A DNA stretch of 50,445 nucleotides from assembly GCA_903970445.1 (NCBI GenBank), contig CAJCIP010000027.1:1-50445 (forward strand), given 5' to 3'. This stretch comes from Verrucomicrobia bacterium Tous-C9LFEB (GTDB lineage Bacteria; Acidobacteriota; Terriglobia; Terriglobales; Acidobacteriaceae). Below, piece by piece: positions 1 to 50,445 of this stretch. Position 1 is the first letter of the stretch. Each line of letters begins with the position of its first letter. The notes below the pieces were generated by a model. The model had not been told where the DNA came from. It saw nothing but the letters and a program-made list of their open reading frames with translations, and did no database searches. The translations under genes were made by a program, and so were the position numbers.

Positions 1-1476
1 TTTCCGCGAACCAGCCACCAGCGTCCGAAAGCCGCGCCAACGCTCCCGCCACGTTCCACCATGCACCGCGCGCAGCATGCCTGCCAGCATCGGCGCATCG
101 GCATCGCTCGTAGGCTCCAGGTGCCGCATGTTTCCGCCACGCCGCACCAACACGGCCTTTACCGCCGTCATCTCCAGCAGGCCTTCTGCGCCCCGTGTAC
201 TTCCATAGCCACTCGCACCGCGGCCACCAAACGGCACACGCGGATCGGCTGTGGGTGCGATGAGGTCGTTGATCAGCACGGTGCCTGCACGCAATAATTT
301 TGCGAAGCCTCTTGCCTGCGGCTCTTCCTCGCGTCCACAGAAAATTGCTGCAGTCAGCGCATACGGACAAGCCGCATAGGCCTCGGGTAACTCGAGCACT
401 GATCTGAGTGCAATGAGCGAAAGCACAGGAGCGAACACGTCCGATCGAGTCACATCCATCTGCGGCGTCGCCTTATCGATCACGATAGGCGCCTGCGCCG
501 CCGCGTTGACGTTGCCACTTACTTCGGCCCCACTTGATCGCGCCTGTGCACACAAGTCCTGCAGTTGTTCCGCAGTTCTGTTGCTAATAGCCACCGGCTG
601 CATCTTTGCGAACTCACGAAGGAGTAGCGGCTTGAGTGCGTCGATCGTGGATTGCTTGGCGAACACGCGACGCGGCGACATGCACACCTGGCCGCCATTC
701 AGGCGCAAGCCGAATGCGATAGCTTTGGCAGTCTTTGCGAGATCGGCGCCCGGCATCACAATCACCGCGTCGGCTCCGGAAAGCTCGACGACCGCGGGCG
801 TTCCTGAATCCGCCAAAGTACGTAGTACCTCGCGTCCAGAAGACGCCGAACCTGTAAACACAACCTTATCCGGCCGCTTCGCCAGCGCTTCATGTGCAGC
901 TTCAACCGAATCGTCCGTAATGCGAAGAGCGCCCTCTGGAAGACCGGCAGCACGCAGGGCATCACCCATAAGACCGGCGACCGCCAGGCCATCTTTGCCC
1001 GGCTTCCAGGTGACCGAATTACCCGCGGCGAGCGCTTGTAGCACTTGTGCTCCCGGAAGAAACAGGGGGAAGTTTGCCGGGCCAATGATCAACACATGAC
1101 CGAGCGGCTCTCGGTAGATCTCAGCTTGCACACCGCCCAGCCAAATCGGTCGACCTGACCGGCCCAGCTTACGTGGCGCAAGAATCCTTGCTGCATTGCG
1201 CTCGAGGAATTTGCAGCCGTCCAGCAGCGGCATCAGCTCGCTGACAATCGTGTCGGCTTTGCTGCGCGGCAGATTCGGCGAGATTTCCGCAGCAAAAGCT
1301 TCAGCTTGGGCAGCCATGCGATGCCGCGCACCGCGCAGGATGAGCAGCCGTTGGCGAAGCGACACACTCGACCAACTCGCTTCGTTCAGTCGTTCAACGT
1401 CCGATGTTTGGTGAAAAGAGCAGATGCCGGCGCAGCTGGAAACCGCGCTACTCGCATCCTGCGCCGGGCTACTCAC
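1..1476 (-). CDS. Aldehyde dehydrogenase, C-terminus cut by window edge
   Basis: NAD(P)-dependent aldehyde dehydrogenase oxidising an aldehyde to the acid. The minus-strand frame is open from a GTG at 1476-1474 to base 1 (492 codons, no stop reached). Visible family marks are the IIGPANFPLF Asn motif (N about 135), WKPG lysine (about 158), the general-base Glu in VVELSG (about 231) and the nucleophile Cys in GGQVC (about 265). The GTG overlaps the TGA of the upstream desaturase-like gene by 4 nt (GTGA), so translation is probably coupled. In staphyloxanthin-type pathways an aldehyde dehydrogenase oxidises the terminal aldehyde made by CrtN/CrtP-like enzymes, so a carotenoid or other apolar aldehyde is a reasonable inferred substrate. 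The family is clear; the substrate is inferred from context only. Confidence 0.85.
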   Translation of the reverse strand, partial: MSSPAQDASSAVSSCAGICSFHQTSDVERLNEASWSSVSLRQRLLILRGARHRMAAQAEAFAAEISPNLPRSKADTIVSELMPLLDGCKFLERNAARILAPRKLGRSGRPIWLGGVQAEIYREPLGHVLIIGPANFPLFLPGAQVLQALAAGNSVTWKPGKDGLAVAGLMGDALRAAGLPEGALRITDDSVEAAHEALAKRPDKVVFTGSASSGREVLRTLADSGTPAVVELSGADAVIVMPGADLAKTAKAIAFGLRLNGGQVCMSPRRVFAKQSTIDALKPLLLREFAKMQPVAISNRTAEQLQDLCAQARSSGAEVSGNVNAAAQAPIVIDKATPQMDVTRSDVFAPVLSLIALRSVLELPEAYAACPYALTAAIFCGREEEPQARGFAKLLRAGTVLINDLIAPTADPRVPFGGRGASGYGSTRGAEGLLEMTAVKAVLVRRGGNMRHLEPTSDADAPMLAGMLRAVHGGTWRERWRGFRTLVAGSRK

Positions 1477-3035
1477 GAAGCGACCTGCATCAGATCGTCT
1501 TCATTGACCTGCGAAGCCGGAGCGTGATTCCACTGCGGTTCCAGGCCGAGGTCCTCGAGCAGCAAGCGCGAGCTGATTCGAGCTGACTCGAAAATTACCG
1601 GCAGGCCCGACCCAGGGTGTGTGCCGCCACCCACCAGGTACATGCGCCCTATATCTTCGAAGCGGTTATGCGGCCTGCGGTGCAGCATTTGGCCCAGCGA
1701 ATGCGCCATGGAGAACGTCGCGCCCTTGTGCAGCGCGAACTCCTGCTGCCAACCAGCAGGTGTAAGCGTGCGCTCTGTACGGATGCGACTACGAACATCC
1801 GTGATCCCGATGCGCTCGATCTGCTCCAACGCAAGTTCACGATAGCGCGGCGTCTCCGCTTTCCAATCCACACTCTTGCTTTCGTGCGTTACCGGGAGCA
1901 AGACGTAGAGTGTGGAGTGGTCTTTCGGCGCCAGCGTCGGATCTGTCACTGATGCATTCTGCACGTAGAAAGAAGGATCCGCCGAAAGCTGATGCAGGTC
2001 CTCAATGTCGTGGAGGTTCTGGCGATAGTTCTTCGACAAATAGATGGTGTGGTGTGAAACGTCATCGTACCGCCCCTCGATGCCGAGATACATCATGAAC
2101 GTTGAACACGAAAACCGCTTGCTCTCGATGTTCCGGTTCGTCCACTTTCGCCGGTGCTTTTGCGGGACCAGCTTGGTCATGGCCTCCGCAAAGTCTGCAT
2201 TGACGACTACGGAGTCCGCCTGGATGCGGCGCTTCGCTGTCCGCACACCGACCGCATTTCCGTTCTCGACGAGGACTTCTTCGACCGGCTCTTCGTACGC
2301 GATCTCCACGCCCATCTCCTGCGCGAGACGCGCCATCGCCGCTGTGACCGCGCCACATCCGCCGATCGGATGAAAGACTCCGTGCTCGTATTCGAGGAAG
2401 GAAAGGATAGAAAACAATGACGGACAGCGGAACGGACTCATGCCCAGATATTTTGATTGAAAACTGAAGCCAAGCCGGATGCGCTCATCCGTAAAGTGTG
2501 TGCGCAGGTCACCGTCCAGAGACAGCCAGGGCTTCAACAGAGGAAGCATCTTGAGCATGCCCGGCTTCATCAGATCGCGCCAGCTCTCGAAGGGCTGTTC
2601 AAGGAAAGGCTGGAAGTTCGCGAGCTTCGCGCGATTGCGAACGAGGAACTTCCGAAACTCACCCGCATCATGCGGCGAGAGTTTGGCGATCGCCTGCTCC
2701 ATGCGCTCGATGTCTGGTGTAGCCAGCAGCTCGCCGCCAGCGCCGAAGACCAACCTATACTGCGGATCGAGACGCTTCATCGGGACCTCAGCGTCAAGGT
2801 CGTATCCGGCCGCAGCGAAAATCTCTTTCAGCACGCGCGGATACAGAAAAAATGTGGGTCCAATGTCAAACTTGTATCCATCCTGCTGCAGCGTTGCTGT
2901 GCGGCCGCCGGGGCGGTTGTGCTTTTCGAGCACCGTGACCTTTACACCCGAGCGAGCCAGCATCATGGCGGCAGCGAGACCGCCCGGCCCCGCACCTGCA
3001 ATCACCACCTGTTTCGTCTTTCGGCTTTCCTTCAA
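1473..3035 (-). CDS. Phytoene desaturase/diapolycopene oxygenase-like FAD protein (CrtI/CrtN/CrtP family)
   Basis: FAD-dependent carotenoid desaturase or oxygenase of about 520 residues. The N-terminus carries the Rossmann dinucleotide motif GAGPGGLAAAMMLARSG (about residues 14-30) and the second FAD motif RPGGRTATL. The C-terminus has the family signature GGGTHPGSGLPVIFESA followed by a substrate-domain helix. The start is a TTG at 3035; an in-frame TGA lies just upstream, so no longer form is possible. It overlaps the aldehyde dehydrogenase gene by 4 nt. That pairing favours a terminal-methyl oxidising enzyme (CrtP/CrtNb-like) over a plain phytoene desaturase. No phytoene or squalene synthase is visible in the window, so the chain length (C30 or C40) cannot be told. 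Other members of the amine-oxidase/desaturase superfamily remain possible. Confidence 0.85.
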   Translation of the reverse strand: MKESRKTKQVVIAGAGPGGLAAAMMLARSGVKVTVLEKHNRPGGRTATLQQDGYKFDIGPTFFLYPRVLKEIFAAAGYDLDAEVPMKRLDPQYRLVFGAGGELLATPDIERMEQAIAKLSPHDAGEFRKFLVRNRAKLANFQPFLEQPFESWRDLMKPGMLKMLPLLKPWLSLDGDLRTHFTDERIRLGFSFQSKYLGMSPFRCPSLFSILSFLEYEHGVFHPIGGCGAVTAAMARLAQEMGVEIAYEEPVEEVLVENGNAVGVRTAKRRIQADSVVVNADFAEAMTKLVPQKHRRKWTNRNIESKRFSCSTFMMYLGIEGRYDDVSHHTIYLSKNYRQNLHDIEDLHQLSADPSFYVQNASVTDPTLAPKDHSTLYVLLPVTHESKSVDWKAETPRYRELALEQIERIGITDVRSRIRTERTLTPAGWQQEFALHKGATFSMAHSLGQMLHRRPHNRFEDIGRMYLVGGGTHPGSGLPVIFESARISSRLLLEDLGLEPQWNHAPASQVNEDDLMQVAS

Positions 3036-3194
3036 CTGCTGGCCCAGCTTTCGATTTTGTTGCGGGCCACGCGTTCAACCCGTGTGGCCACAGTGTAGCT
3101 TGCGAACCGAAGCCGAATTGCAATCAACTCAGCCGGCCAAACGGTTTTGTCAAGAATTGCTGCTGCGGCGATAGTCCGACGCAAACACGTTTTC

Positions 3195-3671
3195 TTACCC
3201 CAGCAGACCTCGTACGAGAACACGAACCTTCTCCGTCACGACACCATAAAGCACGTGCGACGCAGCTTCGCTCGAATGCTCCCGAAATGTCTGCTCCTCC
3301 GGTGGCGCGCTCAAGCCCATCGCGGGTAACGCACCTTCGTGAGTAAGACTCATCAGCGCTAAACCAAACGTCGCACCCTGCTTGCCGGTCGCCGCTGGAT
3401 AGAACTCGGCCAATGCCCCATAGGCCGCGCCGGCAACCGCGCCAAAGGCCCAATGTATAGACTCCGTCGCGAGCTGCTTGGTCTCCGCGTCGAGCGGGTG
3501 CCCGGCTAACTTCTCAGCAAGCACCTCAGGTGGCTCGGGTTCGCCGTGCGTGCGCGGCGGATACATCTTCTCGGCGGCTGATTTTGCTGCGGTAGCAACA
3601 ATGCCGGCGATCGCGCCTGCGAGCAGGCCCTTCAGTAGCGACTTTCGGAAATCTTTAACTTCGGTGTCCAC
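3195..3671 (-). CDS. DUF1440 / YagU-like membrane protein
   Basis: A 158-residue membrane protein resembling the DUF1440 (YagU) family. An N-terminal glycine/alanine-rich hydrophobic helix (LLKGLLAGAIAGIVATAA) is followed by a polar stretch with EPPEVLAEKLAG, then further hydrophobic segments (WAFGAVAGAAYGALAEF, GATFGLALMSLTHE) and a C-terminal helix. The start is a GTG at 3671-3669 with weak ribosome-binding sequence. It lies 135 nt downstream of the acidic protein gene and about 160 nt upstream of the desaturase-like gene on the same strand, so it may sit in one long transcription unit. E. coli YagU has been linked to acid resistance; no such role can be read here. Confidence 0.75.
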   Translation of the reverse strand: MDTEVKDFRKSLLKGLLAGAIAGIVATAAKSAAEKMYPPRTHGEPEPPEVLAEKLAGHPLDAETKQLATESIHWAFGAVAGAAYGALAEFYPAATGKQGATFGLALMSLTHEGALPAMGLSAPPEEQTFREHSSEAASHVLYGVVTEKVRVLVRGLLG

Positions 3672-3806
3672 GCAAGCTCAGATGCTCGCGTCGGGCTTTG
3701 AGGCTGCTCGATTTGGCCGCGACATCCATCAAGACCGCGCTGCTCCGGCACTCATCGCCTGCGAAGGCCTTTACCACGTACCGGCGGCGGGAATGTCGTC
3801 CCTGTT

Positions 3807-4478
3807 CTACATCGCATGTGCGGCTTCTGTAGTGCTCCCGCGCTCTACCGGAAGCCACTTACCATCTTCGTGACTGTTGGGATCAAAGTCTCTTTCACCG
3901 TCGTTCAGTCTTTCCTCAGCTTCGGCACGCTGTGCATCACCCGTTTTGCGATCGACACCATTCTTCACATCCTCGGCCTCATCTTCGTAGCCGAGCAGGC
4001 CGTCCGCAAGAAGGACGGACGAGGCTTTCACCTCGTCCGCATCATCCTCATCCTCGTCCTCGTCGTCATCTTCGTCCTCATCGTCGTCGAGATCGTCTTC
4101 ATCTTCTTCGCTTTCGTCGTCGAGGTCGTCCTCGTCATCATCCTCTTCGTCGTCGAGATCTTCGTCCTCGTCTACGTCGTCTTCATCATCATCTTCCGCA
4201 TCATCTGTGTCGCGGGCCGCCGGGGAGCTGCTCGCTGCGGAACGCTGCTCTTCGACGTTCTCGCTTGAAGCAGTGCCAGTTGGGTTCGACTCGACGAAAT
4301 TTGGGTCGTCTTCGAAAGTGGCCGTGGCATCATCACCAAGGATGCGGCGCAGGTCGTTCGCGCTGTCGGTTGCTGGAAAGTCTTTGCTGGCAGGCATCAG
4401 TTTCTCCTTTGCGGAGGCAGACGAAGCCGCCTCGCCCACAGTTGGATGCACGAAGTCTTCGGGCGTGGGCTTGCACAT
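3807..4478 (-). CDS. Highly acidic Asp/Glu-rich protein of unknown function
   Basis: About 223 residues from ATG 4478 (MCKPTPEDF). A TTG at 4526 would extend it by 16 residues into the end of the symporter gene and looks less likely. The centre (plus-strand 4020-4200) is an almost uninterrupted run of about 60 Asp and Glu residues with few others. The flanks are ordinary soluble sequence: SANDLRRILGDDATATF before, and a C-terminal DPNSHEDGKWLPVERGS segment. There is no signal peptide or membrane segment. Such polyacidic regions are expected to be disordered and could bind cations or basic proteins; I do not recognise a family. The reading frame is well kept on both sides of the repeat, which argues for a real gene. 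Confidence 0.7.
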   Translation of the reverse strand: MCKPTPEDFVHPTVGEAASSASAKEKLMPASKDFPATDSANDLRRILGDDATATFEDDPNFVESNPTGTASSENVEEQRSAASSSPAARDTDDAEDDDEDDVDEDEDLDDEEDDDEDDLDDESEEDEDDLDDDEDEDDDEDEDEDDADEVKASSVLLADGLLGYEDEAEDVKNGVDRKTGDAQRAEAEERLNDGERDFDPNSHEDGKWLPVERGSTTEAAHAM

Positions 4479-4515
4479 TGCCCGGTAGATTTCCACCGGA
4501 TGAATTGTCCGCGCC

Positions 4516-5952
4516 CTAACCTTCAAACGGCGCTAGCTGGCTCGTGGTCGGCGGCTTCGTGAACAGGCTGACGACGAACAAGCAGATCAGCGACGCCAGC
4601 AGCGCGGGCAGGATCGCGTCCCGTGCCGCAATGGCAGGGGGCATGTGTGGCGTCACAAAATCCCACCCGACGGTGACGGCGGTGCCGGCAGCAATGCTCG
4701 CCACCGCAGCCTTCGCGGTGGCTCGCTTCCAGAAGAAGGCAGCTAGAATCACGGGCGTCAGCGCCGCGGAATAGATCGTGTACGCGTAGAGCGACATCTT
4801 CAGCACGGATGTAATACGGAGCGCCTGAATCAGCGCCCAGCAACCCAGGGCCACAACCATAACGCGCGAGACGAGAAGAATCTTGCTGTTTGACGCTTCA
4901 GGACGCAGGTAGCGAACGAAGATGTCGTTGACGAGGTTGGTGGCGGGTGAGAAAAGATAGTTGTTCGCTGTCGACACGACTTTGGCGAAAATGGCGCCGA
5001 CAAGCAGCGCTCCGAGCAGCGTTACCAGCGGGGTGCTCGTAAAGGCGTGTATGGCTGAGTAAGCAAGTATCTCCCGCGGCCGGGCAGCCACTTCACCGGT
5101 ACGAAAGATCGCCGAGCCCACCACCGCGATGGCAACGATCACGGTCTCCAGAATCACTGTGCCGATGATCCAGCCAACCGTGGCCCGCGTCGCGTCCTTC
5201 TCGCTCTTCGCCGAGAAGAACTTCTGGTACATACTCTGGTTGCCGAGCATCAGCAGGCATGTCGGCAGAAACAGCTCAAGCGCCTGAACGAAGCTGAGGT
5301 CGCCAAGCGCCTGGAAGTGCGTGGCAGGTAGCGTAGCCTTCACATTCGACCATCCGCCAGCCGTGTGAATCAGCACGGGCAGCGCCGCGATCATCGTTCC
5401 CGTCGCGAGCATGCCGATCACCACATCCATGTACGCTACAGAACCCATACCCGCGATCGCGGTAAACACAATCACAAACGCGGCAAGAATGTACGCGCCG
5501 TGCACCGCGGTTACTTGCGGAAAAATGAGATGAAGAATATCGCCGCCGCCGATGAACTGATAGCTCGTAATCGCGGTGTAGGTAAACAGCACGGCAATCA
5601 CGCCCAGCACGCGCGCCGTCTGGTTGTAGCGCGACTCCAGCAGGTCCGGAATGGTGAACTGCGCAAACTTCCGCGCGCGCGGCGCAATGAAGTAAATGAG
5701 GGCGAGGCCCGCCCAGCCGCCGCCTCCCTGCCAGAGCGCGGCGAAGCCATGCTTGTACGCATTCTCCGCTCCGCCCAGCAGCGAACCCGACCCGATCCAA
5801 CTGGAGAGCAGCGTAAACACCAGCACAAATGCCGGCAGCGACCGCCCCGCCACCAGGTAGTCGGCCTTCGTCTTCACCTTGCCGAGCCGCGCCAGCGACA
5901 CGCCAAGCAACGTCACGACGATAGTGCCTAGAACAATCGCGTACAGGTTCAT
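4516..5952 (-). CDS. Sodium:solute symporter family protein (SSS)
   Basis: A 478-residue integral membrane transporter of the sodium:solute symporter (SLC5/PutP-like) family. Visible signatures include the N-terminal helix MNLYAIVLGTIVVTLLGVSL, the family loop DYLVAGRSLPAF after helix 1, the broken-helix region LLSSWIGSGSLLGGAENAYKHG, and YLFSPATNLVNDIF near helix 8. Hydrophobic segments run through the whole length. The length is normal for the family. The substrate cannot be told from sequence (amino acid, sugar, vitamin or carboxylate). Its 3' end abuts the acidic protein gene on the same strand, suggesting cotranscription. Confidence 0.9.
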   Translation of the reverse strand: MNLYAIVLGTIVVTLLGVSLARLGKVKTKADYLVAGRSLPAFVLVFTLLSSWIGSGSLLGGAENAYKHGFAALWQGGGGWAGLALIYFIAPRARKFAQFTIPDLLESRYNQTARVLGVIAVLFTYTAITSYQFIGGGDILHLIFPQVTAVHGAYILAAFVIVFTAIAGMGSVAYMDVVIGMLATGTMIAALPVLIHTAGGWSNVKATLPATHFQALGDLSFVQALELFLPTCLLMLGNQSMYQKFFSAKSEKDATRATVGWIIGTVILETVIVAIAVVGSAIFRTGEVAARPREILAYSAIHAFTSTPLVTLLGALLVGAIFAKVVSTANNYLFSPATNLVNDIFVRYLRPEASNSKILLVSRVMVVALGCWALIQALRITSVLKMSLYAYTIYSAALTPVILAAFFWKRATAKAAVASIAAGTAVTVGWDFVTPHMPPAIAARDAILPALLASLICLFVVSLFTKPPTTSQLAPFEG

Positions 5953-6119
5953 GTGTGTCCGTCATTTTACGGGAGAGCGACGTGCAGCGAGTGACCTGCG
6001 GCTGCCATGGCGAGTCCCTTGCCTGATGCTGGAAGCCACAAACACGTCACCCCGGTAGCTGGTGTTCGTCCCCTGGCGGATAGAGGAATGCTGAACCGCC
6101 CCGCCGCTGGAAAGGGACG

Positions 6120-7637
6120 CTAGAAAGGATCGCTCGGCAGGAATAGGCTGAATACCGTGCCGCTTCTGTTGGCTTCGGTGGAAGACCTTACCTGCAGACT
6201 TCCCCCGTGTTTGTCCACGATGCCTTTGGAAATCCAAAGGCCCAGCCCCGTGCCATTGATGCCCTTTGTTGTGTAGAACGCCTCAAAGATTCGCGACGCG
6301 ACGCGGGCGTCCATACCGTGTCCGGTGTCGGCGATGGTGATCCGCACGCCGCTGAGCCCCGTCTTCCAGGACTTCGAAGCCTTCGATCGTATGACAAGGC
6401 GGCCGCCGAGTTTCATAGACTCGATGGCGTTTCCTATGAGGTTATTCAGAACTTGCCGGATTTCCCCTTCAGAGCAGGTGATTGGGGCAGCGGGCTTATG
6501 CTGGAGCACAAGCTTGATGTTGGCATTGGTGAGCCTTCCGGAATAGAGTCCAAGCGTTGGTTGCAGAAGCTGCTCAGCCGAGATAGCGCGAGGCTTCGTC
6601 GATTGCCGGTGAAACTGAAGTGTGTTGCTCACGATTTGCGACACACGCGCAAGCTCGCCATCAGCCGTTTCAAGAAAACCTTTCACATCACTGGGAAGGC
6701 GATCATTTTGCCTGGCGAGATAAAGCAGGTTTGTCACCGCTTCCAGCGGATTGTTGATCTCGTGAGAGATGGACGCTGCCAGGCGGCCTACAGCGGCAAG
6801 CTTCTCGTTCTGAATCAGGGCTATCTCTGAGCGCTTCTGCTGGTCGATGTCAGACAGCGAGATCACTCCTCCAGTCACTTCGCCGCTTTCATTGACAACG
6901 GGAGACGCCGCCATGCTGACCCACGCTTTCGTGCCGTCTCCTCGTTCATAGAGGTACTCTTCCGGCGGCACCGATCGGCCTGTCTTGATCGAGCGAGCTA
7001 GTGGGAATTCATGCTCTGCGACGCTTCGGCCGTCCGTATGGAGAGCCGGCCGTTGCGCATGGCTTTCCAGGTCTGGTGTAGAAACGAGCGGGTGCCTGAC
7101 GATCGACTCCAGCCGGCGATTCGCTCGGACGATTTGCCCGGAGGGCTTTGCAAAAACGACTCCGACGGGCAGGCTGTCGAGCATGGCCTGCAAAAGTTCT
7201 CGCTCCTCTTTCAACTCCGCAACAACATCGCGAATCTCATACTGCCGCGCACGCGCCCGAAGGGCGGCTTGAACACTGCTGACAAGCGTCGCCGTCCGGA
7301 TAGGACGCTCCAGCAGCACAGGCGAACCCAGTGGAAGCCGTTCGGTCTGCTGTCGTGACGTTCGCAGTGTCTCGCGTCCGCTTCCAGTCAGGATAAGCAC
7401 CGGGAGATCAGACCAGGATGGCTGCTCGTGGAGGAACTTACCCAGGTCCTGTATTGCGGCTGGCGTTAGCGCTTCTTCAGCGATGAGCAGCGGGCCAAGG
7501 CTGTCAGCTTGCGATTGCACGACGGACTCAAGGGTGACCCCGGTAGCTGCAAGCCCGCTTTGCCGCAGGACTGTCGTAATAAGCTCGGCGTCCCGCCCGA
7601 AAGGCGCGATCACGTGGACGGACAAGCTCACTTTCAA
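6120..7637 (-). CDS. Sensor histidine kinase with degenerate receiver-like N-terminus and PAS domain
   Basis: A 505-residue soluble histidine kinase. Residues 1-125 look like a receiver fold, but the phospho-acceptor Asp position reads LLIAEEAL and the usual Lys position reads LLERPI, so it is probably a pseudo-receiver. A PAS domain follows (about 150-265, ending SLSDIDQQKRSE). The HisKA H-box is ASISHEINNPLE (His about 292). The ATPase domain shows the N-box (LRQVLNNLIGNAIESM), G1 (IADTGHGM) and G2 (GTGLGLWISKG). No transmembrane segment is seen, so it is cytosolic. Its ATG overlaps the stop of the KaiC-like gene (ATGA), strongly suggesting that the two act together. No DNA-binding response regulator is adjacent. 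Confidence 0.9.
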   Translation of the reverse strand: MKVSLSVHVIAPFGRDAELITTVLRQSGLAATGVTLESVVQSQADSLGPLLIAEEALTPAAIQDLGKFLHEQPSWSDLPVLILTGSGRETLRTSRQQTERLPLGSPVLLERPIRTATLVSSVQAALRARARQYEIRDVVAELKEERELLQAMLDSLPVGVVFAKPSGQIVRANRRLESIVRHPLVSTPDLESHAQRPALHTDGRSVAEHEFPLARSIKTGRSVPPEEYLYERGDGTKAWVSMAASPVVNESGEVTGGVISLSDIDQQKRSEIALIQNEKLAAVGRLAASISHEINNPLEAVTNLLYLARQNDRLPSDVKGFLETADGELARVSQIVSNTLQFHRQSTKPRAISAEQLLQPTLGLYSGRLTNANIKLVLQHKPAAPITCSEGEIRQVLNNLIGNAIESMKLGGRLVIRSKASKSWKTGLSGVRITIADTGHGMDARVASRIFEAFYTTKGINGTGLGLWISKGIVDKHGGSLQVRSSTEANRSGTVFSLFLPSDPF

Positions 7638-9121
7638 CCCTCGTTCTTCGGTGCTTGTGGGGTGGACTCGATATCCGGAACGCCGGTAAGAATTCCCTTG
7701 AAGTTTGTTAGAGGCTCGCCGACGGAAATGCCATCTTCCCCCAGGTAAAACTCCCGCAGCGTACGTTCATGGCGACCCACCCTTTGCTTGAGCACGGACA
7801 CGACCTGCCGAATCTCTCCTCTTGCTTCAAAATAACGAAGCAGCAAAACCGTGTCGGCAAGGTAGCTGACATCTATCTCCGCGTGCATACTACCTACCAG
7901 ACCATGCTGCGTGAGGATCAGGAAAGTGATGACGCCTTTCTGATTGAGGAACGCAATCAACTCGTGCAGCTGAAGGATCAGATCCTTCTCGCCGGGCATC
8001 GCATTCAGGAATCCATTGAGGCTGTCGATGACAACGACGCGCGTATCTCTCTCCTCGACGTCTTTGCGAATCTGCCAAATAAATTCACCTGGCGAAAGTT
8101 CCGCGGGATCGATCTGCGACATCGCGAGCGTGCCCTTCTCCATCTCTTCACGAACGCGTATCCCGAGCGCTTCAGCTCGTTCAACGGCCGTGCGCAGAAC
8201 TTCATCAAACGAATAAACAATTGCCCGGTCGCCGCGCTTGGCCGCCGCATGTGCGTATTGAATGGCAAGCGTTGACTTGCCTGCGCCGGTCGGGCCGATC
8301 AATAGCGTCGATGAGCCTCGATTGAGTCCCCCGCCAAACATTTCGTCGAGTCCGGAGATCCCGCTTTTCACCCGGTCATTTTCAAAACTGCTCTCGTGTT
8401 CGTTGGCAATGAGCCGTGGATAGATGCGGATGCCGCCTGTCTCGATGGTGTAATCGTGAGAACCTTCGCGGAACGAGCTTCCTCGCAGCTTGAGGATCTC
8501 GATCTGCCGCCGGTTTGTCCCATAGCTGCGCGCTACCTTGTCGAGCCGGAGGACACCGTGAGCGATGCTCTGTAATTGCATGTCGCTGCCTTCGGCCGAG
8601 CGATCGTCGAGCAGCAACACAGTAGTTTCGCGCCCCGCAAAGAATTGCTTCAGTGCAAGGAGCTGCCTGCGATAACGCATCGTGTCCGCTGCGAGAAGTC
8701 GAAGCTCTGATAGGGAGTCGATCACAAGCCGAACAGGCTTAACCTTCTCAATGAGGTCGGTGAGCTTCGTGATGGTGCTCGCCAGTTCCACTTCACTCGG
8801 GTGAAAGACAGAGTACTGCTGTTCGAGGCTGAGACTAGCCTCTTCCGGAACAAACTCCGCTATTTCGAGCTCTTCGTTCTTCCAGCCATGCGAGCGTGCA
8901 GAGGCTTCCAGCTCCCGCTTCGACTCAGACAGGGTGATGTAAAGCGCTTTTTCGCCGGCCAGGATTGCAGTTCGAATAAACTGTAGCGCGATTGTTGTCT
9001 TGCCTGTGCCCGGAGTCCCTTCCAGTAAGTACATCTGCCCGCCTGGCAAACCGCCGGAAAGAATGTCGTCCAATCCGGTAACGCCAGTATTGATTCGGCC
9101 CATGGGTGCGGTATCGTTCAT
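7634..9121 (-). CDS. KaiC-like dual RecA-domain ATPase
   Basis: A 495-residue protein with two tandem KaiC/RecA domains. CI has Walker A GTPGTGKT (about 35-42) and Walker B LVIDSL; CII has GPTGAGKST (about 276-284) and VVVIDSL. Compared from memory with cyanobacterial KaiC, the segment VSYLADTVLLLRYFEARGE aligns with the region holding the paired phosphorylation sites, with Ser kept at the first site and Tyr in place of Thr at the second. The CII catalytic acidic pair reads DE (YSFDE). It is translationally coupled to a histidine kinase and has no kaiA or kaiB neighbour. Such KaiC-like/kinase pairs occur in non-cyanobacterial genomes; clock function is unproven. No strong Shine-Dalgarno precedes the ATG. 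Confidence 0.9.
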   Translation of the reverse strand: MNDTAPMGRINTGVTGLDDILSGGLPGGQMYLLEGTPGTGKTTIALQFIRTAILAGEKALYITLSESKRELEASARSHGWKNEELEIAEFVPEEASLSLEQQYSVFHPSEVELASTITKLTDLIEKVKPVRLVIDSLSELRLLAADTMRYRRQLLALKQFFAGRETTVLLLDDRSAEGSDMQLQSIAHGVLRLDKVARSYGTNRRQIEILKLRGSSFREGSHDYTIETGGIRIYPRLIANEHESSFENDRVKSGISGLDEMFGGGLNRGSSTLLIGPTGAGKSTLAIQYAHAAAKRGDRAIVYSFDEVLRTAVERAEALGIRVREEMEKGTLAMSQIDPAELSPGEFIWQIRKDVEERDTRVVVIDSLNGFLNAMPGEKDLILQLHELIAFLNQKGVITFLILTQHGLVGSMHAEIDVSYLADTVLLLRYFEARGEIRQVVSVLKQRVGRHERTLREFYLGEDGISVGEPLTNFKGILTGVPDIESTPQAPKNEG

Positions 9122-9341
9122 GCTTAAAGATTAGCTGCCCGATTCCGTTCAAAAGTTTCTTCTCAAACGAACGTTTTCGTGGCGCGAAAGACGTACAACC
9201 TTGCAGCAGGCATGGCCGCGCACAAGAGCGATCTGCTGATGGATCGAACTCGGCAGCGCTCTAGTCCCGGAGACTTTCTCGTAGCGGAACGTTCATCTGA
9301 CCTTTACACACCCTTTACAAAGCTCGCATTGACTCGTACAC

Positions 9342-12300
9342 ATGCGAACAATCTTCCGCTGTCTATTTCTGTTGGCCCTCTGCGCCTTCAGCACGGTGTT
9401 CCTCTCCGCCCATGCTCAGTATGAGAATGGAAGTCTCCTGGGGACCATTCGCGATGCGAGTGGCGCGCCTATCCCGAATGCAGAAGTCTCTGTCGTAAAT
9501 ACCGCGATGGGCACCAGCAACACGGCAAAGACAGACGGCAGTGGTAACTACGATGTGCCTCAGCTGCGCGTAGGTGTGTACACCGTGACTGCCTCAGCTC
9601 CAGGCTTCTCCAGCGGCGTGGCCAAAAACATCACCGTGTCTGTTGGGAACCGTCAGCGTATCGACCTCGAGCTGAAGGTGGGCGGAAATGAAACCACTGT
9701 CGAAGTCAGCGACGTCGCGCTTCAGATTCAAACGGAAAGCAGCCAGCGCGACCAGACGATCACCAACCAGCAGACCGAAGGCCTGCCGCTGGTAAATCGT
9801 AACTACACCGACTTGCTCGCAACCGTAACAGGCGTGCGCCAGGCACCCACGGCGGCGACCACTTCGAGCAACCTGAATGCACTTGTGCGGCAGGGCGCCT
9901 ACAACGTAAACGGACAGCGCTCGGTGTTCAACAACTTCCTGCTCGACGGTATGGACAACAACTCCTACGGCGAATCGAACCAGGGCTTCGATAACCAGAT
10001 CATCTCCGTGCCTCCTGATTCGGTGGCCCAGTTCAGCGTAGTGACCAACAACGAGAGTGCTGAGTACGGCCGCGCCTCAGGTGCGACGATCAATGTGGCG
10101 TCGCAGGGTGGCGGCAATCAGTTTCACGGCACCGTCTATGAGTTTCTCCGCAACACAGATCTGAACGCGACAGGGTACTTCAAGCCGCTCCTCGTCGGCA
10201 CAACCGGGAACGTGGGCTTCCGCAAACCGACAACCAACCGCAACCAGTTCGGCGGCAACTTCGATGGCCCCATCATCAAGGACAAGCTTTTCTTTTTCCT
10301 CGACTACGAAGGTCTGCGCGCGATCACCAAGCCGCTCTTCGCTCTCACGCTTCCCACGTTGAATGAACTCAACGGAATCCTCGTCGTACCCGTCACAAAC
10401 CCACTCACCGGCGTCAGCTATGCCGCCGGCACGACGATTCCAACCAGCGCAATCAATCCGCTTTCGCTGCAGATTGTGAACGCCTTCAAGACTGTTCCAG
10501 GCCTGCCTGTCTCCGGTTCGGCAAGCACCGGCGTAAACGTCAACGACTATTCCGTGCAGGTTCCGTTTCGCGACTACTCCGACAAGGGCGATCTTCGCTT
10601 GGATTATGTTCAGAGCCCCACACAGCGATACTTCATCCGTGTGAGCCACCGCAAGGAAACCGGCACCAACTTCAACACCATCCCCTTGCCGCTGGACGGG
10701 CAAAGTTCGGGACCGCAGCGCATTCTGGATCAGCAGGTGGCCATCGGCTACACCGGAACCTTCGGCGCGAACCGCGTGCTGGATGTCCGTCTCGGACTTT
10801 CGAAGACGAAGGCCGGCAAGACGCCCTTGAGCGTTGGCTCGACTAACTTCAACATTCCCGGTCTGCCGACGGCCTCAAATATCGCAGGCGGGCTGCCCGC
10901 GTTCGGAATATCCGGCGGCTTTACTGGTTTCGGACGCCAGACAACGAACCCACAGTTCCAGAACCCATCGCTGCTCGACCCGAAGATCAACTACACCTGG
11001 GTCAAGGGCAACCACTCGCTCAAGTTCGGCTATGAGTGGGAGAAGGTGTGGATGGGCGTGCTGGACAACAACCCACTTTACGGCCAGTATGCGATCGGCG
11101 GCGGCTACAGCGCTCCTGCCGGAACCACGAAGGTAGCCGACACCTACTTCGCAGACTTCCTCTTCGGCCTTTCTAGTAGCTACGCTCTTTCGAACTACTT
11201 TGAAGCGCATCTCCGCCAGACCTTGCAAAGTGCCTACGCGCAGGATGACTGGAAACCCACAACGAACCTCACCCTGAGCCTTGGACTGCGCTGGGAATAC
11301 GGCTCGCCATACTCCGAGCAGAACAACTACATCTCGAACTTCGATCCAACTACCCAAACCGTGCTGACGCTTTCGCCGGGCGCTGTTGCCGGAAATGGAA
11401 TCACACCCACACAAGCGGGCGGCACGTACGGCAAGACGCTGGTCGACCCGGATCTGAATGACTTCGCGCCGCGCGTCGGATTTGCCTTTGCGCCAACTCC
11501 AAAAACCTCGATCCGTGGTGGCTTTGGCACCAGCTATGTGCATTACACGCGTGCGGGTTCGGGCGACATCCTGGCCATCAACGCACCGCAGGCACAATTC
11601 GCCGCGGTAACGCAGGCGACGAACGCAGCCACCAATACCCCGACAGCCGCACATCACTGCGCGACGCCGTTGCCCGCACAAATCATCGCGACTGGCGCGA
11701 CCGCGCCCAGCTGCTACGCCACCATCGATCAAGGTTTTCCAAGCGGCCTTGTGACAAGCTTCAATCCCGCGACGGACAACATCACCTGGTTGCCGCGCGG
11801 CACGCGTGACAGCTACGTGGAGAACTACTACCTCGCCATCCAGCGCCAGCTCTTCAAGAACACGCTGCTCGACGTCGCCTACGTTGGTAGCCACGGCCTC
11901 AAGCTGCAGCAGATCATCAACGGCAACCAGCGCAACATCGTCGGCACAACATTCGCCGGGGCGACAGCGACACCGGTGTACGCGCGTCCGTTCGGCAACT
12001 GGCCCTCTGACATTACCGAAGCGCTGAATGAGGCCATGTCGAACTACAACTCGCTGCAGGTGCGCTACGAACAGCGCATGGTGGGCGGCCTGACGCTGCT
12101 GAACAGCTTCACATGGGAGCACTCGCTGGACAATGCGAGTGCATCATTGGAAGGCAATACACCTTCGCCGCAGGACGCCACCAATCTACGCGCGGAGTAT
12201 TCGCAGTCGGACTACAACCTGCCCATCGCCAACGTGACCAGCCTGGTGTATGACCTGCCCTTCGGGCGCGGACGGCACTTTGGCCACGACTGGAACCCGG

Positions 12301-12884
12301 TCCTGGATGCCGTGGCAGGCGGATGGCAGTTGACGGCGATCAACACCGCGCAGTCTGGTACGCCGTTCAATCTGACGTACACGCCGAACGCATCATCGCT
12401 CGCTTCTACACAGATCACAGCCAACTACCGCGGTGTGAATCTGTATCGCCCGAACCGCGTAGCCGGGCAGCCGCTTACGCTCGGGCGCAGCGTGAAACAA
12501 GCGAACACTGGCTACATCCAGTACGTGAATTACGCAGCGCTCCAGCTACCCGCTACGCAGGGACCGACCGGCCAATACCTCGCACCCTTCGGCAACCTGG
12601 GCCGAAACCCGGCGCGCACGCCGAGCTTCAACGAGCTGGATCTCGATGTGAACAAGCGCTTCTCGACACCGATCGAACGCGTAAAAGTGGAGTTCCGCTC
12701 CGAGCTCTACAACCTGTTCAATCACACCAACATGTATCTGCCTTCGAGCGGACTTTCCGGAACGCTACAGGCATATGCCGGCGGAGCACCCAACCTTGCC
12801 ACCGGTACACCGAACGGCGGCGGAATCATCACCAGCACGTTCACGCCACGCGTTGTGCAGTTTGCGTTGAAAGCAATCTTCTAA
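9342..12884 (+). CDS. TonB-dependent receptor with N-terminal carboxypeptidase-regulatory-like domain (Oar-like)
   Basis: An outer-membrane receptor of 1180 residues. A signal peptide (MRTIFRCLFLLALCAFSTVF, cleaved near SAHAQ) is followed by a carboxypeptidase-regulatory-like beta-sandwich (residues about 28-115, GSLLGTIRDASGAPIPNAEV). Next come a plug domain (QRSVFNNFLLDGMDNNSYGE, IISVPPDSVAQFSVVTNNES) and a long beta-barrel ending in FTPRVVQFALKAIF, whose terminal Phe is typical of barrels inserted by BAM. This architecture is abundant in Acidobacteria and usually tied to uptake of large substrates, but the ligand cannot be named. It is divergent from the KaiC-like gene across a 220-bp spacer and is followed by a terminator and a secreted phosphodiesterase gene. 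Confidence 0.93.
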   Translation: MRTIFRCLFLLALCAFSTVFLSAHAQYENGSLLGTIRDASGAPIPNAEVSVVNTAMGTSNTAKTDGSGNYDVPQLRVGVYTVTASAPGFSSGVAKNITVSVGNRQRIDLELKVGGNETTVEVSDVALQIQTESSQRDQTITNQQTEGLPLVNRNYTDLLATVTGVRQAPTAATTSSNLNALVRQGAYNVNGQRSVFNNFLLDGMDNNSYGESNQGFDNQIISVPPDSVAQFSVVTNNESAEYGRASGATINVASQGGGNQFHGTVYEFLRNTDLNATGYFKPLLVGTTGNVGFRKPTTNRNQFGGNFDGPIIKDKLFFFLDYEGLRAITKPLFALTLPTLNELNGILVVPVTNPLTGVSYAAGTTIPTSAINPLSLQIVNAFKTVPGLPVSGSASTGVNVNDYSVQVPFRDYSDKGDLRLDYVQSPTQRYFIRVSHRKETGTNFNTIPLPLDGQSSGPQRILDQQVAIGYTGTFGANRVLDVRLGLSKTKAGKTPLSVGSTNFNIPGLPTASNIAGGLPAFGISGGFTGFGRQTTNPQFQNPSLLDPKINYTWVKGNHSLKFGYEWEKVWMGVLDNNPLYGQYAIGGGYSAPAGTTKVADTYFADFLFGLSSSYALSNYFEAHLRQTLQSAYAQDDWKPTTNLTLSLGLRWEYGSPYSEQNNYISNFDPTTQTVLTLSPGAVAGNGITPTQAGGTYGKTLVDPDLNDFAPRVGFAFAPTPKTSIRGGFGTSYVHYTRAGSGDILAINAPQAQFAAVTQATNAATNTPTAAHHCATPLPAQIIATGATAPSCYATIDQGFPSGLVTSFNPATDNITWLPRGTRDSYVENYYLAIQRQLFKNTLLDVAYVGSHGLKLQQIINGNQRNIVGTTFAGATATPVYARPFGNWPSDITEALNEAMSNYNSLQVRYEQRMVGGLTLLNSFTWEHSLDNASASLEGNTPSPQDATNLRAEYSQSDYNLPIANVTSLVYDLPFGRGRHFGHDWNPVLDAVAGGWQLTAINTAQSGTPFNLTYTPNASSLASTQITANYRGVNLYRPNRVAGQPLTLGRSVKQANTGYIQYVNYAALQLPATQGPTGQYLAPFGNLGRNPARTPSFNELDLDVNKRFSTPIERVKVEFRSELYNLFNHTNMYLPSSGLSGTLQAYAGGAPNLATGTPNGGGIITSTFTPRVVQFALKAIF

Positions 12885-12900
12885 CGGCTGACCAAAATCA

Positions 12901-12936
12901 CAGGCAGCCTGCAAATGCGGGCTGCCTGTTTTCTTT
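12901..12936 (+). terminator. Intrinsic terminator after the TonB-dependent receptor gene
   Basis: A perfect 9-bp stem (CAGGCAGCC at 12901-12909, GGCTGCCTG at 12920-12928) with a 10-nt loop is followed by TTTTCTTT. It lies 17 nt after the receptor stop and 23 nt before the phosphodiesterase start, so it may end or attenuate readthrough into the next gene. Confidence 0.8.
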
Positions 12937-12958
12937 CGTAAAACTTAGAGGAACCTCG

Positions 12959-14326
12959 ATGCGCCGTCTCCTGCTCTCGTTCGCTGCCTTGCTTTACGCT
13001 GCTTCTCTGTCTGCCCAGAAACCACACGTACTCATGATTTCCATCGATGGCATGCGCCCCGACTACGTAACGCAAGCAGACAAGCATGGGCTACACATAC
13101 CAACGCTGCGTTCGTTCCTCGTCGATGGAACGTACGCCGACGGTGTAGTCGGTGTATTTCCCACGGTGACTTACCCGAGCCACACCACACTGGTGACTGG
13201 CGTGTGGCCGTCCGAGCACGGCATCGCGAACAACCAGCGCTTCGACCCCGAGCGAGTGATGGCAGATGCGTGGTACTGGTACGCAGAGCAGATCAAGGTG
13301 CCGACCTTGTGGAGTCTGGCGCACGCGGCCGGACTGCGTACAGCGAGTGTTGGCTGGCCCGTTACCGTGGACTCGAAAGGCATCGACGTCCTGATCCCGG
13401 AGTACTGGCGCGGCAAGCTGGGCGAGACAAACAACCCCGACGACCGCTTTCTGATGAACGCCATATCGCGCCCCGCGAACGAGGTTGCGGCAATCGCCGC
13501 GCGCATCGGTGTGCCCTACATGGAAGGCAACGAAACTACCATCGAAGGCGACGAAATCAAGACGCGCTATTCACTGGAGATTCTGAAAGCAGACAAGCCC
13601 AACTTCATGACGATCCATCTGAGCTCTCTCGACGAAGAAGAGCACCTGCACGGGCCATTCAGCGCTGAAGCGAATGAGGATCTGGAAAAGCTGGATGGCA
13701 TGGTGGCCCGCTTGATCGCACAGCAACGCGCCAACGACCCGAAGGCAGTGGTGATTGTCGTTTCCGACCACGGCTTCGCAGACATCGACCATGCCTTCAA
13801 TCTTGGTGTTGCGTTTGTGAAGGCGGGGCTGATGTCGGGAGCAGCAAAGGGCGGACCCTGGCAGGCACAGCCGTGGCCCCTGGGCTGCATGTACGCCATC
13901 ATGCTCAAAGATCCCACGGATGCGGCGCTGAGACAGAAAGTGAAGGCGCTGCTCGATGGTCTCGCCGCCGACCCGGCCAACGGTATCGAAGCCGTGATGG
14001 ACCCCGCGCAAGTGGCTGCCGCCGGAGGCCCCGCTGAGGCAGCCTACGTGGTCACGCTGCGAAAAGGGTTCACCGCAACAGGGATGACCACCGGCGAACT
14101 CGTCATTCCCGTGCCCGGCCACCGCGGAACGCACGGTTTCGACCCAAGAACTACGCCGGAAATGCGCGCCTCCTTTTTCGTTTTGGGTGGGGGAGCAGCA
14201 AAAGGCCGCGATCTTGGCGTCATCGATATGCGGCAGATCGCGCCCGCTGTATCCCAACTGCTCGGAGTGAAGAACATTGCGCCCACGCAATCTCTACTGC
14301 CGCTCGGCGATTCGTCTGCGCGATGA
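12959..14326 (+). CDS. Secreted nucleotide pyrophosphatase/phosphodiesterase (alkaline phosphatase superfamily)
   Basis: 455 residues from ATG 12959, preceded by AGAGGA seven nt upstream; the frame is open much further 5' but only inside the receptor gene. A signal peptide (MRRLLLSFAALLYAASLSAQ) gives a periplasmic or secreted enzyme. Metal and catalytic motifs of the NPP family are clear: MISIDGMRPDY (first metal Asp), PTVTYPSHTTLVTG (nucleophile Thr), VVVVSDHGFADIDH-type metal site and a C-terminal GHRGTHGF (metal His). It should hydrolyse phosphodiester or pyrophosphate bonds of nucleotides or phospholipid headgroups. Placement behind the outer-membrane receptor suggests release of phosphate or nucleosides from imported or surface material; this is inference. 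Confidence 0.9.
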   Translation: MRRLLLSFAALLYAASLSAQKPHVLMISIDGMRPDYVTQADKHGLHIPTLRSFLVDGTYADGVVGVFPTVTYPSHTTLVTGVWPSEHGIANNQRFDPERVMADAWYWYAEQIKVPTLWSLAHAAGLRTASVGWPVTVDSKGIDVLIPEYWRGKLGETNNPDDRFLMNAISRPANEVAAIAARIGVPYMEGNETTIEGDEIKTRYSLEILKADKPNFMTIHLSSLDEEEHLHGPFSAEANEDLEKLDGMVARLIAQQRANDPKAVVIVVSDHGFADIDHAFNLGVAFVKAGLMSGAAKGGPWQAQPWPLGCMYAIMLKDPTDAALRQKVKALLDGLAADPANGIEAVMDPAQVAAAGGPAEAAYVVTLRKGFTATGMTTGELVIPVPGHRGTHGFDPRTTPEMRASFFVLGGGAAKGRDLGVIDMRQIAPAVSQLLGVKNIAPTQSLLPLGDSSAR

Positions 14327-14472
14327 CCGGCGAATGATAGAGGCGTTGTTCCTCGGTGGCGCTCCAGACGCCGAAGCGGACAACGACTCGGACAAAGAAC
14401 GCATTGCGTGTGGAGTGTCGCGGACCCTACGAATACTGCATGTTTCTTGTACCGTCTGCCGTCACCAAGAAG

Positions 14473-14604
14473 TTACGGTTCGAGCTTCATATTCGCAGCG
14501 TAATAGAAATAGCCGATAGTGCCCGCAATAACGAAACCGAGAGTCACCGCGAGGACGACGGTAAGCTCGTGAAGACCTTGAAGAATGGGTTGGGCAAGTT
14601 GCAT
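14473..14604 (-). CDS. Small single-pass membrane protein (43 aa)
   Basis: A 43-residue reading frame beginning MQLAQPILQGLHEL and ending YYAANMKLEP. A GGAAAGG ribosome-binding sequence lies seven nt before the ATG (14604). Residues 14-37 (LTVVLAVTLGFVIAGTIGYFYY) form one transmembrane helix with Gly-xxx-Gly spacing. It lies just downstream of tsf and its terminator on the same strand. I recognise no family. The strong ribosome-binding site and coherent helix support a real gene; conservation is untested. Confidence 0.55.
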   Translation of the reverse strand: MQLAQPILQGLHELTVVLAVTLGFVIAGTIGYFYYAANMKLEP

Positions 14605-14702
14605 GTGCCGGCCTTTCCGCAGCGCGTAGATAAAAGTTCTCCGCGTTCAGGTAAGAGATGCGGAACTTTACCTGCTAGGTGCAGATTTCTGCTCTCCGTC
14701 GC

Positions 14703-14730
14703 AACAAAAAGCCCAGGCATACGCCTGAGC
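14703..14730 (-). terminator. Intrinsic terminator downstream of tsf
   Basis: Read on the minus strand, GCTCAGGC (14730-14723), loop GTAT, GCCTGGGC (14718-14711) form an 8-bp stem with one G-T pair, followed by TTTTTGTT. It begins about 28 nt after the tsf stop and should end the tsf transcript before the 43-residue protein. Confidence 0.8.
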
Positions 14731-14758
14731 TTCATTGTTCAACTTCAACCGCAGCAAA

Positions 14759-15415
14759 CTACGAAGCAGCTTCTTCGCTCGCCACAACCTTCGCCTGCGC
14801 AATTGTGTAACTCGGCTCACCGATCTTGAACCGCGCAAAACGACGGACGCTGATGTTCTCACCGAGCTTGCCAACCTTCGTCGCGATGATCTGCGCGATC
14901 GTCTGGCCCTGGTCCTTGATGAAGGGCTGTTCGAGCAGGCAGACTTCCTCGTAGAATTTCGACATCTTGCCTTCGAGCATTCTCTCGATGATGTTCGCGG
15001 GCTTTCCTGTGGCAGCGGCCTGCGCACGATAGATTTCCTTTTCCTTCTCGATGTCCTCGGGCGTGACTTCGTCCTTGCCCACATAGCGCGGATCAACCGC
15101 GGCGATGTGCATCGCAACGTCCTTCAGCAGCTCCTGAAAGTCTTACGTACGCGCAACGAAGTCGGACTCGCAGTTCAGCTCAAGCAGAACACCGATCTTG
15201 CCGCCGGCATGAATGTACGTGCCGACCGCGCCTTCGTTCGTTGTGCGTGAAGCCTTCTTCGCAGCCGACGCCATGCCGCGCTTGCGCAGAACAACGAATG
15301 CGCCCTCCATGTCGCCCTTCGATTCCTGCAGGGCCTTCAGGCAGTCGCCCATGGGCGCGCCGGACTTATCGCGCAGTTCCTTAACCAGTTTCGCGTCAAT
15401 CTTTACGTCAGACAT
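14759..15415 (-). pseudogene. tsf: Elongation factor Ts gene interrupted by an in-frame TAA
   Basis: EF-Ts, the guanine-nucleotide exchange factor of EF-Tu. From ATG 15415 (GGAAGGAAAG upstream) the product starts [20 protein letters not shown] with the UBA-like domain and reaches the EF-Tu contact CESDFVART, where codon 91 is TAA (15145-15143). The same frame then continues as DFQELLKDVAMHIAAVDP to a normal end at 14759, total 218 codons without gap or shift, the usual short EF-Ts length. Family members have Glu or Asp at the stopped codon, so a single G-to-T change (GAA to TAA) explains it. An ATG at 15112, with AAGGA eight nt upstream, could restart translation. EF-Ts is essential or nearly so, so sequencing error, recent mutation, split protein and readthrough must all be considered. 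Confidence 0.88.
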
Positions 15416-15491
15416 GATGAATCTTTCCTTCCATGACTCGCGGCACGCAGGGGTGCGCGGCAGATGTTTCAGTAGTTCGAAATGTGGTCTA

Positions 15492-15761
15492 TTAACGAGC
15501 CGAACGCTCTTCCAGACGTGCAAGACGAACATCGAGGTCGTTGGTGACTCTCACCAGCGTCTTCATGTCTTGCTCGAAAAGATTCATGCGGCCTTCGAGA
15601 ATCGAGAACCTGCCATTCATCGTGCTTTCCAACGAAGTGAATCGCAGGTTGAGCTGGTTAAGAACGTGGTTGCTCTGTAGAACGCCAACCACAATGCCAA
15701 CCAGCACGGTGAACGTAGGAACACCGAATGCAAAATACAACTGCACATTTGTCATTGGCAT
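15492..15761 (-). CDS. Small membrane-anchored coiled-coil protein between rpsB and tsf
   Basis: An 89-residue protein starting [20 protein letters not shown] at ATG 15761, with a GGAAA ribosome-binding sequence. Residues 8-30 form one transmembrane helix. The remainder has heptad-like spacing ([35 protein letters not shown]) typical of a coiled coil. It lies after the rpsB terminator and before tsf, splitting the usual rpsB-tsf pair. Similar short TM-plus-coiled-coil proteins are common in Acidobacteria, as far as I recall, and have no assigned function. It probably oligomerises at the inner membrane. Confidence 0.75.
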
Positions 15762-15778
15762 TTCCTTTCGCCCGCTAA

Positions 15779-15815
15779 CAAATTATACAAAGGCGCGAGC
15801 CGAAGCCCGCGCCTT
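15779..15815 (-). terminator. Intrinsic terminator after rpsB with UUCG loop
   Basis: On the minus strand AAGGCGCGGGC (15815-15805), loop TTCG, GCTCGCGCCTT (15800-15790) make an 11-bp stem with one G-T pair, followed by TGTATAATTTG. It begins 24 nt after the rpsB stop and separates rpsB from the small coiled-coil gene. Confidence 0.8.
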
Positions 15816-15838
15816 CCGAAGTTGCGGTGCGCTTCCGG

Positions 15839-16768
<930 letters not shown>

Positions 16769-16904
16769 GTTGGCTCACTTTCTGGGCATCGCCTCGGTAT
16801 TCCCGAGAAGCGACTCTCTTGTTTGAGGCGATTGATTCCCTGGGTTGGGAGATTTGAGTTCCTTGCCACGAACACGTTGTTCGCGGGTGCAGCTATGGTG
16901 AAGA

Positions 16905-16979
16905 TCCAAGACCGGTAGACAGTAGACAGGAAGACAGCGAACAAAGCTGTCTACCGTCTACCGGTCTACTGTCTAACTA
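16905..16979. repeat. Inverted clusters of a GTAGAC-type short repeat between rpsI and rpsB
   Basis: Directly after the rpsI stop there are several copies of a GTAGACAG/GTAGACGG unit, first in one orientation (about 16914-16940) and then in the other (about 16947-16975). The arms are about 30 nt, nearly complementary, around a short AT-rich loop. On the minus strand this makes a long imperfect hairpin just 3' of rpsI. It could act as a transcript stabiliser or weak terminator; no T-tract follows. Confidence 0.65.
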
Positions 16980-17372
16980 GCGCTTGCTGAACTGGAATCT
17001 CGCGCGAGCGCCCTTCTGGCCGTACTTCTTGCGTTCCTTGCCGCGCGAATCGCGCGTCACGAAGCCTGCAGCCTTCAGCGTCTTGCGCAGCTCGATATTG
17101 AACTCCATCAGCGCGCGGGCGATGCCGAGCTTGACCGCGTCGGCCTGTCCGTTGACGCCGCCGCCCTTGACCGTCGAAAAGACGTCGAACGTCTCGTTGA
17201 TGTCGGCAATGCCGAAGGGCTGCTTCGCCGCCGCGCGCTGCGCCGGGGTCACGAAGTACTCTTCAAACTGCTTGCCGTTGACTTTGAACTCGCCCGAACC
17301 GGGGCGAAGGAACACACGAGCGATCGCGCTCTTGCGTCGACCGGTGCCGTAGTACTGAATAAATTCTGCCAT
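16977..17372 (-). CDS. rpsI: 30S ribosomal protein S9
   Basis: Ribosomal protein S9, 131 residues, normal length. Start [20 protein letters not shown], middle [20 protein letters not shown], and the basic C-terminus [16 protein letters not shown] that reaches the decoding site tRNA. It follows rplM on the same strand after a 122-nt spacer, the standard rplM-rpsI pairing. Unusually, that spacer holds three short hairpin repeats. Confidence 0.98.
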
Positions 17373-17384
17373 TTTGCTCTCTGC

Positions 17385-17490
17385 CCTCAGGGGCTAAAGC
17401 CCCATCGAATTTGTGCCGTCCGTGTCAGGGATGAAGCCCTGACCTACCGTCTGATCTTTGCCGCGATCGTCAGAACTGAAGCCCTGACCT
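17385..17490. repeat. Three short hairpin repeats inside the rplM-rpsI operon spacer
   Basis: The spacer contains GGGGCT-AA-AGCCCC (17389-17402), then two related units built on CAGGG/CCCTG with ATGAAG or CTGAAG between them, each followed by ACCTA (about 17425-17446 and 17470-17493). The same style of unit occurs in the spacers at 23.0-23.4 kb and 38.4 kb, marking a dispersed REP-like family. Both flanking genes are essential, so the insertion is tolerated inside a ribosomal-protein transcript. Confidence 0.65.
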
Positions 17491-17494
17491 ATCG

Positions 17495-17938
17495 CTAGGA
17501 TTCTTTCGCGCTGAGCGTGTAAGCCGCGGGCTGCTGTGCGTGGTGAGGATGGTCGGCACCCTTGTACACCTTGAGCTTCGTCGCCATCTGGCGGCCGAGC
17601 TTGCTCTTCGGCAGCATGCCCTTGATGGCCTGCTCCACAATCACTTCGGGGCGGCGGGCAAGCAGCTTGGTAAAGCCTTCTTCGCGCAGACCACCCGGAA
17701 AGCCGGTGTAGCGGCGATACATTTTCTGGTCAGCCTTCATGCCGGTCACGTGGATCTTCTCGGCGTTAATCACGATGACGTGATCGCCCATATCGATGTA
17801 CGGCGTGTAAAGCGGGTTCAGCTTGCCGGCAAGAACGTTCGCGGCATGCGAGGCGAGGCGGCCGAGCGTTTGGCCGGAGGCGTCCAGAACAAACCACTTA
17901 CGGGCAATGTTCTTTCCGCTGGGGATCGTAGTCGACAT
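17495..17938 (-). CDS. rplM: 50S ribosomal protein L13
   Basis: Ribosomal protein L13, 147 residues from ATG 17938 ([20 protein letters not shown]), preceded by AAGGAG. The frame stays open 62 codons further upstream, but that part is not L13-like. Core motifs: [69 protein letters not shown]. First gene of rplM-rpsI. A clear promoter lies about 340 nt upstream, leaving a long leader that might carry control by L13, as known for other rplM leaders. Confidence 0.98.
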
Positions 17939-18214
17939 CTTCTTTACTCCTTGGTTCTGCCGTCTTCGTTGCGAAAACTGCACGGCTTGAAGCGCGAAGA
18001 GGAGCCAATGAAGCCCCTGCCCAGTGGCGGCTCGCAGCGCGCAGGCAGGATTGCCCGCAAAATGCGCAACAAAGTCGCAGTTGCTGATGAAGCGCACAGA
18101 GCCTGAACTGGCTTGAGTTTCCAAGCTTTCCCGGCTGGGGAGCGGAGCGCTTCAGGTTTGGCGTGTCGATGCCACTACCCGGGAACCCGCCTCGGTGTTC
18201 TGCCCCGCCTTCTC

Positions 18215-18257
18215 CGCTGCCACCCGAAAACCGTTCCGGGCACACAGAGACGCAGGC
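18215..18257 (-). repeat. 43-bp leader element, copy 1 (rplM leader)
   Basis: Identical over 43 bp to 19315-19357. It lies about 20 nt downstream of the minus-strand rplM promoter -10 box and so falls within the first 60 nt of the rplM transcript. The element contains CCCGGAACGG and TTTTCGGG, which can form a small stem. The flank toward the promoter is also similar between the two copies; the downstream flank is not. Confidence 0.8.
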
Positions 18258-18277
18258 GCAAAACTGCGCGAGTTCAT

Positions 18278-18307
18278 AGAATAGTGCAAACTTAGAACCT
18301 GGGTCAA
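18278..18307 (-). promoter_or_regulatory. Sigma-70-type promoter for rplM-rpsI
   Basis: Read on the minus strand: TTGACC (18307-18302), 18-nt spacer, TATTCT (18283-18278). It points at rplM, whose start codon is about 340 nt downstream. In the 411-nt spacer 17939-18350 I see this promoter, the 43-bp leader element and no further gene. Confidence 0.7.
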
Positions 18308-18350
18308 GAATTGACGCCCGCAAGATAGAAAGAAACGCTATGCTTTCGCG

Positions 18351-19169
18351 ATGATTCGAAATCTCGCCTCCTCGGTCGGCATTGTAGCGCTTTCGCTTGT
18401 GTGCTCGTCCACCACTCCGGCGCAAAGCACCCCAGCCGAGCTTCAGACCGCCCTGAAAGACAAGCCGTTGTTCCTCCGCGGGATGTGGGCAGAGCGGAAA
18501 CTGACCTTCGCCGCCGACGGAACCCTAACGCAGACCTACACGCAGGCCCCGTTCACAGAATCTGGCGTGAATGTACGCAGCGTGAAGCAGAAGAAGGACC
18601 GTATCGAAATCAGCTGCGAGCGCGTTGGTCTGACTTTCGACGCCAAAGGTCTCATGAAACGCATAGCGCTGAATGGTCTGAAGATCGAGGTAATCGCTCC
18701 TCCAGGAAGTGACCTGACTCAGGCGCGCGAACACATTTTCGCCAATGATCTATCGGAGCTCTACCCACAGCTTCCCAGCTATTGGAGACCGTATGTCAAA
18801 CAACATCTTTTAATCTCTGATCCTCAGACGCCTGCAAACCCTAACGCCGCTAAACCTCCTGCAACGGTGATAAGCCAAGCTCCCAAGCATATTGGTGCTA
18901 CTGTCAAACCGCCGGTTGTCATCTCCCAGGTTGATCCGGCGTTTTCGCCCGCAGCGCGCGCGGAGCATTTCTCCGGATTTGTAACTATCTACCTGTGGGT
19001 CAACGAGGATGGCGCTCCTTCGCACTTCCAAATCGCAAAGCCCGCAGGCTTAGGACTGGACGAACAAGCACTGGCGGCCGTCGCGCAATACAAATTTCGA
19101 CCGGCCACTCAGGATGGCAAGCCAGTAAAGGTCGATCTCTACATCGACGTCAACTTCCAGATGTTCTGA
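18351..19169 (+). CDS. Secreted protein with C-terminal TonB domain
   Basis: 272 residues. The N-terminus MIRNLASSVGIVALSLVCSS looks like a cleavable signal peptide (after TPAQS) rather than the uncleaved anchor of classical TonB. A middle domain of about 130 residues (KPLFLRGMWAERKLTFAADG onward) is unassigned. A Pro-rich linker leads to a TonB/TolA-like C-terminal domain (VDPAFSPAARAEHFSGFVTI, then VAQYKFRPATQDGKPV), the part that normally contacts the TonB box of outer-membrane receptors. Such periplasmic TonB-C proteins are frequent in Acidobacteria; some may act in signalling or as partners for receptors rather than as energy transducers. Confidence 0.85.
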   Translation: MIRNLASSVGIVALSLVCSSTTPAQSTPAELQTALKDKPLFLRGMWAERKLTFAADGTLTQTYTQAPFTESGVNVRSVKQKKDRIEISCERVGLTFDAKGLMKRIALNGLKIEVIAPPGSDLTQAREHIFANDLSELYPQLPSYWRPYVKQHLLISDPQTPANPNAAKPPATVISQAPKHIGATVKPPVVISQVDPAFSPAARAEHFSGFVTIYLWVNEDGAPSHFQIAKPAGLGLDEQALAAVAQYKFRPATQDGKPVKVDLYIDVNFQMF

Positions 19170-19275
19170 GCGCGCCGAGTGCCGGGTGACCCATATCTGA
19201 ATGACCCAAAGCCGGGTCCCGGGTGCGCCAGATCTCGCCGGGTGCCCACATCTCGCTTCTGAGATGTGGGTTCGC
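19170..19275. repeat. Repeat-rich stretch with CCCACATCTC hairpin (copy 1)
   Basis: After the TonB-domain gene comes a series of CGGGTG-led segments (GGGTGACCC, GGGTCCCGGGTGCGCC, GGGTGCCC). The last carries a perfect 10-bp stem, CCCACATCTC (19245-19254), loop GCTTCT, GAGATGTGGG (19261-19270). The same hairpin recurs at 22457 and 22714. No gene is seen in 19170-19671; it holds only repeats and one promoter-like sequence. Confidence 0.75.
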
Positions 19276-19314
19276 AGGCAGGAACATTCCACCCATGAAC
19301 TTTGACAGGCGACG

Positions 19315-19357
19315 CGCTGCCACCCGAAAACCGTTCCGGGCACACAGAGACGCAGGC
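19315..19357 (-). repeat. 43-bp leader element, copy 2
   Basis: Exact copy of the 43-bp rplM leader segment at 18215-18257, in the same orientation. The bases on the promoter side (GCGCGAG, then AT-rich -10) are also conserved with small changes. Downstream on the minus strand there is no gene before the antisense of the TonB-domain gene. Confidence 0.8.
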
Positions 19358-19372
19358 ACCGCGCGAGCTGAT

Positions 19373-19402
19373 AGATTAGGTGAATTTCTGCCTTGCGGTC
19401 CA
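19373..19402 (-). promoter_or_regulatory. Promoter-like sequence in front of leader copy 2
   Basis: On the minus strand TGGACC (19402-19397), 18-nt spacer, TAATCT (19378-19373), matching the arrangement of the rplM promoter base for base in spacing. A transcript from here would run through leader copy 2 and the CCCACATCTC hairpin and become antisense to the 3' end of the TonB-domain gene. Confidence 0.5.
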
Positions 19403-19432
19403 TGAATCGCCGCGCGACTCCCACTTTCTTAG

Positions 19433-19501
19433 TTGTCATCCTCCCGAATTCTTGATTGTCAACCTTCCGAATTCTTCGTTGTCATCCTTCCGCGTAGCGG
19501 G
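19433..19501. repeat. Three tandem 23-bp units
   Basis: Units at 19433-19455, 19456-19478 and 19479-19501 all begin TTGTCA(T/A)CCT(C/T)CCG; the first two continue AATTCTT and the third diverges to CGTAGCGGG. This is a degenerate tandem array in the spacer between the TonB-domain gene and the outer-membrane protein gene. Confidence 0.7.
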
Positions 19502-19548
19502 AGGATCTGCTTCTAGTCAAGTGACGCCACCACCGCGTACCACCACCC

Positions 19549-19619
19549 CGTCATCTCGACCGAAGGCGAAGCCGAAGTGGAGAGACCCCCGTATTTGCGG
19601 TCGCGAGTGCTGAAGCACG
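19549..19619. repeat. Dispersed GTCATCTCGACC repeat, copy 1
   Basis: Begins CGTCATCTCGACCGAAG, then a variable part, then GTGGAGAGACCCCC and GTATTTGC, with the tail GTCGCGAGTGCTGAAGCACG shared with the copy at 32659. It ends about 50 nt from the 3' end of the outer-membrane protein gene. Five other copies are in this window. Confidence 0.85.
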
Positions 19620-19671
19620 AGCGTGTCCTGACCACGGCCAGTATGTTGTGAACCCAGCCCTGGGGCTTCGC

Positions 19672-20328
19672 TCAACGAACCATGACGCGGTCCGATCCAA
19701 ACCTGTACACAACCCCAAGCGTAAAAGGCTTCGAGTAAAGATGGCCTGATTCAGTCACAGGCGTCGAGTAACGCTGAAGCTGGCCGTCAACCTTCAGCCG
19801 CAGGTGTTCGGAAAAGGGAATGTCCAGCCCTCCACCCAGGGACAGGATGTTGGAATAAGTCTGGAAATACAAAAAGTCTCCAGCGGGATTGAGCCGGCCA
19901 TGGTTGTAGTTGATCTCGCCGCGCCCAAAGAGAACGTCCCCATAGGGCTCAAAGCGGCGATAGGCCCTCACCAGCTTCAAACCTGCCAGGATGTTCTTCT
20001 GGCTGTCCACTCCACCCTTGTCGAACGCGTACGTCCCTCGCAGCTCAAACGACGGCTGCAGCGAGAAGTACGAACCGGAGCCAAGATCAGCTCCGGCCGT
20101 AATCCCTAGATTGCGCCCAGAGTCCAGCCCGGTGTAGGTACCCGTGACGCCGCCAAAAGCTGACGCATGAAGACGCTGCGTCGCCGTGGGGTCAGCCTGC
20201 GCATACATGTGGGATGCAAAGGCTAATGCAAGAACCAGAACCAGGAGCCGTTGAAACACTGAGTCCTGTGTCCTCTCCCTTGGCTTGCCTGCGCTCGCCT
20301 GCGCGAAACGTTTGGTAAGGTCTCTCAT
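19672..20328 (-). CDS. Outer-membrane beta-barrel protein (porin/OmpA-like)
   Basis: 218 residues. A signal peptide (RLLVLVLALAFASHMYAQ, residues about 27-44) is followed by alternating beta-strand sequence: ASAFGGVTGTYTGL, NLGITAGADLGS, LQPSFELRGTYAF, FEPYGDVLFGRGEINYN, and a last strand PFTLGVVYRFGSDRVMVR. The size suits an eight-stranded barrel. The ATG at 20328 comes one nt after the TGA of the upstream lipoprotein gene, so the pair is an operon. Function is unknown; typical annotation would be outer membrane beta-barrel protein. Confidence 0.8.
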   Translation of the reverse strand: MRDLTKRFAQASAGKPRERTQDSVFQRLLVLVLALAFASHMYAQADPTATQRLHASAFGGVTGTYTGLDSGRNLGITAGADLGSGSYFSLQPSFELRGTYAFDKGGVDSQKNILAGLKLVRAYRRFEPYGDVLFGRGEINYNHGRLNPAGDFLYFQTYSNILSLGGGLDIPFSEHLRLKVDGQLQRYSTPVTESGHLYSKPFTLGVVYRFGSDRVMVR

Positions 20329-20329
20329 C

Positions 20330-21505
20330 TCAGCGCTTCACCGCAATACCCATGCCACCTGGAACGCTCCCGGTAGGGGCAGAGCTATATGGCTTCAAAG
20401 CCCCGTCAGTGCCAATGGCGTAAATATCGACCATGTTCGTCTGCTCATTCGACACATAGGCAAGCTGTCCGGATGGGTCCATCAGGATTTGCCAGGGTTG
20501 ACCAGGGTCGGAAATCGTCGGCACCCCCATTGGAGTCAGGCTACCGTCAGCCGGATTGATGTTGAACTGGGCAATCGTTCCCGACCTTCGATTTACCACG
20601 TAGGCGAAGCGCGACTGCGTATCGATAGCTACAGATGTAGGCGACCGATCTGAACCTAGGAAGAATTGGCTTGTTGGACTGAGAAGACCTGTTGTCTGAT
20701 TGATCGCAAGAACAAAAACCAAGCTATCGGCCTCATCGGGGACATAGGCGAAACGGCCACTCGGGTCAATGGCCAGCGTAAAAGGAAAGCCAAAACTGCG
20801 AATCTCGCCTGCTCCAATCGGAGTCAGGACCCCCGTATTCTGCTCGATGGTAAACATCGAGAGCGAACCCTCGTAGTTGCTGGTATAGACGAACCGGCCT
20901 GTGGGATCGACGGTCACTCCGCCGGGACCCGAACCTGGAAACGTGCCTGCGTGAACGGAAGCTGGACTAGTCGGGTGCAAAAGGCCACTGCTATCGATAG
21001 TGAACATCGACACGCTATTGTCGTTCGTGTTGGCTGTGTAAACGAACCGCCCTTTAGGGTCTGCCGCAATAAATTGGGGAAGTTCGCCCGAAGGGACAGT
21101 TGCCGGCGACGTGGGCGTGAGTAATCCATTCGCCAGATTAATGGCGAACATGGAAACGGTGTTATCCCGTGCATTCGGCACATAGACATATCGCCCGGAC
21201 GGGTCGACCACAAGGCTCTCGATATCGAAGTCAGCCGGTTGTGTCTCCGGTACTGTCGGCGTCCAGGTTCCGGAGGATGACACCCTGTACATCGATATAG
21301 AACTGCCGAATGCATTCGAGACATACGCAAAGCTGAGCTTGGACGTGGGTGCGGGCGGGGAGATAGGCAAAATGGCAGAGTTAAACGGTTCTTTGAGAGT
21401 AGTGCATGCCACTAGACAGAGAGACACCCAGGTAAACGACAAGCAAAGGAACGATTCCTTGCTTTTACGAAATAAGAGCATCGAGGGAGATGCAGTAGTT
21501 TTCAT
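20330..21505 (-). CDS. Beta-propeller lipoprotein, lactonase/YncE-like
   Basis: 391 residues, periplasm-facing lipoprotein: hydrophobic leader then LVAC lipobox (Cys about 34). The rest is a seven-bladed propeller built from repeats of the form 'DPSGRYVYVPNARDNTVSMF', 'DPKGRFVYTANTNDNSVSMF', 'DPTGRFVYTSNYEGSLSMF', 'DPSGRFAYVPDEADSLV', 'DTQSRFAYVVNRRSGTIAQF' and 'DPSGQLAYVSNEQTNMVDIY'. This is the 6-phosphogluconolactonase-like/YncE fold; secreted members in Acidobacteria are seldom true lactonases and may bind ligands. It is translated just ahead of the outer-membrane barrel gene. Confidence 0.85.
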   Translation of the reverse strand: MKTTASPSMLLFRKSKESFLCLSFTWVSLCLVACTTLKEPFNSAILPISPPAPTSKLSFAYVSNAFGSSISMYRVSSSGTWTPTVPETQPADFDIESLVVDPSGRYVYVPNARDNTVSMFAINLANGLLTPTSPATVPSGELPQFIAADPKGRFVYTANTNDNSVSMFTIDSSGLLHPTSPASVHAGTFPGSGPGGVTVDPTGRFVYTSNYEGSLSMFTIEQNTGVLTPIGAGEIRSFGFPFTLAIDPSGRFAYVPDEADSLVFVLAINQTTGLLSPTSQFFLGSDRSPTSVAIDTQSRFAYVVNRRSGTIAQFNINPADGSLTPMGVPTISDPGQPWQILMDPSGQLAYVSNEQTNMVDIYAIGTDGALKPYSSAPTGSVPGGMGIAVKR

Positions 21506-21539
21506 GGCCCGGGCTATCTTACTTTAATGAGTGAAATAC

Positions 21540-21944
21540 TTACCTCGAGTCAGGACTGCTCGATGGGTTCTTCAAAAATTCACCGATAACTTCAAAGCGC
21601 TCCGTTGATCCGTCCGGATAAGTCAGCTCGTACTGCCGCGCCGAATGAAACGGCTTTTTATGATCGTTCTTGATAAGTAGCGCCTTGTATGTACCAAGCG
21701 CTGGCATACTGAACCCTTCCTTATCTTTCGTATCAAGAACTGAAGCTAGTTCAAGAATCTGCTTACCGTCATCTACGCGTAGGTGAAGGTTCTTACCACA
21801 TATGGATTCGCCATTCAGCACTGTACAGTCATGCTGTAGAAAAGCGCCAACAACGCGCAGATCGGTTCCAGCTGCCGGAGCGGTAGTTTGTGCTCTTGCG
21901 ACTGAGAATAGTGCAATAAAAAAACATACGAATACAACTCGCAT
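21540..21944 (-). CDS. Small secreted protein of unknown function
   Basis: 134 residues from ATG 21944 with GGGGAG seven nt upstream. Signal peptide MRVVFVCFFIALFSVARAQ. The mature part has two cysteines (HDCTVLNGESIC) likely to form a disulphide, then beta-rich sequence (LHLRVDDGKQILELAS, GTYKALLIKNDHKK, SARQYELTYPDGSTERFEVIG). I do not recognise the family. Its promoter region carries a striking hairpin and a 16-bp palindrome. Confidence 0.75.
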   Translation of the reverse strand: MRVVFVCFFIALFSVARAQTTAPAAGTDLRVVGAFLQHDCTVLNGESICGKNLHLRVDDGKQILELASVLDTKDKEGFSMPALGTYKALLIKNDHKKPFHSARQYELTYPDGSTERFEVIGEFLKNPSSSPDSR

Positions 21945-21959
21945 AGCAGCGCTCCCCTT

Positions 21960-22009
21960 CCTCCTTAGCTCACATCGAGCTAAGGAGGATTTTGATAAAC
22001 CGGTTTATC
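21960..22009. promoter_or_regulatory. Perfect hairpin and 16-bp palindrome upstream of the 134-aa secreted protein
   Basis: A perfect 12-bp inverted repeat CCTCCTTAGCTC (21960-21971), 5-nt loop, GAGCTAAGGAGG (21977-21988) lies 16 nt before the start codon of the minus-strand gene. Next to it is the palindrome GATAAACCGGTTTATC (21994-22009). The palindrome looks like a dimeric-repressor operator. The hairpin could be the terminator of the upstream small gene or a translational control element; on the minus strand its 3' arm contains AAGGAGG. Confidence 0.6.
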
Positions 22010-22110
22010 GGACTGGATGAAAGAGAAAAGTACCGTACACATTATCTTGGTAGATATCGAATTCTGTCGGTGCGGTATATTCGTAACTCCTCGGACACTC
22101 ACTGAGCCGT

Positions 22111-22293
22111 TTAGCGTTGTCCCAGCGTGACGCTAGCTCCCGTTTGGTTGCTGCCACCATTTTGAACGCTTACATTATCGATGTTCAGCGTCAGGTTTCC
22201 AGAACCAATCTGTGCTTGTAAGGATTGTTGACCAAAGAGCAAGGTTGCGAAAGCGAGAAGGGGCAATGGTGCACGGGTACGACAGAGGCGCAT
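22111..22293 (-). CDS. Small secreted protein (60 aa)
   Basis: 60 residues from ATG 22293 with AGGAG six nt upstream. A signal peptide (LPLLAFATLLFGQQSLQAQ) leaves a mature peptide of about 32 residues, IGSGNLTLNIDNVSVQNGG and a short Thr/Gly tail, rich in Asn, Ser and Gly with beta propensity. Good signal peptide, ribosome-binding site and promoter make it a real gene, though I know no family. Confidence 0.65.
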   Translation of the reverse strand: MRLCRTRAPLPLLAFATLLFGQQSLQAQIGSGNLTLNIDNVSVQNGGSNQTGASVTLGQR

Positions 22294-22379
22294 AAATCTC
22301 CTGTAATGAGCTCGGCGAGCATTAGGTTGTTGACCGCAATTTTTGAGTTGTGTCGTAATGCGTAATTTGTTGTGGCGAA

Positions 22380-22409
22380 AACGTAGCCGTTTAGCTCGCG
22401 CATTGTCAA
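22380..22409 (-). promoter_or_regulatory. Promoter of the 60-aa secreted protein
   Basis: On the minus strand TTGACA (22409-22404), 18-nt spacer, TACGTT (22385-22380). It is followed by an A/T-rich leader of about 80 nt to the ATG at 22293. The -35 box is a perfect consensus. Confidence 0.6.
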
Positions 22410-22451
22410 TGACGAATTTGATTTATTTTCGGGGGTAGGCCATTCCGGCCA

Positions 22452-22813
22452 GGTGCCCCACATCTCGCTTCTGAGATGTGGGTTCGCAGGATGTCCACGG
22501 AAGGCGGTAGCTCATCCATGAATAAACCCAGCTGCGCGCGAGAGCGGGGAACCCGGGTGCTCGGTTCATGACAACACGATCATCATGAGTGGGATGACGA
22601 TGCTAGCCCGCACCAACGCCGGGTGCCCCATTCATGCGCAGCCTCATCGTGCATGAGTGGGAATGTCAGGTGCCAATCAGGAGAGGGTGTGAAAACCTTG
22701 TCAAGCCGGGTGCCCCACATCTCGTTTTTGAGATGTGGGTTTGCAGGATTTCCATGAAAGGTGATGGCTCATCCATGAATAGACCCGTTACGCACGAGCG
22801 GGGAACTGGATGC
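22452..22813. repeat. About 105-bp imperfect direct duplication carrying the CCCACATCTC hairpin (copies 2 and 3)
   Basis: 22452-22560 and 22709-22813 share the order GGTGCCCCACATCTC, hairpin partner GAGATGTGGG, TTYGCAGGAT, GGCTCATCCATGAATA, GCGGGGAAC, TGC. The hairpin stems are 22457-22466/22473-22482 and 22714-22723/22730-22739. Between them are two further CGGGTGC-led units with CATTCATGC/GCATGAGTG pairing (22627-22661). GAAAACCTTGTCAAGCC occurs at 22691 and again at 22813. No gene is found in 22294-23481 apart from the possible short transcript at 22.9 kb. Confidence 0.75.
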
Positions 22814-22891
22814 GAAAACCTTGTCAAGCCCTTTGGCATCCCCAAAACCACGCAACCCCAACAAAACGCACGAGATAAAACTTCAAAAAAG

Positions 22892-22980
22892 TTGACATAG
22901 TTATTCGCTCCTGTTCCGTAGAATAGAAATAGACGCAAATTCAGGCTGCCGTTGGCGCAACATCGCCCGGCAGCTTTTTA
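22892..22980 (+). ncRNA. Possible short transcript: promoter-like boxes followed at once by a strong terminator
   Basis: TTGACA (22892-22897) and TAGAAT (22919-22924) are 21 nt apart, longer than ideal. About 20 nt later comes a two-part stem: GCTGCCG (22945-22951) with CGGCAGC (22968-22974), inner GGCG (22954-22957) with CGCC (22964-22967), and then TTTTT. A transcript would be only about 45-50 nt. It might be a small RNA or a terminated leader of the Cys/His-rich gene at 23482. Confidence 0.4.
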
Positions 22981-22984
22981 CTTT

Positions 22985-23445
22985 GGCCTAATGCTGTCGC
23001 ATCTGAGCGCCAAAGGCGCGACTCATTTCAGCCCAGGGCGAAACGCATTGCAGCCGTGGGTACTCATCACCGCATGGGACAGCGCCAACGGCGCGGCCTA
23101 TACCAGCATGGGGCGAAGCCCCATGTAGACAGCCCACAGATGACTGAGGGCTGAAGGCCCGACCTTTGCTCAGAGGGTGCCGAGGCTTCAGCCTTCACCC
23201 CAGACTCGCCTTATTAGGGTCACGGCTTCAGAGCCTGTCCTGAGCGCAGCCGAAGGATGACGTTCTGACATGCGATCGTCGCGGCTTCAGGCGCTTGGGC
23301 GAGCCTTATCACCCTGCAGAGCAAGCTTGGAAGGGGCATGGCTTCTGAACCTGTCCTGAGCGCAGTCGAACGGATGCCATTCATGCCAGCAAAATCTCGC
23401 GGCTTTAGCCGCTGAGGTAAGCCCGGCCATGTCAATCCGAGCCAC
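22985..23445. repeat. Mosaic of REP-like hairpin units upstream of the Cys/His-rich gene
   Basis: The stretch is built from small units: CGCCAAAGGCGCGAC, CGCCAACGGCGCGGCCTATA, CATGGGGCGAAGCCCCATG (a perfect hairpin at 23106-23124), GGGCTGAAGGCCCGACC, GAGGCTTCAGCC, and two copies of CCTGTCCTGAGCGCAG (23233, 23350). Similar units are at 38386-38480 and in the rplM-rpsI spacer. I see no coding sequence here. Confidence 0.65.
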
Positions 23446-23481
23446 AAACAAACAGAACACCCCCAATTAAAAGGAACCACT

Positions 23482-24309
23482 ATGCCCGAACCAACCAAAC
23501 GCTTCCAATGCCGACACATCTTCACCGACGGGCGCCGCTGCGGCAGCCCATGCCTCCGCAAACCCGAAGGCCACGAAGACTTCTGCTACTACCACCACAC
23601 CTCGCGCCGGCCCGCGCCCTGCATCGGGCGCAGCCGCCGCCGGTCCACCACCTTCACGCTCCCGCTGCTCGAAGACCGCAGCGCCGTCCAGCACAGCATC
23701 AGCCAGGTTCTCCAGAAACTAGCGCAAAATGAGCTAGACCCGCGCCGCGCCGGCCTCCTGCTCTACGGCCTGCAGATCGCCAGCATCAACCTTCCACCCC
23801 AAAAGCGAGCCGAGCCCGAAAAGGAAGCCACCACCGTCGAAGAAATCACCACCGACCCGGCTCACGGCACCCTCGCCGTCGACGCCGAACTGGTCGTGCC
23901 CGAAGAAAAGAAAGGCACCGCTACCCTACTATTGGAGAAATTCGAGCGTCAGGATGCGCTCAAGGCCGCCCAACGCATCCTCCTGGAAGAATCGGCGAAC
24001 AGCGTCCCAACCATTCGGGCCGTCGCCGACCCGGGCCACCGCAAGTCCACCGCTAACCCAAAACACTGCAAGACTTTGCGCACAAAAGTACGCCCGGTCG
24101 GCTCAGCGACCATCGAGCTGTTACTTCGTCGGCCAAGTCAGCTAGCTTGTAGCCGCCGCGAATCCAACCCCGACCAGAAGTATCAACACCCACCATCCCA
24201 CAACAATCGCGGCCGCCTGGCCCATGCTCTTGCGCGAGATGATGGCCGTGCCGATCACCAGCAGCGCCAGCGTCCACAGCCCGAAGATGTCGATCGACGT
24301 GAGCAGTGA
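23482..24309 (+). CDS. Cys/His-rich acidobacterial hypothetical protein
   Basis: 275 residues if read to the first stop, from ATG 23482 with AAGGA eight nt upstream. The N-terminus has closely spaced Cys/His (CRHIFTDGRRCGSPC, then FCYYHHTSRRP), a likely zinc-binding module. A helical part follows (AVQHSISQVLQKLAQNELDP, AGLLLYGLQIASINLP). From about residue 175 the composition becomes irregular, and the last 168 nt overlap the convergent Yip1-like gene, so the true end may lie earlier or a stop may have been lost. I recall the N-terminal pattern as widespread in Acidobacteriaceae without known function. Confidence 0.65.
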   Translation: MPEPTKRFQCRHIFTDGRRCGSPCLRKPEGHEDFCYYHHTSRRPAPCIGRSRRRSTTFTLPLLEDRSAVQHSISQVLQKLAQNELDPRRAGLLLYGLQIASINLPPQKRAEPEKEATTVEEITTDPAHGTLAVDAELVVPEEKKGTATLLLEKFERQDALKAAQRILLEESANSVPTIRAVADPGHRKSTANPKHCKTLRTKVRPVGSATIELLLRRPSQLACSRRESNPDQKYQHPPSHNNRGRLAHALARDDGRADHQQRQRPQPEDVDRREQ

Positions 24310-24882
24310 CTTGATCGCTGGAGATGCATCCGGCGTGTAGTAGGCGAGGTTGGTGCCGACAGGGTTGCGGATGTCGAAGTTCTCCGTGTTCACGCCCGCG
24401 TAGACAAAGATGATGTTCAACAACCCGACAAACAGCCGCGGCAGACTGGCGTACATCCACACCGCGAACATCTGGCCAAACGTAGTCTTCGCTCCCAGGC
24501 CGAAGTTGAAGCTCGCCCATAAAACCAGTGCGCCAATTGCTGTAAAGAACAGAATCAGCACCGGAAAGCAGAACGAGATCACCTTCGTCACAGTGGCGGA
24601 GATCTGCATCTGTTTCGCCCGCTGCTCAGGTGTGAGCGAGGCCATGCGCTCTTCGGACTTCGGACTGCGCTCAATCTCATGCTGCGCAACCGCATCGAAG
24701 CCGACCTTCTGGCTGATGGCAAACGTCGACCCGAAGGTGACGATAACCGCGAGCAGAAAGGGCAGCCACCAACTCGCGCTACGAAGAATGTCGGTAAACG
24801 TTTTGCTAGGTGCGAGGAACGTATCGACGACACGCTCGACTTCGGACAGCGGTTTACCTTCAGACACAAGAATGTCTTGCAT
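24142..24882 (-). CDS. Yip1-family multi-pass membrane protein
   Basis: 246 residues with a cytosolic N-terminus (MQDILVSEGKPLSEVERVVD) and five or so hydrophobic helices: WWLPFLLAVIVTFGSTFAI, VISFCFPVLILFFTAIGALV, FAVWMYASLPRLFVGLLNII, IFGLWTLALLVIGTAIIS, AAAIVVGWWVLILLVGVGFA. The layout and the FxxxLxxPxxxF-type start (VDTFLAPSKTFTDIL) fit the YIP1 domain. Function in bacteria is not known. Its 3' end overlaps that of the convergent Cys/His-rich gene. Confidence 0.8.
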   Translation of the reverse strand: MQDILVSEGKPLSEVERVVDTFLAPSKTFTDILRSASWWLPFLLAVIVTFGSTFAISQKVGFDAVAQHEIERSPKSEERMASLTPEQRAKQMQISATVTKVISFCFPVLILFFTAIGALVLWASFNFGLGAKTTFGQMFAVWMYASLPRLFVGLLNIIFVYAGVNTENFDIRNPVGTNLAYYTPDASPAIKSLLTSIDIFGLWTLALLVIGTAIISRKSMGQAAAIVVGWWVLILLVGVGFAAATS

Positions 24883-24979
24883 GAGCGAGACTCCTCAAAG
24901 CAGTTTGGGAAACTGACAGGAGTCTAACGCGGAACGTTGCGTCTTGCACCAGAGTTCTTGTAACGGCTCGGAGAGCCAG

Positions 24980-25444
24980 CTACGACGCGTTACGCATCGC
25001 GCGGCCCAACTGCGTCAGCAGATGCGTCATGAACGAGAGCCCGCGCAGTGCATCCGCACTGAACAATCTTGCCAGCAGCCGAAACACACTCGGTGGCTTC
25101 TTCTCCAGAGCCTGCGCCTGCGTGCTGTAGTCCATCACCTTACCGAGCCGCTGCATCATGTTCGGGTCTATCGACGCGATGATGCGCCCTCCCGCGATCA
25201 TGTTGCGGATGAGGTTCACTCCGTCTTCCGACTTCGCCATCTCCGCCAGCTTGCCGCTGATGACGTCGCGCCCGCCAACCAGTCCCTGCAGGAGATCAAG
25301 GATTCCCTGATCGTGCGCGGTTTGCAACAGGTCCCACGCCACCAGCAACGCCTCGGCATGATCGCGTGGCGCGGCTTCCACGCGGCGCATCAGCTCCATG
25401 TGCGGATCGATCGGCAGCGGTTTGAAAGCAATCGGATTTGCCAT
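24980..25444 (-). CDS. DUF1641 protein, partner of formate dehydrogenase
   Basis: 154 residues from ATG 25444 (MANPIAFKPL), preceded by GGGAG; a TTG 15 nt upstream is less likely. Helical, soluble, with the DUF1641 pattern (DLLQGLVGGRDVISGKLAEM, GVNLIRNMIAGGRIIASIDP). In Bacillus the homologue yrhD sits next to the formate dehydrogenase gene yrhE, and here it lies 24 nt after the stop of the formate dehydrogenase gene. It is probably an accessory or small subunit of that enzyme. Confidence 0.85.
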   Translation of the reverse strand: MANPIAFKPLPIDPHMELMRRVEAAPRDHAEALLVAWDLLQTAHDQGILDLLQGLVGGRDVISGKLAEMAKSEDGVNLIRNMIAGGRIIASIDPNMMQRLGKVMDYSTQAQALEKKPPSVFRLLARLFSADALRGLSFMTHLLTQLGRAMRNAS

Positions 25445-25468
25445 AGGAACTCCCTGCAATCGCGGCGG

Positions 25469-28543
<3,075 letters not shown>

Positions 28544-28605
28544 ACCCGATAGGATGCCACAGCGTCGGCTGGCGATTATCGCATCTGAGATGGGCGGAGA
28601 GTCAT

Positions 28606-29520
28606 GTGGAGCGCATAGGTAAGGTGCACATCGGAGTGTCCGGTTGGCGGTACGCTCACTGGCGGCGGCGCTTCTATCCAGAAAAGCTGCCCCAGCGCGC
28701 CGAACTGGAGTATGCGGCCAGCCAATTCCCAACCTTAGAGATCAACGGGACGTTCTATTCGCTACAGCGGCCAACGAGCTTTCGTCGATGGAAAGATCAA
28801 ACGCCCGCTGATTTCGTGTTCGCGGTGAAAGGCTCGCGTTTGATTACACACATGCTCAAGTTGCGCAACGCGGAACAGGCACTCGCGAATTTCTTCGCCA
28901 GCGGTCTTCTCGAACTTGGGCCAAAACTCGGCCCGGTGCTGTGGCAATTTCCGCCGCAGCTTCGCTACAACGCGGAACGCTTCACGGAGTTTTTTCGTCT
29001 GCTGCCCCGCACACACGGGGAAGCCGCTGCGTTGGCCAAACGTCACGATGAGCGTATCGATGGCCGTGCGATGACGGAGGTGATGAAGCCGGCACGCAGC
29101 CGCACGCCCATTCGTCATTGTGTGGAGGTTCGCCACGACAGCTTTGTCGATCCGGCATTCATTGCTCTGCTTCGCAAACACCGCATTGGCCTCGTCGTCG
29201 CCGACACCGTCGCTTGGCCGCTGTTGGTCGATGTGACCGCGGACTTCGTCTACTGCCGCCTGCACGGGTCGGAAGAGCTCTACGTCAGCGGCTATGAGTC
29301 AGAGGCTCTGCAGATCTGGGCTGACCGCCTCGTGGCATGGGCAACAGGGAAGTGTGCGGAGGGTCCGCGCGCCTGCGACAAGACTCTTCCCGCGAAGCCG
29401 CGAGATGTGTATGCCTACTTTGATAACGACGCCAAGGTGCGAGCACCGTTCGATGCACTCGCGTTACAGAAGCTCGTTGAGGAACGCCTGCCCGCGAATG
29501 AGGCTGACTCTACGTATTAG
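28606..29520 (+). CDS. DUF72 (YecE-like) protein
   Basis: 304 residues from GTG 28606, with GGAG six nt upstream. The family start HIGVSGWRYAHWRRRFYPE is followed by EYAASQFPTLEINGTFYSL, ADFVFAVKGSRLITH, GPVLWQFPPQL, HCVEVRHDSF, YCRLHGSEELY and near the C-terminus VYAYFDNDAKVRAPFDAL. This TIM-barrel-like family is widespread and of unknown function, with suspected nuclease or endonuclease-like ancestry. It is transcribed divergently from the formate dehydrogenase gene across 62 nt and overlaps the VanZ-like gene by 11 nt. Confidence 0.88.
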   Translation: MERIGKVHIGVSGWRYAHWRRRFYPEKLPQRAELEYAASQFPTLEINGTFYSLQRPTSFRRWKDQTPADFVFAVKGSRLITHMLKLRNAEQALANFFASGLLELGPKLGPVLWQFPPQLRYNAERFTEFFRLLPRTHGEAAALAKRHDERIDGRAMTEVMKPARSRTPIRHCVEVRHDSFVDPAFIALLRKHRIGLVVADTVAWPLLVDVTADFVYCRLHGSEELYVSGYESEALQIWADRLVAWATGKCAEGPRACDKTLPAKPRDVYAYFDNDAKVRAPFDALALQKLVEERLPANEADSTY

Positions 29521-29872
29521 ACGTATCGCGTCTCCGCCAGCTCGCCAGCCAGCCAACACTTGTACCGATCAGCACGCCAACATCGTCTTGCTGCACATCG
29601 CCTGCTTCGATAGGCCAGCCGTCGAGCAGATGCTCGCGGTACTCCGTTCCCCAGGCAAGCAACAGAAGCGCCACAACAAGCAGTAAGCGCAACCATGCTC
29701 TTCGTGTGCACAACATGGCCGCAAAGCCGACGAGCGCGAAGGCGAGCAGATGTATCCAAGGATGCAGCGTGCCATGGGTGTGGAGCGCGAGCTTCACGCT
29801 TTCTGAAGTCGAGCCGATGGAGATCATGGCAGCCAGCAGAATCGCGAGCGTAGGAGCATGCCATCTCCTCAT
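29510..29872 (-). CDS. VanZ-like small membrane protein
   Basis: 120 residues, with a N-terminal helix, a helix at LHPWIHLLAFALVGFAAML and another at LRLLLVVALLLLAWGTEY. The segment TEYREHLLDGWPIEAGDVQQ with a D-x-x-x-D/N-like motif after the last helix resembles the VanZ family (glycopeptide-tolerance-associated membrane proteins of unclear biochemical role). The ATG is 3 nt after the amine oxidase stop, so they are cotranscribed. Confidence 0.65.
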   Translation of the reverse strand: MRRWHAPTLAILLAAMISIGSTSESVKLALHTHGTLHPWIHLLAFALVGFAAMLCTRRAWLRLLLVVALLLLAWGTEYREHLLDGWPIEAGDVQQDDVGVLIGTSVGWLASWRRRDTSNT

Positions 29873-29875
29873 GCT

Positions 29876-31207
29876 CTAAATCTCGCCCAGTATCTGTCGC
29901 GCTACGCGCAGGCCGCTGCCGATGGCTGCATGAACCGTTCCCCAATGCCCCGAAGTTTCGGTGTGCTCACCCGCGAAGAAGATCGTGTCTGCCTCGGGCA
30001 CGCACATCGCCGCTGGAGCATCGAGCGCGCCCGCCGGCACATAGCTATAGGCGCCGCGCGAGAAAGGGTCGCGCGCCCAGTCATGCGTGTAGGTCGCGAA
30101 CAGAGAATTACGCACGACAGCTTCGTCTATACGGAACACTTCGGCCAGCGCCGCACATGCTGCCGCACCAAGTTCTTCCGCACTCTTACCTATCAGCTCA
30201 GACATACGAGTTCCCCCAACCCATCCCACCAGCGTTGCGGCTTCTTCCGGTTCCGGATGGCGCGTCCACCACACCGGCGGCATCCTCTGCGGTGTGAATA
30301 GAAAGCTCATGTCTCCCAGTGCCTTTTTCGAGATGGCTTTGGAGCGCTCCCACCAGCGCTCGCCGAACACAAGCGTAAACCGCACCACCTGCCCCATCGC
30401 CAGCCGTTTCGCGTGGCCGAGCGCCTCGGGCTCGGGCGTAAACGAGACGCGCGCCTCGGCATCCGTGCATTGCAATACGCTTAGCGGAAGCGTAACAACG
30501 CACTTCGCCGCGCGGAATGTTCTCGAATTCGTGCGCACCTCAACCGAGCCTGCCGCCCACCTGACGGAGACTACGCGCTCACCCAGCTTCACTTCTCCAC
30601 GCAGCTCCTTTACCCGGTCTGCGAGGTACTCGGCGAGCTGCGAGTAGCCGCCGTGCACATGCCAGGCGCGATCTCCCTCAATGGCATCTTCGGCTGCCTG
30701 CTGCACGCCGAGCGCTTTCACGCCGATGCGCTTCGCATCTGCCGCGTTGAATCCTTCCACATAGCCAATAAGCGCTTGCCGATCTTCCTCCGGAACGTCA
30801 CTCTGTTCCAGCCATTCCGCAAAGCTGATGTCCGCTTTGTCCCAGTGCTCCAGTTTAGAAAGTGCGGTGAATGCGTCACCTTGATCCTCATCTTCGCCGA
30901 GTCCGCCGCTCCAATCTTCGCGCAGCATACTTCCGTCGCGCTCGCTGACGGTGACGCCGCACTCGTGCAGCAACGCCCAAAGCTCCGGCGGTTTCCCATG
31001 CACAAATTCCGCGCCGTGCTCGATGGTAACGCCTTCAATCGTCTTCTCTGAGAAGACGCGGCCACCCACACGATCTCGCGCCTCAAGCACCGTCACACGC
31101 ACACCACGTTCTGCCAATGCACGCGCCGCCGTAAGGCCTGCCATCCCTGCGCCAAGAACGAGAACATCGATTCCATCATCTGTATTTGCTTCGTTCAATC
31201 TCTTCAA
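29876..31207 (-). CDS. Flavin monoamine oxidase family protein
   Basis: 443 residues from a TTG at 31207, 2 nt after the cca stop. Rossmann FAD motif VLGAGMAGLTAARALAERGV (about 17-36), second motif RDRVGGRVFSE, substrate-domain TIEHGAEFVHGKPPELW, and the C-terminal FAD contact TIFFAGEHTETSGHWGTVHA. This is the amine oxidase/polyamine oxidase architecture, soluble and without signal peptide. The substrate amine is not evident. Confidence 0.88.
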   Translation of the reverse strand: MKRLNEANTDDGIDVLVLGAGMAGLTAARALAERGVRVTVLEARDRVGGRVFSEKTIEGVTIEHGAEFVHGKPPELWALLHECGVTVSERDGSMLREDWSGGLGEDEDQGDAFTALSKLEHWDKADISFAEWLEQSDVPEEDRQALIGYVEGFNAADAKRIGVKALGVQQAAEDAIEGDRAWHVHGGYSQLAEYLADRVKELRGEVKLGERVVSVRWAAGSVEVRTNSRTFRAAKCVVTLPLSVLQCTDAEARVSFTPEPEALGHAKRLAMGQVVRFTLVFGERWWERSKAISKKALGDMSFLFTPQRMPPVWWTRHPEPEEAATLVGWVGGTRMSELIGKSAEELGAAACAALAEVFRIDEAVVRNSLFATYTHDWARDPFSRGAYSYVPAGALDAPAAMCVPEADTIFFAGEHTETSGHWGTVHAAIGSGLRVARQILGEI

Positions 31208-31209
31208 TC

Positions 31210-32604
31210 CTAGGTCTGCTGTGTAGCATGCCCGAAGCGCTCCTGCACCAGGGCGAGAGCCTCTTCCGTTGTGCTCACCAGCCCTTCGAGCTGCGCATCC
31301 TCGGCAACTTCCAGCATCTCGCGAAACTGTGGCCCGGGCCTATACCCCGCCGCAATCAGTTCCGCTCCGGTCAAAAGCAGCCTGGGGCGAAGCTCCTCCT
31401 GACCGAGCTCTTCGTAATGCCTTTTCACATACTTATACGCACCGAGCATGTTGTGCGAGCTCGTTACATCGGCATGGTGCAGCGCGAGATGCTCCTCGAA
31501 TTGAGGAAGCCGCAGGAAACGCTTCAGCGTCGACTGCTTCATCTTCTCCACATCGCCAAAACGCATGTGGTGTTGCACCAGTGCAAGAATTTGCGCGCAG
31601 TCATCATTGCTGAACCTCAGCCTGTTCAAGATGCTGCGAGCCATCGCCACGCCAATCTCTGCATGGCCATTGAAGCGGATACGATCTCCGGGCTTTGCCG
31701 GGTCCGGCGGTGTGAACGTCGGCGGCTTGCCGACATCGTGCAGCAGCATGCCCCAGGCAAGCGTCGTGCTCGCGCCTTTGGGTAGCTGCTCTAGCAGCAT
31801 CAGGGTATGCACCCACACATCGCCCTCAGGATGGTATTGCGGTGGCTGTGCGACACCCTTCATTCGTGCGACCTCGGGTAGCACCTGTTGCAGCAGGTCG
31901 CTTTCATCGAGCAGCTCAAACGCACGCCGCGCCTCTCCGCCGGTCAGCATCTTCGTTAGCTCATCACGCACGCGCTCCGCGGAGACAATTCGGATGTTCG
32001 GTGCTTCACGCTGAATCGCGCGCATGGTGTGCGGCTCAATCGCGAATCCGAAGCGAGCAGCAAAACGCACCGCTCGCAACATGCGTAGCTTGTCCTCGTC
32101 GAAGCGCCGCGCAGGTTCGCCGATCGCGCGCAGCACGCCATTGCGCAGATCATCGCGACCGCCGACATAATCGAGAATGCATTCTTCAAGAGGCTTGCCT
32201 TCTTCAAACGCAAAAGGATCGAGCAGCAGACCATTGATCGTGAAGTCACGCCGCAAAACATCTTCGCGCGCGTTGTCTGAAAAGTGCACAGCGGAAGGCC
32301 TGCGACCGTCGAAATAACCAACGTCGTGCCGATACGTGGCCACTTCGGTCGCGATGCGCTCGTCGCCATCCTTGTCGATCACCAGCACAACACCGAAGTG
32401 CGCGCCCTGCTGCTCCGTGCGCGCAAAAAGTTCCTGCACCTTGGCAGGCGGCGCGGAGGTTGCGACATCGAAATCATGCACCTCTTCACCCAGCAGCATG
32501 TCGCGCACGCACCCGCCGGCAAACACGGCTTCGAAGCCCTGTCCGCGCAATTCTTCTGCTATAGCCAGAGCGGCACGGTACTGCGGATTGTCCAGTCGTG
32601 TCAT
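31210..32604 (-). CDS. cca: CCA tRNA nucleotidyltransferase / poly(A) polymerase family with HD domain
   Basis: 464 residues from ATG 32604 (MTRLDNPQYRAALAIAEELR); an ATG 14 codons upstream is possible. The head domain shows FAGGCVRDMLLGEEVHDFDV (class II nucleotidyltransferase, catalytic acidic residues in DFDV) and RRDFTINGL. Neck RMLRAVRFAARFGFAIEP and ERVRDELTKML follow. An HD phosphohydrolase-like domain is present (WGMLLHDVGKP). It should add or repair 3' CCA on tRNA, but could be poly(A) polymerase. First gene of a minus-strand unit with the amine oxidase and VanZ-like genes. Confidence 0.9.
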   Translation of the reverse strand: MTRLDNPQYRAALAIAEELRGQGFEAVFAGGCVRDMLLGEEVHDFDVATSAPPAKVQELFARTEQQGAHFGVVLVIDKDGDERIATEVATYRHDVGYFDGRRPSAVHFSDNAREDVLRRDFTINGLLLDPFAFEEGKPLEECILDYVGGRDDLRNGVLRAIGEPARRFDEDKLRMLRAVRFAARFGFAIEPHTMRAIQREAPNIRIVSAERVRDELTKMLTGGEARRAFELLDESDLLQQVLPEVARMKGVAQPPQYHPEGDVWVHTLMLLEQLPKGASTTLAWGMLLHDVGKPPTFTPPDPAKPGDRIRFNGHAEIGVAMARSILNRLRFSNDDCAQILALVQHHMRFGDVEKMKQSTLKRFLRLPQFEEHLALHHADVTSSHNMLGAYKYVKRHYEELGQEELRPRLLLTGAELIAAGYRPGPQFREMLEVAEDAQLEGLVSTTEEALALVQERFGHATQQT

Positions 32605-32658
32605 CGCCTCTTTGGATGCAGCCAACAGAGTCAAGCTGCAGGTCATTCCACCCAGTCA

Positions 32659-32738
32659 CTGTCATCTCGACCGGAGACGCTTGCGCCGCAGGGGAGAGAC
32701 CCCCGCATTTGCCGTCGCGAGTGCCGAAGGCACGAGCA
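32659..32738. repeat. Dispersed GTCATCTCGACC repeat, copy 2
   Basis: CTGTCATCTCGACCGGAG, a variable centre, GGGGAGAGACCCCCGCATTT, then the tail GTCGCGAGTGCCGAAGGCAC shared with the copy at 19549. It sits in the divergent spacer between cca and tsaD, so it may touch both promoters. Confidence 0.85.
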
Positions 32739-32761
32739 TGTAACTGACTAAACTAGAACCA

Positions 32762-33937
32762 ATGGGCACCGGCCTCATCCTTGGCATAGAAAGCTCCTGC
32801 GACGAAACGTCCGCAGCGGTCGTCCGTGAAGGTGGCGAGGTGCTTTCGAATGTAGTTGCTTCGCAACTAATCCATAGCAATTACGGCGGCGTCGTTCCCG
32901 AGCTCGCCTCGCGCGAACATCTTCGCGCCATCGTGCCCGTCGTGCGGGCGGCGTTGGAGAAGGCAGAGAAGACGTACGCCGATCTCGACGCAATCGCGGT
33001 GACGGAAGGCCCTGGCCTCGCGGGTGCACTGCTCGTCGGCATCACGTTCGCAAAATCGCTCGCCTTCGGCCTGGAGCTTCCACTCATCGCCGTGAACCAT
33101 CTTGAAGGCCACATCCACGCCGTGCTGATGGACGCGGCGTCTGAGTTCGCGCAGGCTTCAGCGCTTCTGGCGCTGGTGGTCAGCGGTGGCCACACGCATC
33201 TTTATCTCGCCACGCGTGACGGCGATACGTGGCGATACCGCAACGTCGGCAAGACACTCGATGACGCGGCCGGGGAAGCGTTCGATAAAGCGGCGAAGCT
33301 GCTCGGCCTGCCGTACCCCGGCGGCCCATGGATGGACGCCCTCGCCGCCCACGGGGATCCGAAAGCGGTTCCTTTCAGCTTCGCGCAGATCAAGGAGAAG
33401 GCCACAGGCAACACCGCTCCAAAACTCGCTCGGGAGACTTCGAGCGATGACGAGCGCTTCGATCTTTCCTTCAGCGGCATCAAAACCGCCGTTCGCCGCT
33501 ATGTCGAAGTGCACGGCATGGCTGGGCGCGTCGCCGAACGCGAAAAGCTTTTGCGAGATAACGGTTTGCTCACCACCAAGCCCGGCAACGCCGAGACGTT
33601 GGCTCTCGCGCTCGCGTTCGTCGACGACCAAACACGGAACCTCATCGCAAGCTTCCAGGCTTCGGTAACTGCCTACCTCACGCGCACGTTATTTGCCGCA
33701 GCAGCGCGTTACGGAGCGCAAGGCGTGCTGGTTAGCGGTGGCGTTGCCGCCAACAGCGAGCTCCGACGTCGCATGACAGCAGAAGCGGAACGCCGCAAAC
33801 TGCCAATCGCCTTTCCAGCGATCTCGCTTTCAACCGACAATGCCGCGATGATCGCCGCAGCGGCGTGGCCCAAGTTCGTCCACAAGCAGTTCGCAGGCTC
33901 CACCCTCGAACCCGTACCGCAGCTGCGACTTGGTTGA
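32762..33937 (+). CDS. tsaD: tRNA N6-adenosine threonylcarbamoyltransferase TsaD
   Basis: 391 residues. It transfers threonylcarbamoyl to A37 of ANN-decoding tRNAs. The ASKHA-fold start ILGIESSCDETSAAVV, the YGGVVPELASREH motif, the metal-binding VNHLEGHIHAV (HxxxH), LVVSGGHTHLYL, and late LVSGGVAANSELRR and LSTDNAAMIAAAAW are all present. Insertions around residues 215-235 (QIKEKATGNTAPKLARETSS) make it longer than the common 340. Followed on the same strand by cysS. Confidence 0.96.
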   Translation: MGTGLILGIESSCDETSAAVVREGGEVLSNVVASQLIHSNYGGVVPELASREHLRAIVPVVRAALEKAEKTYADLDAIAVTEGPGLAGALLVGITFAKSLAFGLELPLIAVNHLEGHIHAVLMDAASEFAQASALLALVVSGGHTHLYLATRDGDTWRYRNVGKTLDDAAGEAFDKAAKLLGLPYPGGPWMDALAAHGDPKAVPFSFAQIKEKATGNTAPKLARETSSDDERFDLSFSGIKTAVRRYVEVHGMAGRVAEREKLLRDNGLLTTKPGNAETLALALAFVDDQTRNLIASFQASVTAYLTRTLFAAAARYGAQGVLVSGGVAANSELRRRMTAEAERRKLPIAFPAISLSTDNAAMIAAAAWPKFVHKQFAGSTLEPVPQLRLG

Positions 33938-33964
33938 GCGGGTGAAGACCGGCTCCCGTAAAAT
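33934..33964 (+). promoter_or_regulatory. Possible cysS promoter overlapping the tsaD stop
   Basis: TTGAGC (33934-33939), 19-nt spacer, TAAAAT (33959-33964), about 65 nt before the cysS start. The -35 box spans the tsaD stop codon. Spacing is a little long. Confidence 0.35.
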
Positions 33965-34030
33965 AAGCCCTGACACGAAACCTGCAGAGAGCGGCGTGCC
34001 GGTGAGCCGGGGAGCGCGACCACACACGTT

Positions 34031-35524
<1,494 letters not shown>

Positions 35525-35527
35525 CTT

Positions 35528-36190
35528 TCAAAGTTCGCGACTGGTCTCTGCTTCAAAGGCGCGCTCCAGCGCGTCACCCGCACGGTCAATGTCCTTCTGC
35601 GCCACCTCGAACAGGGAGACCGTCTTTCCGTCGCGATGCTCTTCCGTTTTGCGGAAAGGCACGTGCGCGGTAGTCAACCCGTCGCTTGCCAGCTCTGCAT
35701 CCCCTGCATCATCGAACTCAGCGACGACAAACATGTCACTGTCGTCCGGCTCAAAGCCTTCGTCCTCCACCTGCTCCGGCAGCGGAAATAATCCCTTGTG
35801 CTTGCGCAGCAGCTTCACCGCGCGGTCGCTGTCCGCCTCCGGCACATACAACTCCATGACAACGAGCTGGCTGCCATCGATCCGTTTCTCATCCTTCGCT
35901 ATGGGCCGAAGATACGCGTCTATGCCTGCGTGCTGAAGAAGCGCGATAGCCTCCGATGCATCGATGCCATTGACGAAGTCCCAAAGGTGCGTGTCGCCCT
36001 CTGCTGCTTCGTGATCGGCTTCTTGTTCAGTCGTTTCCGCCTTCAGACCACGCTTTCGGAACTCCGCCATCAATGTTTCGCGTGCTATATCGGTGAGATC
36101 CTTCTGGCGCTCATAAAAGTCGAACACCTCGGCATCGCTCATCGCGGCGTACTGTTCCTGCAACTCCATCGATCTGCTGTCTGTACTCAT
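35528..36190 (-). CDS. DUF2007-like acidic protein
   Basis: 220 residues from ATG 36190 (MSTDSRSMELQEQYAAMSDA); a TTG 13 codons upstream would also fit. The N-terminus has a helical segment EVFDFYERQKDLTDIARETL. The middle, VNGIDASEAIALLQHAGIDA followed by VVMELYVPEADSDRAVKLLR, resembles the ferredoxin-like DUF2007 (putative signal-transducing) domain, and a weaker second copy may lie at FVVAEFDDAGDAELASDGL. Rich in Asp/Glu, soluble. Function unknown. Confidence 0.65.
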   Translation of the reverse strand: MSTDSRSMELQEQYAAMSDAEVFDFYERQKDLTDIARETLMAEFRKRGLKAETTEQEADHEAAEGDTHLWDFVNGIDASEAIALLQHAGIDAYLRPIAKDEKRIDGSQLVVMELYVPEADSDRAVKLLRKHKGLFPLPEQVEDEGFEPDDSDMFVVAEFDDAGDAELASDGLTTAHVPFRKTEEHRDGKTVSLFEVAQKDIDRAGDALERAFEAETSREL

Positions 36191-36232
36191 CACTTGGCAA
36201 ACCCTATCAGCCAACTCGTACCGGCTCAAAGC

Positions 36233-37183
36233 TCATTCGACCGCTTCGCCTGCCGTGCCAATCATCTCTTTCTTCAGCTTCACAGACCGGCTCAGCACCA
36301 CAATCGCGACAGCACAGATGATGATCGCCATGCCGCCGACTTCTTCTTTCGTCAGCCGCTCATGAAGCAGCAGCACGCCAAGCAGCACGGCGATCACAGG
36401 ATTCACAAAGGCATACGTTGACACCTTGCCCACGGGTACGTGCTGCAGCAGATACGTGAATGCCACCAAACCGAAGAGCGATCCCAGAATCGCAAGATAG
36501 ACGATTGCCGTAACGCCGTTCCATGTCCACATGGCGTGGCGCATGTTTCCGCCGGCGAGAACGATGCACCAGTTCACGATTGCCGCGCCTCCCAGCTGCC
36601 AACCTGTAGCCACGAAGGTGTCCGCCTGAAAGCGAAATCGTCTGGACAGTATCGACCCTACGGCAAATGCGAGTGCCGCGAGCAGCAGAACACCGACACC
36701 CAGCAGCGGGCGCGAGTAGCCTTCCTGCGGTGCGCCGCGTAGTGACGGCCATACCAGCGCCAGAATGCCCACGAGTCCGAGGAGGGTACCCAACCAGCCG
36801 CGTGCGCTCAGCGGCTCGCCGCGCGGAAGGAACACCTCAAGAACGGCTACCATGATCGGCATCGTGCACACAATCAGCGACGCGAAGCCCGCCGGCACCA
36901 TCTTCTCGCCCCAGGTCAGCAGGATATTGTTGGCGCTCATGAATAGGACCCCGACCAGCACCAGCTTCCACGGCTCACCTTTAGGAACACGCAGGCTCTT
37001 GCCGCGCAGCAGCACAATCAAGGCAATCAGCACCGCTGAAAGGGAAGCGCGTGCCGCCGAAACCAGCGGCGCAGGCAGGTGCGTGCCTGCAATCTTGATC
37101 GCAAGGTAGGTAGAACCCCAAAAGAAGTACACGCTCGCAAAGGCAAGCACGATGCGTGTGCGTTGCGAAAGATTGGGAGACAC
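36233..37183 (-). CDS. EamA-family (DMT) transporter
   Basis: 316 residues from GTG 37183; longer starts would run back through the terminator of the upstream gene. Ten hydrophobic segments arranged as two EamA halves: VYFFWGSTYLAIKIAG with VSAARASLSAVLIALIVLLR in the first, and AFAVGSILSRRFRF with PVIAVLLGVLLLHERLTKEE in the second. Drug/metabolite exporter family; substrate unknown. A 3-nt-scale gap separates it from the DUF2007-like gene, suggesting cotranscription. Confidence 0.9.
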   Translation of the reverse strand: MSPNLSQRTRIVLAFASVYFFWGSTYLAIKIAGTHLPAPLVSAARASLSAVLIALIVLLRGKSLRVPKGEPWKLVLVGVLFMSANNILLTWGEKMVPAGFASLIVCTMPIMVAVLEVFLPRGEPLSARGWLGTLLGLVGILALVWPSLRGAPQEGYSRPLLGVGVLLLAALAFAVGSILSRRFRFQADTFVATGWQLGGAAIVNWCIVLAGGNMRHAMWTWNGVTAIVYLAILGSLFGLVAFTYLLQHVPVGKVSTYAFVNPVIAVLLGVLLLHERLTKEEVGGMAIIICAVAIVVLSRSVKLKKEMIGTAGEAVE

Positions 37184-37201
37184 GGTGACACCATGGTACG
37201 T

Positions 37202-37232
37202 AAAAGCAAAACGGCAAGCCGAAGCCTGCCGT
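37202..37232 (-). terminator. Intrinsic terminator after the 94-aa membrane protein, UUCG loop
   Basis: Minus strand: ACGGCAGGC (37232-37224), loop TTCG, GCTTGCCGT (37219-37211), then TTTGCTTTTA. The 9-bp stem has one G-T pair. It ends the gene at 37253 before the EamA transporter. Confidence 0.8.
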
Positions 37233-37252
37233 CGCGAAAACAAGAACGCTAT

Positions 37253-37537
37253 CTAGTAGCTGAAGAACTCATTCACGCCGCGGCGCAAACGAATGCCATT
37301 TCCGAGTAACGCGACCGCAAGTAGGAACACCAGCGCGTCCCAGTACGCCATCGGGTGTGTCCACCCTGGCGAGTACTGAAGGTCCTGGCCAGACCACAGA
37401 GTCACGAAGATGCTTACCAGCAGAAATTGAAAGCCCATGACGAGGAACAGGTGTCCAAGGCGACGCCTCTGATCTAAGCTCTCCACCTGTGCGGGGGTAA
37501 GGTTCCGCTCTTCAAAAGGGACCATCGCGTTGGCCAT
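37253..37537 (-). CDS. Small two-helix membrane protein (94 aa)
   Basis: 94 residues: a charged cytosolic start (MVPFEERNLTPAQVESLDQR), helix LGHLFLVMGFQFLLVSIFVTL, a short loop WSGQDLQYSPGWTHPM, helix YWDALVFLLAVALLGNGIRL and a basic tail. No family recognised. It stands alone with its own terminator. Confidence 0.7.
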   Translation of the reverse strand: MANAMVPFEERNLTPAQVESLDQRRRLGHLFLVMGFQFLLVSIFVTLWSGQDLQYSPGWTHPMAYWDALVFLLAVALLGNGIRLRRGVNEFFSY

Positions 37538-37649
37538 GAGTCTGTTCCTCCAAACCTGCCGAGAAGTTTATTAAACCACAGCTACCGTTGCCGATTGTTG
37601 CTGGTCGCCTGTTGCTCAACTTCTAACACCTAAACCGCAGCTTGAACCC

Positions 37650-38015
37650 CTAGTTAACTCGCTTGGTTCCTTCACCTGCGCGCCTGTCAAAATTCGCTTT
37701 CAGGCGCGCGATGCGATTCTCCATCGAGTCGTTGGGAACGTCCTGCACAAACGCGACCGACTGAATTCCAGCCACCTCGAAGCGCTTGCGACAGCGAATG
37801 TTCTTGCATCCGACCACATCGTCCCGCCGCAACATATAGCTCCGCGCCTTTTCAAATTGTGCCCGATCTTTCGCATCGGCGTTCGGCGGCAGACGCTGCT
37901 TCTTACGCCGCGTCAGCCAGTTCAGTTGGTACTCGTTTTCCTGGTTGCAGTGCGGACACATGAGCATGTGAGTCTTCGTTTCCGGCCGCTCTTCATAAAA
38001 GTCGCGCTCTTGCAT
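37650..38015 (-). CDS. Small zinc-ribbon-like protein (121 aa)
   Basis: 121 residues from ATG 38015 with GGGAGG six nt upstream, an excellent ribosome-binding site that fixes the start inside a longer open frame. Two Cys pairs, MCPHCNQENEYQLNW and VVGCKNIRCRKRFEV, separated by a basic helix (TRRKKQRLPPNADAKDRAQF), suggest one zinc-binding ribbon. The C-terminus (DSMENRIARLKANFDRRAGE) is helical. Soluble; function unknown. Confidence 0.75.
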   Translation of the reverse strand: MQERDFYEERPETKTHMLMCPHCNQENEYQLNWLTRRKKQRLPPNADAKDRAQFEKARSYMLRRDDVVGCKNIRCRKRFEVAGIQSVAFVQDVPNDSMENRIARLKANFDRRAGEGTKRVN

Positions 38016-38126
38016 GGGTACCTCCCGCGCCTGTCTTCTTTGGATGCCCGCAGGCGCAAGAACGAAAGATACGCCAAGTTGCGGGTGGTGGCGTACTCTG
38101 GATTTTCCAAGAGGAACTGCACTGCT

Positions 38127-38306
38127 GTGGCCAAGCTGAAGAAACGAACGTTTTCCATCACCAAAGCAGTCAAGGCTAACGCGCGGGCGCGGGTCGGCTC
38201 GCCGCCCCCGGAAAAGGTGCTTCCGAATACGAAGGATAAGGCTGAGACGGAGCCGAAGCACAAAAAGACGTTGGCGGATTTGCTCAGCAAAAGCGCAGAT
38301 GACTGA
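38127..38306 (+). CDS. Small basic protein (59 aa)
   Basis: 59 residues from GTG 38127 with GAGGA about eleven nt upstream: VAKLKKRTFSITKAVKANAR, then GSPPPEKVLPNTKDK and a conserved-looking tail KHKKTLADLLSKSADD. Lys-rich, no membrane segment. The open frame goes further 5', but into sequence antisense to the zinc-ribbon gene. The start and coding status are plausible rather than certain; I recall similar small acidobacterial proteins. Confidence 0.5.
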   Translation: MAKLKKRTFSITKAVKANARARVGSPPPEKVLPNTKDKAETEPKHKKTLADLLSKSADD

Positions 38307-38385
38307 TGCATCGAAGGTGAACGTACCGCATGCGCTGCCCACTAGGTAGAACATCATCCTCCGACGCTTACGTCGGCAGTGTTCG

Positions 38386-38480
38386 CGCTGAAGGCGCGAA
38401 GCGATACCAGCCTGGGGCAACGCCCCAGGTGGCCTAGCGAATGAGGTCTCAAGCGCTAAAGGCGCGACCTATAAATCCAG
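38386..38480. repeat. REP-like hairpin mosaic
   Basis: CGCGCTGAAGGCGCGAAG, CCTGGGGCAACGCCCCAGG (hairpin at 38410-38428), then AAGCGCTAAAGGCGCGACCTATAA. The units match those at 22985-23445 and the rplM-rpsI spacer in style. The region separates the 59-aa gene from the convergent CLC gene. Confidence 0.65.
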
Positions 38481-38495
38481 AGCAGTCGAACAGTC

Positions 38496-40253
38496 TCACC
38501 TTCCCTGATACCGCTTCAGCACATCATCCAGCGTCAGCACACCTTCCAGCGCGCCGCGCATGGCGCGGTTAGACACTGGCAGTAGCGGCCAGCGTTTAAA
38601 GTAGGGCAGCGCGCTCGATAGCTGTTGATCCGGGAAGATCAGCGGCGTTCTTTCCGGCCCCAACCTTTGCTCCAGGCACTCCTTCGCTTCGACCGCATCG
38701 CCCGCAGTCACCACCTCCAGAACTTCGCGCATCTCTTCCCCGCGAGCGGCATACCACAGTCCGTCGCTGCAGCGCACGAGGAAGGCTGTTGCCTGGCGCG
38801 CCTCTTCGCTTTCCGCGACGGAAGCTTTGATGGCCCATAACGACTCCTTGCCTTCAACGATGGGTACGGTTGGCGGCTGTAACGCGTCCTCGAAGTGCAG
38901 TTCACTTTCTTCGCGCTGCTCTTCCATCGACGGCAGATAGAGCCCGTCCTGATGCGTGAACAGCTCAAACACGGGAACAGGCTGCAGCGTGCGCGAGATC
39001 AAGTACGCAATTGTGTTGGCGAGAATAACCGGAAGAATGATCGAGTAATTCCCGCTGACCTCCAGCACCATGAACACCGACGTCAACGGTGCACGCAGAA
39101 ACGCGGCGAACAACACCCCCATGCCGACCAGCGCGTAGGAGCCAATCGAGCCTGTCAGGGAAGGAAAGAACATCTTCTCGAAGGAGCCGATCGAAGCGCC
39201 TAGCATCGCGCCAACAAACAGAGTCGGAGCGAACATGCCGCCTGGCGTGCCGCTCGAGAAAGACACCGTCGTTGCGATGATCTTGAAGGCCGCCAGAAGC
39301 AGCAGCATCTTGAACGCAAATTGCCCATGCATCGCCTGGTCAATCGCGCCATAACCCGCTCCCATTACCTCCGGCAAGCCGAAGTAGCCGATGCCTCCAA
39401 CCAGCAGCCCAGCCAGTGCTGGTTGTAGCATCTGAAACCACTCTGCCTGCCGACGCAGCAGCGGGCGCAACGTTCCAAGCGACTTCGCAAACACGAGCGA
39501 CGCAACGCCGCCGACGATTCCCAGCACGGTATACGCCATCAATTCGCGCGGATCGCGCAGCGTCACGGAAGGAATGCGGAACATCGGTTCAGCGCCCCAA
39601 AACCATCGGGCGACCACGACCGCTGCAACCGCTGAGAGCACGATCGACCCGAGCACCGCAGACGTCCACTGGCCGATGACTTCTTCGATAACGAAAAGGA
39701 TCGCGGAAATCGGCGCGTTAAAAGCAGCAGCAAGACCCGCAGCTGCACCCACCGGAGCGAAAATCCTCAGTCGTTCCCGCGATAAACCCACGCGTCGGCT
39801 GATGAACGAAGCCACGCCGGCACCAATTTGCAACGATGGGTCCTCAGGCCCAAGGGAGTACCCGCTACCAATCGCAAACGACGCCAACAGAAACTTGCCG
39901 ATCATCGTACGGATGGAAATGTAGCCGTTGTGAATGTAGAGCGCGGCCTTCGTCTGGTTCACGCCGCTGCCGCGTACCTGCGGAAACACATATCGCGTAA
40001 GCACGGCAATCACAAGGCCGGCGCAAGAGGGTGCAACAAGCAGTCTCCACTGATGCGGTGCGGGCGCAGAGCCTAGCAGCAGCACGCTCAACCACTCGAT
40101 CGCCATGCGGAACGAAACCACAAGCAGGCCGGAAATGATCCCGATGAAGATCGAGAGCAGCAGAAAGACACGTTCTTCGCGCGCGGGTGAGATCGACGTC
40201 GCCGTTGTGGCTTCCGCTGCTCCTGAAATCGTCGGTTGTGTCGCCATCGCCAT
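38496..40253 (-). CDS. CLC-family chloride channel/antiporter with C-terminal CBS-like region
   Basis: 585 residues. Pore motifs of the CLC family: RGSGVNQTKAALY (GSGIP equivalent), GSGYSLGPEDPSLQIGAG (GxEGP equivalent; the gating Glu is present as GPED), and GTPGGMFAPTLFVGAMLG (GxFxP equivalent). Around ten hydrophobic segments span residues 30-430. The C-terminal 150 residues are cytosolic and end in a CBS-like part (FKRWPLLPVSNRAMRGALEGVLTL-type sequence). Either a Cl-/H+ exchanger or a channel. It starts 26 nt after the TPR gene and is probably cotranscribed with it. Confidence 0.92.
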   Translation of the reverse strand: MAMATQPTISGAAEATTATSISPAREERVFLLLSIFIGIISGLLVVSFRMAIEWLSVLLLGSAPAPHQWRLLVAPSCAGLVIAVLTRYVFPQVRGSGVNQTKAALYIHNGYISIRTMIGKFLLASFAIGSGYSLGPEDPSLQIGAGVASFISRRVGLSRERLRIFAPVGAAAGLAAAFNAPISAILFVIEEVIGQWTSAVLGSIVLSAVAAVVVARWFWGAEPMFRIPSVTLRDPRELMAYTVLGIVGGVASLVFAKSLGTLRPLLRRQAEWFQMLQPALAGLLVGGIGYFGLPEVMGAGYGAIDQAMHGQFAFKMLLLLAAFKIIATTVSFSSGTPGGMFAPTLFVGAMLGASIGSFEKMFFPSLTGSIGSYALVGMGVLFAAFLRAPLTSVFMVLEVSGNYSIILPVILANTIAYLISRTLQPVPVFELFTHQDGLYLPSMEEQREESELHFEDALQPPTVPIVEGKESLWAIKASVAESEEARQATAFLVRCSDGLWYAARGEEMREVLEVVTAGDAVEAKECLEQRLGPERTPLIFPDQQLSSALPYFKRWPLLPVSNRAMRGALEGVLTLDDVLKRYQGR

Positions 40254-40279
40254 CGTCTATCGCTCTTTGTTGCTGCTTT

Positions 40280-41434
40280 TCATTGCGGGGCCGGCGTTCT
40301 TGCCAGCATCAGCAGCAGGGCATCATCGCCTTGCGGTTGCCCACACACATGCGCTGTTTCGCGTTCGGTATCGAACACCAGCGCCATCACCGTGTCTTCC
40401 AAAGCGGCATCGCGTTCCAGCGCCGCGCGCCCATCATTCCTGGCCACGGAAGCCCATCGAGCCTTGAGCGTCAGCATGTCCGGAGGTAGCGCTGCGCCCC
40501 GTGCCTGCCGCTGCCCCGCGGCAGCCCCACTTATTTGAGCGACGCAGCCTTGCATGCGTCTCTGCGCGATCGCGCGTGCCGCTTCAAGATGCTCCGTACG
40601 TTCCACCGCCGGTAATTCTCGCGAAGGATTGAGCGCCACCAACCGCTGGCTGTTTGCGACGAGCGTCGTTAGTTCAGCGAGCTTATTCGCATCGTTCTTC
40701 TTTTTCGCCTTGGTGACCGCGCGCTGCAAGAGACTTGCAGCATCGCTGTACTTCCCGAGCGAATATGCCGCACGCCCAGCACGTTCCAGCGCTGTCTCGC
40801 GAACCGGGTCGTCTTGGATAGCCTTCTGGTAATAGGTCAGCGCATCCGCCGTATCGCCGACCGCGCGCAGCTTGTCACCGAAGGCAAGTTCCAGGTCTTC
40901 GCGCTCAGGCGCGTTGCCGGCCGCGATCAGAATTTCTCTGCGAGCGTTCGCTTGGTCCCCTTGGCTCGCTAGGTAGTCGGCAAGCTCCAGACGAGTTTCG
41001 CGCCGCCGCTGCACGCCGTCGCCTTCCCAGCTGCCGAAGATCGCGGCACGGTAATAGTTCACCGCCCCTGCCCTATCGCCCTTCCTTCGCAAGAGCCGCG
41101 CGAGCTGCACATTTAGAAGCCCGTCACCCGGCCGCGCTTCCCAAAGACCGAGAAAATAGTTCACCGCTTCGTCCGTTCTGCCGGAAGCTGCAAGCGCCTG
41201 CGCCATCATCAGTTGGTCGTTGCGGTCGTTGGGCTCAAACGAAAGCGCGGTACGAAAGTCGTCCACCGCATCCGCAGCTTTGCCATCATGCAGCGCCGCT
41301 CGCCCCCTCGCCGACCATTGCTCACCTAAGCCTTCACGATGACTCTGAAACGTTCGAAACAGAAATAGCGTCAGCCCAAATAGGGCAGAGGTGGCAACGC
41401 AGAGCACGGCAAATGTGGCGCCGTCGCGCAGCAT
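40280..41434 (-). CDS. TPR-repeat protein with N-terminal membrane anchor
   Basis: 384 residues from ATG 41434 with AAAGGTGGG upstream; the frame is open further 5' but that part is not convincing. One N-terminal helix (FAVLCVATSALFGLTLFLF) anchors it. Tetratricopeptide repeats follow: EQWSARGRAALHDGKAADAV, LMMAQALAASGRTDEAVNYF, LNVQLARLLRRKGDRAGAVN, ETRLELADYLASQGDQANAR, LEDLELAFGDKL-type and ALERAGRAAYSLGKYSDAAS. A coiled scaffold in the periplasm or cytosol; partners unknown. It is upstream of the CLC gene. Confidence 0.8.
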   Translation of the reverse strand: MLRDGATFAVLCVATSALFGLTLFLFRTFQSHREGLGEQWSARGRAALHDGKAADAVDDFRTALSFEPNDRNDQLMMAQALAASGRTDEAVNYFLGLWEARPGDGLLNVQLARLLRRKGDRAGAVNYYRAAIFGSWEGDGVQRRRETRLELADYLASQGDQANARREILIAAGNAPEREDLELAFGDKLRAVGDTADALTYYQKAIQDDPVRETALERAGRAAYSLGKYSDAASLLQRAVTKAKKKNDANKLAELTTLVANSQRLVALNPSRELPAVERTEHLEAARAIAQRRMQGCVAQISGAAAGQRQARGAALPPDMLTLKARWASVARNDGRAALERDAALEDTVMALVFDTERETAHVCGQPQGDDALLLMLARTPAPQ

Positions 41435-41657
41435 AAGCCCACCTTTAGTCAGCTGTCGAGTTGGGCTGGCGGCCTGCATAGAAGAATGTCGTAATGAGAG
41501 AGACTTCCAACAGTGTAAGCGCTGCGTCGTGGAAACCGCCGCACGGAAATCGCGCGAGGCTCGCTTCATTGTGGTGCCCTCAGCCTGGGTGCCCGACATT
41601 CCGCGTCGTCGCTGGCCAGGACCGCCTCACTCCCGCGTCCCGTTTACTCTAGAGTGC

Positions 41658-42359
41658 GTGCCAGTCTCTGTCGTCCTGATCGCCTTTTCTCTTGTCGCCA
41701 TGGTGCTTGCCATCTGCCTGCACGACTGTATGCAGGCCTGGGCGGCAAATCGCCTCGGGGACCCCACCGCGCGCATGCTCGGGCGCATCACGATGAACCC
41801 AGCGATGCACTTCGACGTGTTCGGCACCGCGATAGCGCCGCTGCTGTCGATCTTCATTTTCCACAACGCGCTCCCATACGGCTGGGGCAAGCCCGTGCCG
41901 ATGACCTACCGCAACTTCCGCAGCAAGAACGGTGAAATGCTGGCTGTCGCAGCCGGTCCGCTCGCACAGTTTGGGGCGGCGCTCGTTGCGCTGATCCTCC
42001 TCGTCATCATGAAACACACCGTTCCTCTGGCGCGCGAATCACTGGTCTTCGTGATGATGGTTGCCGCGCGCATGCCGCTTGCAGGCCTCGACGCGCTCCC
42101 TGGCGTGTTCCCGCTTCTGCTGTTCCTCTATCTCTGCATCATGGTGAATCTGCTGCTGTTCTGCTTCAACTTGCTGCCCATGCCGTTCCTCGATGGCGGC
42201 AAGGTTCTCGTCCACTTTCTGCCCTACAACGCGGCCAAAGCGTTTGAGCAGTACAGCATGTTCTTCGTGCTTGCCTTTTTCCTCATCGGCGGTTATCTCG
42301 TGAGCATTGTGTACAGTCCGCTCCTTACGATTTTTCAGGTACTGCTCGCCAGCTTGTAA
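41658..42359 (+). CDS. M50 (site-2 protease-like) membrane protein with degenerate zinc motif
   Basis: 233 residues from GTG 41658. The fold is that of rhomboid-like FjoA/SpoIVFB-type M50 peptidases: the segment AWAANRLGDPTARMLGRITMNPAMHFDVFG is the family's typical sequence after HExxH, and the third metal ligand motif is kept as NLLPMPFLDGGK. However, the HExxH itself reads H22-D-C-M-Q26, so both the catalytic Glu and the second zinc His are lost. It is probably catalytically dead or uses another function. Six or so hydrophobic helices. Followed by trpS after 58 nt. Confidence 0.82.
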   Translation: MPVSVVLIAFSLVAMVLAICLHDCMQAWAANRLGDPTARMLGRITMNPAMHFDVFGTAIAPLLSIFIFHNALPYGWGKPVPMTYRNFRSKNGEMLAVAAGPLAQFGAALVALILLVIMKHTVPLARESLVFVMMVAARMPLAGLDALPGVFPLLLFLYLCIMVNLLLFCFNLLPMPFLDGGKVLVHFLPYNAAKAFEQYSMFFVLAFFLIGGYLVSIVYSPLLTIFQVLLASL

Positions 42360-42417
42360 GCCGCTGCAGGCTGCTGCAACTCCAGGCGCCAGCCATGTAT
42401 CCTTAAGCCTCACGTTC

Positions 42418-43599
42418 ATGAGTTCACATCCCCTACGCACGACCCCGCGCCCTCGCGTTCTTAGCGGCATGCGGCCCACCGGCAAACTTCACCTCGGCAA
42501 CTACATGGGCGCCCTCAAAAACTGGGTGCACTTGCAGCAGGACTACGACTGCTACTTCTTCATCGCCGATATCCACGCGCTCACCACCGACTACGCCGAC
42601 CCCGGCCGCATCGTGGCCAACAACATCGAGATTGCGCTCGACTTTCTCTCCGCCGGGCTCGACCCCGGCCGCTGCGTCATCTTCAAGCAGAGCGACGTGC
42701 CCGCCCACTCCGAACTCAACACGCTCTTCAGCATGTTCACGCCCGTAGGCTGGCTTGAACGCGTCCCCACCTACAAAGATCAGCAGGCTGAGCTCGCTGA
42801 AAAAGACCTCAACACCTTCGGCTTCCTCGGCTATCCACTGCTGCAGGCCGCAGACATCCTGCTCTACACCCCGCACTTCGTTCCCGTCGGCGCCGACCAG
42901 GTCGCGCACGTAGAGCTCACCCGCGAAGTCGCACGCCGCTTCAACTCTCTTTACCCCGGCGCATTCTTCACCTCACCCGAAGCCGCGCCGTGGGAGATGA
43001 ACGCCATTCTCGAAAAAGCCCGCAAGCTCGCCGGCGAACCAAAGGATTCGACACGCTCCGACTTCAGCCCGCACCAGCTCTTTGAAGCCGCCTCGCAGAC
43101 GAAGAAAATATCGCCCTTCGGCCGCCGTGAAATCCTCCCCGAGCCGCAGGTGCTGCTCACGCCCTCGCCGAAGGTGCCCGGCCTCGACGGGCGCAAAATG
43201 TCGAAGAGCTATAACAACCACCTCATGCTCAGCGAGCCGGAAGCCGAGCTCCGCGCCAAGCTCAAGGTGATGGTCACCGACCCCGCGCGCGTGCGCCGCG
43301 ACGACCCCGGCAACCCCGACGTCTGCCCCGTCGGCAATCTCCACAAAGTTTTCAGCGATGAAGAAACCATCGCGAAGGTGTACGACGGCTGTACCCACGC
43401 CACCATCGGCTGCATCGAGTGCAAGACCTGGTGCTCCGACTCCATCGTTCGCGCTATAGCCCCAATTCAAGAGCACCGCCACGACCTCGAAAAGCGTCCC
43501 GAGGTCATCAAAGACGTGCTCGCCAACGGCGCAACCCGCGCCGCCAAACGCGCCAACGAAACACTGGCCGAAGTGAAGCACGCCATGGGTCTCAGCTAA
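42418..43599 (+). CDS. trpS: Tryptophanyl-tRNA synthetase
   Basis: 393 residues from ATG 42418 (MSSHPLRTTPRPRVLSGMRP). Class I synthetase charging tRNA-Trp: HIGH-like GKLHLGNYMGAL, YFFIADIHALT, GFLGYPLLQAADILLYTPHF, VPVGADQVAHVELTREVARR, and KMSKS as GRKMSKSYNN. An insertion before KMSKS (SDFSPHQLFEAASQTKK to LLTPSPK) makes it longer than the compact 330-residue form. Its TAA overlaps the scpA ATG (TAATG). Confidence 0.97.
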   Translation: MSSHPLRTTPRPRVLSGMRPTGKLHLGNYMGALKNWVHLQQDYDCYFFIADIHALTTDYADPGRIVANNIEIALDFLSAGLDPGRCVIFKQSDVPAHSELNTLFSMFTPVGWLERVPTYKDQQAELAEKDLNTFGFLGYPLLQAADILLYTPHFVPVGADQVAHVELTREVARRFNSLYPGAFFTSPEAAPWEMNAILEKARKLAGEPKDSTRSDFSPHQLFEAASQTKKISPFGRREILPEPQVLLTPSPKVPGLDGRKMSKSYNNHLMLSEPEAELRAKLKVMVTDPARVRRDDPGNPDVCPVGNLHKVFSDEETIAKVYDGCTHATIGCIECKTWCSDSIVRAIAPIQEHRHDLEKRPEVIKDVLANGATRAAKRANETLAEVKHAMGLS

Positions 43600-44804
43600 T
43601 GGCAGAAGAACTGGAGCAAGCAGCGACTCCGGACGAGACTGCGATACCCTCAGCCCCGCCGTCCCAACCGGAAGCCCAACCATCCGCCCTGTCATCTCGA
43701 CCGGAGGCCCTGAGCGAACGCAGTGAGTCGAAGGGGCGGAGTGGAGAGACCCCCGCATTCGCGGATGCTTCAGAGCCGCAGCCGTCCGCATCAGAGCCGC
43801 AGCCGTCCGCAGAGGCCCTCTCTACTCATTTGTCATCTCGACCGGAGCGCGAAGTGCGGAGTGGAGAGACCCCTGTATTTGCAGACGCTGACGAGCCACA
43901 GCCGCAATCGGAGAGCAAGACAAGCGAGCCGTTCACCCTCGAGTCGCCCAAACCGGCACTCGCCCCCGAGCCAAAGAAACAGCCCGCGAAAAAAGACCCC
44001 GAAGAAGCCTCGCAATCCCCGTTCTCACTCACAGTCGGTGAGGTCTATGAAGGCCCGTTCGATCTGCTGCTCGACCTCGTCCGCAAGCAAAATATCGATA
44101 TCTACGACATTCCCATCTCGCGCATCACCGCGCAATTCCTCGAGTACACGCACCACCTCAAGCAGGTCGACGTCGACGCCGCCGGCGAGTTCGTCTACGT
44201 CGCCTCGCTGCTCATCCACATCAAGAGCAAAACACTGCTGCCGCGCGATCCCACTGAGCTAGGTGACAACGGCGCTGCGGAAGATCCGCGCCGCGAGCTG
44301 GTCGAACGCCTGCTCGAACACGAGCGCTTCAAAGCCGCCGCACAAATGCTGTTACAAAAACAGCAAATCGAAGAAGCCACATGGTCGCAGCCGGGTATGA
44401 AAGCCTTTCTGCGGGACCAAGGGCAGGACTCGCTCGAAGGCGAACGCGAAATCGCCGCCGACACCGTCGATCTTGTCCGCGTCTTTCAGGATATTCTGCA
44501 ACGCCTGCGCGAGCGCCCGGTCCACAGCATCGACGAAGACTCCGTCACCGTCGCGCAAATGATCGACTTCGTAAAGCGCCGCCTGCTGATGGAAGATCGT
44601 CCCATCAGCCTCCGCCGCATGCTCAGCAACACCAAGTCAGAACGCGCCCTCATCTGCACATTCCTCGCAATGTTGGAGTTGGTCCGCCTCCAGGCGATTC
44701 TGCTGCGTCAGCCAGATGAACTAGGCGACATCCTCGTAAAGAAGACCGACAACTTCGATCAGGTGATGGCAGACCAGGCTGCCGTTCGGGACGACTGGGA
44801 CTAG
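43599..44804 (+). CDS. scpA: Segregation and condensation protein A with repeat-derived N-terminal extension
   Basis: ScpA, the kleisin of the bacterial SMC-ScpAB condensin. 401 residues from ATG 43599. The family core starts near residue 145 (VGEVYEGPFDLLLDLVRKQN, IDIYDIPISRITAQFLEYTH, AGEFVYVASLLIHIKSKTLL) and ends with a winged-helix that would bind the SMC head (RRMLSNTKSERALICTFLAM). The first 140 or so residues are low-complexity and made largely of repeats: two in-frame copies of the GTCATCTCGACC repeat (giving SSRPEALSERSESKGRSGET and SSRPEREVRSGETPVFADAD) and a doubled SEPQPSA. The extension is probably disordered and recently acquired. Confidence 0.93.
   Translation: MAEELEQAATPDETAIPSAPPSQPEAQPSALSSRPEALSERSESKGRSGETPAFADASEPQPSASEPQPSAEALSTHLSSRPEREVRSGETPVFADADEPQPQSESKTSEPFTLESPKPALAPEPKKQPAKKDPEEASQSPFSLTVGEVYEGPFDLLLDLVRKQNIDIYDIPISRITAQFLEYTHHLKQVDVDAAGEFVYVASLLIHIKSKTLLPRDPTELGDNGAAEDPRRELVERLLEHERFKAAAQMLLQKQQIEEATWSQPGMKAFLRDQGQDSLEGEREIAADTVDLVRVFQDILQRLRERPVHSIDEDSVTVAQMIDFVKRRLLMEDRPISLRRMLSNTKSERALICTFLAMLELVRLQAILLRQPDELGDILVKKTDNFDQVMADQAAVRDDWD
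43690..43768. repeat. Dispersed GTCATCTCGACC repeat, copy 3, inside scpA
   Basis: Starts TGTCATCTCGACCGGAGG, centre CCTGAGCGAACGCAGTGAG, ends GTGGAGAGACCCCCGC. Nearly identical over about 74 bp to the intergenic copy at 46297. Read in frame 0 of scpA without a stop. Confidence 0.88.
43770..43811. repeat. Two tandem 21-bp units in scpA
   Basis: Units 43770-43790 and 43791-43811 (TCAGAGCCGCAGCCGTCCGC plus one A) are identical and each encodes SEPQPSA. They lie between the two in-frame dispersed repeats. Confidence 0.85.
43831..43887. repeat. Dispersed GTCATCTCGACC repeat, copy 4, inside scpA (short form)
   Basis: TGTCATCTCGACCGGAG, a short centre CGCGAAGTGCG, then GAGTGGAGAGACCCC and GTATTTGC. 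It is the short form without the CCTGAGCGAA centre; in frame with scpA. Confidence 0.85.
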
Positions 44805-45103
44805 AGCCTCTGAATCAGAAGCGTTCCGCCATCGGTTCTCAATACCCTTGCCTCGCCTTCCATCCACGCGCGCGGCTGTTCTTTGCTCGCGGCGTTCACC
44901 ATGGTGGTCATCTCCGCGCCTTCGAACGACACACACTCCGCTGTAATTTCAGGTGTGCCAAGGCCCTGATCGGCCGACCAATAGCGGGGTGCGTCTTCCC
45001 AGGCGTTGAAATAAATGCGCGTCGGTCCGCACCAAAGTTCCTGTTTCATCTCGGCGAAAGTATAGCTGCGACGCATCAGCGCAATCTGCCGCATCGGCAA
45101 CAT
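44801..45103 (-). CDS. Hypothetical protein (about 100 aa)
   Basis: 100 residues if begun at 45103; an internal ATG at 45049 (MKQELWCGPTRIYFNAWEDA) is an alternative start. Soluble, mixed alpha/beta sequence ending ARVLRTDGGTLLIQRL. No family recognised. It converges on scpA with a 4-nt overlap of the stops. Confidence 0.55.
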   Translation of the reverse strand: MLPMRQIALMRRSYTFAEMKQELWCGPTRIYFNAWEDAPRYWSADQGLGTPEITAECVSFEGAEMTTMVNAASKEQPRAWMEGEARVLRTDGGTLLIQRL

Positions 45104-45207
45104 AGCTGCGCTGTAGGCAAAACTCTGCTCTTCTCTGTTAGCCCGGCAAAGGCTGCCGCCCGCGCTGGTAAGCTGAACCGAATCCCTTGCATTTTCTGGA
45201 GTGCACC

Positions 45208-46272
45208 GTGTTCAGAGCTTCGCTGATCGCCGCAGCGCTTTCCCTTGGTATCGCTTCATCTCGCGCCGCTGCTCAATCCACTCCGGCACAGGTGCCCTGG
45301 CCGATTCGCGCCGTCATCGTCACCACCTTTGAAGTCGGCAACGACACTGGCGACATGCCGGGCGAATTCCAGCTCTGGGTCGAGCGCGAACACCTTACGG
45401 AAGTCATCGACTTTCCCGGCGGCGTACACCCGCTGCGCACCAACGCGGAGCACACCGTGCTCGGTATGGTCAGCGGCACAACGCTGGTGAATGCTACGGC
45501 CAGCCTAATGGCCCTCGGTCTCGACCCGCGCTTCGACCTCACGCACGCCTACTTCCTCATCAACGGCATCGCGGGTGTCGACCCGCACGAAGCGTCGATC
45601 GGCTCAGCGGCATGGGCAAACTACGTCGTGAACGACGTGTCGCGGGAAATCGATCCGCACGACGCACCCGCTGCCTGGCCCTACGGCTTCTTTCCCATGG
45701 GAGCAACGGCGCCGCGACCGGACAAGCTGCCACAATCCAGGTTCCAGGCCTCGAATCTCTACACCCTCAACCCGCAACTCGTGGCCTGGGCCTACGCCCA
45801 GACCAAGGATCTCAAGCTGTTGGACGATCCCACCGTCGCCGCATTTCGCGCAGAATACAAAGGCTTCCCCAATGCGCAGAGGCCACCCTTTGTTCTCATC
45901 GGCGACACCTTTGCCAGCGACATCTATTGGCACGGCACCGTCATGACCGGCTTTGCGGAAGATTGGGTCAAATTACATAGCGACGGCAAAGGCCGCTTCG
46001 TGATGACTGAGATGGAAGACTCCGGCTACATGGAGGCGATCGCGCGCCTGAGCCGTTTACAACGCGTCGATCCCCAACGTGTCCTTGTCCTGCGCACCGG
46101 CAGCAACTACTCGATGCCGCGCGAGGGTCATACCGCGATCGAGTCCGTCACCGCACCCTACATCGGCATGCGCGTCGCGGTAGAAGCTGCTTATCTCACC
46201 GGAAGCACAGTGCTGCATACACTGCTTGCGAACTGGTCACAAACCCGCGACCACATTCCCGCCAAGGAGTGA
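45208..46272 (+). CDS. Purine nucleoside permease (NUP)-like secreted protein
   Basis: 354 residues from GTG 45208, with GGAG seven nt upstream (a TTG seven codons earlier is weaker). A signal peptide (FRASLIAAALSLGIASSRAA) exports it. The NUP family pattern is clear: PIRAVIVTTFEVGNDTGDMP, GEFQLWVEREHLT, GMVSGTTLVNATASLMALGL, AYFLINGIAGVDP, FVMTEMEDSGYMEAI, and VLVLRTGSNYSMP. The fold is related to nucleoside phosphorylases. In the fungus where NUP was described it was linked to nucleoside transport; in bacteria the secreted product more likely binds or cleaves nucleosides. Confidence 0.85.
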   Translation: MFRASLIAAALSLGIASSRAAAQSTPAQVPWPIRAVIVTTFEVGNDTGDMPGEFQLWVEREHLTEVIDFPGGVHPLRTNAEHTVLGMVSGTTLVNATASLMALGLDPRFDLTHAYFLINGIAGVDPHEASIGSAAWANYVVNDVSREIDPHDAPAAWPYGFFPMGATAPRPDKLPQSRFQASNLYTLNPQLVAWAYAQTKDLKLLDDPTVAAFRAEYKGFPNAQRPPFVLIGDTFASDIYWHGTVMTGFAEDWVKLHSDGKGRFVMTEMEDSGYMEAIARLSRLQRVDPQRVLVLRTGSNYSMPREGHTAIESVTAPYIGMRVAVEAAYLTGSTVLHTLLANWSQTRDHIPAKE

Positions 46273-46296
46273 GCCAACTACCGCTCTCCAAGCACC

Positions 46297-46370
46297 CTGT
46301 CATCTCGACCGGAGGTCCTGAGCGAACGAAGTGAGTCGAAGGGGCGCAGTGGAGAGACCCTGTATTTGCC
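46297..46370. repeat. Dispersed GTCATCTCGACC repeat, copy 5
   Basis: CTGTCATCTCGACCGGAGG, centre TCCTGAGCGAACGAAGTGAG, end GTGGAGAGACCCTGTATTTG. The long form, almost the same as the copy inside scpA at 43690. It lies between the 3' ends of the NUP-like and macrodomain genes. Confidence 0.88.
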
Positions 46371-46417
46371 CTGCCCATGTGTGCTGAAGAAGCACGTCTC
46401 GCGGCATCCCTGGCCAG

Positions 46418-46924
46418 CTACGCCTCACCCAGCAACCGCTCATACGTCACCGCGGTCGCCTCATCAAAGCAACAAAACTCTACCGTGTCCACACCGCATC
46501 CACCCGCCATCTCCCGGCAAACAGCAATCGCGATCTTGGCCGCAGGCCCTTTGGGATACCCATAAATTCCCGTTGAGATCGCTGGAAACGCGATGCTCTT
46601 CACCTCGTGCTCGCGCGCCAGTTGCAGACACTGCCGATAGCAGTTCGCAAGCTGCTCCGGCTCACCCTTCGCGCCGCCGTTCCACACCGGTCCGACCGCA
46701 TGGAACACCCACTTTGCCGGCAACCGAAACCCCGGCGTCGCTTTCGCATCGGCCGTCTTGCATCCATGCAACTCGCGGCAAGCTGCGACAAGCTCAGGCC
46801 CGGCTGCGCGGTGAATGGCCCCATCCACACCGCCTCCGCCCAGCAGCGATGTGTTGGCAGCGTTGACGATAGCGTCCACCGCACGCTTCGTAATGTCACC
46901 ACGAACGACTTCCAGCTTCGCCAT
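46418..46924 (-). CDS. Macrodomain protein (ADP-ribose / O-acetyl-ADP-ribose deacetylase-like)
   Basis: 168 residues from ATG 46924 with CAGGAG eight nt upstream. A single macrodomain: [39 protein letters not shown] (ligand loop and catalytic Asn/Asp region as in YmdB), [10 protein letters not shown], and [20 protein letters not shown] (phosphate-binding loop). It should bind ADP-ribose and likely hydrolyse O-acetyl-ADP-ribose or mono-ADP-ribose esters. Divergent from the phosphate transporter gene over 153 nt. Confidence 0.93.
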
Positions 46925-47077
46925 CGACTGACTCCTGCTCTCGATTACTTCCTCTACGTTTCTGAGGATCACCCATAAGTGGGAGAAGTTTACCGTCCGT
47001 TCACGATTTCCTCGTGGCCGACTAGCTAAGCTTGCCATGTCCCGCGATATCAAACTTCCACATCGAAGGTTCTCCGC

Positions 47078-48706
47078 ATGAGTACGGCAACGGCAATCCG
47101 CACGTCAGAAACCCCATACACAAAGTCCATCCTGGACGAGAAACTTGAGAAATCCTCCGTCGGCAAATGGGGCGGCATTGTTTTCGGCGTCATGCTGGTC
47201 GCAGGTCTGATCTACATCGCCACACATCTTGGCAAAGATCTTTCCGTTGTCCACTCGGCTTCTGTCTTTCCGTTTGTCCTGCTGGGCCTCGCACTCTTCA
47301 TCGCGCTCGGCTTTGAGTTTGTGAATGGGTTTCATGACACGGCTAATGCCGTTGCCACCTGCATCTACACGCACTCGCTGGAACCGCACATCGCGGTCGT
47401 CTATTCCGGCATCATGAACTTCGTCGGTGTGCTTCTAAGCTCTGGCCTCGTAGCGTACTCCATCGTCAGCCTGCTGCCCGTGGAGTTGATCCTCAAGGTA
47501 AGCTCCGGTTCCGGCTTCGCCATGGTCTTCGCGCTCCTGGTTGCTGCCATTCTTTGGAATCTTGCCACCTGGTGGAAGGGCTTGCCCGCTTCGAGCTCAC
47601 ACACCATGATCGGCTCCGTCATTGGCGTAGGCATTGCCAACCAGTTGATGCATGGCCGCTCGGGTGTATCCGGCATCGACGTAGAACAAGTCAAGAAGGT
47701 CTTCACGGCCCTGCTCGTCTCTCCATTGGTCGGCTTTGGCGTCGCGATCCTCGTGTTCTTCCTTTTCAAGCTGGTGGCGCACGATCCCCGCTTGTACAAA
47801 GCTCCTGAAGGCACAGAGCCACCACCTTTCTATATCCGCGCTCTGCTCATCCTTACGTGCGGCGGCGTCAGCTATGCGCACGGTTCAAACGACGGCCAAA
47901 AGGGCATGGGCCTGATCATGCTCATCCTCGTCGGCACGGTTCCAACCGCCTATGCGCTGAACCACACCGTGGACCGGGGCTCTATTGTCACGTTCGCTGC
48001 TGTCTCCACGCAGGTTGCCGGCGCGCTGCACAACTACGAAGACCCTAATGTCACCCTTGGCGAGTCCGGCCCTGAGCTGGAGAAGTTTGTCGCTGATAAG
48101 AAATACGAGCCTCAGGTCGTCACGGCGCTCGAAGAAATGGTGAACGACATCCGCAACGAAGCCGTGAGCTATGGTTCGCTCGGCAACGTGCCTGCGGAGA
48201 TGCAGGCCAACGTTCGCAACCAGATGTACCTCACCTCGGCCACCTTTGCCCAGCTCGCGAAGTCGAAAGACGCACCAAAAATTAGCGACGCAGACAAGAA
48301 AGTCATCGCCAACTACAAGGGCTTCTTGGATAAATCCACTAAGTTCATCCCGACTTGGGTAAAAGTAGCCGTTGCCCTCGCGCTTGGCCTTGGAACGATG
48401 GTCGGCTGGAAACGCATCGTGGTCACGGTTGGTGAAAAGATCGGCAAGACACATCTCACCTACGCGCAGGGTGCCTCAGCTGAACTTACTGCCATGTGCA
48501 CGATCCTGGCCGCCGACAATTTTGGGCTTCCCGTCAGTACCACGCACGTCCTCAGTTCGGGCGTAGCCGGCACCATGATGGCCAACGGCAGCGGCCTGCA
48601 GATGTCCACCATCCGCAACATCGCGCTTGCCTGGGTCTTCACGCTTCCTGCTGCCGCGGTGTTATCCGGGCTGCTCTTCCTGCTCTTCAACAAGATCGCC
48701 AGCTAG
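47078..48706 (+). CDS. pit: Low-affinity inorganic phosphate transporter (Pit family)
   Basis: 542 residues. PiT signature motifs in both halves: [20 protein letters not shown] near the first and [20 protein letters not shown] near the second, along with [20 protein letters not shown] and [14 protein letters not shown]. About ten hydrophobic helices, with a cytosolic insert of roughly 100 residues (about 320-420, [20 protein letters not shown] onward). Couples phosphate (as a metal complex) to protons. Followed by a strong terminator. Confidence 0.95.
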
Positions 48707-48732
48707 CCGTCGCAGCTTTATCGCGCCTGGAA

Positions 48733-48762
48733 GAGCGTGGCTTCGGCCACGCTCGTTCTTCT
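48733..48762 (+). terminator. Intrinsic terminator after the phosphate transporter gene, UUCG loop
   Basis: GAGCGTGGC (48733-48741), loop TTCG, GCCACGCTC (48746-48754), perfect 9-bp stem followed by GTTCTTCT. It lies 27 nt after the stop. Confidence 0.75.
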
Positions 48763-48839
48763 GCGACACTGCAACGTTCTAAGTTGCGCGGGGCGAAGGG
48801 TCGCACCACATGGTCTGCTGGCACTAGCAACACTAGAGC

Positions 48840-48894
48840 CGTCATCTCGACCGAAGCGGCGCAGCCGCGCAGTGGAGAGACCCCTGTATTTGCG
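48840..48894. repeat. Dispersed GTCATCTCGACC repeat, copy 6 (short form)
   Basis: CGTCATCTCGACCGAAG, centre CGGCGCAGCCGCGCA, then GTGGAGAGACCCC and GTATTTGC. It is in the spacer between the phosphate transporter and scpB. The rest of the 285-nt spacer holds the terminator and no gene. Confidence 0.85.
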
Positions 48895-48991
48895 AAGCGA
48901 GCGCAGAGCGCGAGCAAGTCAGCTCGCCACCAACCACTAGCCACTCATCACTAGCCATTCCAGGTTGCTACACTTGTCTTTGCCTTTTCCC

Positions 48992-50257
48992 ATGAGCCTT
49001 AAAGCCAAAATAGAAGCCGTCATTTATGCGTCCGAGGAGCCGGTGACGCTTGCCCAGCTCGTCGGCCTGCTTGGCGTGGAAGCGCAAGCCGAACTCGACG
49101 AGCGTGAGTCGCAGCAGCAGACCCTCGCTCTCACCGATTTCGATTCACCCCTCAACACGGAAGCCGACGATCCCGACGCACTGAACGCCGAAACCCTTGA
49201 GCGCACCGCTGATGACGAAGAAGCGGAAGCAGAATCCGCAACCGACACCGAAGCCGCGACCACCGAAGATGACTCCGCTCCGCCATCTGAGCCCACAAAG
49301 GCCGAGGTCGCTGAGGCCGTAGAAGTCATTGCGGAAGAGATTCGCGAACACGACGCGGGAGCCACTCTCTCGGATAGCGCCGCCTCCGAAGCCGGGAAGC
49401 CGGTCCCGCCCATCGATGCCAAAGCGCGCGACCGCAAGCTCCGCGAATACTTCCGCGATCTGCTCGACCTGCTGATAGCCGACTACGCCAATGGCGACCG
49501 CGGTCTTGAAATCCGCGAAGTCGCCGGCGGCTTCCGCCTCTCGACCAAGCCTGAATACCACGACGCCGTCCGCGGCTTCGTGAAGTCCCTCAAACCCCCT
49601 CTAAAGCTCTCGCTGCAGGCGCTCGAAGCCCTCGCGGTCGTCGCGTACAAACAGCCCGTCACCGCGCCGGAAATCTCCGAAATTCGCGGCGTCGAGTCCG
49701 GCGGCGTGCTCGGCAGCCTGCTTACCCGCAAGCTCATCACCACTGCCGGCCGCAAGCAGGTCATTGGCCGCCCCATCCTCTACAAAACGACGAAGGACTT
49801 CCTCGTCCGCTTCGGCCTCAAAGACATCAACGAGCTTCCCAGCATCGAAGAGTTCGAGAAGATGGCCGGTGAGTTCGCCGACACGGAACCCATACAGGAG
49901 GAGATCGAGATGGCAGGCCCACACAACACCTCCGAAGAAGCCGTCGCGTCCGGCAACTCGGGATCGCTCGACGAGATCAACTCCGCGCCCGAGCCCACCA
50001 ATGCACTCCATGACAGCGTCGAAGAGATGATGAGCGACAAGAGCACAGCACCCGAAGAAAGCGCGGTCGAAGACCTGGAGCGCATGAAGAGCGATCACGA
50101 GCCACAGGCCGATGGCGACGACCGCCCCATCGACGACTCCGACGACATCGTCGTGGACGGCCGCATCTCCGGCATCCCGCCGCGGAACACCGCGGACGAT
50201 AATCCATCGGCCGAAGAAGCCGCGATTCAGTCCTTTGAAGTTGAAGAGAAGTCCTAA
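48992..50257 (+). CDS. scpB: Segregation and condensation protein B with acidic insert and tail
   Basis: ScpB, the winged-helix dimer that stabilises ScpA in the SMC complex. 421 residues from ATG 48992 (MSLKAKIEAVIYASEEPVTL). The first winged helix is broken by an acidic insert of about 110 residues (35-145, Glu/Asp/Ala-rich). Then come LREYFRDLLDLLIADYANGD, GGFRLSTKPEYHDAVRGF, and the second winged helix LSLQALEALAVVAYKQPVTA, IRGVESGGVLGSLLTRKLI. A further acidic tail of about 120 residues ends the protein. Ordinary ScpB is about 200 residues. Its TAA overlaps the ATG of the next frame (TAATG). Confidence 0.93.
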   Translation: MSLKAKIEAVIYASEEPVTLAQLVGLLGVEAQAELDERESQQQTLALTDFDSPLNTEADDPDALNAETLERTADDEEAEAESATDTEAATTEDDSAPPSEPTKAEVAEAVEVIAEEIREHDAGATLSDSAASEAGKPVPPIDAKARDRKLREYFRDLLDLLIADYANGDRGLEIREVAGGFRLSTKPEYHDAVRGFVKSLKPPLKLSLQALEALAVVAYKQPVTAPEISEIRGVESGGVLGSLLTRKLITTAGRKQVIGRPILYKTTKDFLVRFGLKDINELPSIEEFEKMAGEFADTEPIQEEIEMAGPHNTSEEAVASGNSGSLDEINSAPEPTNALHDSVEEMMSDKSTAPEESAVEDLERMKSDHEPQADGDDRPIDDSDDIVVDGRISGIPPRNTADDNPSAEEAAIQSFEVEEKS

Positions 50258-50445
50258 TGCCCGACGTCAATCCGAAACATCCAACCGAGCCGCCCGACTC
50301 ACCACAAGACACCTATCCTCACACCATCGCGACACCTGAAGGCGACAACGAGTACCTTCCCGACCAGCCGTTGTCTCCCTCCGCACCCACGCCGGAACGC
50401 CCACGCGGCAATGAACCCCACCCGCAGCAGCCTATCCGCCCTGCG
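50257..50445 (+). CDS. N-terminus of a further gene, cut by window edge
   Basis: An open frame of 63 codons from ATG 50257 (TAATG overlap with scpB) to the window end. The sequence is Pro/Asp/Glu-rich: MPDVNPKHPTEPPDSPQDTY and onward, ending QQPIRPA. In many bacteria the gene after scpB is a 23S rRNA pseudouridine synthase (RluB), so this may be its low-complexity N-terminal extension; the visible part itself shows no domain. Confidence 0.5.
   Translation, partial: MPDVNPKHPTEPPDSPQDTYPHTIATPEGDNEYLPDQPLSPSAPTPERPRGNEPHPQQPIRPA

What the first reader, a model, noticed from the sequence alone, without database searches (positions are those of the whole stretch)
43690..43887. Dispersed intergenic repeat translated in frame within ScpA
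The N-terminal extension of ScpA contains two copies of the same element found between genes at 19549, 32659, 46297 and 48840. The first is the long form and matches the intergenic copy at 46297 over about 74 bp. Both are open in scpA's frame and give SSRPE...GRSGET-like peptides. A mobile or copying element has therefore built part of a condensin subunit.
Basis: partly seen in the sequence, partly recalled or inferred. Interest (0 to 1): 0.72.

Follow-up and report, generated by a model that had tools for sequence, protein, structure and literature searches.

The report
Hairpin repeats invading genes, with nuclease
A short hairpin DNA repeat that spreads through a soil bacterium's genome has been absorbed, in reading frame, into the gene for the chromosome-folding protein ScpA and at least nine other genes, and repeats of this kind sit as matched pairs around small nuclease genes that may be what moves them.

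Summary
Window 43691-43763 and 43832-43883 are two copies of a dispersed hairpin repeat, read in frame inside scpA (ATG 43599, overlapping the trpS stop). scpA is one case of many: the genome holds 102 model matches at E<=1, and at least 15 lie in frame in 10 recognisable genes (scpA, ffh, asnS, metG, rimO, gluQRS, mutS2, protoporphyrinogen oxidase, nrdJ, an ArnT-like transferase). Solved homologues of Ffh, AsnRS, MetRS and RimO lack the extra peptides. The element resembles the published CGTC/TGTC-tagged REP superfamily, whose members are already known inside genes and which was reported in 2013 to lack a dedicated transposase. New here: small GIY-YIG nuclease genes (UPF0213/Slx1-like fold) are flanked by inverted copies of such hairpins, at 19 of 40 scored loci in the genus and 50 of 80 loci across many phyla, against 1 of 400 and 0 of 143 control positions. 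In the genus, nuclease type tracks repeat type (Mantel r 0.65-0.71, p 5e-5). At one site a close relative has the hairpin pair without the gene. I infer that the GIY-YIG nuclease is the missing mobiliser, or a homing partner, of these REPs. Movement, cleavage and translation are not shown.

The parts
43599..44804 (+). scpA; Pfam SMC_ScpA covers residues 160-381, so residues 1-159 are linker/extension
42307..43599 (+). trpS, whose stop overlaps the scpA start (TAATG)
   Evidence: named from recalled similarity, no family search run on it
43691..43763 (+). hairpin element, long form, in frame in scpA (sense phase 2: SSRPEALSERSESKGRSGETPAFA)
43832..43883 (+). hairpin element, short form, in frame in scpA (SSRPEREVRSGETPVFA)
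46299..46370 (+). copy outside scpA, long form, 92% identical to the first scpA copy over 73 nt
48841..48894 (+). copy behind the 47078-48706 ORF
32661..32713 (+). dispersed copy
19550..19599 (+). dispersed copy

Best explanation
The element is a REP-like DNA hairpin of the CGTC/TGTC-tagged kind: a conserved lower stem, a freely changing upper stem, and a GTCAT head. It spreads through the genome, and copies that land in frame in tolerant linkers or loops of proteins are kept, so parts of the genes for ScpA, Ffh, AsnRS, MetRS, RimO and others are made of it. Its partner enzyme is most likely a small GIY-YIG nuclease of the UPF0213 fold. Genes for such nucleases are found between two outward-headed inverted copies of the matching hairpin, and gene-less inverted pairs of uniform length in one genome (G004) look like its non-autonomous derivatives. 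I infer that the nuclease cuts or nicks at hairpins and that repair copies the hairpin, or the whole unit, to new places. Shown by sequence: the family, the structure covariation, the in-frame insertions, the flanking, the match of nuclease type with repeat type, and one site with and without the gene. Inferred: cleavage, copying, direction of change, and translation.
For: Family and structure: 102 R1 matches in the own genome; 25 cells with changes on both sides of a pair against 10.5 +- 2.1 in shuffles, 0 of 500 reach it. In-frame insertion: 15 copies in 10 named genes, 11 of 15 in one frame against 3.2 expected if all stop-free frames were equal; PDB homologues lack the stretch in Ffh, AsnRS, MetRS and RimO, and so do the Ffh orthologues compared. 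Partner: inverted flanking repeats at 19 of 40 scored GIY-YIG loci of the genus against 1 of 400 control positions and 0 of 7 uvrC, and at 50 of 80 loci from many phyla against 0 of 143 shifted controls; of those 50, heads outward only 32, inward only 4, both 6, no strict motif in both arms 8. The own genome has a GIY-YIG gene at C37:5991-6206 between this very element at 5868(+) and 6230(-); it is the only outward-headed pair among the 102 copies with a gap of 100-700 bp. Nuclease distance tracks repeat distance in the genus and weakly across phyla. Co-occurrence: 14 of 17 genomes with the element have a small GIY-YIG gene of this type, 1 of 11 without (read; test). Same site with the gene in G004 and without in G003.
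Against: No movement, cleavage or translation is shown. 21 of 40 genus loci and 30 of 80 wide loci lack the inverted flanks at my thresholds, which I set after seeing the scores. G002, G013 and G020 have the element but no small GIY-YIG gene of this type was found (G020 is 54% complete), and G024 has such a gene but no R1 match at E<=1e-5. The genomes are related, so the co-occurrence p value is too small. The wide set was found with 12 proteins that are all from flanked loci, and at least 4 of its 80 loci are also genus loci. The scpA copies themselves do not fold better than shuffles (z 0.48 and -0.28). Most close pairs of copies in the own genome are direct repeats (18 of 21).
Confidence: 0.65

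Rival explanations
1. The GIY-YIG gene is a homing parasite of the repeats: it uses hairpin pairs as safe landing sites and does not move the hairpins themselves, which spread by another route (another transposase in trans, or gene conversion).
For: Most copies in the own genome are single or in direct arrays, not in inverted pairs (18 of 21 close pairs are direct). At one site G003 has the pair without the gene and G004 has it with the gene, which is what homing into a pair would give. Three genomes have the element without a detected small GIY-YIG gene of this type.
Against: It does not by itself explain why element-free genomes nearly always lack the gene or why nuclease type tracks repeat type, though homing specificity could explain the second.
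Confidence: 0.25
2. The repeats are mobilised by the Y1 (RAYT) transposases of the genome, as GTAG-type REPs are thought to be, and the GIY-YIG link is incidental.
For: The genome has 8 Y1_Tnp matches, and one of them has an element about 340 bp away.
Against: R1 matches in only 1 of the 8 Y1_Tnp loci. That RAYT is surrounded by a different palindrome, GGCTGAAGCC-like (by eye). Di Nocera 2013 (passages read) also reports that no tyrosine transposase gene was flanked by CGTC repeats.
Confidence: 0.07
3. The scpA copies are untranslated leader or the N-terminal stretch is wrong annotation, so no protein was built by a repeat.
For: In-frame TTG 43830 and GTG 43854 exist downstream of the first copy; in 5 orthologues the start-like motif lies well behind the trpS stop; no proteomics was available.
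Against: The ATG at the trpS stop is the usual arrangement (12 of 17 frames), and in Ffh, AsnRS, MetRS and RimO the copies lie between conserved stretches, where no start choice can avoid them (the stretch behind the MetRS insert is short and scores weakly).
Confidence: 0.05
4. The flanking inverted repeats are ordinary terminators or chance REPs around a gene that sits in repeat-rich intergenic DNA.
For: REPs are known to lie near gene ends (Di Nocera 2013, section 15 read).
Against: Control positions give 1 of 400 and 0 of 143, although the first pool (151 loci) holds 66 loci fetched because they contain the element. Orientation is consistent and the repeat type follows the nuclease type. 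Other short genes were not used as a control.
Confidence: 0.05

Closest known systems
CGTC-tagged REPs (Di Nocera et al. 2013, PMC3733652; abstract, sections 6, 13, 15 and passages read)
   Same: Short hairpin with a CGTC or TGTC tag followed by AT, many dispersed copies, inverted dimers, copies inside genes.
   Different: Lower stem interrupted, upper stem very variable in length, no CCA tail; found here in an acidobacterial genus. The paper reports no associated transposase gene; here repeats of this kind flank GIY-YIG genes.
Rickettsia palindromic elements (RPE-1, RPE-4, RPE-6) inside protein genes (described through Di Nocera 2013; original papers recalled, not read)
   Same: Palindromic repeats read in frame inside housekeeping genes; that paper says R. 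[quoted passage not shown]
   Different: Other phylum and another repeat family; here the same linkers (scpA, rimO) hold repeats in several species.
RAYT/REP (REPtron) systems
   Same: An enzyme gene between inverted REPs, enzyme type matched to repeat type, gene-less copies in the genome.
   Different: The enzyme is a GIY-YIG nuclease, not a Y1 HUH transposase.
UPF0213 proteins and Slx1 (GIY-YIG structure-selective nuclease)
   Same: AlphaFold model of the nuclease (mean pLDDT 92.4) matches UPF0213 BH0048 (1zg2) and Slx1 (6sei, 4xlg) among its four best solved structures.
   Different: Matches are modest (best E 3.1e-3, TM 0.57; none at E<=0.001); no sequence match in the PDB; no activity is known to me for the small proteins here.

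Membership tests
CGTC-tagged REP superfamily (Di Nocera 2013) | CGTC or TGTC tag at one end followed by AT at the stem base | tested here: met
   (T)GTCATCT... heads in the copies. In the predicted fold GTC itself pairs, so the tag is less clearly unpaired than in the published families.
CGTC-tagged REP superfamily (Di Nocera 2013) | Stem of 8 or 9 bp with a loop of 4 or 5 (section 6) | tested here: not met
   Interrupted lower stem of 9 pairs plus an upper stem of very variable length, often with a 3-base loop.
CGTC-tagged REP superfamily (Di Nocera 2013) | Short unpaired tail, mostly CCA | tested here: not met
   This element ends ...GAGACCCC[CT]G[CT]ATTTGC. Tails like ATCCA occur at several GIY-YIG loci of other phyla, e.g. 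L334, L351, L354. I therefore call the element CGTC-REP-like, not a member of one of the four published families.
CGTC-tagged REP superfamily (Di Nocera 2013) | Many dispersed copies, predominantly as inverted dimers | tested here: inconclusive
   102 matches in the own genome, but only 3 of 21 close pairs there are inverted; six uniform inverted pairs were listed in G004.
Protein-coding palindromic repeats (RPE-like) | Copies in frame inside conserved genes, absent from homologues | tested here: met
Protein-coding palindromic repeats (RPE-like) | Translated into the protein | not testable with these tools
   no proteomics
RAYT/REP (REPtron) | REPs flank a Y1 HUH transposase gene | tested here: not met
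   1 of 8 Y1_Tnp loci has one R1 match, with another palindrome nearer
UPF0213-type GIY-YIG nuclease | GIY-YIG domain with motif residues kept | tested here: met
   PF01541 E 2e-13; Y13, G15, R23, H27, E49 invariant in 34 rows. Their catalytic role is recalled from I-TevI, not tested.

The most novel reading that the evidence does not exclude
GIY-YIG nucleases of the UPF0213 type are the dedicated mobilisers of the CGTC/TGTC hairpin repeats of bacteria: a separate class of mobile DNA in which two outward-headed hairpins carry a one-gene nuclease, throw off gene-less pairs and solo hairpins, and seed in-frame peptides into essential proteins in many phyla.
Probability: 0.5. Interest if true: 0.92.

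Novelty: new variant of a known kind. Interest (0 to 1): 0.8.

Why it matters
REP-like hairpins are widespread repeats of bacteria, and the CGTC-tagged ones were reported in 2013 to have no known transposase (PMC3733652). A nuclease partner that matches repeat by repeat would close that gap and can be tested directly. It would also explain how such repeats keep entering genes: this genome carries them in frame in the genes for Ffh, two aminoacyl-tRNA synthetases, RimO and ScpA, which makes it a counterpart of what was described in Rickettsia. The loops that tolerate them give a natural record of where essential proteins accept extra sequence.

Tried and rejected
RAYT as cognate enzyme: rejected because 7 of 8 Y1_Tnp loci have no R1 match and the eighth has its own palindrome. 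Extra stability of the scpA copies as hairpins: not supported (z 0.48 and -0.28); of six copies folded, one is clearly below its shuffles (z -2.98). Structure rests on family-level covariation, on an alignment and a structure drawn from the same sequences. A downstream scpA start near residue 140: no ATG, GTG or TTG there. In-frame candidates without a recognisable gene (C29:6524-6787, three copies; no NCBIfam or Pfam hit) were not counted. Of the mechanical open frames I took 20 copies further and counted only those with a named family; the rest were not examined, so 15 copies is a lower bound. Names: metG, nrdJ and the ArnT-like protein score below NCBIfam's curated cut-offs; the first two are cut by a contig or stretch end. 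The two rimO matches are the weakest of the 15 (42.9 and 30.5 bits). A second intact copy of the gene was looked for only for Ffh and RimO.

Thresholds and samples: the inverted-repeat score cut-offs (20 in the genus, 16 in the wide set) were chosen after seeing the scores; control maxima were 26.5 (a RAYT/REP locus) and 14. In the genus test 41 loci were given and 40 scored (L241 is too near a contig end; the Fisher test counted it as a miss). They were picked from the PF01541 matches: the UvrC-like ones were left out, and two others (G004:C24:30315, G008:C158:23356) were not examined. L073, L239 and L264 are GIY-YIG proteins of other types and were kept as misses. The co-occurrence table was read by eye; the G019 gene of another type and the G027 match cut by a contig end were counted as absent. 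R1 searches score at most 150 candidates a genome, so counts for the richest genomes are lower bounds. The Mantel test over 40 wide loci has small r (0.20). In the genus Mantel test the arm of L255 was cut at an inner GTCA and that of L260 had no GTCA head.

Literature: in the listings of ten searches I saw no paper linking GIY-YIG genes with REPs or palindromic repeats of bacteria. Searches matched 87 to 414 papers each and listed only the best 10 to 25. Only open-licence PMC papers are held, so this is not proof of novelty.

Full report
1. What is in the window. Model R1, built from 35 copies, finds six copies in the window: 19550-19599, 32661-32713, 43691-43763, 43832-43883, 46299-46370 and 48841-48894, all on the + strand. 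The first scpA copy and the one at 46299 share the rare long form at 92% over 73 nt. scpA starts at ATG 43599, overlapping the trpS stop; Pfam SMC_ScpA covers residues 160-381, so both copies lie in the N-terminal linker.

2. The element. Its plan is GTCATCTCGACC-GNAG-[variable hairpin]-NNAGTGGAGAGACCCC-YGYATTTGC, 48-75 nt in the copies read. The lower stem (GTC.TCTC.AC with GT.GAGA.GAC) is nearly fixed. The upper stem changes length and sequence and keeps pairing: 25 cells with changes on both sides against 10.5 +- 2.1 in shuffles. In 22 of 38 copies my simple stem search found a G-N-A triloop; such loops are recalled to be very stable in DNA, which would fit a single-stranded DNA intermediate, but this is a hint only. 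Folding energies of single copies are mostly not unusual (six folded).

3. Copies in the genome. The own genome (3.68 Mb, 133 contigs, 94% complete) has 102 R1 matches at E<=1 and 85 at E<=1e-5. In the genus, 17 of 28 genomes have matches at E<=1e-5, from 5 to 145 each; 11 have none.

4. In-frame copies in other genes. Of the 102 matches, at least 15 lie in frame in ten recognisable genes: scpA (2), ffh (1), asnS (1), metG (1), rimO (2), gluQRS (1), mutS2 (1, antisense strand of the element), protoporphyrinogen oxidase (1), nrdJ (1, near the N-terminus) and an ArnT-like transferase (4, at steps of 96-99 bp). Against solved homologues the extra stretches stand out: Ffh query 164-204 against 163-171 in 2xxa_A, AsnRS 241-275 against 271-273 in 5zg8_A, MetRS 199-285 against 198-197 in 2csx_A (the contig cuts this gene and the stretch behind the insert scores weakly), RimO 149-314 against 111-131 and 384-450 against 201-203 in 4jc0_A. 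A search of the genus with Ffh found it in 24 of 28 genomes. In the 19 genomes where the match was listed in two main pieces it broke at this loop; the two full-length matches, G012 and G024, have other sequence there; G016 and G025 gave only one piece. The own genome has only one match for Ffh (E<=1e-60) and one for RimO (E<=1e-40), so no second intact copy of these two was found; the other genes were not checked for this. 11 of the 15 copies use the same frame (SSRPE...RSGETPVFA), against 3.2 expected if any stop-free frame served equally; four of the 11 are tandem copies in one gene. I read this as selection for the hydrophilic frame (inference).

5. The same linkers are hit repeatedly. The scpA linker carries related repeats in G013 (this element by R1, plus a GTCACCCTGAGC repeat), G009 (two GTCATCCTGAGC copies), G011 and G008 (diverged copies), the last four by eye. 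R1 found no copy in the scpA linkers of the other orthologues searched (26 loci). RimO loops carry element-like peptides in G000, G009 and G012, and a different repeat in G000 and G013 (by eye, nine genomes aligned).

6. A candidate mover. The eight Y1_Tnp genes of the genome gave one nearby element, beside a RAYT with another palindrome. The five GIY-YIG matches included one small gene, C37:5991-6206, between copies of this element in opposite orientation at 5868 and 6230. Of 21 close pairs among the 102 copies this is the only outward-headed pair with a gap of 100-700 bp. I then tested the link without the model. Best inverted repeat within 350 bp on either side of the domain: 19 of 40 scored small GIY-YIG loci of the genus reach 20, against 1 of 400 random positions in other loci (a RAYT/REP locus) and 0 of 7 uvrC genes. 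R1 itself hits 4 times in 47 ffh and rimO loci and 27 times in 53 sources: 51 GIY-YIG loci (some of them uvrC) and two pair loci, which gave 4 of the 27. In 80 loci found by similarity to the nuclease in a collection of 84,980 species, 50 reach 16, against 0 of 143 shifted windows in the same loci. By record title they include Acidobacteriota, Bacteroidota, Alpha-, Beta- and Gammaproteobacteria, Verrucomicrobiota, Chloroflexota, Spirochaetota and several Patescibacteria (phylum names partly recalled). Of those 50, 32 have GTCA heads at both outer ends only, 4 inward only, 6 both, and 8 lack the strict motif in both arms. In two of seven of those genomes tested, the CTTGTTT-loop hairpin seen at alphaproteobacterial loci is dispersed (15 and 9 copies; reversed control 0); a third has 1 and the other four none.

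7. Nuclease type and repeat type go together. For the 19 flanked loci of the genus, protein distance and repeat distance correlate with r 0.71, p 5e-5; after dropping near-identical proteins, 16 loci, r 0.65, p 5e-5. Within single genomes, distinct nucleases have distinct repeats (G000, G003, G004, G010, G026). Over 40 loci from many phyla r is 0.20, p 1e-4. 14 of 17 genomes with the element have a small gene of this type, against 1 of 11 without (Fisher p 2.7e-4, uncorrected for kinship).

8. Anatomy of the unit. In G004 a 488-bp unit (hairpin, GIY-YIG gene, inverted hairpin; L258:670-1157) sits where its close relative G003 has a 143-bp gene-less inverted pair, with the two end hairpins in swapped order (by eye) and flanks of 97% and 93% identity. 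G004 also has six outward-headed pairs of uniform length, 171-174 bp; spacers look alike in the three that I read. These look like non-autonomous derivatives. At the one such pair compared, G003 has other sequence. The direction of change (gain or loss of the gene) is unknown.

9. The nuclease. AlphaFold gives a confident 95-residue model (pLDDT 92.4). The best solved matches are UPF0213 protein BH0048 and Slx1, a nuclease for branched DNA, with modest scores (best E 3.1e-3). Y, G, R, H and E of the motif region are invariant in 34 sequences. I infer a structure-selective cut at the hairpin or cruciform, repaired so that the hairpin or the unit is copied.

10. What is known. Di Nocera et al. 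2013 (PMC3733652; abstract, sections 6, 13 and 15 and passages read) divide REPs into GTAG and CGTC superfamilies, say that R. conorii CGTC repeats correspond to RPE-6 and RPE-4, list REPs inside genes including tRNA synthetases, and state that CGTC repeats are not associated with transposase genes. Passages of PMC12306157 and PMC6006769 add nothing on GIY-YIG. So in-frame hairpins are a known phenomenon, and I saw no report of them for this genus in the listings; nor did I see the GIY-YIG link in the listings of ten searches. The element meets the tag feature but not the stem size or the CCA tail, so I call it CGTC-REP-like.

11. Verdict. Observation confirmed; interpretation right in kind, too narrow in scope. 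The in-frame insertions are near certain as DNA facts. The GIY-YIG partnership is strongly supported by association (about 0.9 that it is real); that the nuclease moves the repeats is the best reading but unproven (about 0.65).

Noticed in passing
L092 (G000:C58:51299-51820 and flanks): A RAYT-like Y1_Tnp gene followed by several GGCGGCTGAAGCCGCC-type palindromes, probably its own REP.
   Followed up: partly
L103:973-3030 (rimO of G000) and L202 (G013): A second repeat type read in frame in RimO loops (ALKGTGFSPS...KGALAPEG), shared by two genomes.
   Followed up: partly
window 19245, 22457, 22714; also C124 in L016: Dispersed palindrome CCCACATCTCGCTTCTGAGATGTGGG within a longer GGGTGCCCCACATCTC repeat.
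   Followed up: no
window 18215-18257 and 19315-19357: Exact 43-nt direct repeat 1.1 kb apart.
   Followed up: no
G000:C61:23-335, C75:49026-49271, C58:9463-9814: Element copies in regular direct tandem arrays with steps of about 80-99 bp.
   Followed up: partly
L237 (G010) and L263 (G012): GIY-YIG genes with an internal stop, one of them (L237) still between inverted repeats: perhaps decaying units.
   Followed up: no
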